64,000 nt of DNA from Oscillospiraceae bacterium. Lineage in GTDB: Bacteria; Bacillota; Clostridia; Saccharofermentanales; Saccharofermentanaceae. Each line of letters opens with the position of its first letter. Within the stretch, counting starts at the first letter, position 1. Location: assembly GCA_902780785.1 (NCBI GenBank), contig CACZGS010000011.1, positions 1 to 64,000 on the forward strand. The letters run 5' to 3'. This document shows positions 1 through 64,000 of this stretch, in pieces. The translations under genes and the position numbers were made by a program. The notes under the pieces are model-generated. The model did not search any database and was not told the origin of the DNA. It saw nothing but the letters and a program-made list of their open reading frames with translations.

Positions 1-598
1 AGTTTTCCTCCCAGCCTGCAGGAACAGAAAAGACGATATATTCCTTATCCTTACCCTTAAAGGCAGCAGCTCTGAAATCACGCCAGAAGATATCTGTAAC
101 ATCCGGTTCACCTTCGGTTAATACTTCACGAAACCATTCCATCTCCTCTTTATCAAAAAAGACTCTGCCGACATCCACTGTTTGCGACGAAATACCTTCA
201 GACATCTGCTCGATGCGGTAATATGTAAAGCCTTTGTCAGACCCAAAGTCTGCGGGATCATATTCATATACAGCTTGTAATCTTACCGAACGGCCGTTTA
301 CGACCACATCACAATCCTCAGAACCCAGTGGAGTGCTAGCTGCCAGCGGGATCTTATTACGCAGAGAAGACTGGTACGTTTCAGTGTGCCGTGTCTGTGC
401 GGTCTCCTGTTCAGGGTCCTGTCTCAGTACTTCCTGCATTTCCTCAGAAAGCGTGGTTTCCGTATCCCCGGAGACTTCGGCCTCCGTGTCTTTTGTATGT
501 TTTTTATCAGATGATGTATTACCGGAAGGCAGGCCTGAACAGCCGGAAAGTATCATGGCAAGAACCAATGTTAATGCCGTAAATGTTGTTCTTTTCAT
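1..598 (-). CDS. Putative lipoprotein, C-terminus cut off by the window
   Basis: An open frame runs from an ATG at 598 to the window edge with no stop, so the protein is at least 199 residues and 3' partial. The N-terminus is a lipoprotein signal: MKR, a hydrophobic stretch, then LAMILSGC with the lipidated Cys near residue 20. A linker rich in Ser, Thr, Glu and Asp follows (about residues 22-75), then a more ordered part that includes VFFDKEEMEWFREVL. GAGG lies 8-10 bases before the ATG and supports this start. I do not recognise the folded domain. The protein probably sits on the outer face of the membrane. The plus-strand open frames over it are antisense shadows. Confidence 0.72.
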   Translation of the reverse strand, partial: MKRTTFTALTLVLAMILSGCSGLPSGNTSSDKKHTKDTEAEVSGDTETTLSEEMQEVLRQDPEQETAQTRHTETYQSSLRNKIPLAASTPLGSEDCDVVVNGRSVRLQAVYEYDPADFGSDKGFTYYRIEQMSEGISSQTVDVGRVFFDKEEMEWFREVLTEGEPDVTDIFWRDFRAAAFKGKDKEYIVFSVPAGWEEN

Positions 599-699
599 AT
601 TCTTGACCTCGCTTTCTGTAAATTACTTTTATTATAAAATCGAAAAATCAAGGAATTTTTAACATTCAAAGAACAATCTTTAACTACCGCATTAAGTTA

Positions 700-1146
700 T
701 CAGAGTTTTGCGGCAAACACCTCATATGTAGCGTTCAGATTGCCGTCTTTGTCAGTAACTTCGATAACGTAAACATGCGTGGAGTCCTGCTTTATCTCAA
801 GTGTCCAGCCGTCTTCAATAACGATGTTTTCCGCTGAATAATACATCTTCTCGGTGTCGATCATCCTGAACATATAAAGAGCGTTATCGCCGGGCTTGTC
901 GATCCCTGCCTGACAGCTCTCATCAACCCCGATCTTGCCGGCAGTCGGAGTTCCCCAGAGGGTCGTCTTACGGTTGGCTTCCGTATCAGGCAATACCCAG
1001 ACGCTTGCTTCATATACGCGGTTCGTTATGGTGATCGTTCTGTCGCAGGAAGTGGTTGCCATAGTCTCAGACTCCTTTGTAGTATTGCAGCTGCAGGAAA
1101 GAACCAGTATTAAAAGTGTTAATACGACCGTTATTGTTTTTCTCAT
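700..1146 (-). CDS. Small putative lipoprotein, 148 aa
   Basis: Begins MRKTITVVLTLLILVLSCSC, a short positive N-terminus, hydrophobic core and Cys-containing lipobox, so export and lipidation are likely. The frame is open 20 codons further upstream, but the ATG at 1146 is preceded by AGGAGGAAG at good spacing and places the signal peptide at the N-terminus. The mature part (about 125 residues) is Thr- and Asp-rich with a few predicted strands, for example TITITNRVYEASVWVLPD. It ends EVTDKDGNLNATYEVFAAKL. Its start overlaps the stop of the upstream glycosylase gene by 4 bases (ATGA), implying translational coupling in one operon. No family recognised. Confidence 0.75.
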   Translation of the reverse strand: MRKTITVVLTLLILVLSCSCNTTKESETMATTSCDRTITITNRVYEASVWVLPDTEANRKTTLWGTPTAGKIGVDESCQAGIDKPGDNALYMFRMIDTEKMYYSAENIVIEDGWTLEIKQDSTHVYVIEVTDKDGNLNATYEVFAAKL

Positions 1147-1643
1147 GTTTCTTCCTCCTGCAATATTGCTGTGCGCCAATATTCTGTAAGTCTCTCCATG
1201 CTCCAAGCGGCATTCGCCGGGCTCGTTGACGGCAGACAGACGGCCTTTATTCCGGTGTTCTGCTCGGTATATTTCTTATAATATTTTTCTGCTGTCTTAC
1301 CGTTTACGAAGATCTTCGTTATCTTGGAACTGCCAAGAATAGCCGAAAGATCATTCGCTGTAACGTTCTCGATGCTCGAATCCGAAGATCCCGTGATGTC
1401 GCAGGATCCTATGACGTCCCACATGGCTATGTGGTGCTTTTTGAGGAATGCCTTTTTCGCCGGGATCGTCAAAGGAACATCATCTTCGAATACCGAAGCT
1501 ATCACCTTCCAGTAACGGTTCTGCGGATGGCCGTAGAAGAACATCTGCTCACGTGATTTTACCGAAGGAAAGCTTCCAAGTATAAGGATCGTCGAATCCT
1601 TATCGTAAAAGGGCGGAATGGGATGTATTATGTGCTCTTTCAT
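1143..1643 (-). CDS. Hypoxanthine/uracil-type DNA glycosylase family protein
   Basis: At 166 aa it has the length of the small DNA-deoxyinosine glycosylases of the uracil-DNA glycosylase superfamily (UDG family 6-like). Landmarks are LILGSFPSVKSREQMFFYG near residue 20, where the active-site loop sits, NRYWKVIASVF just after, AMWDVIGSCDITGSSDSSI around residue 75-90, and LPSTSPANAAWS near 140-150, matching the second conserved loop. Members excise deaminated bases in base-excision repair. This call rests on motif recognition. The start codon lies inside the 3' end of the RlmD-like gene (ATGA overlap at 1640-1643), and the stop overlaps the next lipoprotein start, so three genes are coupled. 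Substrate (hypoxanthine or uracil) cannot be told from sequence alone. Confidence 0.82.
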   Translation of the reverse strand: MKEHIIHPIPPFYDKDSTILILGSFPSVKSREQMFFYGHPQNRYWKVIASVFEDDVPLTIPAKKAFLKKHHIAMWDVIGSCDITGSSDSSIENVTANDLSAILGSSKITKIFVNGKTAEKYYKKYTEQNTGIKAVCLPSTSPANAAWSMERLTEYWRTAILQEEET

Positions 1644-3022
1644 GCCTTCTTTGTCATCAGGACCGCGGTCTCTACGTGGCTTGCGTTCGGGAAGAGATCC
1701 ACAGGCGTTACCTCTTCGATCTTATATTCTCTTGAGATCATCTTCAGGTCTCTTGCGAGCGTCGCCGGATCGCAGGAGATATAGCAGATCTTAGGCGCTC
1801 CGAGCTCCATGACTTTCTTTACCACGCCGATATCAAGGCCCTTTCTTGGAGGGTCAACGATAACGCAGTCAGGAGGCAGCATCTTTCCGCTCTTTATGAG
1901 CTGCGCGAGATCAGCCTTGAGCACATCTTTGCAGATGAATTCGCACTCTTCCGCTTCCTGTCCGTCGAGCGCCAATGAACGGTTGATCTTCGCTGACTGG
2001 ATAGCTTCAGGAACGACTTCGATCCCCAAAAGCTTCTGGCCCTTTTGCTTTACCGCAAGTCCGAGCGTTCCGCAGCCGCAGTAAAGGTCGTAGATGACCT
2101 TTGCATCGCCGCAGGCCTCAGACGCTTTATTTGCAAGCTTCTCGGCCTGCTCGGTATTTACCTGGAAGAACGATCCGGCCTTGATCCTGAATCTTCTTCC
2201 GCAGAAGATCTCATCGTAGTGATCGACGCCTTCGATCACGGTTCTTAAGCCTGATCTGGTCCTTTTCGAAGCCTTGTTGGGACTGATCCTGAAAAGAAGT
2301 CCGTTGAGCTTGAAGCCGTCCTCATCGCACACGGATCTGACCGAATCCAAAAGACCTGTTGCGTCTATGTAGTTTTTTGCATCCCTGATAACGACTTCGT
2401 GGGGAGCGTCGGATGAACTTACGAGCTCTGCCAGGATCTCATTGGTCCTCTGTGACCCCCTCAAAACGAGCCCGTCAAAGAGTCTTGTCGGCGCGCGCTC
2501 GAAAATATCTTCGATCGAAGCCTTTATCTTGCCGAAGATCTCATATTCAATGAGCTTTCCGTCGTAATCGCCGAGCTTGTCGGACTTGGCGCAGAGAAGG
2601 CCTGCCCTGTTGTCCCTTACCGCATACTGCATGTGGTTTCTGTATCTGAAGGGGGCATCCGCGCCGGTTATGGGCTTAAACACGTTATTTAACAGAGACT
2701 CATCGAAGCCTCCGATCCTTGCAAGGCAGTCTCTTACGCGGGTCTGCTTGAACTTTAACTGAGCCTCGTATGACAAAGCCGCGAAAGGAAGGCCGCCGCA
2801 GACTTCATCTGCGGGCCTGAAAGGTGCGGTCCTGTCAGGAGATGCAGTCAGGAGCTCTGCTGCGTTGCAGACGGCATACTTGGAAGTCTCGTTTTCGAGT
2901 TCACAAAGACAGACCTCACCGGGAAACACCCCTGAGACGAAGCAGGTCTTGCCTGAAGGCAAGGCTCCGATGCCCTGTCCTTCACTGCCTAAAGCCGTTA
3001 TTTCTACCTGTATCAGCCCCAC
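1640..3022 (-). CDS. 23S rRNA uracil-5-methyltransferase, RlmD/RumA-TrmA family
   Basis: 460 aa, starting with GTG at 3022. An N-terminal TRAM RNA-binding domain (about residues 1-60, with GSEGQGIGALPSGKTCFV) is followed by a central domain and a SAM-dependent methyltransferase domain. Visible are IYDLYCGCGTLGLAV (SAM-binding motif I, near 310), VDPPRKGLD (near 390) and YISCDPATLARDL (near 415), whose Cys is the methyl-transfer nucleophile. The family makes m5U in RNA from SAM. In the usual [4Fe-4S] region (CPxxxxCGGC type) this protein reads PFRPADEVCGGLPF (about 67-80), so two of the expected cysteines are missing and a cluster is unlikely. Which RNA and which uridine are methylated is inference. 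First gene of a coupled three-gene unit. Confidence 0.9.
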   Translation of the reverse strand: MGLIQVEITALGSEGQGIGALPSGKTCFVSGVFPGEVCLCELENETSKYAVCNAAELLTASPDRTAPFRPADEVCGGLPFAALSYEAQLKFKQTRVRDCLARIGGFDESLLNNVFKPITGADAPFRYRNHMQYAVRDNRAGLLCAKSDKLGDYDGKLIEYEIFGKIKASIEDIFERAPTRLFDGLVLRGSQRTNEILAELVSSSDAPHEVVIRDAKNYIDATGLLDSVRSVCDEDGFKLNGLLFRISPNKASKRTRSGLRTVIEGVDHYDEIFCGRRFRIKAGSFFQVNTEQAEKLANKASEACGDAKVIYDLYCGCGTLGLAVKQKGQKLLGIEVVPEAIQSAKINRSLALDGQEAEECEFICKDVLKADLAQLIKSGKMLPPDCVIVDPPRKGLDIGVVKKVMELGAPKICYISCDPATLARDLKMISREYKIEEVTPVDLFPNASHVETAVLMTKKA

Positions 3023-3045
3023 TTAGGATCTTCCCTTCTCAGCCT

Positions 3046-3073
3046 TTGCCTCACTTAATATTTTTATTATAAG
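3046..3073 (+). promoter_or_regulatory. Possible promoter for the class A PBP gene
   Basis: TTGCCT (3046-3051), 16 bases, TATAAG (3068-3073), about 50 bases before the TTG start at 3123. Both hexamers are imperfect, so this is a weak prediction. Confidence 0.35.
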
Positions 3074-3122
3074 CAAATTCGTAGTAAAATATGCTGAATT
3101 TTGTTTTAAGGAGACGTTTAAA

Positions 3123-5450
3123 TTGCCGCAAAGCAGTGAAAACAAGAAACAAAGATCGACAAGACCCGTAGCGCCCGAGAACAGCGCTCTTGCTGACGAA
3201 CTCAGAAGCCAGCTCAAGGGTAAGCCGACAAAGTGCGGATTCAACCGCAGCTGGTCCCACGAGATCTTCAGCTTCGTGGGCGACATCGTTAAGATAGGCA
3301 TCGTCTTTATTCTGTGCCTGTGCTTTACTTTCGGCGGATTCGGCGCCGGAATGCTCCTGGGCTACGCATCAACGACCAAGCCCCTTTCCATCGGCGACCT
3401 CACGTCCACTTCCGAAGCTTCCCAGACTTCTTTCGTTTATGACAGCGAGAATAACGTTATCGCGAAGCTCACAGGTTCCGAGAATGTCGACAGGATCTAT
3501 GTCTCCTACAGCGATATTAAAGATACTTACTTAGACGACGCGATCATTGCGATCGAGGATGAGCGTTTCCGTGAGCACAACGGTATCGATATCAAGCGTA
3601 TCGGTTCCGCGCTCATTTCTGCAGTAGCAAACGGCGGTTCCGCTACTCACGGCGGTTCCACGATCACTCAGCAGACAGTCAAGCTCATAAGCGGTCAGGA
3701 CGAGCACTCCACATCACGTAAGGTACAGGAGTGGTTCTCCGCCATGCAGCTCGAGCAGAACCTTTCCAAGGACGAGATCTTGGAGCTCTATATCAACCTC
3801 GCGCCGATGGGCAATAACTATGTAGGCGTTCAGGCTGCGGCCATGAACTATTTCGACAAAGATGCATCCGAATTAACACTTCCCGAGTGCGCACTCATCG
3901 CAGGTCTTCCTAAGAGCCCTTCTTTCTATAATCCTTTGAGAGAGACCGGCAGAAGAAATGCACAGAGACGTATGAGAACGATCCTGGGCAAGATGTATGA
4001 GCTCGAGATGATCACCAAGGAAGAATACGAGGAAGCACTTAATACAGAGCTTAAGTTCCGTCAGAGAAGTACGGATAAGACCTCCACGATCAATTCCTAT
4101 TTCTGCGAATATGCGATCTCTGAGGTTATCGGTGACCTTGCAGAGGCAAGAGGCATCAAGCGTCAGTTCGCTTCAACCCTTGTCTACAACAGGGGCTACC
4201 ACATCTACACGACGCTCGAACCCAAGACCCAGGCAGTCCTCGACGAGGCATTCACCAAACAGGATCTTTTCCAATCCAAACCGGACAAGATAGCCGACTA
4301 TCCCGAGAAGCCTAACGGTTCAATGGTCGTCATAAACAACAGCACGGGCGCGATCGCCGCTATGGCGGGCGGCTACGGTGAGAAGCTTCAGAACCTCACC
4401 CACAACAGAGCCACATCCACGCGCCGTAACCCGGGCTCTTCCATAAAGCCGCTGATCGCTTACGGTCCGGCATTTGAGATGGGCCTCATCGCTCCTGCCA
4501 CGGTCAAAAAGGATGAGGTCAAGCACTTAGACCCTGCACACCCGAAGACGGCATGGCCTGTAAACTATACCCGTTCTTATTCAGGTGAAGTCACGATCAG
4601 AAGCGCTCTCGTAAGTTCACTCAATACGATCGCCGCAGAGGTCTGGTCAGAAGTCGGAGGCGACACCGCGCTCTGGTACCTCAAGCAGGTCGGTATCGAC
4701 AGGACCTCCGAAGGTTCTTTCCCTTCACAGGCCGTAGGTGGTTTTACACATGGTATGACAACTCTCGAAATGGCAGCCGCTTACCACACATTCGCAACGG
4801 GCGGCACCTATATCGAGCCCTATGCATATACACAGGTTCTTGATTCTGAAGGCAACGTCATCATCAAATCAGATCCTATCAGCTACCGCGTTTATTCGGC
4901 TGAGACATGTTTCTTTATCGGCGATATCCTCAAGGGCGTCGTTACCACAGGTACACCTTCCAACTACGGCGGCCAGCTCAAGGGTAAGGACGGCAAGGCA
5001 ATCGATACAGCCGGCAAGACAGGTACGACTTCAGACGATATCGATAAGTGGTTCTGCGGATTTACTCCGTACTACACCGCTGCAACCTGGTACGGATACG
5101 ATAACAGACTGAGGCAGACAAAGATCCCTTCATACGACTATGCAGGCGCCGTAAGGATCTGGATGTACGTAATGAAGAAGATCCACGCAGATCTGCCGGG
5201 CGCAACTTTCAGCAAGCCGAAGACCATCGTAAAGGTATCCGTATGTTCATCCGGCTACTATCCTACCGATGCCTGCAAGAACTCGAAAGCAAAGATCTAC
5301 ACGGACTACTTCGTAGCAGACAGCTATCTCTGTCCTAAGGAAAGCAATCCGTGCCCGGTCCACATCGCTACGCCGACACCGGAACCCACCCTCCCGCCTC
5401 CGCCGGGTCCGGGTAATGACCAGGATCAGGGTCAGGGTCAGAACGGATAA
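3123..5450 (+). CDS. Class A penicillin-binding protein (glycosyltransferase/transpeptidase)
   Basis: 775 aa. The start is TTG at 3123 with AAGGAGA about 8 bases upstream. A short cytoplasmic N-terminus is followed by one membrane anchor (about 51-80). The GT51 glycosyltransferase domain carries AIEDERF (near 145, catalytic Glu), GGSTITQQ (near 177) and KDEILELYIN. The transpeptidase domain has SSIKPL (SxxK, near 440), SSLN (SxN, near 497) and GKTGTT (KTG, near 632). These enzymes polymerise lipid II into glycan strands and cross-link the peptides outside the membrane. The tail is Pro-rich then Gln/Gly/Asp-rich (PTPEPTLPPPPGPG), typical of Gram-positive class A PBPs and probably wall-embedded. 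The gene is divergent from the RlmD-like gene. Confidence 0.95.
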   Translation: MPQSSENKKQRSTRPVAPENSALADELRSQLKGKPTKCGFNRSWSHEIFSFVGDIVKIGIVFILCLCFTFGGFGAGMLLGYASTTKPLSIGDLTSTSEASQTSFVYDSENNVIAKLTGSENVDRIYVSYSDIKDTYLDDAIIAIEDERFREHNGIDIKRIGSALISAVANGGSATHGGSTITQQTVKLISGQDEHSTSRKVQEWFSAMQLEQNLSKDEILELYINLAPMGNNYVGVQAAAMNYFDKDASELTLPECALIAGLPKSPSFYNPLRETGRRNAQRRMRTILGKMYELEMITKEEYEEALNTELKFRQRSTDKTSTINSYFCEYAISEVIGDLAEARGIKRQFASTLVYNRGYHIYTTLEPKTQAVLDEAFTKQDLFQSKPDKIADYPEKPNGSMVVINNSTGAIAAMAGGYGEKLQNLTHNRATSTRRNPGSSIKPLIAYGPAFEMGLIAPATVKKDEVKHLDPAHPKTAWPVNYTRSYSGEVTIRSALVSSLNTIAAEVWSEVGGDTALWYLKQVGIDRTSEGSFPSQAVGGFTHGMTTLEMAAAYHTFATGGTYIEPYAYTQVLDSEGNVIIKSDPISYRVYSAETCFFIGDILKGVVTTGTPSNYGGQLKGKDGKAIDTAGKTGTTSDDIDKWFCGFTPYYTAATWYGYDNRLRQTKIPSYDYAGAVRIWMYVMKKIHADLPGATFSKPKTIVKVSVCSSGYYPTDACKNSKAKIYTDYFVADSYLCPKESNPCPVHIATPTPEPTLPPPPGPGNDQDQGQGQNG

Positions 5451-5454
5451 TTTA

Positions 5455-5508
5455 TTGCAAGAAAGCCTAATATTCCTTGCAATTTAAGGAACAAGAGTTT
5501 ATTCTTGT
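5455..5508 (+). other. Two small hairpins between the PBP gene and proB
   Basis: TTGCAAG (5455-5461) pairs with CTTGCAA (5476-5482), and ACAAGA (5491-5496) pairs with TCTTGT (5503-5508). Neither is followed by a strong T-run. They could be a weak terminator or an RNA-processing element between two genes read in the same direction. Confidence 0.35.
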
Positions 5509-5542
5509 CTAGTTTGAAATAAAAAAGAATAGGAGAACTGCC

Positions 5543-6361
5543 TTGAGCAAATATTCCGGATCAAGAAATCCCGTTAACTTTGCGAAAAGAATAGTCGTCA
5601 AAGTCGGTACTTCTACCCTCACATACGACAACGGCAAAATGAACCTGGGAAACATCGACAGGCTCTGCCGCTCCATCTCCGACCTCATGAACAGAGGAAA
5701 GGAAGTCCTTCTCGTAAGCTCCGGTGCCATCGGCGTCGGTATCGGCTATCTTGACCTCAAGGAGCGCCCTACCACAACACGTGAAAAGCAGGCGATCGCT
5801 TCCGTCGGCCAGTGCGAGCTCATGAACGCATATGCCAGAAGCTTCTCCGAGTATTCTTACCGCTGCGGCCAGATCCTTCTCACAAAGGACGGCATCACAG
5901 ACAAGCTCACAAGAGCTAACGTTACAAACACTATCGAGACATTGCTCGAAATGCGTATAATCCCCGTCATCAACGAGAACGACTCCGTATCAACAACGGA
6001 GATCATGCACAACGGCACTTTCGGCGACAACGACACGCTCTCCGCTGACGTTGCAGTCCTTGCCAATGCAGATCTTCTCGTAATCCTCTCCGACGTTGAC
6101 GGCCTTTACGACGCCAACCCCAGAGAGAACCCTGACGCAGAGCGTATCTCTTATGTAGACAAGGTCACACCCGAGATGCTCGACTTCACGGCAGGCAAGG
6201 GTTCATGGCTCGGCACAGGCGGCATGGCAACAAAGATCACAGCCATGAGCAAGGTTACGGAGAACGGCATCATGGGCGTCATCGCAGACGGCTCCGCTGT
6301 CCAGACCTTAGAGAAGATCATCGACCAGGATGACGTCGGAACCTTTTTCGCAGCCCAGTAA
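5543..6361 (+). CDS. proB: Glutamate 5-kinase
   Basis: 272 aa, TTG start at 5543 behind AGGAGAA. The amino acid kinase fold is clear: RIVVKVGTSTLTY (phosphate-binding Lys and Gly, near 17-29), LLVSSGAIGVGIGYL (near 55), PVINENDSVSTTE (near 140) and GTGGMATKITAM (near 225). It phosphorylates glutamate to gamma-glutamyl phosphate, the first step of proline synthesis, in the cytoplasm. The E. coli enzyme has an added C-terminal PUA domain of about 100 residues. This one stops after the kinase domain, as some Bacillota forms do. No proA follows. A hairpin terminator lies just downstream, so the gene ends its transcript. Confidence 0.93.
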   Translation: MSKYSGSRNPVNFAKRIVVKVGTSTLTYDNGKMNLGNIDRLCRSISDLMNRGKEVLLVSSGAIGVGIGYLDLKERPTTTREKQAIASVGQCELMNAYARSFSEYSYRCGQILLTKDGITDKLTRANVTNTIETLLEMRIIPVINENDSVSTTEIMHNGTFGDNDTLSADVAVLANADLLVILSDVDGLYDANPRENPDAERISYVDKVTPEMLDFTAGKGSWLGTGGMATKITAMSKVTENGIMGVIADGSAVQTLEKIIDQDDVGTFFAAQ

Positions 6362-6391
6362 AAACCTTATAAAACTTGATTTAACAATGTT

Positions 6392-6417
6392 AAACCCGTC
6401 AGTTGACGGGTTTTTTA
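6392..6417 (+). terminator. Intrinsic terminator after proB
   Basis: CCCGTC, loop AGTT, GACGGG followed by TTTTTTATT, about 30 bases after the proB stop. Confidence 0.88.
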
Positions 6418-6506
6418 TTGCGTGGGCGGGTGCTTCAATACTGTCATTCTATCTTGTGCCCTTTTTACGTGATTTTGTTGTTGAAAAGGGCATAAATCAG
6501 CCTTTT

Positions 6507-6546
6507 TGTGCCCTTTTTTGCCCGTTTTTGAAGAAAAAAGGGCACA
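6507..6546. repeat. 13-bp perfect inverted repeat with further copies of the arm
   Basis: TGTGCCCTTTTTT (6507-6519) and AAAAAAGGGCACA (6534-6546) form a perfect hairpin with a 14-base loop. The same arm appears as TTGTGCCCTTTTT at 6454-6466, and inverted as AAAAGGGCA at 6484-6492. Function unknown. It lies in the non-coding stretch between two convergent transcripts, beyond both terminators, so it is not needed for either. Confidence 0.6.
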
Positions 6547-6570
6547 GCTGATGCGCGGCCGGGCAATCGT

Positions 6571-6608
6571 AAAAATAAAAACGGGCCGCACCAATCAGTG
6601 CAGCCCGC
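6571..6608 (-). terminator. Intrinsic terminator of the pot operon
   Basis: On the minus strand, CGGGCTGCAC, a short loop, GTGCGGCCCG, then TTTTTATTTT, about 25 bases past the potD stop. Confidence 0.85.
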
Positions 6609-6633
6609 CGTTAAAACCGGATCGATATGGATC

Positions 6634-7743
6634 TTAAGCGCTTGCCTTTACTGTATTCCAGAGCTCTGTGTACTTTTCCTCGAGAGCGTCGGATGTGAAG
6701 TAAACTTCCAGTGTGCTGAATACTTCTGCGTCAGGATAGTAATACTTGTTGCCGGAGACCTCAGGATCGAGCATGTCCTTAGCTGCGGTGTTAGGTGTTG
6801 AATAGCCTACGTAATCGCAGTTCTCGTAAGCGATCTCAGGATCGTACATGAAGTTGATGAAGTCCATTGCGCCGTCGTAGTTCTTGCAGTTTGTGGGAAC
6901 GCACATCATGTCTACTGACCAGTTGGAACCCTCAGGGAGAACGAACTGGAGGTCGATGTCTGTCTTGCCGAGCTCTTCGATCCTGTCGAGCATTACAATG
7001 TGGTCGCCGGACCATGCGATGGATGCTGCGAGCTCGCCTGCGGCAACCTTATCCTTGAGGTTGTCTACGCCGTATGAAGGATGGAGAGCGCTCTTCTGCT
7101 TGATCAGGAGATCCAATGCTTCCTGAAGCTCAGCCTCGTTCATGGAGTTGATGGAGTAGCCCAAGTAGTTAAGTGCTGCACCGATGGACTCACGCATTGA
7201 ATCGTACATGCCGATGCTGTTCTGTGACTCCGTATTGAAGAGAACGTCCCAGATGACTGCAGGATCTGTTGTGTCTTCGGGAAGCGTGATCTTGTTAGCG
7301 TCGTAAACGAGACCTACTGTGCAGTAAAGATAAGGAACTGCGTAGTCAAGTACCTGGCCTGAGATCTCAGCGTTGTCTGTATAAGTAACGGACTTGAACA
7401 TGGGGTCCATATACTTTGTAACATTAGGAAGCTTGTTCCAGTCGAGGGGCTGGATCCAGTCTTCTTCGATAAGACGGCATACCATGTATTCAGAAGGGAT
7501 GATCACGTCATAACCGTTCTGAAGGTTGGGATACATTGTCTCGTTTGTCTCGAAAGTTCTGTATACAACGTCATACTGGGGATACTTAGCTTCGAACTTT
7601 GCTACTGTATCTTCTGCGATGTAGTCACCCCAGTTGTAGATGACGAGCTGCTGCTTTTTGGCGCAGCCGCAAGGCAGAAGCGCAGCGCCTGCCATGACAA
7701 GTGCTGCGAAAGAAGCAATTACTTTCCTTACGTTCTTGTTCAT
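6634..7743 (-). CDS. potD: Spermidine/putrescine ABC transporter substrate-binding lipoprotein
   Basis: 369 aa. The signal peptide has a lipobox (ALLPCGC, Cys near residue 27). The mature protein begins LVIYNWGDYIAEDTVAKFE, the classic opening of the PotD/PotF family, and later shows QNGYDVIIPSEYMV, WVIPEG-like LPEGSNWSVDMMCVP and ENCDYVGYSTPN. It binds polyamine outside the membrane and delivers it to the PotB/PotC channel. AGGAGAG precedes the ATG. It is the last gene of the operon, 59 bases after potC, and is followed by a terminator. Which polyamine is preferred cannot be told. Confidence 0.93.
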   Translation of the reverse strand: MNKNVRKVIASFAALVMAGAALLPCGCAKKQQLVIYNWGDYIAEDTVAKFEAKYPQYDVVYRTFETNETMYPNLQNGYDVIIPSEYMVCRLIEEDWIQPLDWNKLPNVTKYMDPMFKSVTYTDNAEISGQVLDYAVPYLYCTVGLVYDANKITLPEDTTDPAVIWDVLFNTESQNSIGMYDSMRESIGAALNYLGYSINSMNEAELQEALDLLIKQKSALHPSYGVDNLKDKVAAGELAASIAWSGDHIVMLDRIEELGKTDIDLQFVLPEGSNWSVDMMCVPTNCKNYDGAMDFINFMYDPEIAYENCDYVGYSTPNTAAKDMLDPEVSGNKYYYPDAEVFSTLEVYFTSDALEEKYTELWNTVKASA

Positions 7744-7802
7744 TTCTTTACTCTCCTTTTTATGCTCATTAGTTTATTACCCGAATTTGAAATGCTATAT
7801 TA

Positions 7803-8606
7803 TCACGTTTTCTTATTGCGCTTAGCCTTTTTGAACGAAGACAGGTTCGAGAGGACCATGAGGATCAGGACCGCGCCGAACATCAATGTCGTAAGAGCGT
7901 TCATCTTAGGGTTGACGCCGAGCTTTGCCATTGAGTAGATCATCATGGGCAGAGTCTGGATGGAACTGTCGACGTTGAAGTTACTGATGAGGTAATCATC
8001 GATCGAGAGCGTGAATGTGAGAAGTGCCGATGATAAGATGCCCGGCATGATCTCAGGGATTATTACCAGCCTCAGCGTCTGGAATCTCGTGGCACCAAGG
8101 TCCATGGCAGCTTCGGTAAGGCTCTTGTCGAGCTGCTTGATCTTGGGGCTTATCGATAAGATCGCGAAAGGAACGCAGAGTGCGATGTGCGACATTATGA
8201 GCGTGAACTCACTCTTCTGCACGCCTAGGAACGAGAACAGGAGCATGAATGAGATGCCCGTAACGAGATCGGGCATGACATTCGGTACATATGTCATCGT
8301 CATGGCAAGGTTCTGGAGCTTCTTGTTAAGGTAAGCCAGGCCCAAAGAACTTACCACGCCGAATGCCGTGGATGCTACTGCCGCGATAGATGCGACCTTT
8401 AAAGTCTCAATAAGGGATTCAAGGATGCCGCTTCCGTCAGAGCCCTTGAAGAGCTTTCTGTAGTTCTCGAAAGTGAATCCGCCCCAGATAAAGGACTTCG
8501 GAAGTGCGTTGAATGAATATACGATAAGTACTGCAATAGGCAGATATATGAATATCAGGAGCAATGCGAGGTAGATATCGGGTACGAGTCTTTTTGCCAA
8601 TCTCAT
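7803..8606 (-). CDS. potC: Polyamine ABC transporter permease PotC
   Basis: 267 aa with six predicted membrane segments, beginning near residue 12 (YLALLLIFIYLPIAVLIVY). The coupling loop that contacts the ATPase is EAAMDLGATRFQTLRLVIIP (near 170), the EAA motif of importer permeases. SIDDYLISNF near 207 is typical of PotC. Length matches the family. The start overlaps the potB stop by 4 bases, giving tight coupling. It forms the channel with PotB. Confidence 0.93.
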   Translation of the reverse strand: MRLAKRLVPDIYLALLLIFIYLPIAVLIVYSFNALPKSFIWGGFTFENYRKLFKGSDGSGILESLIETLKVASIAAVASTAFGVVSSLGLAYLNKKLQNLAMTMTYVPNVMPDLVTGISFMLLFSFLGVQKSEFTLIMSHIALCVPFAILSISPKIKQLDKSLTEAAMDLGATRFQTLRLVIIPEIMPGILSSALLTFTLSIDDYLISNFNVDSSIQTLPMMIYSMAKLGVNPKMNALTTLMFGAVLILMVLSNLSSFKKAKRNKKT

Positions 8607-10039
8607 AATGCCATACCTCCGCTGCCTGCTTCTTTATCCTGGCCTCTTAAGATTCCCATGGTGATGAGAACGAAGATGAGGAGGAGCAAGGATAAAACGT
8701 TGCCCGCCTGATTATAGGTCGTACTCTCGTTCAGGATGAAGTTCTGGACGGTGTTGCCGATCGTTGTTTTCGAGCCCTCATTAAGGATATCGGGGATCAT
8801 GTAGAACGTCAGTGACGGCATGAAGACCATCTGGATGCCGGAGATAACGCCCGGCAGTGACAGAGGGAAGATAACCTTAAGGAATGTCTGGATCTTGGTC
8901 GCGCCAAGGTCATATGCAGCCTCCGACAAGCTGTCGTCGAGCTTAACGAGGACTGAATACAAAGGCAGGATCATGAACGGCAGGAAGTCGTTTGTCATGA
9001 CGATCTTTGTGATGATATCAGCAAGGATCTCGTTCTTGAGGAACATTACGGGCGTGTCGATCATGCCCCACTGCTGCATCAATGTGTTGAGAACGCCTGT
9101 CTCGCTGAAGAAAGCTCTCCATGCGTATGTTCTGAGCATTGTGTTCATCCACATCGGGAGAACGAAGAGCATCAGGAGTCTTGAGCCGCTCTGGCGCTTG
9201 AGCTTGGATCTTCTGGCAAGGATATAGCTTGCAGGATATCCGAGGATCAGGCAGCCGATCGTTGTCCAGACTGCGTAGTCCAAGCTTCTCAGGAAGATCG
9301 AAAAGTATTCCTGCAAAGTAACGTCAACGCCGTAGAATCTTGTCGTTACGGTCTTGTTCTGGAAAAGAACTGCAAAGCCTGCCGTCGTGAACTCATATCC
9401 GCCGCCTGCAGCCTTCTTGAAGAAAGCGCGGAAGAGGATAAGGATCAAAGGCAGTATCGTAAAGATAACGATCCACGCAAGATAAGGATATGCGAAGATC
9501 TTGTAATTCATCTTAAGGTTCAGGGCGCCGTATAGACATGCGGCAACGCCGATGCCCAGAACGATCACCATGAGGTTGCCCGCAAAAGACTGCGCTACAT
9601 AGAGCCTTTGCGGTGTGAGGTTGTTCTCTGTGATCATCTGCTCCGAGATCATCTTGGACAAAGTTACGACATGCGCGATCCCGCGTCCGACGAAGAGCAC
9701 GAGAACGCTCAAGTATCCGAACTTTCTCTTCTTGCTCGAATTGTAATAGAAGGGATAGGATAACGCGAGCGTAAGAGCAGCTACCGCAAGGACGATCGTG
9801 ACGACGAATGCCCATGCCGCGAACTGCTGGAAATTCAGGTTAACGGAACCGCTCCTGATCCTGGTGAATACCCTCGGATTCAGGAGAAGCGTAAACAGTG
9901 AGTACGTGCGGAAAGGCACATACTGTACAAATAACTCGAACATCGGAATGAAGATGCTGATGAACGAGTAAAGTGCCGCGAAGATCATGACGAAAGCATG
10001 AACCGGCATAACCTTTAATCTGGCTTTGAGTTCAGTCAT
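8603..10039 (-). CDS. potB: Polyamine ABC transporter permease PotB with an N-terminal membrane extension
   Basis: 478 aa, against roughly 280-300 for usual PotB. The last 290 or so residues are a standard permease: AYPYLAWIVIFTILPLILIL, the EAA loop SEAAYDLGATKIQTFLKVIF (near 390) and FYMIPDIL. The first 185 residues add about four predicted membrane segments (near 13-38, 72-95, 108-125, 150-175) joined by short loops, with no motif I know. The frame is continuous and the start codon overlaps the potA stop by one base, so the extension is a real part of the protein. It may be a fused accessory subunit. Together with PotC it forms the transport channel. Confidence 0.9.
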   Translation of the reverse strand: MTELKARLKVMPVHAFVMIFAALYSFISIFIPMFELFVQYVPFRTYSLFTLLLNPRVFTRIRSGSVNLNFQQFAAWAFVVTIVLAVAALTLALSYPFYYNSSKKRKFGYLSVLVLFVGRGIAHVVTLSKMISEQMITENNLTPQRLYVAQSFAGNLMVIVLGIGVAACLYGALNLKMNYKIFAYPYLAWIVIFTILPLILILFRAFFKKAAGGGYEFTTAGFAVLFQNKTVTTRFYGVDVTLQEYFSIFLRSLDYAVWTTIGCLILGYPASYILARRSKLKRQSGSRLLMLFVLPMWMNTMLRTYAWRAFFSETGVLNTLMQQWGMIDTPVMFLKNEILADIITKIVMTNDFLPFMILPLYSVLVKLDDSLSEAAYDLGATKIQTFLKVIFPLSLPGVISGIQMVFMPSLTFYMIPDILNEGSKTTIGNTVQNFILNESTTYNQAGNVLSLLLLIFVLITMGILRGQDKEAGSGGMAL

Positions 10040-11298
10040 CAGTCTGCTTTCTCAACCTCCGCTTTTTCTTCATCTTCTTCGGTAGGCTTAACGTCAGCTT
10101 CCTCGACGACATTCTCGCCGATGCTGTTAGCCTTTGCCTCTTTTACTTCAGCGCTCTCTTCCGCGTCGGGATGCTTGATCCCGAAGCTTCCGAAATCCGG
10201 TGAGAGCTCAGATCTTCTCATGATCTGGATATCGTCGGGATCAACATAGAGACCGACACGGCTGCCGACCTTAAAAGGATCGACGTTCTGGACAAGCCAC
10301 TCAATTCCGTCATCGGACTTAACGATCATCTCGTAGTGAACGCCCTTGAAGATAAGAGATATAACTTCGCCGTTGATCCTGCCTTCAGCTTCTTCATCTA
10401 CATAGAAGTCCTCAGGTCTGATCACAACGTCTACAAGGTTTGCGATGCCTTCCGTAAATTCAGGGAACAGCGGGTCAACGCAGGCGAATGTGATACCGCT
10501 CGAGAGTGTGACCTCATGGTCTTTCTTCATCGTGCCGGCAACGATATTGGATTCGCCGATAAAGTCAGCGACGTAAGCATTCTTAGGTTCGTTATAGATA
10601 TCTATAGGTGTGCCGATCTGCTGGATGATGCCGTCCTTCATGACGATGATCGTGTCGGACATCGTCAGCGCCTCTTCCTGGTCGTGTGTGACGTAGACGA
10701 ACGTGATGCCGAGTTCCCTCTGCATCTCCTTAAGCTCGATCTGCATCTCTTTTCGCATCTTGAGGTCGAGCGCGCCCAAAGGCTCGTCCAAAAGAAGGAT
10801 CCTGGGACGGTTAACGATGGCTCTTGCGATAGCGACTCTCTGCATCTGACCGCCTGAGAGCTGGTCGATATATCTGTCGCCGTAATCTGCAAGACCTACT
10901 GTGGCAAGGGCCTTATTGACCCTTTCCTTGATCTCCTGCTTGTTTACCTTCTTGATCTTGAGGCCGAATGCGACGTTGTCGAAAACATTCAAATGCGGGA
11001 AAAGCGCATATCTCTGGAAGACCGTATTGATGTTGCGCTTGTTGGCAGGAACGCTCTTTAAGTCCTTGCCTTCGAAATTAACGATGCCGGAATCAGCAGT
11101 CTCAAAGCCTGCAATGATACGGAGCGTCGTGGACTTACCGCATCCTGAAGGACCGAGGAGCGTGATGAACTCGTTGTTCCTGATATAGAAAGTAATATTC
11201 TTAAGTACTTTTGTGCCGTCGAAGCTCTTGCAGAGATCCTTGATCTCGATGATGTGCTCGCTGCCCGTGCTGTCTTCAAGTATCTGGTTGTATGCCAT
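10039..11298 (-). CDS. potA: Polyamine ABC transporter ATP-binding protein PotA
   Basis: 419 aa. ATPase landmarks are LLGPSGCGKSTTLR (Walker A, near 50), QRYALFPHLNVFDNVAFGL (Q-loop), LSGGQMQRVAIARA (ABC signature), ILLLDEPLGALDLKMR (Walker B and D-loop) and VTHDQEEAL (switch His). A C-terminal TOBE-like regulatory domain (about 250-365) ends with GLYVDPDDIQIM. The last 45 residues are strongly acidic (EEADVKPTEEDEEKAEVEKAD) and look disordered, an extension beyond the usual PotA. It powers polyamine uptake at the inner face of the membrane. It follows the regulator gene by 36 bases. Confidence 0.95.
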   Translation of the reverse strand: MAYNQILEDSTGSEHIIEIKDLCKSFDGTKVLKNITFYIRNNEFITLLGPSGCGKSTTLRIIAGFETADSGIVNFEGKDLKSVPANKRNINTVFQRYALFPHLNVFDNVAFGLKIKKVNKQEIKERVNKALATVGLADYGDRYIDQLSGGQMQRVAIARAIVNRPRILLLDEPLGALDLKMRKEMQIELKEMQRELGITFVYVTHDQEEALTMSDTIIVMKDGIIQQIGTPIDIYNEPKNAYVADFIGESNIVAGTMKKDHEVTLSSGITFACVDPLFPEFTEGIANLVDVVIRPEDFYVDEEAEGRINGEVISLIFKGVHYEMIVKSDDGIEWLVQNVDPFKVGSRVGLYVDPDDIQIMRRSELSPDFGSFGIKHPDAEESAEVKEAKANSIGENVVEEADVKPTEEDEEKAEVEKAD

Positions 11299-11334
11299 TT
11301 ATGTTGCCCCTCCCGGAAGATTTAGGTCGTTATG

Positions 11335-11874
11335 TCAGAAGCTCGGAGGCGAAGATATCCAGATGGCCTTCGCCTGACGGTTCGTTGTATTCTCAAGATA
11401 GTGAGGCTTGTCGCAGGCGATGTAAAAACTCTCGCCCTTCTTTGCCTGATGCTTCTCATTGTCGATAACTATGGTGACGGTGCCTTCGATAACGTAGCCG
11501 AATTCCTCACCCTCGTGCGGATTGTCCGGATATGTCGAACCGCCCGGTTCGATGGTAACAAGGATCGGCTCCATCTCGTTCTTCTGCGCATTGGGAATAA
11601 GCCAGCAGATCTCATTCTTGAGGTCCTGATCCTGTTTTACGGAGAAATCATCTTTGCCGTAAACGACTCTCTTATTCTGTTCTTCCTTGAAGAAATGAGC
11701 AAAATCGGTGCCGAGTACATTTAAGATGTCCTCTAAGGTTGCCATTGAAGGGGATGTCTTGTCGCTTTCCAAAAGTGATATGAAACCCTTGGAAAGTTCG
11801 CATCTGTCACCCAGTTCTTCCTGGGTAAGACCCTTTTTAAGTCTGAGGTTTTTGATCTTTGATCCGATTTCCAT
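11335..11874 (-). CDS. XRE-family regulator with C-terminal cupin domain
   Basis: 179 aa. Residues 1-65 are a helix-turn-helix of the XRE type (KIKNLRLKKGLTQEELGDRC, then LSKGFISLLESDKTSPS). Residues 105-175 are a cupin barrel with PDNPHEGEEFGYVIEGTV and HYLENTTNRQAKAIWIS. This architecture is that of PuuR-like regulators that sense a small ligand through the cupin. It is the first gene of the pot operon, so polyamine-responsive control of the transporter and of itself is a reasonable inference. The promoter region carries paired repeats placed to block RNA polymerase. Confidence 0.9.
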   Translation of the reverse strand: MEIGSKIKNLRLKKGLTQEELGDRCELSKGFISLLESDKTSPSMATLEDILNVLGTDFAHFFKEEQNKRVVYGKDDFSVKQDQDLKNEICWLIPNAQKNEMEPILVTIEPGGSTYPDNPHEGEEFGYVIEGTVTIVIDNEKHQAKKGESFYIACDKPHYLENTTNRQAKAIWISSPPSF

Positions 11875-11893
11875 AATCTTGCCTGTTCTAAAC

Positions 11894-11974
11894 TTTTGGT
11901 TTACTACTACTTAACTCCGACGTGCGTGATTATACTCTCTACTAAACTCCGTGTAAAGTATTTCTAAACCAAAA
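11894..11974 (-). promoter_or_regulatory. Promoter of the regulator-pot operon with candidate operators
   Basis: On the minus strand TTTACA (11957-11952), 17 bases, TATAAT (11934-11929), a near-consensus promoter whose start would be near 11922. The 13-base CGGAGTTTAGTAG (11951-11939) fills the spacer and its near copy CGGAGTTAAGTAG (11919-11907) covers the first transcribed bases, 32 bases apart (three helical turns). Outside these, TTTTGGTTTA (11894-11903) and TAAACCAAAA (11965-11974) form a 10-base perfect inverted repeat. Repression by the XRE-cupin protein is inferred. Confidence 0.72.
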
Positions 11975-12071
11975 CGGGCACTTTTATGCAAATTTTTTCG
12001 AAGTGCCTGAAAACTTGTGCACAGTGCTCGAAAATGTCCGCAAAAAAGAGTATTTCGCTATTCAAAGTGTC

Positions 12072-12099
12072 TTGAAAAATGAAATATGCCAAGTATAAT
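12072..12099 (+). promoter_or_regulatory. Promoter of the coiled-coil gene
   Basis: TTGAAA (12072-12077), 16 bases, TATAAT (12094-12099). The transcript would begin near 12106, leaving a leader of about 56 bases before the ATG at 12162. Confidence 0.65.
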
Positions 12100-12161
12100 A
12101 AATTTAGTAATGATAATTAACAAATTATTAACAAAAGCTTGACATTCGGGGGGCAAACGGG

Positions 12162-13475
12162 ATGGCAAACATTTTGGGAAACGTTTTTAAGGGTAAAGAC
12201 GGCGTTAACGGCAGCCTTGCTGCGCAGGGTGCCGGCGGTTCAGGTTCTAATGTAAGACCTGCAAACCCTAACATCGTCAATCTCCAGACATCAGGACGTC
12301 CGGGCGGACACACCACTCATTCTGCGTCCAATTCCACAGCTGCACAGCTCGCAAGAGAGCGTGCTGAAGCTGCAAAGGCTCAGATCGAGATGCGTAAGGC
12401 TGCAGAAGCCGCACGTAAGGAAGAGCAGGAAGCAGATAAGAAGGATATCACTCCTGTAGGATTGAAGCCGCCGATCAAGCGTCCGAAGTCCGCATCAGTT
12501 AACCATGCACAGTATGTAGCAGAGCAGCTTGAGGAAGAAGAGAAGGCTGTAGCTGAGGGCAAGCCCATTGAGCGCCAGCCTCTGCCGGGAAGAAGTCCCG
12601 CACAGTCCGCACTGGCTCTTGCACAGTCTGTTGCATTAAGAGCTCAGAACGAAGAGCGCAGGGCAAGCTCAAAGGCCAAGGCAGCTGCTGCCAAGGTCGT
12701 TGAAGCAAGAAGTGCCGTAACCGCAGCAGAGGAAGCTCTTGTTGCTGCAAAGAAGCAGGAAGAGAAGTCCATCAGCAACGAAGCAATCGCAAAGGAAGCT
12801 ACGCTTGAAGCAGTTAAGCGCGCTGAAGAAGCACGTGCCGCTGCAAATAAGGCAGAAGAACTCGCCAAGATCGCAATCGCAAAGGCTGAAGAGGAAGAGA
12901 AGGCAGCAGCTGCTCTTACCGCTGAAGAAGCCAAGCTCACAGAGCGCAGAAAGACTGACGAGAAGGCAAGGATCGAAGCTGAGAAGGTCGAGCAGGATAC
13001 CAAGGCTGCAGTCATCACGGCAACACAGGAAGAAGAAGCAGCTTCCAAGGAATACGAAGCAGCTAAGCTCGCACTCGAGAAGGCTCAGAACGATCTCGAT
13101 GCAGCTAACCAGATGAAGGCAGAAGAAGATGCACGTGCCGCAGCTGAGAAGGCTGAGAAGGAAGCACGTCTCGCAGCTGAAAAAGCAATCGAAGAAGCAA
13201 GGATCGCTGCTCAGAAGGCTGAAGAAGCAAGACAGGCAGCTCTCCTCGCAGAGCAGAAGGCAAAGGCCGCTGCAGCTAAGGCTGAGGAAGAAGCAAGGAT
13301 CGCTGCTGCCAAGGCAGAAGAGATCGCCAAGCTCAGAGCAAAGACACTTGGTGCTGATGCTTCCAAGGATGCAGCTGTTAAGAAGGACGAGCCCGCTACA
13401 GTTCCCGTAACACCTGTAGCAACAGGCAGACCCGGATCAACATCTACAAGACCTGCAGCAAAGATCGCAGAGTAA
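12162..13475 (+). CDS. Ala/Glu/Lys-rich coiled-coil protein, function unknown
   Basis: 437 aa, ATG at 12162 behind GGGGGG. There is no signal peptide or membrane segment, so it is probably cytoplasmic. Residues 1-60 are Gly/Asn/Ser-rich (MANILGNVFKGKDGVNGS). Residues 60-95 are a short charged helix. A Pro-containing linker follows (PVGLKPPIKRP). Residues 150-395 form one long helix of repeated units such as AEKAEKEARLAAEKA and KAEEEARIAAAKAEEIAKL. The tail is Thr/Pro-rich. Composition resembles the middle of TolA and other long coiled coils, but that similarity is compositional and gives no function. It is monocistronic, with its own promoter and terminator. The long antisense open frames here are composition artefacts. 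Confidence 0.85.
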   Translation: MANILGNVFKGKDGVNGSLAAQGAGGSGSNVRPANPNIVNLQTSGRPGGHTTHSASNSTAAQLARERAEAAKAQIEMRKAAEAARKEEQEADKKDITPVGLKPPIKRPKSASVNHAQYVAEQLEEEEKAVAEGKPIERQPLPGRSPAQSALALAQSVALRAQNEERRASSKAKAAAAKVVEARSAVTAAEEALVAAKKQEEKSISNEAIAKEATLEAVKRAEEARAAANKAEELAKIAIAKAEEEEKAAAALTAEEAKLTERRKTDEKARIEAEKVEQDTKAAVITATQEEEAASKEYEAAKLALEKAQNDLDAANQMKAEEDARAAAEKAEKEARLAAEKAIEEARIAAQKAEEARQAALLAEQKAKAAAAKAEEEARIAAAKAEEIAKLRAKTLGADASKDAAVKKDEPATVPVTPVATGRPGSTSTRPAAKIAE

Positions 13476-13496
13476 AGTTAAAGCAATTCAAAAATT

Positions 13497-13525
13497 AAGG
13501 GCTGTCCAAACGGGCAGCCCTTTTT
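13497..13525. terminator. Bidirectional intrinsic terminator
   Basis: AAGGGCTG, inner pairing and loop, CAGCCCTT with T-rich sequence on both sides. It serves the coiled-coil gene (plus) and the first lipoprotein gene (minus), which converge here. Confidence 0.85.
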
Positions 13526-13546
13526 CGTTATATTATGTCCGGCTTC

Positions 13547-16015
13547 TTAGCCTCTCTCGCTCAATACCTTCTGTGCTCTGTCCTGGGCAATGGCGATTAC
13601 CGACTGCAGATCCTTCTGGCCGAGGAAATATGCGGGCATCTCCTCGATGAGGATAAGGTTGATCGCTGCATCGCATGCATTGCTCCTGGAGCAGCTGGAG
13701 ATGATCTTCTCCATAGTATCTATATGCTCCTGGGAGAATGTAATTACGGCATTGGGATTGTTCTTGATCTCATCTCCGGAGTAGATATTGTTTCTTCCGT
13801 CTCCGTTGTAGTAAGCAACAGCCATCTGAGCTGTTTTTCTGAATGCGGTACGGCTTAATACGAACTCATCATTGAGAGCCAAAGATTCCTGGATCTCTTC
13901 TGACAGGAGGAGCTTTACGAACTCACCGCAGGCATCAGCGTTAACCGCCTGTGCAGAGACTGCAACTGAAACGTGAGGAACGAACTGGGGGCCTCTGCCG
14001 TCAGCTGAAGGAATGCCCAGGATCGCAGAACCGCCCTTGAGGTCAGAGATACCGTAGAAGTAACTGCCCATTCCGTAACATGTCGTAAAGAAACCTTTCT
14101 GTCCGTCGGCAAGGGATCTGTCACCCTTAAAGGCAACTACACCTACAGCAGGACCGATGTATGCTCCACTCGGGTCACCATCAGGGTCATTCCAGGATCT
14201 TGCTCTCTCCTGAACGTTTTCCTTGACATATTTTGCGAGTTCAGCAAACTCGGGACCGGAGAAATCAGCCTTGCCGTTAGAGATGAACTTATCGCTCATG
14301 GCATTGAAGAGTCTTGTGAAGTAGACGGCCTGGCCTGAAGTGATGACATCCTTTCCGTTTAACTCGTTTGAAAGGAACTTCTTGTATTCTTCGGTGGTAA
14401 AACCGATGCCGGAAGCGCCGGCATACTTGATGTCCGTATGGATTCCCTGAACACCGTAGCAGAGTACGAGCTGATAAAGACTGCCGTTGGTCTTGGAAGC
14501 TTCGACGATGTTGGTGAAATACTTTTCGCTGTCGAGGTCTCCGATATATTTAGAAAGATCAACAAGGTAGTTGGAGTTGTTGAGCTGCTCGAAATTAGCT
14601 ACATCCATCATGATGTCAGGACCCACACCATTCAAGAGGTCCATGGCAAGCTTATTGCTTACCTTTGCGTCACCGTTAAGAGTAGCGGTCTCATATTCAT
14701 CTTCGTTGTTAATCTGAGTTCCGTAGTTGTAAGCCTGGTCGTTTGTATAGCGTCCGGATACCTCAATGAAATACTCGGTGCTGGTGGAATTGTACTTATT
14801 AATGGCATCAGCGATCTTCTCGTTTACATATCCGTTAGGTACATAAAGTTCCATTACCGTCTTGCCGGCATGGGGGTTCTTCGAAGCCTTTGTCAGCTGC
14901 ATGATGGTGATGTCTGCAAGGCTTGTGTTGGTATACACGCCTGCATAACCCGGATCTCCGCAAAGAAGAATGCTGTCTTCCGTTATATCGCCGATGCTGA
15001 GCAGGTTAAGACGGCTTCTGTTCTCGCCGCACCAGCTGTAGTTAAATACCTGTTCTGTCGTTTTATTCTTAACGTCGATCTTCGCGATACCGACAGGTGA
15101 TGCATAGTAGATCTGCCCGTCTCTTCCGATAACGGAAGAAAAAAGATATGTGGTGTTGATCCAGTCGTAATCCTTTGCGTCCTTTTCCGTAAGTGCGCCG
15201 GACTTAAGATCCAGCTCAAAGAAGCACTGTTCATTTTCAATGTTTGCAGGGACAAGGGCCTTTCCGTCTTCAAGAGGGATTATGGCCGGAAGATCATAAG
15301 TGTTCTTTCCTTCCTTCTTAACATCTGCTGTAACTGTGTTGCCGTCAGGAGAATAGATGGTCAGTGTATAGTTTTGATATGCATCCCAATTGAGTGCAGT
15401 CTCTATCTTGTAATCGCCGATCTTATATGTTTTTGCAACACTGTTGGGGTTACCGGCCGACTTGCTGTCCAATTGGTTTCCCGTAGCAGGATCGATCGTG
15501 ATCTCTTTGCTGACGGCAGAGTCACTGACCGAATCGTAGTCGGTAATTACCGCCTTGATCTTACCGTCATTGTATGAGAGTGAATTTGTATAGCTTGAAT
15601 TACCGTATTCCTTAGTCATATCGATGGTTGATACGACCTGCATCGTCTGCCTGTCAACTACGGTCAGAAGTGCGATCTCCACGTCTTTGCTGGAGTATTT
15701 CGACCAGTCGAAATCATCCGGGAGCTGATAATTGCCGGATGAACGGACAATGATGTATTTTTCATCCGCTCCGATAAGATCGTTGAAACAATACTGTGCC
15801 TTCTTGCTCTTATCAAGCTGAGGCGTGATCGTTACTGATGAACTCTCGTACCAGGGTGAATCTTCGGCGATCTTCTGGCCTCTGCGGCTTGTTTCCTGCA
15901 TGCCGACACCGCCTTCATCGCCGCTGTTATTCTTCTTCTTGCCGCACGCAGCAGTCGAAAAAGCAATGGCGCACACAAGAGCCACTGACATTACTTTCAG
16001 GGGTAACTTTTTCAT
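13547..16015 (-). CDS. Propeller/solute-binding lipoprotein paralogue 1
   Basis: 822 aa from the ATG at 16015, which has AGGAGAG upstream and puts the signal peptide (MKKLPLKVMS, lipobox AFSTAAC) at the N-terminus. Residues 45-370 consist of short strand-rich repeats such as ADEKYIIVRSS, LLTVVDRQTMQVVST and LSYNDGKIKAVITDY, resembling a beta-propeller. After a junction NPHAGKTVMELYVPNG, the second half resembles extracellular solute-binding proteins: LLNGVGPDIMMD, YLVDLSKYIGDL, FGF-like GIGFTTEEY, and a helical end IAQDRAQKVL. Family resemblance is by eye. It is surface-anchored and its ligand is unknown. No permease or ATPase gene lies nearby. It is one of four tandem copies and separately terminated. 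Confidence 0.85.
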   Translation of the reverse strand: MKKLPLKVMSVALVCAIAFSTAACGKKKNNSGDEGGVGMQETSRRGQKIAEDSPWYESSSVTITPQLDKSKKAQYCFNDLIGADEKYIIVRSSGNYQLPDDFDWSKYSSKDVEIALLTVVDRQTMQVVSTIDMTKEYGNSSYTNSLSYNDGKIKAVITDYDSVSDSAVSKEITIDPATGNQLDSKSAGNPNSVAKTYKIGDYKIETALNWDAYQNYTLTIYSPDGNTVTADVKKEGKNTYDLPAIIPLEDGKALVPANIENEQCFFELDLKSGALTEKDAKDYDWINTTYLFSSVIGRDGQIYYASPVGIAKIDVKNKTTEQVFNYSWCGENRSRLNLLSIGDITEDSILLCGDPGYAGVYTNTSLADITIMQLTKASKNPHAGKTVMELYVPNGYVNEKIADAINKYNSTSTEYFIEVSGRYTNDQAYNYGTQINNEDEYETATLNGDAKVSNKLAMDLLNGVGPDIMMDVANFEQLNNSNYLVDLSKYIGDLDSEKYFTNIVEASKTNGSLYQLVLCYGVQGIHTDIKYAGASGIGFTTEEYKKFLSNELNGKDVITSGQAVYFTRLFNAMSDKFISNGKADFSGPEFAELAKYVKENVQERARSWNDPDGDPSGAYIGPAVGVVAFKGDRSLADGQKGFFTTCYGMGSYFYGISDLKGGSAILGIPSADGRGPQFVPHVSVAVSAQAVNADACGEFVKLLLSEEIQESLALNDEFVLSRTAFRKTAQMAVAYYNGDGRNNIYSGDEIKNNPNAVITFSQEHIDTMEKIISSCSRSNACDAAINLILIEEMPAYFLGQKDLQSVIAIAQDRAQKVLSERG

Positions 16016-16054
16016 TACTTCTCTCCTTTTCCCCAACATATATTTGAACAGTTG

Positions 16055-16090
16055 CGATTGTAAGACCGCAGGAAATCTAAACAGCATCAA
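16055..16090 (-). promoter_or_regulatory. Upstream block shared with paralogue 2
   Basis: On the minus strand TTGATGC (16090-16084) and GGTCTTACAATCG (16067-16055). Paralogue 2 has TTGATGC and GGTCGTACAATCG at the same spacing (18743-18737 and 18720-18708). A shared promoter or operator is likely, but the hexamer spacing does not fit a standard sigma-A site. Confidence 0.45.
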
Positions 16091-16149
16091 TACTTAGGCA
16101 AAAGTTGGGTAAAGGTATTTCAGAAATATTTCTTGTCAGAAAACAGCTA

Positions 16150-16178
16150 AAAGGCTGCCTCTTTTCGAAGCAGCCCTT
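16150..16178 (-). terminator. Intrinsic terminator after paralogue 2
   Basis: On the minus strand GGGCTGC, loop TTCGAAAAGAG, GCAGCC followed by TTTT. It lies about 25 bases past the stop at 16204. Confidence 0.8.
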
Positions 16179-16203
16179 TAAAAACTTTGTTTGTATGAGG
16201 TGA

Positions 16204-18666
16204 TCAGCCTCTCTCGCCGATAACCTTCTGTGCTCTGTCCTGAGCGATCTTGATGACGTCTTCGAGATTCTTCTGGCCTGAGAAATAAGCAGGCATCTCT
16301 TCGACAAGGATAAGACCGATCGCAGCATCCATTGAGTTCATTCTTGAAACGCTCGAAATGATCTTCTCCAGATCATCAACGTTCTTTTGAGAGAACTTCA
16401 TCCTATTCTTTAAAGGCTCGCCGGTATTCATGTCATATTCGACATAAGATTCTCCTCCGGGGCCGTTCATGAAATCAACAGCTTCCTTGGCGCCTTGTCT
16501 GAACGCTTCCTTGTTCAAAACAAAGTTGCCGCCCTTTGCCAAATCCATCTGTACATCATCTGTCATGAGCATCTTAATGAACTCGCCGCACGCGTCGACG
16601 CTCTTGGACTGGGCAGATACTGCGATGGAAAGGTAGGAATCAAGAAGCGGTCCGCGTCCGTCAGCAGAAGGGATTCCCAATATAGCCGTAGCACCGTTTA
16701 ACTGTGCTATCTGTGAAAGATAACCGTTAAATCCGTATGTTGCAGTATATACGGCAATCTGCTCGGAAGCCGTTGTGTCTCCCTTGAAAGCCAAAACACC
16801 AACGCCGCCTGAATATGTTTCTGCCACGTCATAGTTGTTATAAAGCTCGTCCCAGGACTTAGCCTTCTCAGGGACATTATCCTTAACAAATTCTGCGAGA
16901 GCAGCAAATTCCGGACCTGAGAAATCAGCCTTGCCGTCAACTAAGAACTTGTCGTTCATTGCCGCGAAAAGTATTGAAAAATATGCTGCCTGGCCATAAT
17001 TGAGGACATCCTTACCGTTTAATTCGTTCTTGAGGAATCTCTCATATTCTTCAGTAGTAAAACCTACACCGGATTTTCCGGCATATTCGGGTTTTGTCTG
17101 GATGCCGTTGATCATGTAGCAAATGGGCAGCTGGTATAACTTGCCGTCGTTCTCGGCTGCATCGACGATGTTCGTGAAATACTTACCGGAATCAAGGGTT
17201 CCGATAAATTTATTCAGGTCGACAAGATAGTTGTCGGAATTAAGCTGGCCATAAGAACTTGTATTGAGGAGGATGTCCGGACCTTCACCGTTCAAGATGT
17301 CCATCGCAAGGTCATTGCTCATTGAAGCGTTATACTTCAGGTTTGCTTTCTGCCAGTCGTCTTCGCTGTTGACATCCGTGTAAAAATTGCCTTCAGTATC
17401 GGAATAACGGTCAGCAGCCTCAATAAAGTATTTTCCGTTAGTATCGTTGAATTTAATGATCGCATCGCCGACACTGACATCTACGCTTGAATAAGGCGCG
17501 TAGAGTTCCAGGATGGACTTGCCGGCATGAGGATTTGTCTCTGCCCTGTCCAATGCGATGAGCAGATACTCGTTGGCAACGCCCGGCACATATGTTGTCA
17601 TTGCCTTCTCGCCCCAAAGGATCATGGAATCGTCAGAGCATTCGATCAGCTGGAGGTATCCCAAGTATGCTCTGTTTATGGAACACCAGCTGTAATTCAA
17701 TACCTCTTCAGTTGTCTTCTTCTCTAAATTGATCTTTGAGATACCGCTGGCAGATGAGAAATATGTCGTTCCGTCTTTTCCCGTAAATGTGTTGTAGATG
17801 CTCTCGGGATCAAGCCAGTCGTATTTCTTGGAATCGGTAACTGTTGCAGTGTAATTCTTGATGTCGATCTCGTAGTAGACCGGATCATTGTCTGTATATG
17901 CAGTTGCCAAAAACTTGTCTTCGCTGACTTTCAGAACAAGCGGAATATCATAGAGGTTCTGGTTCTTATCCCTAAGCTCGATGGAATGTTCAATGTCTTC
18001 GTCACCCTCGGTTATGAACAGCGTGTAATAACACCTGTCTTCCTCATCCCAATTAGATGAAGTCTTGATCGTGTAAGGATCAAACTTGAATGTACGGTCG
18101 TAATAGTGGTAAGAGTCATCATAAGGAGCCTCTGTTTTGTCTGTGACTTTTCCTGTCTGGGCATCACAAGCATATTTATAGACGGTCATCTTGTTCGTCT
18201 TCTCATCGTATGAAGACATGTTGAACTTGAACTTTCCGTCTTCATATTCTATGTTCTCGATATAACCGTTCTTAGGCAGGTACTCTTTAAGATCATAAGT
18301 CTTCTCTGTCTTGCCTGTCTCTTTGTCTACAAATGAAATGGTATTGATCGAATAATCGTTTTGATTGAAGTTATTCCAGTCAATGTTCCCTGAAGGTATC
18401 TTATAGTAACCGTTTGTATATAACGCGAAATACTTGTCATCCGAACCGACGTACTGCTGGGATGCGTATTCAAGCGTTTTCTTGGGATCGACATCAGCCT
18501 TAAAGCTCCTGGTAGTACTGTTAAACCAGGGTGAATCAGCTGATATTACCTGTCCGCTCCTGCTCTTCTCTCTTTTCTTGCTGTTACTCTTGTTGCACGC
18601 AGCCATAGGCAGAACCATAGCCGCGATCAAAGTACAAGATAACACCTTGATCGGAATTCTTTTCAT
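16204..18666 (-). CDS. Propeller/solute-binding lipoprotein paralogue 2
   Basis: 820 aa from the ATG at 18666 (AAGGAGAAAG upstream; an ATG 21 bases earlier is less well placed). The signal peptide MKRIPIKVLS ends at lipobox LPMAAC. The plan is that of paralogue 1. The strand-rich first half includes SDDKYFALYTNG and IEYEDGKFKFNMSSY, and YFSSASGISKINLEKKTTE is the best conserved repeat. The junction is NPHAGKSILELYAP. The binding-protein half has ILNGEGPDILLN, YLVDLNKFIGTLDSGKYF, VGFTTEEYERFLKNELNG and ILGIPSADGRGP. It ends IAQDRAQKVIGERG. It is monocistronic, with its own terminator. The ligand is unknown. Confidence 0.85.
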   Translation of the reverse strand: MKRIPIKVLSCTLIAAMVLPMAACNKSNSKKREKSRSGQVISADSPWFNSTTRSFKADVDPKKTLEYASQQYVGSDDKYFALYTNGYYKIPSGNIDWNNFNQNDYSINTISFVDKETGKTEKTYDLKEYLPKNGYIENIEYEDGKFKFNMSSYDEKTNKMTVYKYACDAQTGKVTDKTEAPYDDSYHYYDRTFKFDPYTIKTSSNWDEEDRCYYTLFITEGDEDIEHSIELRDKNQNLYDIPLVLKVSEDKFLATAYTDNDPVYYEIDIKNYTATVTDSKKYDWLDPESIYNTFTGKDGTTYFSSASGISKINLEKKTTEEVLNYSWCSINRAYLGYLQLIECSDDSMILWGEKAMTTYVPGVANEYLLIALDRAETNPHAGKSILELYAPYSSVDVSVGDAIIKFNDTNGKYFIEAADRYSDTEGNFYTDVNSEDDWQKANLKYNASMSNDLAMDILNGEGPDILLNTSSYGQLNSDNYLVDLNKFIGTLDSGKYFTNIVDAAENDGKLYQLPICYMINGIQTKPEYAGKSGVGFTTEEYERFLKNELNGKDVLNYGQAAYFSILFAAMNDKFLVDGKADFSGPEFAALAEFVKDNVPEKAKSWDELYNNYDVAETYSGGVGVLAFKGDTTASEQIAVYTATYGFNGYLSQIAQLNGATAILGIPSADGRGPLLDSYLSIAVSAQSKSVDACGEFIKMLMTDDVQMDLAKGGNFVLNKEAFRQGAKEAVDFMNGPGGESYVEYDMNTGEPLKNRMKFSQKNVDDLEKIISSVSRMNSMDAAIGLILVEEMPAYFSGQKNLEDVIKIAQDRAQKVIGERG

Positions 18667-18707
18667 ATACTTTCTCCTTATATCCATAATTCCGGATTAT
18701 ATACTAC

Positions 18708-18743
18708 CGATTGTACGACCCCGAGATATACAATCTGCATCAA
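18708..18743 (-). promoter_or_regulatory. Upstream block shared with paralogue 1, containing an inverted repeat
   Basis: The minus strand carries TTGATGC and GGTCGTACAATCG as upstream of paralogue 1. Here GATTGTA and TACAATC also form a 7-base inverted repeat separated by 13 bases. A TATAAT lies a little further downstream (around 18696-18701). Confidence 0.45.
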
Positions 18744-18786
18744 AATTAAGGCAATTACAAGGTAAGCGGGTATCAAACACGTTACA

Positions 18787-18820
18787 ACCCTGATTTGAGG
18801 AAATAACCTTAACGTTATTC
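18787..18820 (-). other. Hairpin overlapping the paralogue 3 stop
   Basis: On the minus strand GAGGGAATAAC, loop, GTTATTTCCTC. No T-run follows, so it is either a weak terminator or an mRNA 3'-end structure. Confidence 0.4.
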
Positions 18821-21142
18821 CCTCTCATCCAATACCTTCTGAGCTCTGTTCTGAGCGATCTTTATAACCTCATCCAGACTCTTCTGGCCCGTAAAATATG
18901 CCGGCATCTCCTCGATCAGGATGATGCTTACGGCCTGATCTTCCGAATCCATAGAGGAACAGCTGAGGATGATCTTTTCGAGATCATCAATATTCTTCTC
19001 AGAGAACTTCATCCTGTTCTCCAGTTTCTGCCCCGTTCTGCTGATGCCGTAGAAATTGTCACTTTCAGATCCGTTAGCATACTCTACAGCTGCCGTGCCC
19101 GCTTTCCTTAAAGCCGCTTTGTTAATGACGAGGTTTTCCTGCATGGCGAGATCTTCCTGGATCTTATCGGACAACAGGATCTTAATGAACTCTACTGAAG
19201 CTTCAACATTCTGAGACTGTGCGGATACGGCTGCCGAAGTATATGCCCGGAACATGGGACCTCTGCCGTCAGAAGACGGGATTCCCAGGATGCTGACATC
19301 GCCTCTGATCTGGGCGAGCTCATAGAAATGGAAGACCCATCCGTGGCAAGAGGTATAAATGGCATTATCCCCTAATCTGTCGGAGGAATAGACCTTCTCC
19401 GGAACATTCTTCTTAACAAAGTCTGCAAGCGCCGCAAATTCAGGTCCCGTGAAATCGGCCTTGCCTTCTTTAATGAACTTTTCCTTCATTGCAGTGAAGA
19501 TCTTTGCAAAGTATTGTGCCTGTCCTGAGCCAATAACGTCTTGGCCGTTAAGCTCATCGTATAAGAATTTCTCATATTCTTCCGTGGTAAAGCCCACACC
19601 CGAAGCTCCGGCATTAGTCTTATCCGTATATATGCCTTCGATAATAAAACACAAGGGCATATGGTACAGTTTCCCGTCCACCTTGGAGCCTTCCATTAAG
19701 TTCGTGAAATATTTCGCGGGATCAAGATCATTGAAATACGGCGACAGATCTACAAGATAACTGCTGTTGTTAAGTTGGCCCAACATGCTCGCATTCATTA
19801 TGATATCAGGCCCTTCGCCGTTCATTATGTCCATGGCAAGGCGGGTGCTCATTTCCATGTTTTCATTGAGTACATCATTCCGGACTTCAAGAGTATCAAA
19901 CCATTTCACAGCTTCTGTCTGATACTTGTTGATAACCTCAATAAAACAGTCTTTATTCGTCTCATTAAACTCAAGGACCGCATCATTGATCCTGTTGTTT
20001 GTAGGTCCGTCAGGAACGTAGAGCTCTAATATTGTCTTTCCGGCATGAGGATTTTTCGCTGCCTTGTTAAACTTAATGATATAAAAATTCACATCAGCGG
20101 CCATGTTATAGTATGTCTTATAAGCATGCTGGCCGCAGAGAGTATAGGAATCACCATCAACGTTTGCCACCTGGAGGTCTTTCAAGATATTCCTGTTAAT
20201 ACTGCAATAGCTGAAATCAACAACTTGCTCTGTTGTCTTCTTATCAAGATCGAGCTTGAAAATGCCCATGGACGACGTGTAATAAGTCCCGCCGTTAATA
20301 CTATAAGCATGCGCCAGATCATCAGAGCTGATCCATTCGTAATCCTTAGGATCAAGTGATCTTGCTTCGCCGGTCTTCAGGTCCACTTCGAAAAATCTGT
20401 CACCTGAAGAAGAGTCGGCAACAGCAAGTGCCGTTGTATCTCCGGCCGATATAATTCCCTTAAGGTCATACATATCAATTCCGGCTTCTTTCAGGTTGGT
20501 GTTCTTAAAACTGCCGTCAGGAGAATAGATCCTCAATATGATAAATGCATTTCCGGATGGGTATTTAACATCGTAATCGGCTTTGTAATCACCGACAACA
20601 AAGCATCTCTGGGGTATAAAGCCGTCTTCTGAATGCTCTTGTGAATCCTTTATCTTTCCGGTATCGATATCAATATCCTTATCAATGGTCTTAGACTCCC
20701 CGGTGTCAGGGTCAGTGGCATAAACATGAAGATTGACTATACCGCTCTTATAAGAAGCTCCGACGATCCAGTCCGACCAACGGATCTCTCCTTTAAGATC
20801 TATTGTCTTTGCGGTTATGCCCGTTTCCTTGTCGACAACTGATATGGATACGAACACGGAATCATCAAGTTGTTTTATGGTTGGATTATCTCCGGGTGTG
20901 TCATATGAGCCGCTGGTCAAGATGATATAGTTTTTATCATCCGAACCTGCCAGCCGTGAATTTCGGTCGTAAATGTCACGTTCCATGTCGATCCCAATAT
21001 CGGCTTTGACAACACCGGTGTCATACCATGGTGTATTAGCTTTGATCTTCTTTTCTTTCGCGGATCTGTTGCATGCAGTAACAGATGCAACCATCGCAAA
21101 TATCAGCACAGCTGATACTGCCCTAACTATTGTTCTTTTCAT
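18815..21142 (-). CDS. Propeller/solute-binding lipoprotein paralogue 3
   Basis: 775 aa from the ATG at 21142, preceded by an AAGGGG/AAAGGA ribosome site. The signal peptide MKRTIVRAVSAVLIFAM ends at lipobox ASVTAC. The first half is strand-rich (SDDKNYIILTSGSYDTPG, YYTSSMGIFKLDLDKKTTE). The junction is NPHAGKTILELYVPDGP. The second half has IMNGEGPDIIMN, YLVDLSPYFNDLDPAKYF, VGFTTEEYEKFLYDELNG, ILGIPSSDGRGP and VSIILIEEMPAYFTGQKS. It is about 45 residues shorter than paralogues 1 and 2, mostly in loops of both halves. By eye it is closest to paralogue 4 (FNDLD, QENLVINKAALR versus QENYVLNREAFR). A TATAAT around 21191-21196 may be its promoter. Confidence 0.85.
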   Translation of the reverse strand: MKRTIVRAVSAVLIFAMVASVTACNRSAKEKKIKANTPWYDTGVVKADIGIDMERDIYDRNSRLAGSDDKNYIILTSGSYDTPGDNPTIKQLDDSVFVSISVVDKETGITAKTIDLKGEIRWSDWIVGASYKSGIVNLHVYATDPDTGESKTIDKDIDIDTGKIKDSQEHSEDGFIPQRCFVVGDYKADYDVKYPSGNAFIILRIYSPDGSFKNTNLKEAGIDMYDLKGIISAGDTTALAVADSSSGDRFFEVDLKTGEARSLDPKDYEWISSDDLAHAYSINGGTYYTSSMGIFKLDLDKKTTEQVVDFSYCSINRNILKDLQVANVDGDSYTLCGQHAYKTYYNMAADVNFYIIKFNKAAKNPHAGKTILELYVPDGPTNNRINDAVLEFNETNKDCFIEVINKYQTEAVKWFDTLEVRNDVLNENMEMSTRLAMDIMNGEGPDIIMNASMLGQLNNSSYLVDLSPYFNDLDPAKYFTNLMEGSKVDGKLYHMPLCFIIEGIYTDKTNAGASGVGFTTEEYEKFLYDELNGQDVIGSGQAQYFAKIFTAMKEKFIKEGKADFTGPEFAALADFVKKNVPEKVYSSDRLGDNAIYTSCHGWVFHFYELAQIRGDVSILGIPSSDGRGPMFRAYTSAAVSAQSQNVEASVEFIKILLSDKIQEDLAMQENLVINKAALRKAGTAAVEYANGSESDNFYGISRTGQKLENRMKFSEKNIDDLEKIILSCSSMDSEDQAVSIILIEEMPAYFTGQKSLDEVIKIAQNRAQKVLDERE

Positions 21143-21237
21143 TCCTTTTCCCCTTGTGCCGTTAAGCACCCTACAGTTTCCTTTAATCCCCAATTAGGTA
21201 TTATACGCCATCTTCTACAGAATTCACCTGTTATATG

Positions 21238-21267
21238 AAAAAGGCCGTCTCATGTGAGACAGCCTTT
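21238..21267 (-). terminator. Intrinsic terminator after paralogue 4
   Basis: On the minus strand AAAGGCTGTCTC, loop, GAGACGGCCTTTTT, a few bases past the stop at 21273. The same hairpin type ends the TIR gene near 61343. Confidence 0.88.
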
Positions 21268-21272
21268 GCTGT

Positions 21273-23645
21273 TTATTTTCTCTCGTCCAATACTTTTTGA
21301 ACTCTGTCCTGGGCTATCTTTACGACATCCTCAAGACTCTTCTGGCCCGTAAAATATGCCGGCATCTCCTCGATCAGAATGAGGTTTACCGACTGGTCCT
21401 GCGACCACGCGCCGGAAACGCTCAGGATGATGGATTCCAGATTATCGATATCCTTCTCTGAGAACTTGATCCTGTTCTGGAGCTTTGCTCCCGTCTGCAT
21501 ATCATATCCGAAAGAAATATCCCCTGCAGGGCCGTTATAAAACTCCACTGCTGCCTTTCCTCCCTTGCGGAAAGCCTCACGGTTAAGAACGTAGTTCTCC
21601 TGCATGGCAAGGTTTTCCTGGATCTCATCGGATAATATGAGCTTTATGAATTCGATACATGCATCCTTATCCGGTGCCTGGGAAGATACCCCGGCTGAAG
21701 TATAAGCCTGAAACGCGGGGCCCCTTCCGTCTGCAGACGGGAGGCCCAGGATCGTAAGATCATCTCCCTTATATTCGGCGAGTCCGTAAAAATATCCGCT
21801 TATGGCATAACAGTGTATGTAGCTCCCTTTATTATTCGTCTCCGGGTAGTTTTCACTGCTATATGAAGGAGCCTTCTCCGGAACGTTCTCTTTTACATAG
21901 TCGGCAAGAACCTTGAAATCCGTTCCGGAAAAATCCGCCTTACCTTCTTTTATGAATTTATCGCTCATGCAGCTGAACAGTTCTGCGAAATAATACGCCT
22001 GTCCTGATGTGATCGCTTCCTGTCCGTTAAGCACTGTGCTTACAAACTTCCCGTATTCCTCAGTCGTAAACCCGACACCGGACGCACCTGCATTCTTCTT
22101 GTCCGTGCAGATACCGTCAATGGTGTAGCAGACGGGCATCTGATAGAGCTTGCCGTCCTTTTTCGCTGCTTCAAGAAGATTCGTGAAATACTTCTCTTTA
22201 TCAAGATCATTGAAGTAAGGTGCCAGATCTATAAGATAGCTGTCATTATTAAGCTGGCCTAAATTACCTGTATTCATAATGATGTCAGGACCTTCCCCGT
22301 TCATGATGTCCATCGCGAGACGGTTGCTCATTTCGGCTTTCTGGTTCAGCATCACATTATCGTATTCATCTGAGCTGTCCACAGTCATGAATTCAGTGCT
22401 GGTATTCGGAGTGTACTTATTTGTTACCTCGATGAAGCAGTTTCCGTTTGTTTCGTTAAACTTCAGGATCGCGTCATTTACCGTCTCATCCAGATGTCCG
22501 TAAGGCGCATAGAGCTCTAATATGGTCTTTCCGGCATGGGGGTTTTTCGCGGCCTTGGAAAGCTTAACAATATAGAATTCCGCTGCATATTTGTTGGCAT
22601 CGTATCTGTTGCCGTAATCCTTCTTGCCGCAAAGGACATAAGAGCCGTCCTTGCAATCTGTTATCTCGAGGGATGAAAGGAGCGTCCTGTTTATGCCGCA
22701 GCGGCTGAAATCAAGGACCATCTCCGTGGCCTTCTTCTCCATGTCGATCTTATAGATTCCCAAAGGTGTTGAGAAATATGTCGCGCCGTCTATGTTCTTT
22801 GTATTTCTTAAGTCATCGGCATTGATCCATTCATATTCGGCAGAATCAGCATCCTTGACCTTCGCATTCTCAAGGTCTAACTCGAAGAACTTGCTGCCCA
22901 CGTTCGTAATGGCGGTGATCAGGGCCGTTTTCTCATTCAAAGGCAGGATAAGGGGAACCTCATAGATGTCTGCACTATGCTCTTTGAGTTCGACTTTATT
23001 CATGTTGCCGTCGGGAGAATACACAGCCAGCATGACAGAAGAACCGGTCTGGTTCCATAACATCATGGTGTCCACGGTATATCCGCCAAGCTTAAATGAT
23101 TTATCAACAGGTACCTCTGATCCTGAGGTGAGTTCGCGTGTATCCGTTACTTTTCCGCTCGCGATGTCCAGATCCTTCTCTGACGTCTTGACCGAATAAG
23201 TTTTCTCATCATAACCGCTGATCTTGATCGTAAGTTTTCCGTCGTTATAGTCTGCACCGGTCATATCGTCCATGACAGATATCTCGTCATTTAAGTTGAT
23301 AGTCCTGACTGTCGTGTTGTTCTTTCTGTCTACCACCGATACGGTCGCAATGACATAAGGATTGGCTTCCTCCACCGTTGTGATGGAATCAGGCATCATG
23401 TATCTGCCCTTGGTTACGATAACCATGTTCTCATCATCGGCGCCGGCGATCCATGAAAATGTCTGTTCGACCTCCTTGCTCGTATCTATCCCCAGATTGA
23501 TCTTATAGATTTCTGACTCATACCATTCCGAATCCGCCGCGACCTTCGCTCCTTTATTCTTGCCATTCACGTTGCAGGCTACTATCGACATGCCCATGGC
23601 AAATAACAGTACGGCAGATACTGCCCCAACCACTGCTTTTTTCAT
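21273..23645 (-). CDS. Propeller/solute-binding lipoprotein paralogue 4
   Basis: 790 aa, ATG at 23645 with AGGGGG about 8 bases upstream. The signal peptide MKKAVVGAVSAVLLFAMGM ends at lipobox SIVAC. The two-part plan is again clear: a strand-rich first half (ADDENMVIVTKGRYMMPD, YFSTPLGIYKIDMEKKATE), junction NPHAGKTILELYAPYGHLD, then IMNGEGPDIIMN, YLIDLAPYFNDLDKEKYF, VGFTTEEYGKFVSTVLNG, ILGLPSADGRGP and LILIEEMPAYFTGQKS. The most divergent segments among the four copies are the first-half loops and the stretch around residues 560-620. This suggests different ligands on a common frame. It is the most upstream member of the array and separately terminated. Confidence 0.85.
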   Translation of the reverse strand: MKKAVVGAVSAVLLFAMGMSIVACNVNGKNKGAKVAADSEWYESEIYKINLGIDTSKEVEQTFSWIAGADDENMVIVTKGRYMMPDSITTVEEANPYVIATVSVVDRKNNTTVRTINLNDEISVMDDMTGADYNDGKLTIKISGYDEKTYSVKTSEKDLDIASGKVTDTRELTSGSEVPVDKSFKLGGYTVDTMMLWNQTGSSVMLAVYSPDGNMNKVELKEHSADIYEVPLILPLNEKTALITAITNVGSKFFELDLENAKVKDADSAEYEWINADDLRNTKNIDGATYFSTPLGIYKIDMEKKATEMVLDFSRCGINRTLLSSLEITDCKDGSYVLCGKKDYGNRYDANKYAAEFYIVKLSKAAKNPHAGKTILELYAPYGHLDETVNDAILKFNETNGNCFIEVTNKYTPNTSTEFMTVDSSDEYDNVMLNQKAEMSNRLAMDIMNGEGPDIIMNTGNLGQLNNDSYLIDLAPYFNDLDKEKYFTNLLEAAKKDGKLYQMPVCYTIDGICTDKKNAGASGVGFTTEEYGKFVSTVLNGQEAITSGQAYYFAELFSCMSDKFIKEGKADFSGTDFKVLADYVKENVPEKAPSYSSENYPETNNKGSYIHCYAISGYFYGLAEYKGDDLTILGLPSADGRGPAFQAYTSAGVSSQAPDKDACIEFIKLILSDEIQENLAMQENYVLNREAFRKGGKAAVEFYNGPAGDISFGYDMQTGAKLQNRIKFSEKDIDNLESIILSVSGAWSQDQSVNLILIEEMPAYFTGQKSLEDVVKIAQDRVQKVLDERK

Positions 23646-23783
23646 TCCTGATCCCCCTTGATATTTAAAGTACCTAAATGGTATCTAAAGCCTGATTAAG
23701 TTGTTATGACCAAACTTCTTAAGGTTTTATTAATTTCCGTATTTTCGAAAAGGCTGACAGGCAAATATTTCCGGGCAAAAGAA

Positions 23784-23813
23784 AAGAGTCCGCACTCTAA
23801 AGTGCGGACTCTT
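23784..23813 (-). terminator. Intrinsic terminator of tuf
   Basis: AAGAGTCCGCACT pairs with AGTGCGGACTCTT around a 4-base loop. On the minus strand it is followed by TTCTTTT. Confidence 0.92.
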
Positions 23814-23842
23814 GAATGAACGTTTAGTCAGTTCTTCCCGAA

Positions 23843-25045
23843 TTACTCGATGATTGTAGAAACTGTACCAGCGCCTACTGTGTGACCACCCTCACGGATA
23901 GCGAACTTAAGACCCTGCTCCATAGCGATAGGAGTGATGAGGTCTGCTTCGATTGTTACATGGTCACCAGGCATGCACATGTCTGTTCCCTCAGGAAGCT
24001 TGATAACGCCTGTAACGTCTGTTGTTCTGAAGTAGAACTGAGGACGGTAACCTGTTACGAAAGGCTTATGACGTCCACCCTCTTCCTTTGTAAGAACGTA
24101 AACTTGGCCTGTGAACTTTGTGTGAGGAGTTGTTGTGCCGGGCTTAGCGATAACCTGACCTCTTTCAACTTCCTTACGGTCGATACCACGGAGGAGGCAG
24201 CCGATGTTGTCACCAGCCTCAGCCTGATCCATTGACTTACGGAACATTTCTACACCAGTGATTGTTGTAGACTTAGGCTCGTCCTGGAGACCAACGATCT
24301 CTGCAGGATCACCAACCTTAACTGTACCTCTCTCAAGACGGCCTGTAGCAACTGTACCACGGCCGGAGATTGTGAATACGTCCTCAACAGGCATAAGGAA
24401 CGGCTTGTCAACAGGACGCTCAGGTGTAGCGATGTACTCATCAACAGCCTTCATGAGCTCGATGATGGATGCATACTCAGGAGCGTTAGGATCTGTAGAT
24501 GTAGACTCGAGTGCTGCAAGAGCAGAACCACGGATGATCGGAGTGTCATCACCAGGGAAATCATACTGGTTGAGGAGGTCACGGATGTCCATGTCTACGA
24601 GCTCAAGAAGCTCTTCGTCGTCAACCTGATCGCACTTGTTCATGTAAACTACGATATAAGGAACGCCTACCTGACGAGCGAGAAGGATGTGCTCACGTGT
24701 CTGGGGCATCGGGCCGTCTGCAGCGGAAACTACGAGGATAGCACCGTCCATCTGAGCTGCACCAGTGATCATGTTCTTGATGTAGTCAGCGTGGCCAGGG
24801 CAGTCAACGTGTGCATAGTGACGTGTCTCTGTCTCATACTCAACGTGTGCTGTGTTGATCGTGATACCACGAGCTCTTTCCTCGGGTGCGGAGTCGATGT
24901 TGCTGTAATCCTTAAACTCAGCTCCACCCTTCATAGCGAGTACCTTTGTGATAGCAGCTGTAAGAGTTGTCTTACCGTGGTCAACGTGACCAATGGTACC
25001 GATGTTTACGTGCGGCTTGCTACGTACGAACTTTTCTCTTGCCAT
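23843..25045 (-). CDS. tuf: Translation elongation factor Tu
   Basis: 400 aa, full length. GTPase motifs are [10 protein letters not shown] (G1, near 18), [12 protein letters not shown] (switch I), DCPGHADY (G3), NKCD (G4) and SAL (G5-type, in RGSALAALE). Beta-barrel domains 2 and 3 follow, with [19 protein letters not shown] and a terminal [10 protein letters not shown]. It delivers aminoacyl-tRNA to the ribosome. AGGAGGAAA precedes the ATG. It is the last gene of the str cluster, 160 bases after fusA, and has its own likely promoter in that gap, which would allow higher expression. Confidence 0.98.
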
Positions 25046-25120
25046 TTGTAATTTCCTCCTAAGAAATTATTATTAAACTTTATTATTACTCGCCTTGATT
25101 TAACGGGAGCGTCAAACATC

Positions 25121-25149
25121 ATTTTATAAACTTTCGCTCTTTATTTCAA
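25121..25149 (-). promoter_or_regulatory. Internal promoter for tuf
   Basis: On the minus strand TTGAAA (25149-25144), 17 bases, TAAAAT (25126-25121), about 75 bases before the tuf start. Confidence 0.55.
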
Positions 25150-25205
25150 GTAAAAAAGCATTATTTATTGATGTTTAAGCCCTTTATATCAGGCGGTTTG
25201 GAGCC

Positions 25206-27278
25206 TTACTTCTTTAAGATGGACTCCATGATGCTCTTCGGCGTCTCCGCGAAGTGGCTGATCTGCATTACGAACGTACCACGTCCCTGTGTGGAGGAAC
25301 GGAGGTCTGTAGCGTAACCGAACATGTTTGCGAGCGGAACCTCAGCATGTACCTGCTGTGAACCGTTCATAGGCTCGATCTCCTTGATAGCGCCACGGCG
25401 TGCATTAAGTCCGCCGATAACGTCGCCCAAGTACTCATCAGGAACCTCGACGTCTACCTTCATGATAGGCTCGAGGAGGCAAGGATCGCCCTTCTGCATA
25501 CCTGCCTTGAATCCCATGGATCCTGCGATCTTGAAGGCCATTTCTGAGGAGTCGACATCGTGGTAAGAACCGTCATAAACGGTAACCTTAACGTCAACAA
25601 CCGGATAGCCGCCCAAGATACCGGCCTGCATAGCTTCCTGAACACCTGCATCGATAGGAGCAATGAACTGCTTCGGGATACATCCGCCGACTGTAGCGTC
25701 AACGAACTCATAACCCTTACCGGGCTCCTGAGGTTCGAGTCTGAGCCAGCAGTCACCATACTGACCGTGACCACCGGACTGACGTACGAACTTACCCTGA
25801 GCTTCAACAGTTCTTCTGATCGTCTCTTTGTAGGATACCTGAGGTGCGCCTACATTAGCCTCAACCTTGAACTCACGGAACAGACGGTCAACGATGATAT
25901 CGAGGTGAAGCTCACCCATACCTGCGATGATTGTCTGGCCTGTTTCCTGGTTGGTATATGTACGGAACGTCGGGTCTTCTTCTGCGAGCTTCTGAAGAGC
26001 GATGAGCATCTTCTCCTGTGAAGCACGGCTCTTAGGTTCGATAGCAACCTCGATAACCGGCTCAGGGAACTCCATGGACTCGAGGATGATAGGATGATCC
26101 TCGTCGCAGAGTGTGTTACCTGTTGTTGTATCCTTCAGACCGATAGCAGCTGCGATGTCGCCGGAGAATACTTCTGTAATCTCCTTACGCTCGTTAGCGT
26201 GCATCTGAACGATACGTCCGATACGCTCCTTCTTGTTCTTAGATGAGTTAAGAACGTAAGATCCTGCCTCCATAATGCCGGAATAAACTCTGAAGAAGCA
26301 GAGCTTACCGACGAACGGGTCAGTAGCGATCTTGAATGCGAGAGCTGCGAAAGGCTCTTCGTCAGAAGAAGGTCTCTCCTCTTCTTCCTCAGTCTCAGGG
26401 TTAACACCCTTGATTGCAGGAACGTCGAGAGGTGAAGGCATGTAGTCAACGATTGCGTCCAAGAGCATCTGAACGCCCTTGTTTCTCAATGATGTACCGC
26501 ATGTAACCGGAATGAGCTTGCATGAGCAGCAAGCCTTACGGAGTGCAGCCTTGAGTTCCTCGTTGGAGATCTCCTCACCTTCGAGATACTTCTCTGTGAG
26601 CTCGTCATCTGTCTCGCAGATAAGCTCGACCATTTCTTCTCTCTTGCCCTTGATGAAGTCGAGCATGTCAGCAGGAACCTCACGGTCCTCATACTGCATA
26701 CCGTCCTCTGAAGTGTAAACCTCAGCACGGAGAGTAATAAGGTCGATAATGCCCTGGAAGTTGTCTTCCTTACCGATAGGGTACTGAATAGCAACAGGGA
26801 CATTCTTAAGTCTGTCGCGGATCATGTCGCAAACATGCTCAAAGTTTGCGCCGATGATGTCCATCTTGTTGACGAAAACCATTCTCGGAACACCGTAGTG
26901 CTCAGCCTGTCTCCAAACTGTTTCCGTCTGCGGCTCAACGCCGCCTCTTGCAGACATAACCGTAACGGCACCATCGAGTACACGGAGTGAACGCTCAACT
27001 TCTACTGTGAAGTCAACGTGGCCGGGAGTGTCGATGATGTTGATTCTGTGGCCCTTCCAGGGAGCTGTTGTAGCTGCGGAGGTAATCGTGATACCTCTCT
27101 CCTGCTCCTGAACCATCCAGTCCATGGTAGCAGCACCTTCGTGAACCTCACCCATCTTACGGTTAACGCCGGAGTAATAAAGAATTCTCTCGGTAGTTGT
27201 TGTCTTACCGGCGTCGATGTGAGCCATAATACCGATGTTTCTGGTCTTCTCAAGCGGATATGCTCTTGTTGTAGCCAT
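25206..27278 (-). CDS. fusA: Translation elongation factor G
   Basis: 690 aa, standard length. GTPase motifs are [20 protein letters not shown] (G1), [12 protein letters not shown] (switch I), DTPGHVDF (G3) and NKMD (G4). Later domains include YRPQ-like [20 protein letters not shown] and domain IV/V segments [20 protein letters not shown] and [10 protein letters not shown]. It drives translocation of tRNA and mRNA on the ribosome and acts in ribosome recycling. AAAGGA lies about 11 bases before the ATG. It follows rpsG by 29 bases in the str operon. Confidence 0.98.
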
Positions 27279-27307
27279 TAGTATTAATGTCCTTTCTTAA
27301 CCGGTGA

Positions 27308-27778
27308 TTAACGATTGAAATGCGCGAAAGCCTTGTTAGCCTCAGCCATTCTGTGCATCTCTTCTTTTCTCTTGAATGCTCCGCCTGTCTCGTTTGCTGC
27401 ATCCATAAGCTCAGCAGCAAGGCGCTCCTTCATGGTGCGCTCGGATCTGTTTCTCGAGTACTGAACGATCCAGCGAAGACCTAATGTCTGTCTTCTCTCA
27501 GGCTTAACATCCATAGGGATCTGATAGTTAGCACCACCAACACGGCGTGCTTTGCACTCGAGGGTGGGCATTACGTTAGCAAGAGCCTTTCTGAATACTT
27601 CGAGGGGCTCTTCATTTGTGCGCTCTTTGATGATATCGAAGGCGCCGTATGTAATTTTTTGAGCTACGCCCTTCTTGCCGTCTAACATGATGTTGTTGAT
27701 AAGCTTACTTACTACAACGTCATTGTAGACAGGATCCGGAAGAACCGTTCTCTTTGGGGTATTGCCTTTTCTTGGCAC
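27308..27778 (-). CDS. rpsG: 30S ribosomal protein S7
   Basis: 156 aa, GTG start at 27778 with AGGAGGG upstream. It begins [20 protein letters not shown] and contains [24 protein letters not shown] (conserved RNA-binding stretch, near 75-98) and [21 protein letters not shown] at the end. It binds the 3' major domain of 16S rRNA and nucleates assembly of the small-subunit head. The gap to rpsL is long for this pair (177 bases) and holds no other gene. Confidence 0.98.
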
Positions 27779-27930
27779 TTTGCTTCCCTCCTAACATGAT
27801 TATTAAAGTTTTACTGTCTAAAACTTGAAACCATAGGTACTCACGTTTCAGTTGTTCTTGTGGACCGTGTTAAGCGTCTCAGTCAGGCAATGTCCATATA
27901 TGAACAATGTACTGATCACTTATGTCCAAC

Positions 27931-27953
27931 CCCTGCGAAAAAATCTTTCGCGG
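27931..27953 (-). other. Hairpin just after rpsL
   Basis: CCC-T-GCGAAA pairs with TTTCGC-GGG directly after the rpsL stop. There is no T-run, so it may be an mRNA-processing or stabilising structure within the operon and not a terminator. Confidence 0.45.
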
Positions 27954-27955
27954 GA

Positions 27956-28384
27956 TTACTTCTTAACCTTAGCAGCCTTCGGCTTCTTAGCGCCGTACTT
28001 AGATCTGCCCTGCTGACGATCAGCAACGCCGGCTGTATCAAGTGTGCCTCTTACGATGTGATAACGTACACCAGGGAGGTCCTTAACACGTCCGCCTCTG
28101 ATAAGTACAACAGAGTGCTCCTGAAGGTTGTGTCCGATTCCCGGAATATAAGCAGTAACCTCGTAGCCATTTGTAAGACGAACTCTTGCTACCTTACGAA
28201 GAGCTGAATTAGGCTTCTTAGGTGTTGTTGTCTTAACAACTGTGCAAACGCCGCGCTTTTGAGGCGAATCAAGATTTGTCTGCTTGTTTCTGATGGTATT
28301 CATCGAGAACTGAAGCGCCGGGGAAGCAGACTTGAATGTCTTGGACTGTCTGCCGGACTTAACCAATTGATTGAACGTTGGCAT
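27956..28384 (-). CDS. rpsL: 30S ribosomal protein S12
   Basis: 142 aa from the ATG at 28384, chosen because AGGAGATG lies upstream and S12 proteins begin [12 protein letters not shown]. The open frame extends 21 codons further but that is not conserved. It contains [19 protein letters not shown] and [18 protein letters not shown], the two loops at the decoding centre. The Lys residues whose mutation gives streptomycin resistance are present in the usual sensitive form. The basic tail is [17 protein letters not shown]. It is the first gene of the str operon, behind a near-consensus promoter. Confidence 0.97.
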
Positions 28385-28450
28385 CAATACATCTCCTTTC
28401 TTTATTTTTACGCGCAAATATGAGCACAAAGTCCCCTTTGCGAGCAATTA

Positions 28451-28479
28451 AGTATACACCCGCATATTTTGAATGTAAA
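28451..28479 (-). promoter_or_regulatory. Promoter of the str operon
   Basis: On the minus strand TTTACA (28479-28474), 17 bases, TATACT (28456-28451), giving a leader of about 60 bases before the rpsL ATG. Confidence 0.75.
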
Positions 28480-28658
28480 CTGCCAATTTTATTGGGGTCT
28501 TGAAGCTGTCTTTGCCGTCCCTTTTTCGAGGGGTTCGATAATAATACCAAAAAAGCATAAAAAATTGACTGTCAAACCCAAAATTTCTTATTCACTTATC
28601 GGGGCAAACCCTATATACTTACTAAGGTTATTTTTTAATTACAAGGAGTGTGACTTCA

Positions 28659-30044
28659 ATGAAAGTAAAAATCACAGAAACCGTGCTGCGTGACTCACAG
28701 CAGTCGCTCATCGCAACACGTATGCCGTTCTCCGATTTCGAGGGCATCCTTGAGACTTTGGACAACGCCGGCTACTACTCACTCGAGTGCTGGGGCGGCG
28801 CAACATTCGACTCATGCCTCAGATATCTGGACGAGGATCCGTGGGAGAGACTTAGAAAGATCAAGGCAGTCTGCAAGAAGACTCCCCTTCAGATGCTCAT
28901 CCGCGGTCAGAACATTTTAGGCTACAAGCATTATCCCGATGACGTCGTAAGACTCTTCTGCCGCAAGGCTGCAGAGAATGGTATGGATATCTTCCGTATC
29001 TTCGACGCGCTCAATGATTTCAGAAACATTGAAGTCTGCATTGACGAGGTAAAGAAGTGCGGCAAACATGCACAGGGCTGCATCTGCTACACAACTTCAC
29101 CTGTACATACAATCGAGAAGTACGTTGAAATGTGCAAGGAACTTGAGCGCATGGGCGTTGACTCCATCGCTATCAAGGACATGGCAGGCATCTGCTCACC
29201 TAAGGAAGCTTATGATCTCATCAAGGCTATCAAGGGTGCAAACATCAAAGTACCTCTCTTCTTCCACACACACCACACAACAGGCATGGGTCCTATGACT
29301 CTCCTTAAGGCTGTTGAAGCAGGTGTTGACGGAATCGACTGCGCTATCTCCACAATGGCAGGCGGCACATCACAGCCCGCTACTGAGACAATGGCTTACA
29401 CACTTAAGCAGTTCGGCTATGACTCAGGTCTTGATATGGACAAGCTCAAGGAGATTGCTGATTACTTCGTACCCGTAAGAAAGAAGTTCCTTGACAACGG
29501 CACTCTCAATCCTACAGTCATGGGCATCAAGGCTGACATCCTCAAGTATCAGGTTCCGGGCGGAATGCTCTCCAACATGATCGCTAACCTTAAGGATATG
29601 CACGCTCTCGATAAGTTCGACGAAGCACTCGCTGAGATCCCTGCAGTACGTAAGGACATGGGTTATCCCCCGCTCGTTACACCTCTCTCTCAGATGGTTG
29701 GTAACCAGGCAGTCCAGAACGTTCTCTTGGGCGAGAGATATAAGAACATCTCCAAGGAGATCAAGGCTTACCTCCGCGGCGAATACGGCAGAGCACCGGG
29801 CGAAGTTAACCAGGAACTCATCGACAGATGCTGGAAGCCTGAAGAACTCGTTCAGGGCAGATATGCTGATTCACTTGAGCCCGTTTTCGAGAAGACAAAG
29901 AAGGAACTTGGCGATAAGGCAAGATCCGACGAGGATGTCCTCTCCTACATCGCTTTCCCTCAGGTTGCTGAGAAGTTCTTCGCAGCACGTGAAGAGAAAG
30001 AATCCAACACAGTTAACTACACCATCGAGAAGAAGGAGGATTGA
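28659..30044 (+). CDS. oadA: Oxaloacetate decarboxylase alpha subunit (carboxyltransferase)
   Basis: 461 aa from the ATG at 28659, with AAGGAG 10 bases upstream. The HMGL/pyruvate-carboxylase-like TIM barrel shows KITETVLRDSQQSLIATRM (opening strand, metal-binding Asp), DIFRIFDALND, SIAIKDMAGICSP (carboxyl-transfer Lys) and FFHTHHTTGMGP (metal-binding HxH). The conserved PYC/OadA domain follows to about residue 440. The C-terminus has no biotinyl domain. The biotin carrier is a separate gene two positions downstream. It transfers CO2 from oxaloacetate to biotin, giving pyruvate, in the cytoplasm. A related role on another substrate cannot be excluded, but barrel and operon fit oxaloacetate. 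Confidence 0.92.
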   Translation: MKVKITETVLRDSQQSLIATRMPFSDFEGILETLDNAGYYSLECWGGATFDSCLRYLDEDPWERLRKIKAVCKKTPLQMLIRGQNILGYKHYPDDVVRLFCRKAAENGMDIFRIFDALNDFRNIEVCIDEVKKCGKHAQGCICYTTSPVHTIEKYVEMCKELERMGVDSIAIKDMAGICSPKEAYDLIKAIKGANIKVPLFFHTHHTTGMGPMTLLKAVEAGVDGIDCAISTMAGGTSQPATETMAYTLKQFGYDSGLDMDKLKEIADYFVPVRKKFLDNGTLNPTVMGIKADILKYQVPGGMLSNMIANLKDMHALDKFDEALAEIPAVRKDMGYPPLVTPLSQMVGNQAVQNVLLGERYKNISKEIKAYLRGEYGRAPGEVNQELIDRCWKPEELVQGRYADSLEPVFEKTKKELGDKARSDEDVLSYIAFPQVAEKFFAAREEKESNTVNYTIEKKED

Positions 30045-30046
30045 TT

Positions 30047-30424
30047 ATGAATCCTTATGTTCAGTTGGCTGTAGAGCGCGGAACACATCTCTCAACTTCT
30101 GAGATGCTCCTCAACGCCGGCATCGTTATCCTCGTGGTATTCGGTGTGCTCTTCCTGATGTACATCCTGATCTCACTTTCAGGAAAGATCATCCAGGGCA
30201 TCACGAAGCTCGGCGCCAAGGAAGAACCCGCCAAGGCAGCTCCTGCCGCTGCAGCACCCGCTGCTCCTGCAGCTCCCGAAGAGATCTATTCTTCCGGATC
30301 ATTGAAGCTTAAGAACTGTGATGAGAAGACCGCTGCCATGATCATGGCAATCGTCGCTGATGACTCAGGAATCCCGCTCGAAGAGCTCGTATTCAAGTCA
30401 ATCAAGTTGGTCGAAAAAGATTAA
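30047..30424 (+). CDS. oadG: Oxaloacetate decarboxylase gamma subunit
   Basis: 125 aa from the ATG at 30047, with AAGGAGGA just upstream. The alternative TTG at 30041 is too close to that site. One membrane segment (about 22-45, IVILVVFGVLFLMYILISL) is followed by an Ala/Pro hinge (about 60-80) and a soluble C-terminal domain beginning EEIYSSGSLKLKNCDEKTA. This is the layout of OadG, which anchors the soluble alpha subunit to the membrane beta subunit. It is coupled to oadA by a 2-base gap. Confidence 0.88.
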   Translation: MNPYVQLAVERGTHLSTSEMLLNAGIVILVVFGVLFLMYILISLSGKIIQGITKLGAKEEPAKAAPAAAAPAAPAAPEEIYSSGSLKLKNCDEKTAAMIMAIVADDSGIPLEELVFKSIKLVEKD

Positions 30425-30436
30425 AGGAGAACATCC

Positions 30437-30832
30437 ATGATTTATAACGTAACTATCAACGATAAAGTTTATGAGGTAGAAGTCGAGAAAGGCAAGGCCA
30501 ATCTCATCAAGACAACTGCTGTTGTAGCTGCTGCACCTGCAGCTGCTCCCGCTCCTGCTGCCGCACCCGCTGCTGCTCCGGCTCCCGCCGCTGCTCCCGC
30601 TGCCGCTGCTGCTGCAGGCACAACACCTGTTAACTCACCTATGCCCGGTACGATCCTTGACGTTAAGGTCGCTGTCGGCCAAGCAGTTAAGGAAGGCGAG
30701 CTCGTTTGCATCCTCGAGGCTATGAAGATGGAGAACGAGATCTATGCACCTTGCTCCGGTTCAGTTGCTCAGGTTCTCGTAACAAAGGGCCAGTCTGTTG
30801 ACACAGGCACACCTTTGGTAACGATTTCTTGA
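30437..30832 (+). CDS. Biotin carboxyl carrier protein of the decarboxylase pump
   Basis: 131 aa. Residues 1-30 form a small strand domain (MIYNVTINDKVYEVEVEKGK). Residues 31-62 are an almost pure Ala/Pro hinge. Residues 63-131 are a biotinyl domain with EAMKMENEI, in which the second Lys is biotinylated, and NSPMPGTILDVKV at its start. The flexible hinge lets biotin swing between the alpha site and the membrane beta subunit. Comparable separate carriers exist in methylmalonyl-CoA and glutaconyl-CoA decarboxylases. Gap to oadG 12 bases, to oadB 17 bases. Confidence 0.93.
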   Translation: MIYNVTINDKVYEVEVEKGKANLIKTTAVVAAAPAAAPAPAAAPAAAPAPAAAPAAAAAAGTTPVNSPMPGTILDVKVAVGQAVKEGELVCILEAMKMENEIYAPCSGSVAQVLVTKGQSVDTGTPLVTIS

Positions 30833-30849
30833 TCAGGGGGTAGCAGGTA

Positions 30850-32043
30850 ATGTTAGAAGTATTAAAAAATCTGTGGGAGACCTCAGGTATTGCCACAATG
30901 TCGTGGCAGCAGGGCGTGATGATCCTCATCTCGTTCATCCTGTTCTATCTCGCAATCAAGAAGCAGTATGAGCCTTTGCTCTTACTCCCTATCGCATTCG
31001 GTATGCTCCTTACAAACCTCCCTTGGCCCGGCGGCGGAATCTTCCACCCCGAGTGGTTCCAGGGCGACATCAACTGGGAAGCATTGGGCGGCGGATATCA
31101 TGACGCAGCTGGCAACCACATCGATCCGGGTCTTTTCGACTTCTTATACATCGGCGTTAAGATGGATATCTTCCCCTGCCTTATCTTCATGGCAGTAGGC
31201 GCTATGACAGACTTCGGACCCCTGATCTCCAGACCTTCATCCTTCTTCATGGGTGCAGGCGCTCAGTTCGGTATCTCCTTCGCATTCGTAGTAGCTTGCC
31301 TCCTGGGCTTCGATCCTCAGGGCGCTGCTTCTATCGGTATCATCGGCGGTGCTGACGGCCCGACAGCTATCTATCTCACATCCAAGCTCGCACCTGAGCT
31401 CTTAGGCGCTATCGCCATCGCAGCTTACTCATACATGGCCCTGATCCCTATGATCCAGCCGCCTATTATGAAGCTGCTTACAACAAAGAAGATGCGCCAG
31501 GTAAAGATGGAGCAGACAAGACCTGTCTCCAAGGCAGAAAAGATCTGCTTCCCTATCATCGTAACAGTTGTTTGCGTTCTCATCCTTCCTTCCGTTGCAC
31601 CTCTCCTCGGCTGCCTCATGCTTGGTAACCTCTTCAGAGAATCCGGTGTTACAGAGCGTCTTTCCGACACAGCACAGAACGCAATGTGCAATATCGTAAC
31701 GATCTTCCTCGGTACATCCGTTGGTGCTACAGCAGTTGGTGCTAACTTCCTCAAGCTCGAGACAGTTAAGATCATCATCATCGGCCTTTGCGCTTTCGCC
31801 TTCGCTACAGTCGGCGGACTCCTCATCGGTATCGTTATGTACTTCCTGTCCGGCAAGAAGATCAACCCGCTCATCGGCGCAGCAGGCGTTTCCGCCGTTC
31901 CTATGGCAGCACGTGTTGCTTCCAAGGTTGGCCAGAAGGAAAATCCTTCCAACTTCCTGCTCATGCACGCCATGGGTCCTAACGTAGCAGGCGTTATCGG
32001 TTCTGCAGTTGCTGCAGGCATCCTGCTCACACTCTTCGGCTGA
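30850..32043 (+). CDS. oadB: Na+-pumping carboxybiotin decarboxylase beta subunit
   Basis: 397 aa, about ten membrane segments, standard length. Diagnostic stretches are IGIIGGADGPTAIYLTSKLA (Na+-site Asp), AYSYMALIPMIQPPIMKLLT, NIVTIFLGTSVGATAVGANF and PSNFLLMHAMGPNVAGVIGS. It decarboxylates carboxybiotin and couples this to Na+ export, so the operon makes a Na+ gradient from fermentation. AGG-rich upstream sequence (GGGGGTAGCAGG) serves as ribosome site. It is the last gene of the operon and is followed by a strong terminator. Confidence 0.95.
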   Translation: MLEVLKNLWETSGIATMSWQQGVMILISFILFYLAIKKQYEPLLLLPIAFGMLLTNLPWPGGGIFHPEWFQGDINWEALGGGYHDAAGNHIDPGLFDFLYIGVKMDIFPCLIFMAVGAMTDFGPLISRPSSFFMGAGAQFGISFAFVVACLLGFDPQGAASIGIIGGADGPTAIYLTSKLAPELLGAIAIAAYSYMALIPMIQPPIMKLLTTKKMRQVKMEQTRPVSKAEKICFPIIVTVVCVLILPSVAPLLGCLMLGNLFRESGVTERLSDTAQNAMCNIVTIFLGTSVGATAVGANFLKLETVKIIIIGLCAFAFATVGGLLIGIVMYFLSGKKINPLIGAAGVSAVPMAARVASKVGQKENPSNFLLMHAMGPNVAGVIGSAVAAGILLTLFG

Positions 32044-32082
32044 TAACCTTCAGCACTTAAGAGTTGTAATTAAATAACCTAT

Positions 32083-32113
32083 AGAGGCTGTCCTTGCGGG
32101 CAGCCTCTTTTAG
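32083..32113 (+). terminator. Intrinsic terminator of the oad operon
   Basis: AGAGGCTGTCC, loop TTG, CGGGCAGCCTCT followed by TTTAGTTG, about 40 bases past the oadB stop. Confidence 0.9.
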
Positions 32114-32201
32114 TTGTGTGGGAAGATATGCGTCCTTAGTACCGCATGGTAATAGTAGTATTTTATCTTTAAAGCGGTTTTGGGCTGTTTTCGCGCTTTT
32201 T

Positions 32202-32270
32202 GGCTTGTCGGTTTTTGTCGTGTTTTGTCGGATTTGTTCACATAAAACCGACAAAGCCGTGGTTTATAAT
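32202..32270 (+). promoter_or_regulatory. Iteron-like repeats, inverted repeat and TATAAT upstream of the orphan nuclease-like gene
   Basis: Three contiguous decamers of the form TGTCG(N5) lie at 32206-32215, 32216-32225 and 32226-32235, with an inverted CGACA at 32250-32254. GGCTTGTCGGTTTT (32202-32215) and AAAACCGACAAAGCC (32244-32258) form a near-perfect inverted repeat. TATAAT at 32265-32270 is 6 bases before the ATG, so the transcript would begin at or next to the start codon. No good -35 hexamer is seen, as expected of an activator-dependent or weak promoter. Confidence 0.55.
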
Positions 32271-32276
32271 CGCGGC

Positions 32277-33077
32277 ATGGAATACTTAGACAGATACATA
32301 CCAAAAGAGTATTTGGCTCTTAAGATAAACTTCTGCAAGAGACGACTGGAACAGTTGCCGAAAGTTAAGCTGTGCGAATACTATGTTTCAGGAGTTGCAG
32401 TAAAGAGACTTATGGTTGGTAAACACAGATATAATCTCGCTTCTGCAACCGGTCAAAAATACTATGCGATTGGAATTGAGCGGAAGAAAAGAGAACAACA
32501 GCTTCAGATCTATCTGGCTATTTGGGATAGTCACTATAAAGGTGAACCTCTTACAGAATGTGCTCCTCACAAGATCACCCGTACATTACGTGTATCTACT
32601 GACAAATGTGTAATTTTGAATAAAGCGTTTTTCGACAGCCTTGAAAACGATGCTAATAAAGATCATCCCAAATACAGTAATTACTTTTTTAATGGAATAT
32701 ACTACCGCTCTGCTGCAGAACGGGATATAGCTATTTTCTATACAGAAATGGGAATACCTTTTAAGTATGAACCTAACATTACTCTGTTTGGACTGAACAA
32801 ACCTATCCACACAGATTTCGTTATATATATTGAAGAGCTGGATACTTGTATCTTTCACGAACATTTCGGAATGAAAGACTCGTCAGACTATTTGAGAACA
32901 ACTAAAGTCAAGTATGGAAACTACACTAATGCGGGACTAATTCCTGAACTGGATATTCTGTTCACACATGATGTTGAAGACATGCCGTTTGACATCAGGT
33001 ATCTGCCTGCAAAACTTAATACCGCAATTTATGGACTTACAATAATGCCCATCCCGCAAGGTGTAATCACCACATAA
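32277..33077 (+). CDS. Orphan PD-(D/E)XK-nuclease-like protein
   Basis: 266 aa from the ATG at 32277. The frame is open upstream to 32094, but that part crosses the oad terminator and is unlikely to be translated. The C-terminal half fits a restriction-endonuclease-like core: SAAERDIAIFYTEMGIPFKY (Glu on the first helix, near 145), then HTDFVIYIEELDTCIFHEHF (Asp near 183, Glu near 195, in D-x(n)-ExH form), GM and Tyr-rich helices, then LDILFTHD. The N-terminal 120 residues are a basic, Tyr-rich region. No ribosome site is visible upstream. Base composition is more AT-rich than neighbours, and repeats flank the gene on both sides, which suggests horizontal acquisition. Catalytic activity and target are unproven. 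Confidence 0.7.
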   Translation: MEYLDRYIPKEYLALKINFCKRRLEQLPKVKLCEYYVSGVAVKRLMVGKHRYNLASATGQKYYAIGIERKKREQQLQIYLAIWDSHYKGEPLTECAPHKITRTLRVSTDKCVILNKAFFDSLENDANKDHPKYSNYFFNGIYYRSAAERDIAIFYTEMGIPFKYEPNITLFGLNKPIHTDFVIYIEELDTCIFHEHFGMKDSSDYLRTTKVKYGNYTNAGLIPELDILFTHDVEDMPFDIRYLPAKLNTAIYGLTIMPIPQGVITT

Positions 33078-33101
33078 GATTGCTAGATTATTGCAAAACG
33101 A

Positions 33102-33190
33102 CCCCTGTTTTAGCAATAAAATCAGCAAAACGAAGTGGTTTTGCTAAAATCCTTGCCAATTTACCCCCAGTTTTAGCAAGATTTCAGCAA
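33102..33190. repeat. Direct and inverted repeat cluster after the orphan gene
   Basis: Two copies of a 26-base unit, CCCC-(T/A)G-TTTTAGCAA followed by A-rich or T-rich bases and TCAGCAA, at 33102-33127 and 33165-33190. Between them, GTTTTGCTAAAATCC (33138-33152) is an inverted copy of the core. This lies inside a 205-base gap and has no T-run typical of a terminator. Confidence 0.65.
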
Positions 33191-33224
33191 TAGCGGTTTG
33201 GACTGTATTTCGAGTGCTCGAAAA

Positions 33225-33261
33225 TTAAAAACCCCTCCGGAAGGGATCCTTCCGAAGGGGC
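33225..33261 (-). terminator. Intrinsic terminator of the SPFH gene
   Basis: On the minus strand GCCCCTTCGGAAGG, ATC, CCTTCCGGAGGGG followed by TTTTTAATTTT, about 20 bases past the stop. Confidence 0.9.
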
Positions 33262-33282
33262 AAAACGTTTTAAATGTTTAGA

Positions 33283-34926
33283 TCAATTTTCTGTCGTCGG
33301 TGCCTCAGGGGCTGTACCGCTTACTGGATTGTCTAAGTCGCCTGTTGAGAGGTTTACTGTTGAAACGTTCTCAAGGCCGTTGATCGTGATGTTCTTGTTG
33401 ACCTTAGCGTCATAGGTGTTAGCCTTCATGATCTCTCTGATGTCGATTCCTGTAGCTTCCTTAACGGACTCGATGGTCTTGGCAAGGACGGAAGGGACAT
33501 AGGATCCCATTGAGCTTACGCCTGTATCGCCGCCGCCGTTGCCGGAATCGATAATTGTAACCTTATCGATCTGGCCGAGAGGCTCAGCGATTGCGGCTGC
33601 CATGTCAGGAAGTGCCTTAACGATCATTTCCATCATAGCTGCCTGGCCGTACTTCTTCATAGCTTCAGCCTTCTTGTCGATTGCCTCAGCCTCAGCTAAA
33701 CCCTTAGCAGCGATTGCTTCAGCTTCAGCTTTACCCTTTGCTGCGATGGCATCAGCTTCTGCCTTACCCTTTGCAGCGATGGCGTTAGCTTCCTGCTGTC
33801 TTGCGAACAATTCAGCTTCTGCCTGTGCCTTCCTTGCGTCAGCTTCCTTCTGCTTAGCGAAGAGGTCAGCCTCAGCCTGGATCTTCTTAACTTCCTGCTG
33901 CTTCTCGAGTTCGAACTTCTCAGCTTCAGCCTTTCTCTGTCTCTCATAGAGAGCTGCGTCTGCTGCCTGCTGCTTTGCGAACTTCTCAGCTTCAGCCTTC
34001 TTCTTGACTTCAGCGTCGAGAGCCTGCTCTTTAACTTCAGCTTCCTTTCTCTTGAGGTCAACTTCCTTCTCCTGACGTGCGATGTCAGCATTGGTCTTTG
34101 TTACCTCGATCGTCTTACGCTGATTCTCTTTCTGAATCTCGTAAGCTGCGTCTGCCTCAGCCTGCTTGGAGTCTTCGACTGTCTTGAGCTCTGCTCTCTT
34201 GATAGCGAGTTCGTTCTGCTTTACGGCGATCTCAGTGTCAGCTGCGACCTTAGCGTCGTTTGCTTCCTTCTGAGCCTGTGCCTGAGCGATTGCAACGTCT
34301 CTGTCAGCCTGTGCCTTAGCGATGGAAGCATCCTTCTGGATCTTAGCCATGTTGTCCTGACCGAGAGCGTTGATGAGATCCTTCTCATCTGTTACGTGCT
34401 GAACGTTGCAGGAGATGATCTCGATACCCAAGCGCTTCATGTCTTCCTGAGCCTTCTGCTGAACCTCGTCACCGAACTTCTTTCTGTCGTTGCAGAGGTC
34501 CTTCAGTGTGATCGTACCGATGATCTCTCTCATGTTACCCTGAAGGGAATCTACGAGGGAATCTGCGATCTGCTGCTCTTTCATGTTGAGGAAGTTCTTC
34601 ATGGCGAGCTTAACGCCTTCACCTTCGCTCATTACTCTTACCTTTGCGACTGCGTCGATGTTAACACCGATGAAGTCTGCTGTAGGTACGTAACCGTCTG
34701 TCTTGATGTCGATCGAGATCTGCTTGATGAGGAGCTCATCCTTTCTCTCGAAGAAGGGCATCTTGAGTCCGGCTCTACCGATCAGGATCTTAGGGTTCCT
34801 GCGAAGACCTGAGATGATGTATGCTTTGTCCGGCGGTGCCTTTACATAGCTGCAGATAATGATAATGATCACAACGATTGCAATGATTACCGCTGCAATG
34901 ATCGGGCCTGTTAAAAATTCGGGCAT
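33283..34926 (-). CDS. SPFH/flotillin-like membrane protein
   Basis: 547 aa from the ATG at 34926, behind AAGGAGG. An upstream GTG at 34959 lacks a ribosome site and falls within a leader hairpin. A hydrophobic N-terminal segment (about 4-27, TGPIIAAVIIAIVVIIIII) anchors it. The SPFH/band 7 domain covers about 28-190 (PPDKAYIISGLRRNPKILIG, IGVNIDAVAKVRV). A long helical coiled coil follows (about 190-440) with repeated AIAAKGKAEAD units near its end, then a C-terminal domain with GQAAMMEMIVKALPDMAAAI typical of flotillins. Such proteins organise membrane microdomains. No NfeD partner gene is adjacent. Confidence 0.92.
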   Translation of the reverse strand: MPEFLTGPIIAAVIIAIVVIIIIICSYVKAPPDKAYIISGLRRNPKILIGRAGLKMPFFERKDELLIKQISIDIKTDGYVPTADFIGVNIDAVAKVRVMSEGEGVKLAMKNFLNMKEQQIADSLVDSLQGNMREIIGTITLKDLCNDRKKFGDEVQQKAQEDMKRLGIEIISCNVQHVTDEKDLINALGQDNMAKIQKDASIAKAQADRDVAIAQAQAQKEANDAKVAADTEIAVKQNELAIKRAELKTVEDSKQAEADAAYEIQKENQRKTIEVTKTNADIARQEKEVDLKRKEAEVKEQALDAEVKKKAEAEKFAKQQAADAALYERQRKAEAEKFELEKQQEVKKIQAEADLFAKQKEADARKAQAEAELFARQQEANAIAAKGKAEADAIAAKGKAEAEAIAAKGLAEAEAIDKKAEAMKKYGQAAMMEMIVKALPDMAAAIAEPLGQIDKVTIIDSGNGGGDTGVSSMGSYVPSVLAKTIESVKEATGIDIREIMKANTYDAKVNKNITINGLENVSTVNLSTGDLDNPVSGTAPEAPTTEN

Positions 34927-35033
34927 TTCCTTATCCTCCTTATTCTTAAAAAACCCCACACCGAATCATGTACGGCACGGGGATGCATAAGTTATTGCTA
35001 AAGATATTTTACATTATGGGTACCCCCGGTCAA
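34927..35033 (-). promoter_or_regulatory. SPFH gene promoter and attenuator-like leader
   Basis: On the minus strand TTGACC (35033-35028), 16 bases, TAAAAT (35011-35006). The leader then forms CCCC-GUG-CCG / CGG-UGU-GGGG (34982-34954) followed at once by UUUUUU (34953-34948), before the AAGGAGG and ATG. The middle pairs are G-U and form only in this strand's RNA, so the hairpin is oriented for this transcript. The rest of the gap up to 35231 holds only the hemolysin III terminator. Confidence 0.6.
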
Positions 35034-35170
35034 GAAAAATCGTATCGGGGCAAATCCGATTTGTACACTTGAATAATTTGGAATATCCCCGGTTGTGCGG
35101 GTTTAATATTTTTCTACAATTTCAAGGCCTAAAAACGCTGTGATACAACTATACAAGGCTTTAGCGCGGT

Positions 35171-35205
35171 TCAAAAGAAAAGCCCGCCTTTTCGAAGACG
35201 GGCTT
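35171..35205 (-). terminator. Intrinsic terminator after the hemolysin III gene
   Basis: AAGCCCG (35180-35186) pairs with CGGGCTT (35199-35205). On the minus strand it is followed by TTCTTTTGA. Confidence 0.88.
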
Positions 35206-35231
35206 GTATCTGCATTATATAAGTATTTTTA

Positions 35232-36056
35232 TTAGCCGAAGAAGTAAACGAATCCCAGTACGTGGAGGACGACACCTGCGATGCAGAAGAAGTGCCATAC
35301 CATGTGTGAGAACTTAAATCTTCTCTTGGAGGGCGCGAAAAAGATACCTACTGTGTAAACGATCGCACCGGACAGAAGGAGCCAGAAAGTAACGAGTGAT
35401 GTGTTCTTGTAGAACTCGATGATCCTGAAGATGATTCCCCAACCCATCAATGCATAGATGAAGTATGTGAATCCCTTGCCGACCTTTGTGTGATAAGCGA
35501 GTGCGGTAACGAGAACGCCTGCGACCGCACATGCAGCTTCCAAAGACCAGAGGACCGCACCTGAGATGGGACCTAAGACATTGATGCAGATAGGTGTATA
35601 TGCGCCGAGGATAGCAAAGTACGCAACGCTTCTGTTTACCTTGTTCATTACTCTCTTGTGGGGAGTGCCGTGCTTCATGAGGTGATATACCGTGGACATG
35701 AGGAGCGCGAGGATCAAAGTGATGATGAAAGCGGATATTGCGATAACGGACATGACAACGTGTGCCTGTGAAGCACCATCCTGTCCGGATACTCTTAAAT
35801 ATGTGTTGATCGCTGCGAAAGGAAGGAGACCTAAAAGATAGAGAACTGCGACGCCGGATGTGATGGAGTTGCCGACTTCCTCGCCGAAAGTCTCATATGT
35901 CTTGTTGATACCTCTTCTTACAGCCTGCTTGGAACTTTCAAACCATGTAAGCTGCTTAAGACCTTCTTCGAGCGGGTCTTCACCGGTTTGCGCGGCATGC
36001 TTCTTGTCGGAGCTGCTCGCGAGCAAAGTCTTCCAGTATTTCTTGTTCTTAGCCAT
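35232..36056 (-). CDS. Hemolysin III (PAQR/HlyIII) family membrane protein
   Basis: 274 aa with seven predicted membrane segments after a 60-residue soluble N-terminus. Family landmarks are EEVGNSITSGVAVLYLLGLL (first segment), ALLMSTVYH (Ser and His of the metal site), NRSVAYFAILGAYTP (third to fourth segment) and KFSHMVWHFF (HxxxH). In the family the NRS position is usually Asp (DHS), a metal-site residue; here it is Asn. The metal-dependent lipid-hydrolase role proposed for the superfamily is therefore uncertain. The charged N-terminal extension is longer than usual. It may be co-transcribed with the gene 78 bases upstream. Confidence 0.88.
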   Translation of the reverse strand: MAKNKKYWKTLLASSSDKKHAAQTGEDPLEEGLKQLTWFESSKQAVRRGINKTYETFGEEVGNSITSGVAVLYLLGLLPFAAINTYLRVSGQDGASQAHVVMSVIAISAFIITLILALLMSTVYHLMKHGTPHKRVMNKVNRSVAYFAILGAYTPICINVLGPISGAVLWSLEAACAVAGVLVTALAYHTKVGKGFTYFIYALMGWGIIFRIIEFYKNTSLVTFWLLLSGAIVYTVGIFFAPSKRRFKFSHMVWHFFCIAGVVLHVLGFVYFFG

Positions 36057-36134
36057 CGTTCCTATTCTCCATACTATTAGTCAACTGATACATTTTACAA
36101 GGTGTCAGGTAGGTTTTCAACCTCGCGGAAATGC

Positions 36135-37127
36135 TTAGTGCTCATTATCTTCAGCGGGTCCGCCAAACTCTATGTTATTGTTTCCGCCATTCTGTGAAGG
36201 TGCTCCGAGCTGGATGACATCATCAGCTTTGGGCTTCGGAGGAGGCATCGGTATGGCCTCATCTGCCTTCGGCTTGGGAGCCGAGAGCTCTATGGGCGCG
36301 TCGTTCTTCTTTTCTTCCGCGGGAGCGCCTGCTCCTAATGCTTCAACCGGCTTTTTCTCAGGTGCTCCGATATGAACGGGTCTTACGGGAGCTCTTACGC
36401 CTGTGCGGGGCTTGGTCTTCAGGCCGTCCTTTAATGCGGGCTTCTCTTCGGCTGCAGGCGCATTAATGGCTGACTTATCTTCGCTCTTGAATGAAGGCAG
36501 GTGCTTTCTGGTGATGTCGGCGGGTGTCTGGGCCGTAACGGGCGCAGAGATTACCGTGCCAAGCACTTCCGGCTTGCCGGATATCTCGGGCTTTCTGGCA
36601 GCCTTCGGAGATGCCTGGTCAGGCGTCATGGGGTTAAGCTGCTCTGAAAGATAAGCAAGTCTGTAGAATCTGATGACTCTTAAGAGGATGGGCCAGAATA
36701 TTGCGACCGGTAAGAGCCAGTAAACAACCTTCGATGCGGCATTATCGCCTATAAGCCTGGACAAGGCTGCGAAAGGTGCCTGCATTACGTTGTAGATCGT
36801 TCTTAATACGAGTGCGCCGAGCTTTGTGGTAAGGCCGGCATCCTCCATCGCGAGCTTCTCTGCAGGATAGAACCACAGAGGCAGATAGATCATGAGGCCG
36901 TATGCGGCAAGTCCCCAGTTGACCCATTCCTTTTTCCTGAAAGCAGCGAAAAAAGGAAGGAACACTACAAAGAACAACGCATAGAGGAAGCTTAAGAAGC
37001 GCTCAAGGATCGGGAAGTCTCTCGGAACTATTCCGTCAAAAGTAAAATAGAGCGGCGAAAAGAACACGAATGCCAAAGCGCCCGCTATAAGTCCCAAGAA
37101 TACACATGTGAAGTAGTCTCTTCTCAT
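36135..37127 (-). CDS. Membrane protein with long Pro/Lys/Ala-rich cytoplasmic-type tail, unknown function
   Basis: 330 aa, ATG at 37127 with AAAGGGG upstream. The first 165 residues hold about four membrane segments (near 7-30, 45-64, 70-90, 135-155) with amphipathic stretches between. From about residue 170 the chain is low-complexity: KPEISGKPEVLGTVISAPVTA, KPALKDGLKTKPRTGVRAPVRPV and two near copies of a PKPKADE/D motif (LSAPKPKADEAIPMPPPKPK). The end is Asn/Gly-rich then acidic. I recognise no family. Such tails often bind other proteins or the wall, but that is speculation. Confidence 0.78.
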   Translation of the reverse strand: MRRDYFTCVFLGLIAGALAFVFFSPLYFTFDGIVPRDFPILERFLSFLYALFFVVFLPFFAAFRKKEWVNWGLAAYGLMIYLPLWFYPAEKLAMEDAGLTTKLGALVLRTIYNVMQAPFAALSRLIGDNAASKVVYWLLPVAIFWPILLRVIRFYRLAYLSEQLNPMTPDQASPKAARKPEISGKPEVLGTVISAPVTAQTPADITRKHLPSFKSEDKSAINAPAAEEKPALKDGLKTKPRTGVRAPVRPVHIGAPEKKPVEALGAGAPAEEKKNDAPIELSAPKPKADEAIPMPPPKPKADDVIQLGAPSQNGGNNNIEFGGPAEDNEH

Positions 37128-37148
37128 ATATCCCCTTTAAAAGTTTTA

Positions 37149-37172
37149 GGCCGGCTCAAAAAAGAGCCGACC
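37149..37172 (-). terminator. Intrinsic terminator after the GH3 gene
   Basis: On the minus strand GGTCGGCTC, loop TTTTTT, GAGCCGGCC then TAAAACTTTT, about 55 bases past the stop at 37226. Confidence 0.75.
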
Positions 37173-37225
37173 CTATTTTAATACAAAAAGCAATTAATAT
37201 AAAATTATTATTCTTTTAAGAGGCT

Positions 37226-40012
37226 TTAGAGAGGTCTTAAGTACTTGAGCTTGACCGTCTTGAGCGTTACGCCGCCTGATGCGAAATGAATGCGGAATAC
37301 GCAGTTCTTGGCATACATCATGCACTCGGTTTCCTTGGTGACGAGCTCACCGTTTGTGCCGTTCCATGTGATGACGGCGAACGGAATGCTTGTAATAAAA
37401 CCGGTCATGGGGATCTGCGCGAGCTCGCCAAGATTGGAATAAGCCGTAAATTCGAGTGAATAGTAGCCCTGCTTGTCGCATGTGATACCGAAGACAAAGT
37501 CCTTGCCTCTGGAAGTCTTGGTCTTGCACTCGATCGTGATCTCGTCGGTCATCTCATAGAAGACATCCGTATCTATTTCAACATCATCGTCAGAGAAGGG
37601 GCTGTCAACGTGGCAGATCTTGACCTCATTGCCTTCCACCCTGTCCATTGCAGGTGTGTTCATGGCAAAGTTTAAGATGTTTCTCGCGTTTCTCTGGAGC
37701 TCGGCACGGGTGATCTGTGAGCCGTCACCTTCCGTAAGTTCCTTATAGGTGTCAGCTTCCAGGAGGTTCTCCTTTTCGACGCATGTGCATACCATGTAAA
37801 CGTCGTTCTGGGATCTTGCCATGACTGAGTGATCTTCGAGATTGTATTTCTCGGCAGCCGTAACTTCCTTATTGATATATGCCCACCAGTCGGTCATTAC
37901 AAGGCCCGTGAAGCCCCACTGCTCGCGGAGGATCATGGTGTTCTGGTCGTAGTGGTTGGCGCTGTAAGTGTCATTGATCCTGTTGTAGCTCGTCATGACG
38001 CATCTCGCGCCGCCTTCCTTGATCGCGATCTCGAAAGCGGGAAGGTAGATCTCACGGAGCGCGCGGGATGAGACGCGGGAGCTCATCTCACGTCTGTGTG
38101 TCTCACGGTTGTTTGCGCAGAAATGCTTGATTACGGGTGTTACGCCTGACTTCTCGAGAGCTTTGACCTGGGCTGCAGCCATAAGGCCAGTAAGGAGCGG
38201 ATCTTCGGAGAAATATTCGAAGTTGCGCCCGTTAAGGGGATGCCTGTGGATGTTGATTCCGGGGCCAAGAAGCGCGTCGATCTTATTGGACAGCATCTCG
38301 ATTCCAAGATAGGAATAGAGCTCTTCAACGAGTTCAACGTTGAATGTCGAAGCAAGGCATGTGCCGTTAGGAAGAGAGAAAGCCTTCTTGCCTGAATCAA
38401 GTCTCATTCCGGAAGGACCGTCAGTGCAGCAGAGCGTGGGAACACCCAATGCTTTAAGCTCTTTGGATACGCCTCCGAATGCAGCGGCCGTTCCGAGGGT
38501 AACCTTGGGGCTTCCCATTCCCTCACCTCTGATTATGAGGCAGAGATCCTCATCGGTAAGCTGTGCGATGAACTCGTCCATCGTATTCTTTCCGTGCTTA
38601 ACGTCTGTAAGCTTGATGCCCTTATCGCCGGTCTGGGGAATCTCGGGAGCGACCCTGTCCATTCTGGTCTCAAGGAAATCTATTGTCTTAAGAGGTGTGT
38701 CCTCTTCGCCCTTTGAATATGTGCCGTCGCCGTTGGGAACTGCAGTAAGGCGCTTATAGGGCTTAAGCGGAAGGAGGGCGTTATCGAGAGCTTCGAGAAG
38801 CTTGCCTTCTGAGAGCTCGAAAGAACCTACCGGTGATGCGCTTATAAAATCGCTTCCGAGGAAGAATTCATATGTACCCTTCTCAAGGACAAAACCTGTT
38901 GTTCCGAAGCCTGCCCTGCCGTCATCGTCAAAGGATGCGAATCTTCTGTAAGGAGCTGTGATGGTAACGCGCTCTTCGCAGCCGGAAGGAATGTTGCCGG
39001 TCTTTGTAAATCCGACCAATACTCTGGAAGGCTTGGAAAGCGTACCGTCAGGAGCCTTGCAGTAGAGCATGACTGCTTTCTTGCCTGATACGGCGCCTGT
39101 GTTCCTGACCGTAACGCTTACGGTTACGGTGCCGTCACTGTTCTCAAAAGATACATCGGAAAGTTCGAATGTCGTGTAGGACAGACCGAATCCGAAGGGA
39201 TAGAGAACATCCTTGGTATCGAATGTAGAGAAATATCTGTAGCCGACGAAGATGTCTTCCTGGTAAATGTCTTCCTTGATGTCCTTAAGGAAGTTTGCAT
39301 CGGAAGGATAGTCTTCGATCTTTTTCGCGATCGTGTCGGGAAGCGCGCCTGAAGGATTCTCCTTGCCTGTAAGGACTCTAGCAACGCTGATGCCTCCGAT
39401 CATGCCGGACTGCCATACGTAGAGAACGCTCTTGATGCCGTACTTCTCGACAAAAGACATGTCGATGATGTTGCCGACATTAAGGAGAACAATCGTCTTG
39501 TCGAATGCTTTGGTTACATTTGCGAGCATCTCTTCTTCGCTGTCGCTTAAGAAGAATGCTCCCTTCTCTGCGGAATTGTCCCTGTCTTCGCCTGCAGTTC
39601 TAGCGATGATGATCACCGCATAATCGTTGCGTGAAGCGAGCTTTTCCGCTAGTTCTGAGGACACAGGCATCTCGGCCTGAGACCATGCCTCCTTGCCCCA
39701 GCCGAGTCCTGTGTCGATGGGATTTTCCTCATCCCATTTGTCGTATATGTCCATGAGCTCAGCATCAAGAGTGACGCTGTCACAGTCATTGAGACCTTCT
39801 CTGATGTCCGTCACATGGTGAACGTTTACCATGCCGCCGGAACCTGTTCCGGACTTGTAGTAATGGATCTGCATCCTTCCGAAGAGAGCGACTCTGGCGC
39901 CCGTCTTTAAAGGAAGAACGTTCTCCTTATTCTCGATCATGACGATGCCTTCGCAGGCAGTCTTGATCGCTGATTCAGTATATTCATTCCAGTTAAGGGT
40001 TATCTCATTCAT
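37226..40012 (-). CDS. Family 3 glycoside hydrolase (beta-glucosidase type), domain-inverted
   Basis: 928 aa from the ATG at 40012, with AGGAGGT 7 bases upstream. The domain order is the reverse of usual GH3. The alpha/beta sandwich comes first (ACEGIVMIENKENVLPLKTG, near 20-40; YRYFSTFDTKDVLYPFGFGL near 300), then a fibronectin-III-like domain (about 315-420). The catalytic (beta/alpha)8 barrel is last, with CCTDGPSGMR, LGPGINIHRHPLNGRNFEY, TPVIKHFCANN and LVMTDWWAYI, whose Asp (near 690) is the expected nucleophile. A further C-terminal strand domain follows. There is no signal peptide, so it likely splits imported beta-linked oligosaccharides in the cytoplasm. The exact sugar is not predictable. 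Confidence 0.9.
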   Translation of the reverse strand: MNEITLNWNEYTESAIKTACEGIVMIENKENVLPLKTGARVALFGRMQIHYYKSGTGSGGMVNVHHVTDIREGLNDCDSVTLDAELMDIYDKWDEENPIDTGLGWGKEAWSQAEMPVSSELAEKLASRNDYAVIIIARTAGEDRDNSAEKGAFFLSDSEEEMLANVTKAFDKTIVLLNVGNIIDMSFVEKYGIKSVLYVWQSGMIGGISVARVLTGKENPSGALPDTIAKKIEDYPSDANFLKDIKEDIYQEDIFVGYRYFSTFDTKDVLYPFGFGLSYTTFELSDVSFENSDGTVTVSVTVRNTGAVSGKKAVMLYCKAPDGTLSKPSRVLVGFTKTGNIPSGCEERVTITAPYRRFASFDDDGRAGFGTTGFVLEKGTYEFFLGSDFISASPVGSFELSEGKLLEALDNALLPLKPYKRLTAVPNGDGTYSKGEEDTPLKTIDFLETRMDRVAPEIPQTGDKGIKLTDVKHGKNTMDEFIAQLTDEDLCLIIRGEGMGSPKVTLGTAAAFGGVSKELKALGVPTLCCTDGPSGMRLDSGKKAFSLPNGTCLASTFNVELVEELYSYLGIEMLSNKIDALLGPGINIHRHPLNGRNFEYFSEDPLLTGLMAAAQVKALEKSGVTPVIKHFCANNRETHRREMSSRVSSRALREIYLPAFEIAIKEGGARCVMTSYNRINDTYSANHYDQNTMILREQWGFTGLVMTDWWAYINKEVTAAEKYNLEDHSVMARSQNDVYMVCTCVEKENLLEADTYKELTEGDGSQITRAELQRNARNILNFAMNTPAMDRVEGNEVKICHVDSPFSDDDVEIDTDVFYEMTDEITIECKTKTSRGKDFVFGITCDKQGYYSLEFTAYSNLGELAQIPMTGFITSIPFAVITWNGTNGELVTKETECMMYAKNCVFRIHFASGGVTLKTVKLKYLRPL

Positions 40013-40221
40013 AGACAGAACCTCCTGATTATCCCGTGGATTTCGATGTAAATTGAATATACAGCATTTCAAAACCTCTTGATTGTATTTTGCCCGCATT
40101 TATTATTCATTTTTTGCTCTTGCTCGCGGTATATGTGAACAAGCCGTAAATTAAGGGTTTTTGCCGTTGATTAAGTTATAAATATGCAATCTATTTGATA
40201 TTGATCGCGGTATTGCAGTCC

Positions 40222-40227
40222 TATAAT
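40222..40227 (+). promoter_or_regulatory. Candidate -10 box for the MATE gene
   Basis: A consensus TATAAT. Upstream TTGATC (40201-40206) is 15 bases away, short for a -35. A TATAAT here argues that translation starts at 40256, not at the ATG at 40226 that overlaps it. Confidence 0.5.
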
Positions 40228-40255
40228 GTGGAAACTTCAAAATAAAGGAAACCGT

Positions 40256-41656
40256 ATGGCAAGAAGAACAGATCTGGACATGACAAAAGGCAATCCGATG
40301 TCGATCATATTCAAGTTCACGCTGATGCTCCTTCTGGGAAATGTCGCCCAGCAACTCTATAACATCGTGGACACCATCATCGTCGGCAGGAACGTCGACG
40401 AACTGGCTCTTGCTGCCGTAGGTTCCACCGGAACCATCATGTTCCTGATGTTCGGCACGTCGAACGGAATGGTGTCTGGCTTTACGATCGTCACGAGCCA
40501 GAGATACGGCGCTGGCGATTCCAAGGGCGTTAAGGCTTCCGTCACAAACGGCTTTTATCTGTCAGTGATCATCGCTGCAGTTATTACCGCCGTCGGCCTT
40601 TTCTTCATGCGCCCCCTTCTCGTTCTTATGAACACGCCCGAAGAGATCTTCGATCATGCGATGACATATATCTCGACAATATGCGCAGGCATCGTCTGCG
40701 TCATTCTTTATAACTACTGCGCTTCACTTATGAGGGCGGTCGGAAACAGCCTTATGCCCCTGATCTTCCTTATCTGCTCTGCTGCAACCAACGTCGGCTT
40801 AGACCTCTGGTTCATCATAGGATTTAAGCTGGGCACATTCGGCGCGGCACTTGCGACCGTAATAGCACAGGGCCTTGCGGTCATTCCCTGCATCATTTTC
40901 ATATATGCGAAAATGCCTACCTTAAGGCCTTCAAAGGAAGACTGGAAATGGAATCCTGCGATCATCAAAGAACAGCTTAAATACGGCATCCCGATGTCGA
41001 TCCAGTATGGTATCACAGCATCCGGCACCGTAATAATGCAGAGCGCTTTCAACACCTTCGACTACATCGCGGTCGGCGCGATCACCGCTGCAAGCAAGTT
41101 CCAGGGAATCATCACGATGGGCATGTTCTCCGTCGGCCAGACGATGGCAGCTTACGCAGGCCAGAACTACGGCGCGAAGAACATGAAGAGGATCAGACAG
41201 GGCGTAAACAGTGCCTTGAAGCTCTATATCGTTTATTCCGTCGTGGCTGCAGTGATCTCGATAATCGCAGTGCCCAAAGTGCTCTGGATCTTCTTTGATT
41301 CGGAGGTCGATATCTCGCTCTATATCCCGTGGGCAATGCCGTATATCATTGAGTGCGCGGTATGCTATTTCTTCCTTGCCATGATCTTCATATACAGGCA
41401 CACGATCCAGTCTGTAGGCTATGCGCAGCTCGCAATGATCTTAGGCTTTGTGGAGCTCGGTGCAAGAATCCTCTCGTCCTTTTATTCCATACAGATACAT
41501 AACTACTACATCGCGGTAGCTTCAGATCCGTTCGCATGGATCCTTGCGGGATTAAGCGGCCTGGTAATAACGCGTATTATTTTCAAGAGGATCGAGAAAA
41601 GATGGGCAGAAGAAGAGCCCGCACCTTCTCCGGCGCTTGCTGAGGCCAAGGATTAA
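40256..41656 (+). CDS. MATE family multidrug/toxin efflux transporter
   Basis: 466 aa with twelve predicted membrane segments. The ATG at 40256 has AAAGGAAA just upstream. The first helix reads GNPMSIIFKFTLMLLLGNVAQQLYNIVDTIIVG, shown here in part as NVAQQLYNIVDTIIVG, a hallmark of the family. Also present are SGFTIVTSQRYGAGDSKGVK, RAVGNSLMPLIFLI and the symmetric second half SIQYGITASGTVIMQS and AAYAGQNYGAKNMKRI. It exports organic cations or other toxins using Na+ or H+. With the Na+ pump in this genome, Na+ coupling is plausible. It is divergent from the GH3 gene. Its stop codon overlaps that of the next gene. Confidence 0.92.
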   Translation: MARRTDLDMTKGNPMSIIFKFTLMLLLGNVAQQLYNIVDTIIVGRNVDELALAAVGSTGTIMFLMFGTSNGMVSGFTIVTSQRYGAGDSKGVKASVTNGFYLSVIIAAVITAVGLFFMRPLLVLMNTPEEIFDHAMTYISTICAGIVCVILYNYCASLMRAVGNSLMPLIFLICSAATNVGLDLWFIIGFKLGTFGAALATVIAQGLAVIPCIIFIYAKMPTLRPSKEDWKWNPAIIKEQLKYGIPMSIQYGITASGTVIMQSAFNTFDYIAVGAITAASKFQGIITMGMFSVGQTMAAYAGQNYGAKNMKRIRQGVNSALKLYIVYSVVAAVISIIAVPKVLWIFFDSEVDISLYIPWAMPYIIECAVCYFFLAMIFIYRHTIQSVGYAQLAMILGFVELGARILSSFYSIQIHNYYIAVASDPFAWILAGLSGLVITRIIFKRIEKRWAEEEPAPSPALAEAKD

Positions 41657-42651
41657 GTGGTCTCTGAAGTGCTCTCTGAAGCAGAGGGATCAGTCTCAGA
41701 AGGGGTATTCTTTACAAAGAACTGTAATCCGGTAAGCTGCTTTGTCGACTGGTCATAGATGAAGAAGACGTACGGACCGTCCTTGAAATTCTCTTCCTGC
41801 GTGTATGTGATCGTTATCTCCTCAGGATTCTCATCGATAATGGTCTTGGACGTGTAGAGATATGTCCATTCAGGCGATGTCTGGAGAGCAACGGCATAGA
41901 TGTATGTCCAGACATAATCCTTTGCGCGCTCATCTAATTCATAGACAATGGTAAATGTATTCGTATCCTTATACGTACTAGTCTTCTCATCCCAGTTGTC
42001 GCCTGTCATATAGCACTTCTTGACCATGTCGAAAAGCTTGAAGAACTTAACATCGCTGACATTGTAATCGTAAATGGAAACAAGATCGTCCGGATTGGCA
42101 AGGACAAAATGCTTGCCGGATTCATCCTTAACGAATTCGAGAGTATATTTCTGATCTACCGTCTCATCGATGCTTTGGAGAATGGTATTGAACTCGGCAG
42201 GACCCAGGAATTCCTTCTTCTGCATCTTGACCCTTCTGTAGTCCTTATATGAGAACTTGACGTCAACGGAACACTTGCTGCCCCAGATGCCGCCCTGAAA
42301 GCTGTCCTCGTCGATCTCATAAGTGATCGATGTGGCGATCAGGTTCATAAGACGCCATTGATCGGTGATCTTCGGCTTGGTATAGTCCGTGCTGTCTTCT
42401 TCTTTGATGACCGGCATCTTGCGCTCCATCTCATGTGACGAAGCGACGCAGTACTCGGTGAATTTATCGAAATTACAATCGGCAAGGGCATTTCCGATCT
42501 TGCCTATGGTGGCAAAGACCTCTTCTTTTGTACCTGAGACCTTTGATTCTTTGGAGGATTCTGAAGTTTCCGGGGTGTCGAACATGCTGCAGGAGACCAA
42601 TGATAAGACATTAGCCAGCACCAGGATGATTGAAATCAGTCTTTTACGCAT
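41653..42651 (-). CDS. Putative lipoprotein, 332 aa
   Basis: ATG at 42651 with GGAGGT 11-12 bases before. The frame continues 28 codons upstream without a ribosome site. The signal MRKRLISIILVLANV ends in lipobox LSLVSC (Cys near 20). A Ser/Glu-rich linker follows, then a domain beginning EEVFATIGKIGNALADCNFDKFTEYC, reminiscent of NTF2-like folds, and a second strand-rich part. The C-terminus is Ser/Thr/Glu-rich. I cannot assign a function. The stop codon shares the TTAA at 41653-41656 with the convergent MATE gene, leaving no room for a terminator between them. Confidence 0.78.
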   Translation of the reverse strand: MRKRLISIILVLANVLSLVSCSMFDTPETSESSKESKVSGTKEEVFATIGKIGNALADCNFDKFTEYCVASSHEMERKMPVIKEEDSTDYTKPKITDQWRLMNLIATSITYEIDEDSFQGGIWGSKCSVDVKFSYKDYRRVKMQKKEFLGPAEFNTILQSIDETVDQKYTLEFVKDESGKHFVLANPDDLVSIYDYNVSDVKFFKLFDMVKKCYMTGDNWDEKTSTYKDTNTFTIVYELDERAKDYVWTYIYAVALQTSPEWTYLYTSKTIIDENPEEITITYTQEENFKDGPYVFFIYDQSTKQLTGLQFFVKNTPSETDPSASESTSETT

Positions 42652-42735
42652 CTTTTTCGCGACCTCCAAACAGAGATTATTATATCTCAAATACAATTTA
42701 ACAGAAGAAAATGTGGCAAATTGATATTGGGGCAC

Positions 42736-42767
42736 AAAAAAGACGGTGCCTTTACAGACACCGCCTT
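42736..42767 (-). terminator. Intrinsic terminator of the aldolase gene
   Basis: On the minus strand GGCGGTG, loop, GCACCGTC followed by TTTTTT. Confidence 0.88.
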
Positions 42768-42795
42768 AGTTGGTTTTAAGTCAAAAGCCTTAAGA

Positions 42796-43764
42796 TCAAG
42801 CCTTACCGTCTGAACCGAGAACGTACTTAATCTTGTGAGCAACCATGTCCTTAACAGCCTGACGAGCGGGCTTAAGGTACTGACGGGGATCGAAGTGATC
42901 AGGGTGCTCAACGAAGTACTTACGGATGTTAGCTGTCATAGCAAGACGGATATCGGAGTCGATGTTGATCTTGCATACAGCGAGTGTAGCTGCCTTACGG
43001 AGCTGCTCTTCAGGGATACCAACTGCATCAGGCATATTTCCGCCGTACTGGTTAACCATCTTAACGAACTCCTGAGGTACGGAAGAAGAACCGTGGAGAA
43101 CGATAGGGAAGCCGGGAAGTCTCTTGATGCACTCTTCGAGAACGTCGAAGCGGAGCGGAGGAGGTACAAGGATGCCATCTGCATTTCTTGTGCACTGAGC
43201 TGCTGTGAACTTGTAAGCACCGTGAGAAGTACCGATAGCGATAGCGAGTGAGTCGCATCCTGTTCTGGAAACGAATTCCTCAACCTCTTCAGGTCTTGTG
43301 TAGCTCTCGTGGCCTGACTCTACGACAACCTCATCCTCGATACCGGCGAGTGTTCCGAGCTCAGCCTCAACAACTACGCCGTGGTCGTGAGCATACTCAA
43401 CAACCTGCTTTGTGAGAGCGATGTTGTCCTCGAAAGACTTGGAAGAAGCGTCGATCATTACGGATGTGAAGCCGCCGTCGATGCATGACTTACAAAGCTC
43501 GAATGTATCACCGTGGTCAAGGTGAAGAGCGATCGGGATCTCAGGATTCTCGATGACAGCTGCCTCAACGAGCTTTACGAGGTATGTGTGGTTAGCGTAA
43601 GCTCTTGCGCCCTTGGAAACCTGAAGGATAACAGGGCTCTTGAGCTCGCCTGCTGCTTCTGTGATTCCCTGAACGATTTCCATGTTGTTTACGTTGAAAG
43701 CACCAACAGCATAACCGCCGTCATAAGCCTTCTTGAACATCTCAGTCGTTGTTACTAAAGACAT
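42796..43764 (-). CDS. fba: Class II fructose-bisphosphate aldolase
   Basis: 322 aa. The zinc site shows in IALHLDHGD (Asp/His, near 80), VEAELGTLAG (Glu, near 135), IGTSHGAYK (His, near 180) and VLHGSSSVP (His, near 210). NINSDIRLAM-like KINIDSDIRLAMT is the phosphate-binding end of the barrel. It splits fructose 1,6-bisphosphate to two triose phosphates in glycolysis and does the reverse in gluconeogenesis. AGGAGGA precedes the ATG. It has its own terminator and is therefore probably monocistronic. Length and motifs agree with the tagatose/fructose-bisphosphate group; the fructose assignment is the default. Confidence 0.95.
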   Translation of the reverse strand: MSLVTTTEMFKKAYDGGYAVGAFNVNNMEIVQGITEAAGELKSPVILQVSKGARAYANHTYLVKLVEAAVIENPEIPIALHLDHGDTFELCKSCIDGGFTSVMIDASSKSFEDNIALTKQVVEYAHDHGVVVEAELGTLAGIEDEVVVESGHESYTRPEEVEEFVSRTGCDSLAIAIGTSHGAYKFTAAQCTRNADGILVPPPLRFDVLEECIKRLPGFPIVLHGSSSVPQEFVKMVNQYGGNMPDAVGIPEEQLRKAATLAVCKINIDSDIRLAMTANIRKYFVEHPDHFDPRQYLKPARQAVKDMVAHKIKYVLGSDGKA

Positions 43765-43950
43765 ATATATATCCTCCTAACGAATTTTGTCTTGACGCTC
43801 TTATATTACAATCTTTTTGTCAAAACTCAACCGCAAAATGGAGGAAAGTGTCCCATATTAACAGAAGATTTCCATATAAAAGGGGCCTTTTTTGCCAAAT
43901 GATTTTCGCTACGTCTGAAAACGGGTTAATTGAGGCTAACTTTTGACAAT

Positions 43951-43981
43951 ATAAAAGCAGGATGCCCATAGAGCACCCTGC
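43951..43981 (-). terminator. Intrinsic terminator of the zinc-ribbon gene
   Basis: On the minus strand GCAGGGTGC, loop, GCATCCTGC (one G-U pair) then TTTTAT. Confidence 0.75.
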
Positions 43982-44007
43982 CGTTTTGCCTGATCTTGTC
44001 AAAAGAC

Positions 44008-44292
44008 TTATTTCTCGAGCTTCTCGCCGCACTTGAGGCAGAAAACAGCCTCAGGATCGGTGATCTCGGCGCCGCACTTGGGGCAGACGACCGTATTTGC
44101 AGCCTTCTCTTCCTTGGCCTTCTCTACTTCAGCCTCTTTCCTGGCTGCTTCCTTGGCATCGTCTCTCTCAGCCCAGTCGTTGGCCTTGTTTACCACGGTC
44201 GCACCGGACTTAACGATGGACTTTCCGAGCTGCTTGAACGCGCCGCCTAAGTCCTTACCGGTCTCTTTCCAGTCTTCCTTCAAACTTCCCAT
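44008..44292 (-). CDS. Small zinc-ribbon protein with charged helix
   Basis: 94 aa. Residues 1-40 form an amphipathic helix (KEDWKETGKDLGGAFKQLGK). Residues 40-65 are highly charged (EAARKEAEVEKAKEEKAAN). Residues 66-94 form a C4 zinc ribbon with CPKCG and CLKCGEKLEK. No membrane segment. It may be an adaptor, but the function is unknown. Monocistronic with its own terminator. Confidence 0.82.
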   Translation of the reverse strand: MGSLKEDWKETGKDLGGAFKQLGKSIVKSGATVVNKANDWAERDDAKEAARKEAEVEKAKEEKAANTVVCPKCGAEITDPEAVFCLKCGEKLEK

Positions 44293-44473
44293 TGCTTATT
44301 CCTCCAATCGGTTAACGGTAATTACATACAAAAGGATATTCGCAAGAGCCTTTAAAATCAACCTCGCTCCGTGAACAGTTTATTATCAAAGTGTAATCTT
44401 GGGCTTTATTGATATAACATGCCAAAAAAGGTAGACTTTTGAGCGTGCTTACTTTTCGAGCGGAGGGTTTCAA

Positions 44474-45130
44474 ATGGAGAATCAGTATCAGGCAGACGGC
44501 AACAGGATCGTCGTCCCCTATGACAAAGACAGAAAGACGGTCACTTTCTACGACACATACGTAGACATCAACGGAGACGTCATCAAATACGACGACATTG
44601 CAGTCATCCAGTCGGCTGCCCAGGACAATTCCTTTATGTACTACATCGTCTTCGGCAGTTCGTTTACCTATAACTTCGACTTCACGACCTACGACGGGAT
44701 CAAGCATAAGTTCAAGCGTTACGGCCTTTCCGTCTACGGTATCGGCATTTACAAGCGCATTAAGAAGGAATTTGAGACCGTATCGCCCAATTTCTACGGC
44801 ATCGTGGTAAGAAAGGTCGGCGAGCGCCTGATCGACAGGATCGCAAACGGTGCCACAGCCAATATCTGCGGCCTTGAGATCACCAAGGACAAGATCACCT
44901 ACGTAAAGAACAAGAAGAAGACTTATGTCATAGACAGGAGCAACTTTGACCGTGCCATCAACAGCAAATCCTATGCGGCAAGTTTTGCGGAGATCTACAT
45001 AAGAGACGAGAAAAAGCCCGTCTTCAGGGTAAACCTCAACGAACCCAACGCGAGACTCATCGCTCCCATCGTCAACACATTCTTCGAATTCAGGGTTCAG
45101 GACGCACAGGCTGCAGCTTCACAAGGCTGA
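44474..45130 (+). CDS. Protein of unknown function, two PH-like halves
   Basis: 218 aa, ATG at 44474 with GGAGGG upstream. There is no signal peptide or membrane segment. The chain is strand-rich, and two halves look alike by eye: KYDDIAVIQSAA...FDFTTYDGIKHKFKRYGLS, and TYVIDRSNFDRAINSK...AEIYIRDEKKPVFRVNLN. Each resembles a PH-like or short bacterial PH-fold unit (a strand block followed by a helix). This is inference from pattern. A strong terminator follows. No functional partner is adjacent. Confidence 0.75.
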   Translation: MENQYQADGNRIVVPYDKDRKTVTFYDTYVDINGDVIKYDDIAVIQSAAQDNSFMYYIVFGSSFTYNFDFTTYDGIKHKFKRYGLSVYGIGIYKRIKKEFETVSPNFYGIVVRKVGERLIDRIANGATANICGLEITKDKITYVKNKKKTYVIDRSNFDRAINSKSYAASFAEIYIRDEKKPVFRVNLNEPNARLIAPIVNTFFEFRVQDAQAAASQG

Positions 45131-45148
45131 TATTAACTCAAAAATACA

Positions 45149-45180
45149 GGGCGTCTCTTGGATAGGAGACGCCCTTTTTG
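45149..45180 (+). terminator. Intrinsic terminator
   Basis: GGGCGTCTC, loop, GAGACGCCC followed by TTTTTG, 20 bases after the stop at 45130. Confidence 0.92.
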
Positions 45181-45207
45181 TTTGCTTTTTCGGAAAATAC
45201 CGAAAAC

Positions 45208-45849
45208 TTATCTCGGCAGGTATTCCTCTTCAGGCTTGAGCTTCTTTTTATTCTCTTTGCCCAGATTGACGAAATATACGACGAAGCCGAGGATGGGGAT
45301 CATCATGACGCCGCCGACAAGAAGGATCGTGCCTGTCCTGGTGCTGGTGCAGTCGAAGAGAACATTTCTTATTACCCAACCTTCACTTGCGCTGATCTTA
45401 AGGTAGTTAAGGCCTTCCTTGTAGTATTTCTGGGCATCTGTCTTCTGTGTCTTTACGGTGCCGATGAATTCTCTGGAAGGAACCGAGATAGTGTTTGTTA
45501 CGCCGTCAAAGTAATCGTATGTCGCATCCGTCAGGGCATCCAGGTACTCCTTGTCAGCCTTCTTGGAAACGGACATCGGCATGACGGAACCGTCTTCCAT
45601 CATGATGATGTAATAGTACTCGTGGCCTGTGGGGATGAATGAGTAGGATTCGGTGCCTTCGGCGTAATTTCCGAGGCAGGCAACTACTTCGTATGAGATC
45701 CACTGATCCGAATAAGATTCGTAGTTATCAACTACTTCCTCGTATGTTCCCTTTACTCCTCCGAACAAAAGGTCCCTCATAAAGAAAGCGACTGCGCCGA
45801 ACAGAACAAAGGCAATGATGGATACGATCAGCAAACCTGTTTTTTTCAT
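45208..45849 (-). CDS. Bitopic membrane protein of unknown function
   Basis: 213 aa. Two membrane segments, at about 5-27 (GLLIVSIIAFVLFGAVAFF) and 175-195 (ILLVGGVMMIPILGFVVYF), enclose an extracytoplasmic domain of about 145 residues. That domain has SDQWISYEVVACLGNYAEG and HEYYYIIMMEDGSVMPMSV. The tail is basic and cytoplasmic (KENKKKLKPEEEYLPR). I recognise no named domain. It is transcribed toward the 45149 terminator and away from the kinase gene. Confidence 0.78.
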   Translation of the reverse strand: MKKTGLLIVSIIAFVLFGAVAFFMRDLLFGGVKGTYEEVVDNYESYSDQWISYEVVACLGNYAEGTESYSFIPTGHEYYYIIMMEDGSVMPMSVSKKADKEYLDALTDATYDYFDGVTNTISVPSREFIGTVKTQKTDAQKYYKEGLNYLKISASEGWVIRNVLFDCTSTRTGTILLVGGVMMIPILGFVVYFVNLGKENKKKLKPEEEYLPR

Positions 45850-45925
45850 AATAATTCCCCCGCTTGGATTGACTGTCCGCTATTGTATCACACGGACAGG
45901 CCAACTTGCCTGCGGGGGAATGGAA

Positions 45926-47647
45926 TTATTTCTTGGAGGGCTTCTTCGTTACCCTGGCCTCGAAAACACCATCTTTCAGTGTCGTCTCAAGGTAGAGCTT
46001 GTGCTGCTCCAATATCCTTCCGGCGATCGCAAGACCTGTGCCGGGAGTGAACTTTCCACTGTCAGTCTTGTTCCTTATCGTGAATGCCTTGCCGGATATG
46101 TCCACATCGATCTTCGAATCAGCCTGCTTATACTTATTCGCGTTGTCCATCAGACAACTCACTGCGGTCTTGAAGTAATCCTTATCCATCTTTATCTCAG
46201 TGTCGCCCTTGATATTGATGTCAGCACCGAGCTTTGCCGCAACGTCTTCGATGCATGCCTTTACGGAAGCCTTTGCAAACTTTCTGTCAGACTTCTCGGC
46301 GGTCTTGAGGATCGATTCAATGTCTTTGTTCATCTCAGTTGTCTTCTCAAGGATCTGGTCGGCGTAGCGGTCCTTCTCTTCACTGCCCTCAACATCTTTG
46401 AGGTTCTCGGCGTAGCCTCCTAGGATCTGCAAAGGAGTCTTCATGTTATGCGCAAGAGAATCGATGAGATTATTCTTGAAGATATTGTTCTCGTAAGCCT
46501 TCTTGTACTGGCTGTAAGGCCTTATCGCCGTAATGAGGGCGATACCGATGCAGAGGACAAAGAGAATGATCGCAAAAGTGATCAGGAAGGGCTGGTAGAA
46601 CGCCTCAAACGGTGCAGTCTTCATAACGAATTCAACCAGGTACTGCTGACCGTTGATCATGTAGACGTTGATCTTGCCTTTTGTATTATCCTTAGTGGTT
46701 ATCGTATAGCTATACTCACCCGGATGTGAGTTGTTCGCTCCGCCGTATGCGTAGTAAGAGGTATAAGCAAGATCGCGGTCCCAGTCGTAATCGTCTCCGA
46801 ATCTGCTGTCGAACTCGCTCGTAAGATCGTTTAGATTCTTTGCAAGGAAGATCTTTTCGAGATCGTTTAAGTAAGCATCGGGACGCTTTCCCCTCTCGTA
46901 TAGATACAGATCGTTGGCAAAACCTTCTGCATCTACCGTAGTATAAAGATCCGCTTTTGACTGATCGGTAAAATCCCATTTCTTTCCGAAAGGCTTTGAA
47001 AAATAAGGTTCGTAATTGACCTGGGATACCTTGCCGATATGAAGTGTGTCACCGTCAACATAGTGAGAATGGATCACGGGCAGGCCATATGAAAGATATC
47101 CGCTGAATTCCGTAGCTATGCAAAACAATCTGTTTGCATAGTAACCGTCAGTCAAAGCGCACAGATCCCAGCAGTTGGTATAATCCGTAGCCATGATCCC
47201 TGTTAACTTCCAGGCTTCATCAGACTTCACATACTTGATAACCCAGTCGCTGTCATTCATGTGCAGGGTCTTCTGGCCCTGTGCGAGCAAGGCCTCATCG
47301 TTCGTTACGTTTAACCAGAGATGAAGATTATCCTCTACGGGAACGACGTCATATCTTGTCTCGTAAATAGTCTCAATGTTTCCGACATCATCGATCTTCG
47401 CGAACTTAAGATAATCCGCACGGTAAATGTTCGTAATGATCTCTAAAAAGGTCTCATCGTATCTGCCGTTGTCGTAACTATCAATGAGCTTTTTATACAC
47501 CTCTGCGCGTTCAGTGTAACCATTGTCTATCATGGTTGAGAAAAGGCTTGAAAGCGATGCTGTCGTCACGCCGAATATCACGGCTCCGATGATAAGCCCT
47601 GCGATCACTCTGCTGATGGCAAAATGGAAATAGTTTTTCCTTTTCAT
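45926..47647 (-). CDS. Sensor histidine kinase
   Basis: 573 aa. Membrane segments at about 12-35 and 350-372 enclose a large (about 310-residue) extracytoplasmic sensor domain rich in Tyr, Asp and Asn, of no family I recognise. The kinase core follows: LAHNMKTPLQILGGYAENL (H-box, His near 400), CLMDNANKY (N-box, near 510) and TPGTGLAIAGRILEQH (G2 box, near 543). The canonical DxGxG of the G1 box is not evident (FTIRNKTDSGKFTPGTG). It autophosphorylates in response to an outside signal and passes the phosphate to the response regulator 48 bases upstream. Confidence 0.9.
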   Translation of the reverse strand: MKRKNYFHFAISRVIAGLIIGAVIFGVTTASLSSLFSTMIDNGYTERAEVYKKLIDSYDNGRYDETFLEIITNIYRADYLKFAKIDDVGNIETIYETRYDVVPVEDNLHLWLNVTNDEALLAQGQKTLHMNDSDWVIKYVKSDEAWKLTGIMATDYTNCWDLCALTDGYYANRLFCIATEFSGYLSYGLPVIHSHYVDGDTLHIGKVSQVNYEPYFSKPFGKKWDFTDQSKADLYTTVDAEGFANDLYLYERGKRPDAYLNDLEKIFLAKNLNDLTSEFDSRFGDDYDWDRDLAYTSYYAYGGANNSHPGEYSYTITTKDNTKGKINVYMINGQQYLVEFVMKTAPFEAFYQPFLITFAIILFVLCIGIALITAIRPYSQYKKAYENNIFKNNLIDSLAHNMKTPLQILGGYAENLKDVEGSEEKDRYADQILEKTTEMNKDIESILKTAEKSDRKFAKASVKACIEDVAAKLGADINIKGDTEIKMDKDYFKTAVSCLMDNANKYKQADSKIDVDISGKAFTIRNKTDSGKFTPGTGLAIAGRILEQHKLYLETTLKDGVFEARVTKKPSKK

Positions 47648-47695
47648 GGTGTAACTCCTCCCCGTCTGCGGCCGTCCTTCTTTTTGGGACGCTCC

Positions 47696-48364
47696 TTAAT
47701 CGAACCTGTATCCGACACCGATAAGCGTCTTTATACGGTCGCCTTCTTTTCGAAGTTTTTTACGGAGATTCTTCACGCGGTTATCGATAACACGCTCGGA
47801 GATGTAATCATCCCCGCCCCAGGCCACTGCCAGCAGGAGCCTTCTCGTGACTGCGACACCAGGGTGTTCCATCATGTACTTTAAGATCGCATATTCCTTG
47901 GGTGGAAGATCGACCACGTCCCCTGCTACGCGTACTTCAAATTTCAGGGGGTCAAGTTCTATCTGCCCGCTCGAAAGGATCTTGCGCTCCACATGCTCGG
48001 TCGTTGAGCGCTCAAGGATCGCCAGGAGCTTTTTATACAGCACAGCTATCGAAAACGGCTTCACTATATAATCGTCGGCGCCGAGTTCGTAGCCGTACAG
48101 GATGTCTTCCTCCCTGACCTTTCCCGTAAGGAAAACCACCGGCTTATCCGATCTCTTCCTTAAGATCTTGCAGAGTTCGAAGCCGTCTAAGCCCGGCATC
48201 ATTATGTCGAGAAGGAAGAGGTCATACTCTTCGTTAAGGATCTTACTGAGGCCCAGATTTCCGTCCTCCGCAAAATCCAACACGATCTGGTCGCGCCTCC
48301 CGAAATAATCACCGATGACCTGCCTTATCTGGCTGTCATCCTCAACGAGCAAGACTCTGTACAT
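47696..48364 (-). CDS. OmpR-family response regulator
   Basis: 222 aa from the ATG at 48364 (GGAGGT upstream). A TTG start 15 bases earlier overlaps that ribosome site. The receiver domain has VEDD (acidic pair), LLDIMMPG (phospho-acceptor Asp53), LTGK (Thr80) and VKPF (Lys102). The winged-helix domain includes LPPKEYAILKYMMEHPG and SERVIDNRVKNLRKKLRK, and ends IKTLIGVGYRFD. It is first in a two-gene operon with its kinase. An exact 11-base tandem repeat lies 32 bases upstream of its start, the kind of site OmpR-type dimers bind. Confidence 0.95.
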   Translation of the reverse strand: MYRVLLVEDDSQIRQVIGDYFGRRDQIVLDFAEDGNLGLSKILNEEYDLFLLDIMMPGLDGFELCKILRKRSDKPVVFLTGKVREEDILYGYELGADDYIVKPFSIAVLYKKLLAILERSTTEHVERKILSSGQIELDPLKFEVRVAGDVVDLPPKEYAILKYMMEHPGVAVTRRLLLAVAWGGDDYISERVIDNRVKNLRKKLRKEGDRIKTLIGVGYRFD

Positions 48365-48395
48365 GAGAACCTCCGTCAAGAGTATGTTACAGGTC

Positions 48396-48514
48396 TAGTG
48401 TATCGTTAGTGTATCGTTTTGAAAATGGGACCTGATTCAGGTATCGGAAATCGTAAATTTTGTGAAACTGATAATCAATTTCATATTGACACTCATAACA
48501 CGCGCTCCTATAAT
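48396..48514 (+). promoter_or_regulatory. Dense regulatory region between the two-component genes and the ABC genes
   Basis: In order: TAGTGTATCGT twice in tandem (48396-48406, 48407-48417); the palindrome ACCTGA-T-TCAGGT (48430-48442); TCGTAAA-T-TTTGTGA (48451-48465), a weak Zur-like 7-1-7; TGATAAT-C-AATTTCA (48469-48483), matching 12 of 14 positions of a Fur-family 7-1-7 box; then a perfect consensus promoter TTGACA (48486-48491), 17 bases, TATAAT (48509-48514) for the ABC genes. A metal-responsive repressor binding next to the -35 is a sensible inference. Confidence 0.65.
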
Positions 48515-48549
48515 ACTTTTCCGTACCCTATAAATAAAAAGAGGCATAA

Positions 48550-49258
<709 letters not shown>

Positions 49259-49266
<8 letters not shown>

Positions 49267-50092
49267 TATCCTCATTAATTCCCTGGCGTACCCCTTCGTA
49301 AGATATGCCCTGATCGTCGGCGTTCTGATCGCGCTGTGCTCATCACTTCTCGGCGTCATCCTTGTACTCAAGAGATTCTCATATATCGGCGACGGCTTAT
49401 CACACGTCGCATTCGGCGCTATGGCGATCGCCGCCGTAGTAGGCCTTGCTGACCAGATGGTCCTGACGCTCCCCATCACGATCTTTTGTGCGATCCTGCT
49501 CCTGTGGTCAGGCCAGAACGCAAAGATAAAGGGTGACGCGGCAATAGCCATGATCTCCGTAGGTGCCCTGGCATTCGGTTATCTCCTGATGAATATCTTC
49601 CCGACGTCATCGAATGTCGCAGGTGATGTATGCTCTTCACTCTTCGGATCTATGAAGATACTCACGCTGACTAAGACCGAAGTCATCCTCTGCATCGTTT
49701 TGTCGATCGTTGTGGTAATAGCTTTTGTGCTTTTGTATAACAGGTTTTTCGCAGTCACATTCGATGAGAGCTTTGCAAAAGCCGTCGGCACGAAGACCAG
49801 GCTTCTTAACTTCGTGATCGCAACGGTTATCGCGGTCATCATCGTTCTTGCAATGAACCTCGTAGGATCCCTTCTCGTATCCGCGCTCGTTATCTTCCCT
49901 GCCCTGTCAGCAATGAGGATCTTCAAGAGCTTTATGTCGGTTACGATATTCTCGGCAATCCTTTCCGTATTCTGCGCACTCGCCGGAATCGTTCTCTCGA
50001 TCATCTGCAACACTCCCGTCGGATCAACGATCGTAATTGCCGACATCGTTGCGTTTGCGATCTGCTCAGTAATAGGAAAGATCAGGGGCTGA
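49259..50092 (+). CDS. Zinc/manganese-type ABC transporter permease
   Basis: 277 aa, about eight membrane segments. Family features are LKRFSYIGDGLSHVAFGAMA (near 37-57, the coupling motif with Gly and His) and NLVGSLLVSALVIFPALSAM (near 200-220). Length is standard. It partners with the overlapping ATPase gene. It ends directly against the convergent radical SAM gene with no intervening base and no hairpin terminator. Confidence 0.93.
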
Positions 50093-51436
50093 TCACTTCA
50101 TATATTTCGACATCGTCTCGCCCCAGAGACCGATACGTTCATAGGTAATGAGCTTGCAGAGCGCATCTGTCAGCTTGCCGAATTTCCTGTAGAAAAGATT
50201 GAACATCAGATATGCCGCGCGCTGGTCTTTTTTCGCAGGGATGCGCCTGATTATGTTCCTGAACGAGTAGACCTTTTTATACATCCAAAGATAGCCCTTA
50301 TAGAGATCTTCAGGTGTTATGTCCGCCGGCCTATATACAACATGCGCAGTGTTATAAAGTGAAAGATCGTCAGTTAATATTCTGCCCTCTTCCTTCATCC
50401 TGTCATAGAGCTTTGTGCCCGGATAAGGCGTTAAGATGTGCGAAGTTACAGTCTCGATCTTATTCTTTACGATCCAGTCAAGAGTGTCCCTGAAAGTGTC
50501 TTTAGTATCGCCGTCGAGTCCGAAAACAAAACTTGCATTGATCATGATCCCCCGGTCATGGATATTCCTGACCGCGCGCTCATAATCCACCGTGTGATTC
50601 TGCACTTTATGAACATTCGAAATAGCCTTCTGGTTAATGCTCTCAAAGCCGATGAAGAGACCCTGGCAGCCGCTTTCCTTCATGAGATCCAGCATATCCT
50701 CGTCAAATGCGATATTGATGGAAACGGCCGCATTCCACCTGATATGAAGGTCCTTAAGCCTTGTCAGGAATTCACGCGTCCACTTGGGATTGCCTGTGAA
50801 GTTATCGTCGATTATCATTATGTGCTTTTTGTTGAGCGCTTTTATCTCGTCTAAAACAATATCGATATCACGGTTTATAAACTGCTGGTCATTTCCGCTG
50901 TTATAGCAGAAATCGCATTTGAAAGGACAGCCTCTGCTCGTGTGGATTATGTTGCAGTAAAGATAGTCTTTGGGATCAATTAGATCATATGCGGGACTTA
51001 CAAGATCCTGTGTCGTAAGACGCTTGCAGCGGTACACCTTCTTAAGTGTTCCGTTCTCATAATCTTCCATGATCTGAGGCCAGGTACCTTCTGCGGCTCC
51101 GACACAAAACACATCAAAAAGATCTTCATCAATGGTGTTCAGGGCAGTCGTGATATGTATTCCGCCGGCAACCACAATGGCGCCCTTCTCCCTGAAGATC
51201 TTTGCGATCTCTATGGCTCTAGGAAGCGCATCAACAGTTATGGATATGCCGACCACATCGGGAACATCAGAGAAATCAATCTCCCTGATATTTTCATTCT
51301 CGATCTTTATCTTATGTTTATCTCGGAGGATATTGGCTATCGTAAGGATTCCAAGAGGCGGTGACATATGCAGTTTAAGACCGGTATCGACCGGTCTTTT
51401 TAACATCTTAGGCTGGATCAGTTTTACATATGCCAT
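50093..51436 (-). CDS. B12-binding-type radical SAM protein
   Basis: 447 aa. The N-terminal 130 residues form a cobalamin-binding-like Rossmann domain (PPLGILTIANILRDKH, VVGISITVDALPRAIEIAKI, VAGGIHITT). The radical SAM core carries TSRGCPFKCDFCYNSG (CxxxCxxC [4Fe-4S] ligands, near 169-176), IDDNFTGNP and FIGFESINQ. The C-terminal 100 residues are helical. Family members methylate or otherwise modify unactivated carbons using SAM, but the substrate is not predictable. The gene is 9 bases after a small membrane protein gene, and the two likely share a transcript. No peptide precursor or other biosynthetic partner is adjacent. Confidence 0.9.
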   Translation of the reverse strand: MAYVKLIQPKMLKRPVDTGLKLHMSPPLGILTIANILRDKHKIKIENENIREIDFSDVPDVVGISITVDALPRAIEIAKIFREKGAIVVAGGIHITTALNTIDEDLFDVFCVGAAEGTWPQIMEDYENGTLKKVYRCKRLTTQDLVSPAYDLIDPKDYLYCNIIHTSRGCPFKCDFCYNSGNDQQFINRDIDIVLDEIKALNKKHIMIIDDNFTGNPKWTREFLTRLKDLHIRWNAAVSINIAFDEDMLDLMKESGCQGLFIGFESINQKAISNVHKVQNHTVDYERAVRNIHDRGIMINASFVFGLDGDTKDTFRDTLDWIVKNKIETVTSHILTPYPGTKLYDRMKEEGRILTDDLSLYNTAHVVYRPADITPEDLYKGYLWMYKKVYSFRNIIRRIPAKKDQRAAYLMFNLFYRKFGKLTDALCKLITYERIGLWGETMSKYMK

Positions 51437-51445
51437 ATCAAGCGG

Positions 51446-51835
51446 TCACTTCATAAAGTGTGCAAGTGTATAAAATACGGAATACGTTCCGAAAATACAG
51501 AAAATGACTAAAAGGATAGTATCGATTATATACAAGTACTTTAAGACTTTGCCGAATTCGTAATCTTTTCTGTTTTTCCTGACATCACACATCAGGTACC
51601 ATGAGATTACATAGCAGATCAGTTGGGCTGCAAAACTGACAGTCGCAAACATCGAAGTATCAAACATATAACTTGAGAATAAACCTCCGATTATCATGAA
51701 TGCATATACTGAAACGACGTGCATGACCGGCACACCATATCTCAATATCAGCGATAAGATGCAGTTTTTCCTTGCTCTCTCTGTGGTGTATTCTTTGCGC
51801 TCATAAGCGTCGTTTTCAATAATTGCAACTGCCAT
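51446..51835 (-). CDS. Small membrane protein upstream of the radical SAM gene
   Basis: 129 aa from the ATG at 51835, whose ribosome site GGAGGT overlaps an upstream ATG at 51850. A charged N-terminus (about 28 residues) is followed by three predicted membrane segments (near 35-58, 66-86, 100-122), the first carrying LRYGVPVMHVVSVYAFMIIG. I do not recognise the family. Tight linkage to the radical SAM gene suggests a shared role, perhaps in a lipid- or membrane-associated modification. Confidence 0.78.
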   Translation of the reverse strand: MAVAIIENDAYERKEYTTERARKNCILSLILRYGVPVMHVVSVYAFMIIGGLFSSYMFDTSMFATVSFAAQLICYVISWYLMCDVRKNRKDYEFGKVLKYLYIIDTILLVIFCIFGTYSVFYTLAHFMK

Positions 51836-51846
51836 GTTCTTTACCT

Positions 51847-51898
51847 CCATAAGTTTTTCTTATGGCTGTATCGTAACACGGCTGAAAGTGAATTTCAA
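51847..51898 (-). promoter_or_regulatory. Promoter and 5' hairpin of the membrane-protein/radical SAM unit
   Basis: On the minus strand TTGAAA (51898-51893), 17 bases, TACGAT (51875-51870). The predicted start, near 51863, falls within CCATAAG-AAAAA-CTTATGG (51865-51847). This stem ends inside the GGAGGT ribosome site, so the RNA would begin with a hairpin that partly covers it. Confidence 0.6.
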
Positions 51899-51953
51899 TA
51901 CTTTTTTATCGTTATTCGATATTTTTATATTGCAACACGCTATAGGCAGATGT

Positions 51954-52778
51954 TCAGGCTTTGCCCTCTTTGAACATCCTCATCATCTCATTTGTAAGGC
52001 TGTAATCGTCGGGCTGAAGCTCGATCTCTTCTCTTGTGCGCCACTCGGCGACCTTGAGCTCGCCTTCATCCATACGGATCGTATCGTCTCCGTCAACGTC
52101 GCAGTAAAAGCCCACCAGGATATCGTCAACGATGCCCCATGGCTGTGACTTGTAGTAACGGATATTCTTTACCTTAAGGCCGGTCTCCTCCATCGCTTCA
52201 CGAGCGACGGTCTCTTCCAAAGTCTCGCCGATCTCGGTAAATCCTGCGACGAGCGCGAAATGCGCAAAGCCAGTCTTATATTTGGTCACAAGGATCCTGT
52301 CACCGTTCGTGATGCCCACGATAACTGCGGGCACGATGCGCGGATATATAACGTTACCGCACTCACAGCGCAGAGCGCGCTCTTTATCATCAATGCGTGT
52401 CTCCTTGCCGCAGATACCGCAGTACTTATTGCCTCTGTACCAATTGGCGAGCTGGAGCGCCGTAAATGCAAGGAACACGTTCTGCTTCTCGGCGATCCCT
52501 GAGCGCCTGAAAGATCTGACGTTAACGAATTCAAATCCTTCGGGAAGTGCTAAGCTCTCATCCCTCGCGTCGAGGAAGAAATAGTAATCTTCGTCGAACG
52601 CGAAAAGATAGATAAGCTTCTCACGGCACTCTTCAGGCATCTGAGATACACGCGGGAATTCCTCGCCTTTAACAAGTATGTCCTGATGTCTGAAAGCCAT
52701 TACAAAACTGCCGGCCGCAGACTTACGGTCCGGATAAAAATGATTATCCAGCTTATGCGGAAAGATATCCTGAATCAT
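51954..52778 (-). CDS. nudC: NudC-like Nudix hydrolase (NADH pyrophosphatase type)
   Basis: 274 aa. An N-terminal domain is followed by a zinc ribbon (YCGICGKETR and LRCECGNVIYPRI, near 120-150) and the Nudix fold. The Nudix box GFTEIGETLEETVAREAMEE (near 183-202) has the full GX5EX7REUXEEXGU pattern. NudC enzymes split NAD(H) and can remove NAD caps from RNA. The family motif SQPWPFPxS reads SQPWGIV here, and the second zinc pair is CxC, not CxxC. Specificity may therefore differ. It is the last gene of a four-gene minus-strand cluster, 6 bases after the PPOX gene. Confidence 0.88.
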   Translation of the reverse strand: MIQDIFPHKLDNHFYPDRKSAAGSFVMAFRHQDILVKGEEFPRVSQMPEECREKLIYLFAFDEDYYFFLDARDESLALPEGFEFVNVRSFRRSGIAEKQNVFLAFTALQLANWYRGNKYCGICGKETRIDDKERALRCECGNVIYPRIVPAVIVGITNGDRILVTKYKTGFAHFALVAGFTEIGETLEETVAREAMEETGLKVKNIRYYKSQPWGIVDDILVGFYCDVDGDDTIRMDEGELKVAEWRTREEIELQPDDYSLTNEMMRMFKEGKA

Positions 52779-52784
52779 AAGATC

Positions 52785-53192
52785 TTAGAAGTTGATGGTC
52801 TCCTGAGGACCTGCGAAAGAGCTGAATGTAGCTGTAGCGTTCTTGAAGTAGAGAACCTGTGTGTTGTCGTCATCAGGATCGTACATTGACTTAAGATCGG
52901 GGATCTTCTCGAGCATTGCTACCTTAACATCGCGGTTGTCATCATTGATGAGTTCGCCTGCTACACGGAGCCAAGCGCCTGTCGTGAAATCAAAAGCGCA
53001 GATCTCAGCCTTCGGATTAGCTGCAAGCTGCTTTGATACGGGCTTAACCTTGCCTGTCTGAATGTAGAGCTTGCCGTCATAAATGAGAGCCGTGCCAAAA
53101 GGTCTTACTCTCGGCTGGTCGCCCTCAACCGTAGCGAGATAATAAGTCTTTACCTTGTCCAAAAATGCGAGAACTTTTTCTAATCCTTCCAT
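52785..53192 (-). CDS. Pyridoxamine 5'-phosphate oxidase-fold flavoprotein
   Basis: 135 aa. The split beta-barrel is recognisable from YYLATVEGDQPRVRPFGTAL, KLYIQTGKVKPVSKQLAANP, ICAFDFTTGAWLRVAGEL and a C-terminal VLYFKNATATFSSF. Small members bind FMN or F420 and act as reductases of unknown substrates. The closest known type from memory is the group of short PPOX proteins common in Clostridia. It lies in a run of small redox-type genes, 6 bases before nudC and 63 bases after the aldo/keto reductase. Confidence 0.88.
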   Translation of the reverse strand: MEGLEKVLAFLDKVKTYYLATVEGDQPRVRPFGTALIYDGKLYIQTGKVKPVSKQLAANPKAEICAFDFTTGAWLRVAGELINDDNRDVKVAMLEKIPDLKSMYDPDDDNTQVLYFKNATATFSSFAGPQETINF

Positions 53193-53255
53193 AACCCTAT
53201 TTCCTTTCTTGGAATTTTAAAAAATTATATCAAAATATACGCTTGCCGATTACCA

Positions 53256-54173
53256 TTATTGGGGTTCCCAAGTGCCTTGCTGTCTTAATCCTGTTGCAGA
53301 AGCCTCTTTCTCGATCTGGGCCAGTTCTTCAGGTGTAAGCGTGATGCCGGAAGCTTCAGCGAGCTTTTTGGCATGCGAGGGTTTTGTGATTCCGACGATA
53401 GGAACCGCGCCTTTGGAAATCGTCCAGAGGATCGGCACCTGCGACGGGTCGATATTGTATTTCTCAGCTATTCCGCGCATCACATTAAGAAGTCCTTCGA
53501 TCTTCTTAAACTTCGACTTGGGAAATGACAGGCCTCTCATCGAGAGGAGCGGAAAATGATTCTTGGCACTGTAATGTCCGGACAGGGCACCCTGCTCCAG
53601 GACCATATATGCATAATAGCGGATGCCGTTGGCATTGCAGTAATCGATTATCGGCTGCTGGTCGTTTCTAAGAAGGCTGAAGTGGTTCTGCACCGCACCG
53701 AGCTTAAGGCCTTCTTTGGCCAGCACTTCCTGTGCCTTTTTTATATGATCGAGCGACACGTTGGATGTGCCTAAAGACTTTATCTTACCTTCCTTTATAA
53801 GCGGAACCGCTTCCATGATATTTGCTTCGAGATTGTTCGGAACGTGGATCCAGAAGAGATCTGCGTTATCCCTTCCCAGACGTTCCATGCTCTCGTTGAA
53901 AGACTTCGTGAGCTCGCCCTGCTTATATTTCTTGGGCGGGAAAAACTTGGTCGAGATGAAGATGTCGTCGCGTCCTTTTATGAGAGTTCCCAAAAGCTTC
54001 TCGCATGAGCCCATGCCATAGACTGCAGCAGTATCCCAGTTTGTGAAGCCCAGCTTAACAGCTTCTTCAAAAGACTGCTTTAAGATCTCAGGATCCTGCT
54101 TGCTTCCGAAGACCATTGATGAACCGTTCGCGCCGGTTCCCCACGCCCATGTACCGATAAGGATATCTTTCAT
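53256..54173 (-). CDS. Aldo/keto reductase
   Basis: 305 aa. The NADPH-dependent TIM barrel shows NWDTAAVYGMGSCEKLLG (Asp and Tyr, near 45-60), FISTKFFPPK (Lys, near 75), LFWIHVP (His, near 108), LGTSNVSLDHI and GAVQNHFSLL. The C-terminal cofactor segment is KGAVPIVGITKPSHAKKL. It reduces carbonyls to alcohols; the substrate is unknown. It is 15 bases after the Dabb gene, so co-transcribed. Confidence 0.93.
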   Translation of the reverse strand: MKDILIGTWAWGTGANGSSMVFGSKQDPEILKQSFEEAVKLGFTNWDTAAVYGMGSCEKLLGTLIKGRDDIFISTKFFPPKKYKQGELTKSFNESMERLGRDNADLFWIHVPNNLEANIMEAVPLIKEGKIKSLGTSNVSLDHIKKAQEVLAKEGLKLGAVQNHFSLLRNDQQPIIDYCNANGIRYYAYMVLEQGALSGHYSAKNHFPLLSMRGLSFPKSKFKKIEGLLNVMRGIAEKYNIDPSQVPILWTISKGAVPIVGITKPSHAKKLAEASGITLTPEELAQIEKEASATGLRQQGTWEPQ

Positions 54174-54188
54174 AGTTCTATCCGCCTT

Positions 54189-54491
54189 TTATACTTGGTA
54201 GTCAAAGCTGCTTCTTACCTTAACGAACGGTCTTACCTTCGTAGTGGCAACCTCAACGTGCAGTGGATTGGATGAATAATTCTTCAATGCTTCCTCACTC
54301 TCGAAAAGTGAATCTAGCATCGCATCACCGGAAGAACTTGCAAGCTTATCCGTGTTTACCTTTATCTCGATAAGACCGGGGATCTTGCCTGTAAGTCCCT
54401 CAAGTCCTGCCTTGATGCCGGCTTTGATCTCTTCTTTCTCGCTGTCGGAATATTCGTCCTTGAGCGTCCAAACGATTACGTGTCTGACCAT
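54189..54491 (-). CDS. Dabb (stress-responsive alpha/beta-barrel) protein
   Basis: 100 aa from the ATG at 54491, with GGAGGA 7 bases upstream. A much longer open frame upstream has no ribosome site and crosses a hairpin. MVRHVIVWTLKDEYSDSEKE, then LTGKIPGLIEIKVNTD and NPLHVEVATTKVRPFVKVRS match the ferredoxin-like dimeric barrel. The biochemical role is generally unknown. It is the first gene of the Dabb-reductase-PPOX-nudC cluster, which may serve stress or redox housekeeping. Confidence 0.9.
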   Translation of the reverse strand: MVRHVIVWTLKDEYSDSEKEEIKAGIKAGLEGLTGKIPGLIEIKVNTDKLASSSGDAMLDSLFESEEALKNYSSNPLHVEVATTKVRPFVKVRSSFDYQV

Positions 54492-54564
54492 GATCTGTTC
54501 CTCCATCCGGAAAGCTACCGTAATTATAACATTGAGGCTTCCCGGCTTTTGGGACAAAACACTA

Positions 54565-54596
54565 GGGCTGCCGGAAAACTTGTAGTTCCGACAGCC
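54565..54596 (-). terminator. Intrinsic terminator between the small membrane protein and the Dabb gene
   Basis: On the minus strand GGGCTGTCGGAA, loop, TTCCGGCAGCCC then TAGTGTTTTG. The T-run is modest. Confidence 0.7.
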
Positions 54597-54636
54597 CCTG
54601 CTTATATATGATGCACTTTCTCCAAAGTGTTTGACG

Positions 54637-55107
54637 TTAGTGGCATTGGATCGAAGAAACAGCAGAGCTTGCCCGCGGCAGATAACCGAACCAGAAGATG
54701 CCTGCAAAGGCAAGGACAAAGAGCAGCGCGGCGCATCCGAAGACGATCGCTGTGATCTTATGCTTTCTGGCCTTATCGTCTTCGCCGGCGTCCCTGTATG
54801 ACTTAGTCTTATAGATGCTGGCCGCAAGACCGATAATGAGGATATCCGGAATCAACATGGTGACAGCAAATTCAGCGAGGCCTGCGGGAAGAGCCTTTTT
54901 CACTTCGTCCAGCTTGTCCTCTTTGATGTCCAATACGCGGTTGATCTCAACGTTAACAGCCTCAACATAGTGAGGGTCGTTCCTTCTTTGATATGAAGGC
55001 ATTTCGGCCCGCACTGCATAGACTAAGACGAAGATATTGAGTGCGAGGATTATCGTAACTGCCAGGAAAATGTAGATCTTCTTCCACAAAGCCATAGATG
55101 TGTTCAT
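54637..55107 (-). CDS. Small membrane protein of unknown function
   Basis: 156 aa. Three membrane segments (near 11-32, 80-100, 122-145) with a 45-residue, charged extracytoplasmic loop after the first (SYQRRNDPHYVEAVNVEINR). It is probably exported through its first segment and has a short Ser-rich C-terminus. AAGGAGAA lies upstream of the ATG at 55107. It is divergent from the TetR gene. I recognise no family. Confidence 0.78.
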   Translation of the reverse strand: MNTSMALWKKIYIFLAVTIILALNIFVLVYAVRAEMPSYQRRNDPHYVEAVNVEINRVLDIKEDKLDEVKKALPAGLAEFAVTMLIPDILIIGLAASIYKTKSYRDAGEDDKARKHKITAIVFGCAALLFVLAFAGIFWFGYLPRASSAVSSIQCH

Positions 55108-55179
55108 TTGCCGGTTCTCCTTTTCGCTGTCTTGTAAAAAGTGCCTTTGTCCTTATATACAGATAAAGGGCCCCGAATG

Positions 55180-55231
55180 TTGCACAGATAATCCAAGCGT
55201 GGTAATATCATTATTGAACGCGTACAATAAT
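55180..55231 (+). promoter_or_regulatory. TetR gene promoter with palindromic operator over the start site
   Basis: TTGCAC (55180-55185), 17 bases, TAATAT (55203-55208). The predicted start (near 55215) lies inside a 22-base palindrome with arms ATTATTG (55210-55216) and CAATAAT (55225-55231) around a central ACGCGT (55218-55223). The arms match perfectly. Only the single A flanking the centre on each side fails to pair. Confidence 0.75.
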
Positions 55232-55244
55232 CGAGGTCAAGACC

Positions 55245-55820
55245 ATGCAAAAGGACGTAAAACTGGGCATTACAAAGGAGAAACTGATCGACGCGACTTT
55301 CGCGCTGATGGAAGAACTGGACGATCCGCTCAACGTGACATCAAGGCAGATCGCCGAGCGCGCCGGCACGAAGCCGTCCATGATCAACTACTGCTTCGGC
55401 TCACGTGAGAACCTTATCTATCAGACATTCCAGAAGCAGTACATGAGCTTTCTCAAGGATAAAGAGATCGAGAAGCTGATCGCGTCCGACTTGGCGCCTA
55501 AGGATCTTTTGAAGAAGCTCCATTTCGCGGTCGCGAAATGCCTCGTGGAAAATCCCAAGTTTACCAAGGCGATCACGGGCCACGTCCTCTTTAACAGGGA
55601 CCTCTCGCAGGAGTCTTTCAGCTTCCCCTATGTTAAGAAGCACTATGCGGGAAAGAAGACTGACAAAGAATGCCGCCTGATCGCGTACGAACTTTCTGCC
55701 ATGATGCAGCTGATCGTCTTCCGCAAGGACGACATCAGGGAGTCATTCGGCATAGACCTTAACAACGACAAAGAACTTCAGAAATATATCGATATGAGGG
55801 TCGACCTCCTGCTGGCATGA
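55245..55820 (+). CDS. TetR-family transcriptional regulator
   Basis: 191 aa. The N-terminal helix-turn-helix is LNVTSRQIAERAGTKPSMIN and YCFGSRENLIYQTF (near 30-65). The remaining helices form the ligand-binding domain. GAGG precedes the ATG. Its stop overlaps the next gene's ATG (ATGA at 55817-55820), so it is translationally coupled to the PEP-utilising enzyme. It probably represses its own promoter through the palindrome upstream. The likely inducer, a drug or metabolite handled by the next gene, is not known. Confidence 0.93.
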   Translation: MQKDVKLGITKEKLIDATFALMEELDDPLNVTSRQIAERAGTKPSMINYCFGSRENLIYQTFQKQYMSFLKDKEIEKLIASDLAPKDLLKKLHFAVAKCLVENPKFTKAITGHVLFNRDLSQESFSFPYVKKHYAGKKTDKECRLIAYELSAMMQLIVFRKDDIRESFGIDLNNDKELQKYIDMRVDLLLA

Positions 55821-58141
55821 AATACATTTTTGACTTAAGATCCATACCTTCTTCAGAGCTCGAAAAGTGCGGCGGCAAAGCTACGTCGCTGTCACTCATG
55901 ATGCAGAACCTGAAGATGAATATTCCCTCCGGATACGTCATCACCGCGGATGCTTTTCGCGACGGGAAAATAACAGAAGAAGCAAACGCGGAACTGAATG
56001 AACTGCTTGCAACGCTGGACCGCCTCAAGACCTACGCCGTAAGGTCTTCTGCAATCGGCGAAGACGGCGCAGGCAATTCGTTTGCGGGCCAGTATGAGAC
56101 ATTGACCGATCTGATGGTTCCCGCGATCAGGGACGCTGTTGATCAAGTCGCTGCCTCTGCCCAAAATGAGCGCGTCGAGAACTACAGATCGCAAAATGAC
56201 ATCACCACCGAAGGCATCGGCGTCATTATCCAGAAGTTCGTAAAGGCTGATTTTGCGGGAGTTATCTTCACCTCCGATGCCCTGACCGGAAAAGACGAGT
56301 TTCTCACCGGCAACTACGTCCGCGGAGAGGGCGAGAAGCTCGTGTCAGGCGCGGAGAATGCCGAAGTGTTCAAGATAGGTGCCCTGGAGTATTCCTACGA
56401 AGGTAATCCGGAGCTTGAACCGTTTGCAAAAACGCTCAGGAAATACTGCCTCGCGATACGCTTCTTCTACGGCGTTCCGATGGATATCGAATGGGCTGTA
56501 AAGGGGCTCAAAGTCTATATCCTGCAGGCGCGCCCCATCACGACACTTACAAGGCTCAATGTTAAAGACTACGACGTAAACGGCACGAGATCAGGCTGCA
56601 AGCTCCTGACCAAGACCAACGTCGGCGAGATCTTCATGAATCCCGTAAGCCCCATGACTTTCAGCGTTCTGGAGAAGATCAACGAATTCCTGGGGCTTCC
56701 CGACTGGCTCGAAAACGTCTGCGGCCAGGCATACATGAACGTATCTGTCATGTGCTCTCTCATGGTGAGCTTCGGAAGGAGCCGCGAGAAGGCATATGAG
56801 ACCGTAAAAGACTTAGTCGGAGGCATTCCCGAAGGCTGTGAGATACCCGTATCGCCCTTCGACAAAAAGGCTTTCCAAAAGAATCTCCGGAACCTATTCT
56901 TCCCCAAGGAAAAGTCGAAGCTTACGAAGAAGCAGAAGCATGAGATGGTAGCAAACCTCCACAATATCTCAGAAGAACTCATATCCCAGATAAAAACGAT
57001 CAATACAAACGCCGAGCTCATGGCGTTCTGGGACGATGTCCTTCAGCCTAAGTTAAACGACGGCCTGGCTTCGATCCTGGCCGAGAGCGGAACATCGCTC
57101 GTGCCTCTCTTCAACCTGCGCAAAAAGATCACTGTGATCGCCGGCGAAGACATGGCAAACCGCCTCTGCACGGGCTCTTTGGGCATTATCGACTGCATGA
57201 AGCCGACGCTGCTCCTGGAAGACGTTGCTTCGGGCAAGATGACCCGCGAAGAATATATCCGCGAGTGCGGCCACAGATCTGCTGACGAGATGGAGCTCAT
57301 GTCTCCAAGACCTTACGAGGATCCGTCATTTATCGACGCGCTGCTCAAAGACCGCGCTGCAAACACCGCCAGCCTGCGCTCGATGCAGGAGCGCCAGAAG
57401 GCTTCATACGAAGAGGCTCTTGCCGAATTCAAGGAAAAGTATCCCTCCAAGCGAAAGTGGATCGACAAGGAGATCGGAAAATTCATCCATGCGAATGCTT
57501 TTCGCGAGGATATAAGGAGCAAGGGTGTCCGCATCTTCTGCGTCTTCAGGGAATACTGCCTTAAGGCAGGCGGGCTTAACGGCCTTGGCGAAGATATCTT
57601 CATGCTGGGCTATAAGGAAATGTTCGCGCTTCTTAAGGGCGATAAGACGGCTGTCTCCTACATCCCTGCACGCAAAGAGACTTTTGCAAGATATCTCTCC
57701 TACCCGGGCTTCCCCGGCATCATCATAGGCAGGTTCGATCCCGATAAATGGATGGAAGATCCTGACAGAAGATACGATTATTACGTAAGCGGCCGCGCTT
57801 CTGAAGGGCCTGACAACTCTGATGTCAAAGGCTTTGCAGGTGCTGCAGGCGTCGTCACCGGAACTGTCCGCGTGATAAATGACGTAAGCCGCATCGATGA
57901 GATAAACGAAGGCGAGATCCTGGTAACCCGCGCCACGAATATCGGCTGGACGATCGCTTTCCACAAGGTCTCCGCTATCGTCACGGACATCGGCGCGCCC
58001 CTGTCACATGCCGCGATCGTCGCAAGAGAATTCGGCATTCCGGCAGTCGTCGGATGCTCTAACGCGACCACTGTCCTTAAGACCGGCGACGTTGTTACCG
58101 TAGACGGCGAGAAGGGCACGGTTACGATCGTTAAGGAATAG
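55817..58141 (+). CDS. PEP synthase/rifampin phosphotransferase-like enzyme
   Basis: 774 aa. The N-terminal ATP-grasp domain (about 1-265) has KCGGKATSLSLMM, YAVRSSAIGEDGAGNSFAGQ and MDIEWAVKGLKVYILQARPI. A middle domain (about 270-670) is lineage-specific. The C-terminal swivelling domain has TDIGAPLSHAAIVAREFGIP (phospho-accepting His, near 730) and TVDGEKGTVTI. This order, ATP-binding, variable middle, phosphohistidine domain, is that of rifampin phosphotransferase and PEP synthase. The PEP synthase C-terminal PEP-binding barrel is absent, which favours the phosphotransferase type. Coupling to a TetR regulator suggests a drug- or metabolite-inducible modification. The substrate is inferred, not shown. 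Confidence 0.85.
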   Translation: MKYIFDLRSIPSSELEKCGGKATSLSLMMQNLKMNIPSGYVITADAFRDGKITEEANAELNELLATLDRLKTYAVRSSAIGEDGAGNSFAGQYETLTDLMVPAIRDAVDQVAASAQNERVENYRSQNDITTEGIGVIIQKFVKADFAGVIFTSDALTGKDEFLTGNYVRGEGEKLVSGAENAEVFKIGALEYSYEGNPELEPFAKTLRKYCLAIRFFYGVPMDIEWAVKGLKVYILQARPITTLTRLNVKDYDVNGTRSGCKLLTKTNVGEIFMNPVSPMTFSVLEKINEFLGLPDWLENVCGQAYMNVSVMCSLMVSFGRSREKAYETVKDLVGGIPEGCEIPVSPFDKKAFQKNLRNLFFPKEKSKLTKKQKHEMVANLHNISEELISQIKTINTNAELMAFWDDVLQPKLNDGLASILAESGTSLVPLFNLRKKITVIAGEDMANRLCTGSLGIIDCMKPTLLLEDVASGKMTREEYIRECGHRSADEMELMSPRPYEDPSFIDALLKDRAANTASLRSMQERQKASYEEALAEFKEKYPSKRKWIDKEIGKFIHANAFREDIRSKGVRIFCVFREYCLKAGGLNGLGEDIFMLGYKEMFALLKGDKTAVSYIPARKETFARYLSYPGFPGIIIGRFDPDKWMEDPDRRYDYYVSGRASEGPDNSDVKGFAGAAGVVTGTVRVINDVSRIDEINEGEILVTRATNIGWTIAFHKVSAIVTDIGAPLSHAAIVAREFGIPAVVGCSNATTVLKTGDVVTVDGEKGTVTIVKE

Positions 58142-58201
58142 TGCAACAATCTCCCCCGCCCGTCTGTATTAGGGGTGTATTAGGAACTTCAAAGGGTTTT
58201 A

Positions 58202-58210
58202 TGCTACTAT
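58202..58210 (+). promoter_or_regulatory. Possible extended -10 for the TIR gene
   Basis: TG-C-TACTAT (58202-58210) fits TGnTATAAT in all but one base of the hexamer. It lies about 33 bases before the ATG. No -35 is obvious. The gene may also be read through from the upstream pair, from which it is separated by 101 bases. Confidence 0.35.
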
Positions 58211-58242
58211 TATTTGAAGGAAGAAAAAGGGAGAAGACTTCT

Positions 58243-61200
58243 ATGATAGATTTTTATAACGCTTTTATCTCGTACAAGCATGCTCCGCTGGACATAAAGA
58301 TCGCTTCACATGTTCAAAAGCAGCTTGAGCATTTCCACGTGCCCGGCAGTCTTAAGGGAAAGATCGAGCACGAGAAGATCACACGCATCTTCAGGGACAA
58401 GGATGAGCTTCCGATCACGAGCGACCTTACAGAGACGCTCACCAATGCGCTCGAAAAGTCCGAGTACCTGATCGTTATCTGCTCCACCAACACCAAGGAA
58501 TCCATGTGGGTCAAGAGAGAGATCCAGACATTCCTTAAGACTCACACCAAAGACAAGATCTTCACCGTTCTCTGCGACGGCGAGCCTCAGGACGTAATCC
58601 CTGAAGAACTCCTCACCGGAGAAAAGGAGATCATTGACGCAAACGGTTTCTCGCACAGGATAAATGTTCCCGTAGAGCCTCTCTCATGCGACTACAGAAT
58701 GCCGATGTCCAGAGCAGACAAGGAAGAGCTTCCGCGTCTGGCTGCAGGACTTTTGGGCTGTTCATACGACGAGCTCCAGAGAAGAAGAAGACAGTACAGA
58801 GTCAAGCGCGCTTCAGCGATAATCGCTGCTGCATTTGCAGGCGTTCTCGCATTCGGCGGATACATGCTCTACAGCAGGATGCAGATCAATAAGGTCTATA
58901 TGGAATCCTTACGTTCCAGATCTGTCTACCTTGCCAACGAATCACGTCAGCTGCTCGATAACGGCAAGAGAGCCGATGCCCTTCAGCTGGCACTGGCCGC
59001 CCTTCCTGCTGACAAGAAAGACAAGATGCCGGTAACGGCACCTGCGATCCGCGCGATCTCCGAGGCAACCGGAGCATACACATCCAACAAGGGGACAGAT
59101 TTCACGCCGGCATGGAACTATAAGTGTAAATACGCCGTTAAGACCAGCATCGTATCCGAAGACCTGTCCTATCTCGGCGCTCTTGATGATGCAGGCAATA
59201 TCTATTGCTGGGATACCGAGACAAGGGAACTCGTTTTCGAGAAAGCCTGCTTTGAAGAACCTGTAAGGATCGATATTCCGAACAACGAGACGTTTGTCAT
59301 CACTTACAGCCACAAGGTCGAGGCATATAACATTCCTTCCGGAAAGAGCATGTGGACATATAAGCCTGATTCTGACACGTCGATCACAAAGGATTATATC
59401 CAGTTCACGGTAAGCGATGTTTTCCTTCGTGTAGGCGGTTCCGATATCGTAAAGTTCTCCTTAAGAGACGGTGCTGTTAAGGAAACTTATACACTGAAAG
59501 AAAAATCCCTCTTAAACAGTGTCTACAATCCCGCGGTGTCTCCTGACGGCAAGAAGATAGCTTATTCCGATGACGTTCTGACTACAGAAGAAAACATTAA
59601 GATCCATGTCTATAACGTTGAGACCAAAAAGGAACAGTCTTACGATATCAAGGCCAAGTATATTGAGAAGATGGTGTTTGTAGACAACGACAATCTTTGT
59701 GTTATCTCAACCCTGGATTTCATCAACACGTCTGTTTCTTACAGTCTGGATTACCGTTTGCTCAAGACCGCGACGAAGACTTTCAGTTTCTTCGGTGTGG
59801 ATTCGAACAGAAAGTGGTCACAAGACCTTACCTATACCGATGTCTCCATGGGCGCAGACGTACGTGCCCTTCCTTCACGCAATGCAGTGCTCTGTTATGT
59901 AGGCAATGCAGTCGGCGTCTTTGATCTGGAGACCGGAAATGAACTCAATAAATACATAACCAGCAGTTCCGTCATCACCTCCGGAGACTTTAACGAAGAC
60001 GGATATCCGGAATTCATATTGAGACACGGCGAATATGTTTATGCTGCAAGTACAAAGAACAATGACCTTGCATCTTATAATGTGCTCTGCAATAACATTA
60101 TTTCCGGTGCGATCGGCAACGTCGTCTATGCCGTCTCCCAGTACGACACGGACATCATAAGTTATAACCGCAGCATTCAGGATGACGAGTGGAAGGCAGT
60201 AAAGGTTCCTTCAGGATTCTCGATGGGTTCTACAGCACAGACATTCGATTCGAATGAGGATTACCTGGTCTCCGCCGCTATGGTCACAAATGATGACACC
60301 AGCATCGTCAGAGTCAGCATAATCGACCTCAAAACAGGTAAGCTGTCCTATACGGAAGATATTACTGATCCCGATGTCAGCATGACCAACTTTGACGTTG
60401 AATATCTGGAAGGCAAATTCTACTTATTGCTCGAAAAATCGATCTATCTGGTCAATCCGGACAAGGAAAAGATATCTCAGATCAACTCTGAATTGGATTT
60501 CGGAACCGTAAGATCTTCAGGCAAGCTGTTCTCCACCGAAAAGGATTACAGCAATGATAAATTAACGGTCATTATCAGCGATTACGACGGTTCGAACAAG
60601 GATGAGTTTGACGTTCCGGGCACCTGGGATGAGTTCGTAGGATTTAACAACTTCAACGTTGTCTACAGCAAGAGCCTGAACAAGTCCTTCATTTTCATTA
60701 TCGACAAGTTATTTGCCGTTGATATGAAATCCATGGATTATGACGAGATCGAGCTTCCGGACAACTGGGACTTTACCAAGACGCGTTATTTCAACGTAAC
60801 CGTATCTGAAGACAGCTCACGCGTCCTTTTATCTGACGGCAATATTGTCCTTGTTACGGACGCATCTCTCAAGGAGCAGTTTACGATCAACCGCAACGGA
60901 ACCACCGTTGACTGTGCCGCCTTCAAGGGTGACCGTATCTATATCGTCGGAGACGGTTATCTCTCCGTATACGATAATCAGAAAGGCGAACTCATAACAA
61001 AGAATGAGATGAAGTATTTCACGGAAGGCTTCAAGACAAAGGCCTGGTTCGATGATAAAGCAAACCAGATGTACATACAGGCTGAACAAATACTCTTCAT
61101 CTACGATCTGGACACAATGTATGAAGTCGAATGCATCGAGAACGTCTACTGCTATCACAAGGCTACCGACAGATTCTTTGTATACTCTTACCGCAGTTCC

Positions 61201-61320
61201 AGAGAAGTGCTTCCGGGATACATTAAGCATTACAGCGTCGAAGACCTGGTCGAAAAGGCCAAGAGGATACTCGGCGACACACCTCTTGATGAGGCAACAA
61301 AGTCCAAGTACGGACTTTGA
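58243..61320 (+). CDS. TIR-domain protein with transmembrane segment and propeller-like C-terminal region
   Basis: 1025 aa from the ATG at 58243 (GGGAGA upstream). The open frame runs back to 58141 but without a ribosome site. Residues 1-125 are a TIR domain: MIDFYNAFISYKHAPLD, then RDKDELP and LIVICSTN. W89-V-K-R-E93 matches the W-x-x-K-E placing of the catalytic Glu in TIR NADases such as SARM1. Residues 165-185 are basic. A single membrane segment lies at about 189-211. A short helical stretch (RSRSVYLANESRQLLDNGK) of the type seen before WD40 propellers leads to about 750 residues of strand repeats (for example DAGNIYCWDTETRELVF). The N-terminus should be cytoplasmic and the repeats outside. 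Function unknown; possible sensor or defence effector. Confidence 0.85.
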   Translation: MIDFYNAFISYKHAPLDIKIASHVQKQLEHFHVPGSLKGKIEHEKITRIFRDKDELPITSDLTETLTNALEKSEYLIVICSTNTKESMWVKREIQTFLKTHTKDKIFTVLCDGEPQDVIPEELLTGEKEIIDANGFSHRINVPVEPLSCDYRMPMSRADKEELPRLAAGLLGCSYDELQRRRRQYRVKRASAIIAAAFAGVLAFGGYMLYSRMQINKVYMESLRSRSVYLANESRQLLDNGKRADALQLALAALPADKKDKMPVTAPAIRAISEATGAYTSNKGTDFTPAWNYKCKYAVKTSIVSEDLSYLGALDDAGNIYCWDTETRELVFEKACFEEPVRIDIPNNETFVITYSHKVEAYNIPSGKSMWTYKPDSDTSITKDYIQFTVSDVFLRVGGSDIVKFSLRDGAVKETYTLKEKSLLNSVYNPAVSPDGKKIAYSDDVLTTEENIKIHVYNVETKKEQSYDIKAKYIEKMVFVDNDNLCVISTLDFINTSVSYSLDYRLLKTATKTFSFFGVDSNRKWSQDLTYTDVSMGADVRALPSRNAVLCYVGNAVGVFDLETGNELNKYITSSSVITSGDFNEDGYPEFILRHGEYVYAASTKNNDLASYNVLCNNIISGAIGNVVYAVSQYDTDIISYNRSIQDDEWKAVKVPSGFSMGSTAQTFDSNEDYLVSAAMVTNDDTSIVRVSIIDLKTGKLSYTEDITDPDVSMTNFDVEYLEGKFYLLLEKSIYLVNPDKEKISQINSELDFGTVRSSGKLFSTEKDYSNDKLTVIISDYDGSNKDEFDVPGTWDEFVGFNNFNVVYSKSLNKSFIFIIDKLFAVDMKSMDYDEIELPDNWDFTKTRYFNVTVSEDSSRVLLSDGNIVLVTDASLKEQFTINRNGTTVDCAAFKGDRIYIVGDGYLSVYDNQKGELITKNEMKYFTEGFKTKAWFDDKANQMYIQAEQILFIYDLDTMYEVECIENVYCYHKATDRFFVYSYRSSREVLPGYIKHYSVEDLVEKAKRILGDTPLDEATKSKYGL

Positions 61321-61342
61321 TACAGATAATCAGACTAAAACT

Positions 61343-61378
61343 AGAGGCTGTCTCACATGAGGCAGCCTCTATTATGTT
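61343..61378 (+). terminator. Intrinsic terminator of the TIR gene
   Basis: AGAGGCTGTCTCA, loop, TGAGGCAGCCTCT then ATTATGTTTG. Same hairpin family as at 13497, 16150, 21238 and 32083. Confidence 0.85.
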
Positions 61379-61408
61379 TGTGTTAATTGCTTTTTGGTCC
61401 GCCGCGGA

Positions 61409-62896
61409 TCAGTACGGCTTATAGGACTTGTCCATGATATCTCTGTTGATGATGTAGATATCATGCTCGTCATCGGCTCTGACAGCGATGTAATCGCCGA
61501 CTCTGCCCGAATAGTACTTATCCTCTGTCCAGGCCGTGAAGAGCTTTACAGGCTGCGTCAGAGGCTGTGCGAATATGATAGAGCTGCCCAGTGACCTTAC
61601 GGTCTTTGCATACGGAAGAACGAACTTGATCTCACCTGTGCTGGAATTTTTGATCCTCGGCTCGTATTCGAATTCCCTTGTGTAGCGGAAACTTGTGAAT
61701 TCGTAGCTGCTCTTTACCTTCTGCTCGGAGATCGGATAGATCTCGCCTTCGACACCGATCATGAGGTAAGCCTCCTCGTCGATGACGGTATCAACATCGC
61801 CTTCAAGGGTTCTGATGTTGACGTGTGTGCCGACAGGGAAAACATCGGAGAGCTTGACTACGCCCATCATCTGCTGGATCTTGGAGTAGCGTGTCATCCT
61901 TGATGTATCGAGTGTCGTATCCTTGGCATAGATAACGAGATATGTGTCGTAATAAAGCGCGAGGCGCTCATTGATGACTTCTTTCGCGGGCTTGGTAAGA
62001 AGATCGGGCTTGATCGTACCACCGGCCTTAAGGATGTGACCGCCGCCGCCGCCGATGCCGTCAGCAAGGAACGCTGCGAGCTCGTTCGCGTAGACTTCCT
62101 TAGAACAGCTTCTTACGGAGAACTTGACCTCATATGTGCCGACGAAGAAAGCGACGCATACGTCGACGCCTTCCGTCTCGAGCGCGAAATCGCTGATGAC
62201 ACCCAGGATGGAAGGATCGCAGGGTTCAGCCTCGATTACAAGATATTTGTTGCTCTCGTGATATTCATAGTTAAGGATCGCTTTGCCCGTGATCTGCAGT
62301 TCGTTCAATGAGATATTGGAATTGCTCATCTCGGTAACGATGCTCTTGTTGTAATTCAGGGAGTCGAGCATGTCTCGGTCGATAGGGTGCGAGACTTCCG
62401 ACAGCCTGTTTGTATCTGTATAAAGACCGTAGTAGAGCGCTGTTGCAACGAACTTGTTCTCGTTGGGATCGTAGCCTTCATCCTTCAGCATCTTCCAGAC
62501 AAGTGTCGAGCAGCTGCCCAGATCGCTGTTGATGTTAATGAGAGGATCGGAAACATCTTTGAGTTTCCTGTGGTGGTCTATGGTCGCGATCTTCTTGGCA
62601 GAGGTCTTGGTAACGTTCTTCTCGCCATACTGGCAGTCAACGGTGATAAGAAGATCAGGGTCTTCCTCATCGCTGATAAAAGGTGCGTATTCGACAGGGA
62701 TCTCAAGCTTCTTGATCATGATCAGAAGATTGCTCTTCTTGACCTCATAGCGGCCTCTGTAGATAAATCTGACGTCCTTGTTATTCTTCTCGAAGAACCA
62801 CTTCAGCGCATAACCGGATGCAAGAGCATCCGCGTCCGGATTGTCGTGGCATTGTATGACAACTTTCTTAAAACGTAACAGATCTTTTAATTTCAT
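61409..62896 (-). CDS. DHH/DHHA1 family phosphoesterase
   Basis: 495 aa from the ATG at 62896, with a weak GGTGGG site. The frame continues 30 codons upstream without support. DHH motifs are CHDNPDADALASGYAL (near 18-33), TVDCQYG (near 87), IDHHR (near 110) and YYGLYTDTNRL (near 160). The DHHA1 nucleic-acid-binding part has GGGGGHILKAGG (near 290). A C-terminal domain of about 170 residues (DVFPVGTHVNIRTLEGDVDT onward) is extra compared with NrnA-type enzymes. Members cleave nanoRNA, pAp or cyclic dinucleotides using Mn2+. No membrane or GGDEF part is present, so the substrate is open. Confidence 0.88.
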   Translation of the reverse strand: MKLKDLLRFKKVVIQCHDNPDADALASGYALKWFFEKNNKDVRFIYRGRYEVKKSNLLIMIKKLEIPVEYAPFISDEEDPDLLITVDCQYGEKNVTKTSAKKIATIDHHRKLKDVSDPLININSDLGSCSTLVWKMLKDEGYDPNENKFVATALYYGLYTDTNRLSEVSHPIDRDMLDSLNYNKSIVTEMSNSNISLNELQITGKAILNYEYHESNKYLVIEAEPCDPSILGVISDFALETEGVDVCVAFFVGTYEVKFSVRSCSKEVYANELAAFLADGIGGGGGHILKAGGTIKPDLLTKPAKEVINERLALYYDTYLVIYAKDTTLDTSRMTRYSKIQQMMGVVKLSDVFPVGTHVNIRTLEGDVDTVIDEEAYLMIGVEGEIYPISEQKVKSSYEFTSFRYTREFEYEPRIKNSSTGEIKFVLPYAKTVRSLGSSIIFAQPLTQPVKLFTAWTEDKYYSGRVGDYIAVRADDEHDIYIINRDIMDKSYKPY

Positions 62897-63094
62897 GCGC
62901 CCACCGCTGTTTGTTTCTTGTCTAAGCATTGTATCAGAATTCTTTGGCAACTTCATTACAAGAATAAGACTTCTTGTATCCGACATGTTTTTTTCGAAGT
63001 GTTCGGAAAGCCGATTTACGTCCTCTCACATAATAAAACAGGCGGTTTGGCGGTTTTGTGACAGCGCTGAGATTATAAATGAGGCATTTTCCGA

Positions 63095-63622
63095 TCAGGC
63101 CCTGATCGCTTCAATGATCGGCTCCAAATAGGACTTGTCCGTCCAGTCGCAGCCCTCATCTTCCTTGCATTCCATAAGCGCGCCTTCCCAGAGCTCCCAA
63201 TCCTTGGGGTCTTTCTTGGCAACCGCTTTCCTTAACATCTTGCAGAGAGTCCTGTCCGTAAAAGACATTGCATTCATGTCAAAAGCACCCCTGCAATAGA
63301 AGACCGGGATCCCTTTAAGTTCGTCCTTCATGTTCATTTCGATGATGGCATCAGCAAACTTCTTGTCGTAGGGCGATGCGGCGCAGGCATAGACCAGTAT
63401 CTTCTTTCCTTTAAGCCTGCCGATGTTCTTCTTAAGAAATGACGTGCATGATATTCCCGATGCATATACACCGCCTCCGACAATGACCACATCGCAAGAA
63501 GAGACCTTGTCCATGTCTGCTTCCTTTGTGCTTACACAGGGAAAACCTGTAGCTTCAGAGAGCCATTCCGCGTACTTCTTCGTGGCACCGTATTTTGTCT
63601 TATAGATTATTATTCCGTTCAT
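63095..63622 (-). CDS. Flavodoxin-domain protein
   Basis: 175 aa. IIYKTKYGATKKYAEWLSEA (T-x-x-G-x-T phosphate loop for FMN, near 6-25), VVIVGGGVYASGISC and KKILVYACAASPYD are flavodoxin-fold landmarks, similar to HemG/protoporphyrinogen-oxidase-type flavodoxins. It should bind FMN and carry electrons in the cytoplasm. It starts directly after the MarR gene with no gap, so the MarR protein probably controls it. The C-terminus (EDEGCDWTDKSYLEPIIEAI) has no extra domain. Confidence 0.9.
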   Translation of the reverse strand: MNGIIIYKTKYGATKKYAEWLSEATGFPCVSTKEADMDKVSSCDVVIVGGGVYASGISCTSFLKKNIGRLKGKKILVYACAASPYDKKFADAIIEMNMKDELKGIPVFYCRGAFDMNAMSFTDRTLCKMLRKAVAKKDPKDWELWEGALMECKEDEGCDWTDKSYLEPIIEAIRA

Positions 63623-64000
63623 TTATAAAGCCTCCGTAAGGTTCTTCTCGATCGCTGTGATCGTCTTTATGGTCGTCTTTAGGTCGCGCTCCGGGATGCC
63701 TTCGAACATCTTCGCCATTACATTCATGCTCATCTCATTGTTCTTCTCGCAGAACTTTTGGCACTTCTTCGTAAGCGCGATGCGCTGCTTTCTCTTGTCG
63801 TTTGCATCTTCCATGAACTCTACAAAGCCCTTGCTCTCGAGCTTTAGAAGGATCTGCTTAACGTTCTGGTGAGAAGATCCCAGGATCTCCGACAGTTCCC
63901 TTATCGTCGGCGCTTCCTTGCACATGTTTATGCAGATGATCGCGAAAAACTGTTTCCAGCTGATCTCCTTCATCATGTTGTCCGCCATCGCCTGGAAGCG
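63623..64000 (-). CDS. MarR-family regulator, N-terminus cut off by the window
   Basis: At least 126 residues. The frame is open through the window edge beyond the internal Met at 63988, and MarR proteins usually have some 20-30 residues before the ISWKQFFAIICI helix, so the true start is probably outside. The winged helix is PTIRELSEILGSSHQNVKQI, LKLESKGFVEFMED and ANDKRKQRIALTKK (wing). It is likely a repressor of the adjacent flavodoxin gene and of itself. Confidence 0.88.
   Translation of the reverse strand, partial: RFQAMADNMMKEISWKQFFAIICINMCKEAPTIRELSEILGSSHQNVKQILLKLESKGFVEFMEDANDKRKQRIALTKKCQKFCEKNNEMSMNVMAKMFEGIPERDLKTTIKTITAIEKNLTEAL

Follow-up and report, generated by a model that had tools for sequence, protein, structure and literature searches.

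A lineage-specific expansion of two-domain binding lipoproteins, most likely out of an unusual ABC transporter operon

Four tandem lipoprotein genes in a 64,000-nucleotide stretch of an Oscillospiraceae genome (hereafter the window) belong to an expansion of two-domain binding lipoproteins that is specific to this lineage and most likely arose out of an unusual ABC operon. The same architecture recurs in many paralogs of this genome, some of which are fused to or encoded beside signalling proteins, and distant homologues in other families of Clostridia are encoded in one operon with a permease pair. The array lipoproteins are most likely not transporter-less in origin. Our best explanation, which we hold to be somewhat better supported than not, is that the family supplied a hybrid ABC importer with its binding proteins, became separated from it and diversified, and that some members were co-opted as sensor ectodomains.

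The initial annotation described four tandem, same-strand lipoproteins of 775-822 aa with hairpin terminators of their own behind at least three of the genes and with no permease or ATPase gene in the array, and this description holds. Open reading frames are accompanied by lipobox-type signals in all four proteins (TAAC, MAAC, TAC and VAC), neither a permease nor an ATPase gene lies inside the array, and a strong hairpin with a T-run follows the genes at 21273, 16204 and 13547, while the gene at 18815 is followed by a hairpin without a T-run (Table 1). Full-length identity to P0004 ranges from 44 to 52% (44-45% for P0001 and P0002), and the junction consensus NPHAGK(T/S)(V/I)(M/L)ELY is present in each protein. 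None of the four has an NCBIfam name. The position of the EF-Tu gene beside the array is kept in many relatives, often with the Pot-like operon nearby as well; among the best 25 Pfam families listed for 67 adjacent same-strand genes, matches are mostly to EF-Tu, from this conserved array site, followed by three to BlaI and two to M56, and no permease is among these 25 families. The gene convergent to the array encodes a protein of 437 aa that is rich in Ala, Lys and Glu, looks coiled-coil-like and matches no Pfam family.

Table 1. Features of the lipoprotein array and its surroundings, with positions in the window.
Feature	Position	Strand	Basis
Complete polyamine-type (PotABCD-like) ABC operon: SBP, two permeases, ATPase	6634..11298	-	
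Hairpin between gene 1 and convergent gene 12162-13475	13497..13522	.	+ strand terminator; T-run on - strand too
Propeller-SBP lipoprotein 1 (P0001, 822 aa)	13547..16015	-	ORF, family match
Intrinsic-terminator-like hairpin after gene 2	16147..16181	-	z -4.2
Propeller-SBP lipoprotein 2 (P0002, 820 aa)	16204..18666	-	ORF, family match
Propeller-SBP lipoprotein 3 (P0003, 775 aa)	18815..21142	-	SBP_bac_8 E 7.7e-10
Intrinsic-terminator-like hairpin after gene 4	21241..21267	-	-19.2 kcal/mol, z -4.5
Propeller-SBP lipoprotein 4 (P0004, 790 aa)	21273..23645	-	SBP_bac_8 E 2.5e-11; model pLDDT 90.4, pTM 0.88
Predicted solute-binding half of P0004, residues 373-788	21282..22529	-	Pfam and structure match
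Predicted beta-propeller half of P0004, residues 42-364	22554..23522	-	structure prediction
Junction NPHAGKTILELY of P0004	22509..22544	-	sequence
Junction equivalents in the other three genes	20018-20053, 17500-17535, 14843-14878	-	
EF-Tu gene directly upstream of array	23843..25045	-	

A propeller-like, strand-rich half and a half resembling solute-binding proteins (SBPs) had been proposed from the sequence, and both were borne out by predicting the whole of P0004 and its N-terminal half alone. The whole-protein model was made with AlphaFold2 on an alignment of 73 sequences, and the N-terminal half by itself gave a pLDDT of 93.3 and a pTM of 0.87. This half, with about 24 strands, resembles beta-propellers across nearly its whole length (Z 12-13, rmsd ~4.5 A, ~250 residues); six- and seven-bladed propellers both match, and prediction confirms a beta-propeller, a ring of four-stranded sheets. 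As the beta-propeller is a common fold, we make no family claim for it. The C-terminal half is confidently predicted to be an ABC sugar-type solute-binding domain: the model has the two-lobe SBP fold and matches CbpC (7x0o) with Z 20.9 and an rmsd of 4.3 over 365 aligned residues. SBP_bac_8 scores above its curated cut-off of 27 bits in P0003 (39.4 bits) and P0004 (44.4 bits); P0001 and P0002 have no Pfam match despite their identity to P0004. The predicted fold suggests oligosaccharides as the ligand. However, in one study (PMC9601137) CbpC, which is the closest match among solved structures, bound no sugar of those tested and had a loop in its pocket, at odds with an earlier report, so that even a sugar ligand is uncertain for the array proteins.

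The initial annotation also proposed diversification by duplication, in agreement with the 21 intact and diverged paralogs in the window's genome, a Saccharofermentans-like one from rumen, of which the array comprises four; one further copy is cut by a contig end and there is a small fragment. Among the first 40 relatives searched, members of the genus have 0 to 26 matches and other genera of the order have 0 or 1. Profile searches extended this distribution to four further genera of the same family that carry propeller-SBP proteins, one probably with many copies, and to five genomes of an order-mate genus with one match each; a class-wide sample contained distant homologues in 9 genomes of two further families. 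The close relatives are labelled as Saccharofermentans or as Ruminococcaceae/Clostridiales and come mostly from rumen and gut. In the tree, copies 3 and 4 are sisters, and copies 1 and 2 pair with the dispersed paralogs L028 and L027 (100% support), which makes the array older than some of the dispersal and leaves local tandem duplication insufficient as the sole source of the array. In several genomes (L030:835-2331, also L077 and L094) a second SBP-like lipoprotein of ~490 aa, with a weak DUF3502 match in L030, is encoded directly upstream of a propeller-SBP gene.

The evidence for an importer origin comes from distant Clostridia and from an operon elsewhere in the window's own genome. In nine of the ten loci read (G212, G363, G383, G390, G403, G457, G225, G025 and G556), from three other families and including an order-mate with a single copy, a distant homologue is encoded in an operon of MalF, MalG, an HlyD-like adaptor, a MacB_PCD protein and the propeller-SBP; the tenth, G523, did not show this operon. 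In the four g55 genomes that carry the operon, it is preceded by genes for a GntR-type regulator (identified by eye), for an ABC ATPase and for a large membrane protein. The window family aligns with the operon proteins at an hhalign probability of 99.8 (E 1.8e-28) over the final blades of the propeller and the entire SBP domain, the first blades lying outside the aligned region. The window's genome contains the same four-gene core on another contig (G000:C10:98196-103555) with the SBP gene absent and two small lipoprotein genes following. Among the loci of this genome that were compared, the C10 MalG scores 341 bits where the next best permease reaches 91, the C10 MalF scores 311 against 52, and the HlyD-like adaptor and the MacB-like protein are each the sole match. 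The presence of this SBP-less hybrid operon leads us to call the window genes detached binding proteins. The initial annotation had the four proteins without a transporter, a reading that homologues routinely found beside a matching permease pair would contradict; this is the arrangement outside the genus, in nine of ten distant loci, and together with the SBP-less permease operon it makes that part of the annotation incorrect or at least incomplete. An operon at loci L160-L179 brings import permeases together with an HlyD-like adaptor and a periplasmic core protein of the MacB type, and the literature searched gave no description of it.

A second group of paralogs is linked with signalling genes. 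In the window's genome, a 1093 aa protein (L031:4982-8263) fuses an N-terminal M56 peptidase (PF05569, E 5.6e-26; HExxH motif HEACH) to a propeller-SBP, with the family model covering residues 317-1093 and SBP_bac_8 matching at E 5.8e-14, and its gene starts 1-2 bases behind that of a BlaI protein (PF03965, E 6.7e-25). In all eight M56 fusions read in relatives, HExxH is intact and the next gene upstream encodes BlaI. At L035, also in this genome, BlaI, M56 and SBP are three consecutive genes with a 19-base gap before the last, and a relative (L102) has the same order with a 60-base gap. At L029, an ECF sigma gene is followed by a small membrane-protein gene and then an SBP gene; the small membrane-protein gene has no Pfam match and could encode an anti-sigma factor. 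The tree requires no fewer than two changes to account for M56 fusion, and most fused copies fall with the ECF-linked copy of this genome in one supported cluster, with the window copies outside it. The window copies have no M56 domain, and no BlaI or M56 genes occur in or beside the array. Sensing, which had been put forward for the window proteins, is a genuine use of the module in the M56/BlaI fusions and the ECF-linked operon, but for the window four, which fall outside the cluster of most M56-fused copies, it is no more than a candidate role.

Several features of these signalling loci deserve mention in their own right. In L031:4621-8263 (G000:C1), the TM4 region of the M56 fusion reads ALALSMAAILLLTSCS and includes a lipobox-like Cys, so that the last helix of the receptor could have originated as a lipoprotein signal peptide. 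A small lipoprotein and a membrane protein, neither with a Pfam match over cut-off, flank the ECF-linked propeller-SBP (L029:7459-8067 and 10524-11150, G000:C5). Another protein of this M56 subfamily, whose C-terminal domain is alpha/beta-hydrolase-like, is encoded behind BlaI (L112:7728-9888, G000:C6) and directly after a MalF gene without an SBP, which suggests that the subfamily swaps sensor domains.

The best explanation would unfold as follows. The four genes encode lipid-anchored extracellular binding proteins in which a type I ABC solute-binding domain comes after an N-terminal beta-propeller. These proteins would trace back to the binding protein of a hybrid ABC importer that combines MalF-like and MalG-like permeases with an HlyD-like adaptor and a MacB-type periplasmic-core protein. 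The operon state still seen in distant Clostridia would be ancestral; in Saccharofermentans the SBP gene would have left the operon and multiplied to ~20 diverged copies, each most likely capturing a different ligand at the surface and passing it on in trans to the one permease that the operon encodes at a distant site. We infer that the window copies feed the distant C10 permease. Other paralogs would have been recruited as extracellular sensors, fused or linked to BlaR1-type M56 and BlaI proteins and to an ECF sigma operon. The propeller may act as a spacer or as a wall- or glycan-docking platform. Several points weigh against this explanation: no propeller-SBP copy in this genome lies beside a matching permease, a single permease served by ~20 SBPs would be out of the ordinary, and the M56 and ECF linkages show that the module can serve sensing without transport. 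An SBP gene usually adjoins the genes of its cognate permease pair, although this is not obligatory.

The permease partner could instead lie among other transporters. The complete Pot-like operon of the window has its own SBP and is ruled out; its PotB-like permease (8606-10039) carries an N-terminal extension of ~185 residues ahead of the PotB match. A Dpp-like operon near L027 was judged unlikely, with an adjoining oligopeptide-type SBP gene (by eye) and an opposite-strand orientation. The genome also holds two MalFG pairs without an SBP (L115 and L112) and two single permease genes, and the array proteins might serve such orphan pairs and not the HlyD/MacB-type operon, a reading that we consider distinctly improbable. 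The L115 pair (L115:5869-7736, G000:C7) and its counterparts in relatives (L131-L139) form a conserved MalF/MalG pair with no adjoining SBP gene in any locus read, including all nine in relatives. Across 85 genomes, L115-type MalF co-occurs strongly with protein 4-like copies (28 of the 33 genomes; odds ratio 67, compared with 5.3 for a control permease), but, as the identities of the control permease reveal, the two are chiefly markers of a single clade, so that this co-occurrence is weak evidence and was set aside as proof of a partnership. Moreover, no locus read has a propeller-SBP beside an L115- or L112-type pair, and the homologues in distant relatives accompany permeases of the HlyD/MacB-type operon.

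The signalling loci raise the alternative that the window lipoproteins are not transport proteins but receptors that signal in trans to M56/BlaI or ECF/anti-sigma regulators encoded elsewhere. The L031 fusion, the eight fusions in relatives and the L035 and L029 gene orders all speak for it, but the window copies stand apart from the cluster of most M56-fused and ECF-linked copies, the array has no adjoining regulator gene, and only two of the seven BlaI/M56 pairs in this genome are linked to the propeller-SBP family; we regard this alternative as unlikely. Least credible to us is surface capture or adhesion, in which the domains would hold polymers or cell-wall material with the propeller as the working part and with neither transport nor signalling involved. 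The missing adjacent permease in this genome, the conservation of the propeller half as a fold and the reported blocked pocket of the nearest SBP structure (PMC9601137) are in its favor; the permease operon around distant homologues and the sensor fusions, which suggest ligand-driven signalling, count against it.

If confirmed, three aspects of the detached-importer explanation would be new: a type I importer operon that also encodes an HlyD-like adaptor and a core protein of the MacB type, binding proteins that departed from this hybrid operon and expanded to at least 20 copies, and BlaR1-type proteolytic receptors that sense via an ABC binding protein and not via a penicillin-binding domain. 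The literature searched, with most subscription journals outside its coverage, yielded no description of propellers fused to SBPs, of M56-SBP receptors or of the hybrid operon. Through such receptors, the BlaI/M56 systems that are common in this genome would gain a route to nutrient sensing, and the fused M56-propeller-SBP genes make this idea directly testable. More tentatively, and on balance doubtfully, a rumen bacterium may hold ~20 interchangeable propeller-SBP receptors that share one hybrid importer and are a repeated source of BlaR1-type sensor ectodomains, combining uptake and gene control in one module.

These proteins can be compared with four known groups. With the sugar-type ABC SBPs (SBP_bac_8/SBP_bac_1; CbpC and CbpB of Clostridium thermocellum; the MalE family) they share the two-lobe fold and the lipoprotein signal, but they add a ~330-residue N-terminal beta-propeller and occur as about 20 paralogs with no adjoining permease in this genome. 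The propeller half fits the folds of BtuG/YncE-like extracellular propellers (Z 11.5-12.9), although sequence identity is only 8-11%. Like MacA/MacB-type export machinery, the systems encoded at C10 and in the distant operons include an HlyD/RND-type adaptor and a MacB_PCD protein; unlike it, they combine this adaptor and core with MalF/MalG-type import permeases and, in the distant operons, with a propeller-SBP, and the match to MacB covers its periplasmic-core part, with no MacB ATPase domain seen. The fused paralogs have in common with BlaR1/MecR1 and BlaI/MecI an M56 domain with HExxH, a BlaI-type repressor gene immediately upstream and a large C-terminal domain predicted to lie outside the cell. 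They differ in having a propeller-SBP as the sensor in place of the penicillin-binding domain, and in a last membrane helix that, with its lipobox-like Cys, resembles a lipoprotein signal. BlaR1 cleaves BlaI once its sensor binds a beta-lactam (PMC9834060), and by analogy such signalling would carry over to the M56-propeller-SBP fusions; with the penicillin-binding domain replaced by a propeller-SBP, the fused paralog may work like BlaR1 and yet not be a penicillin sensor of that family.
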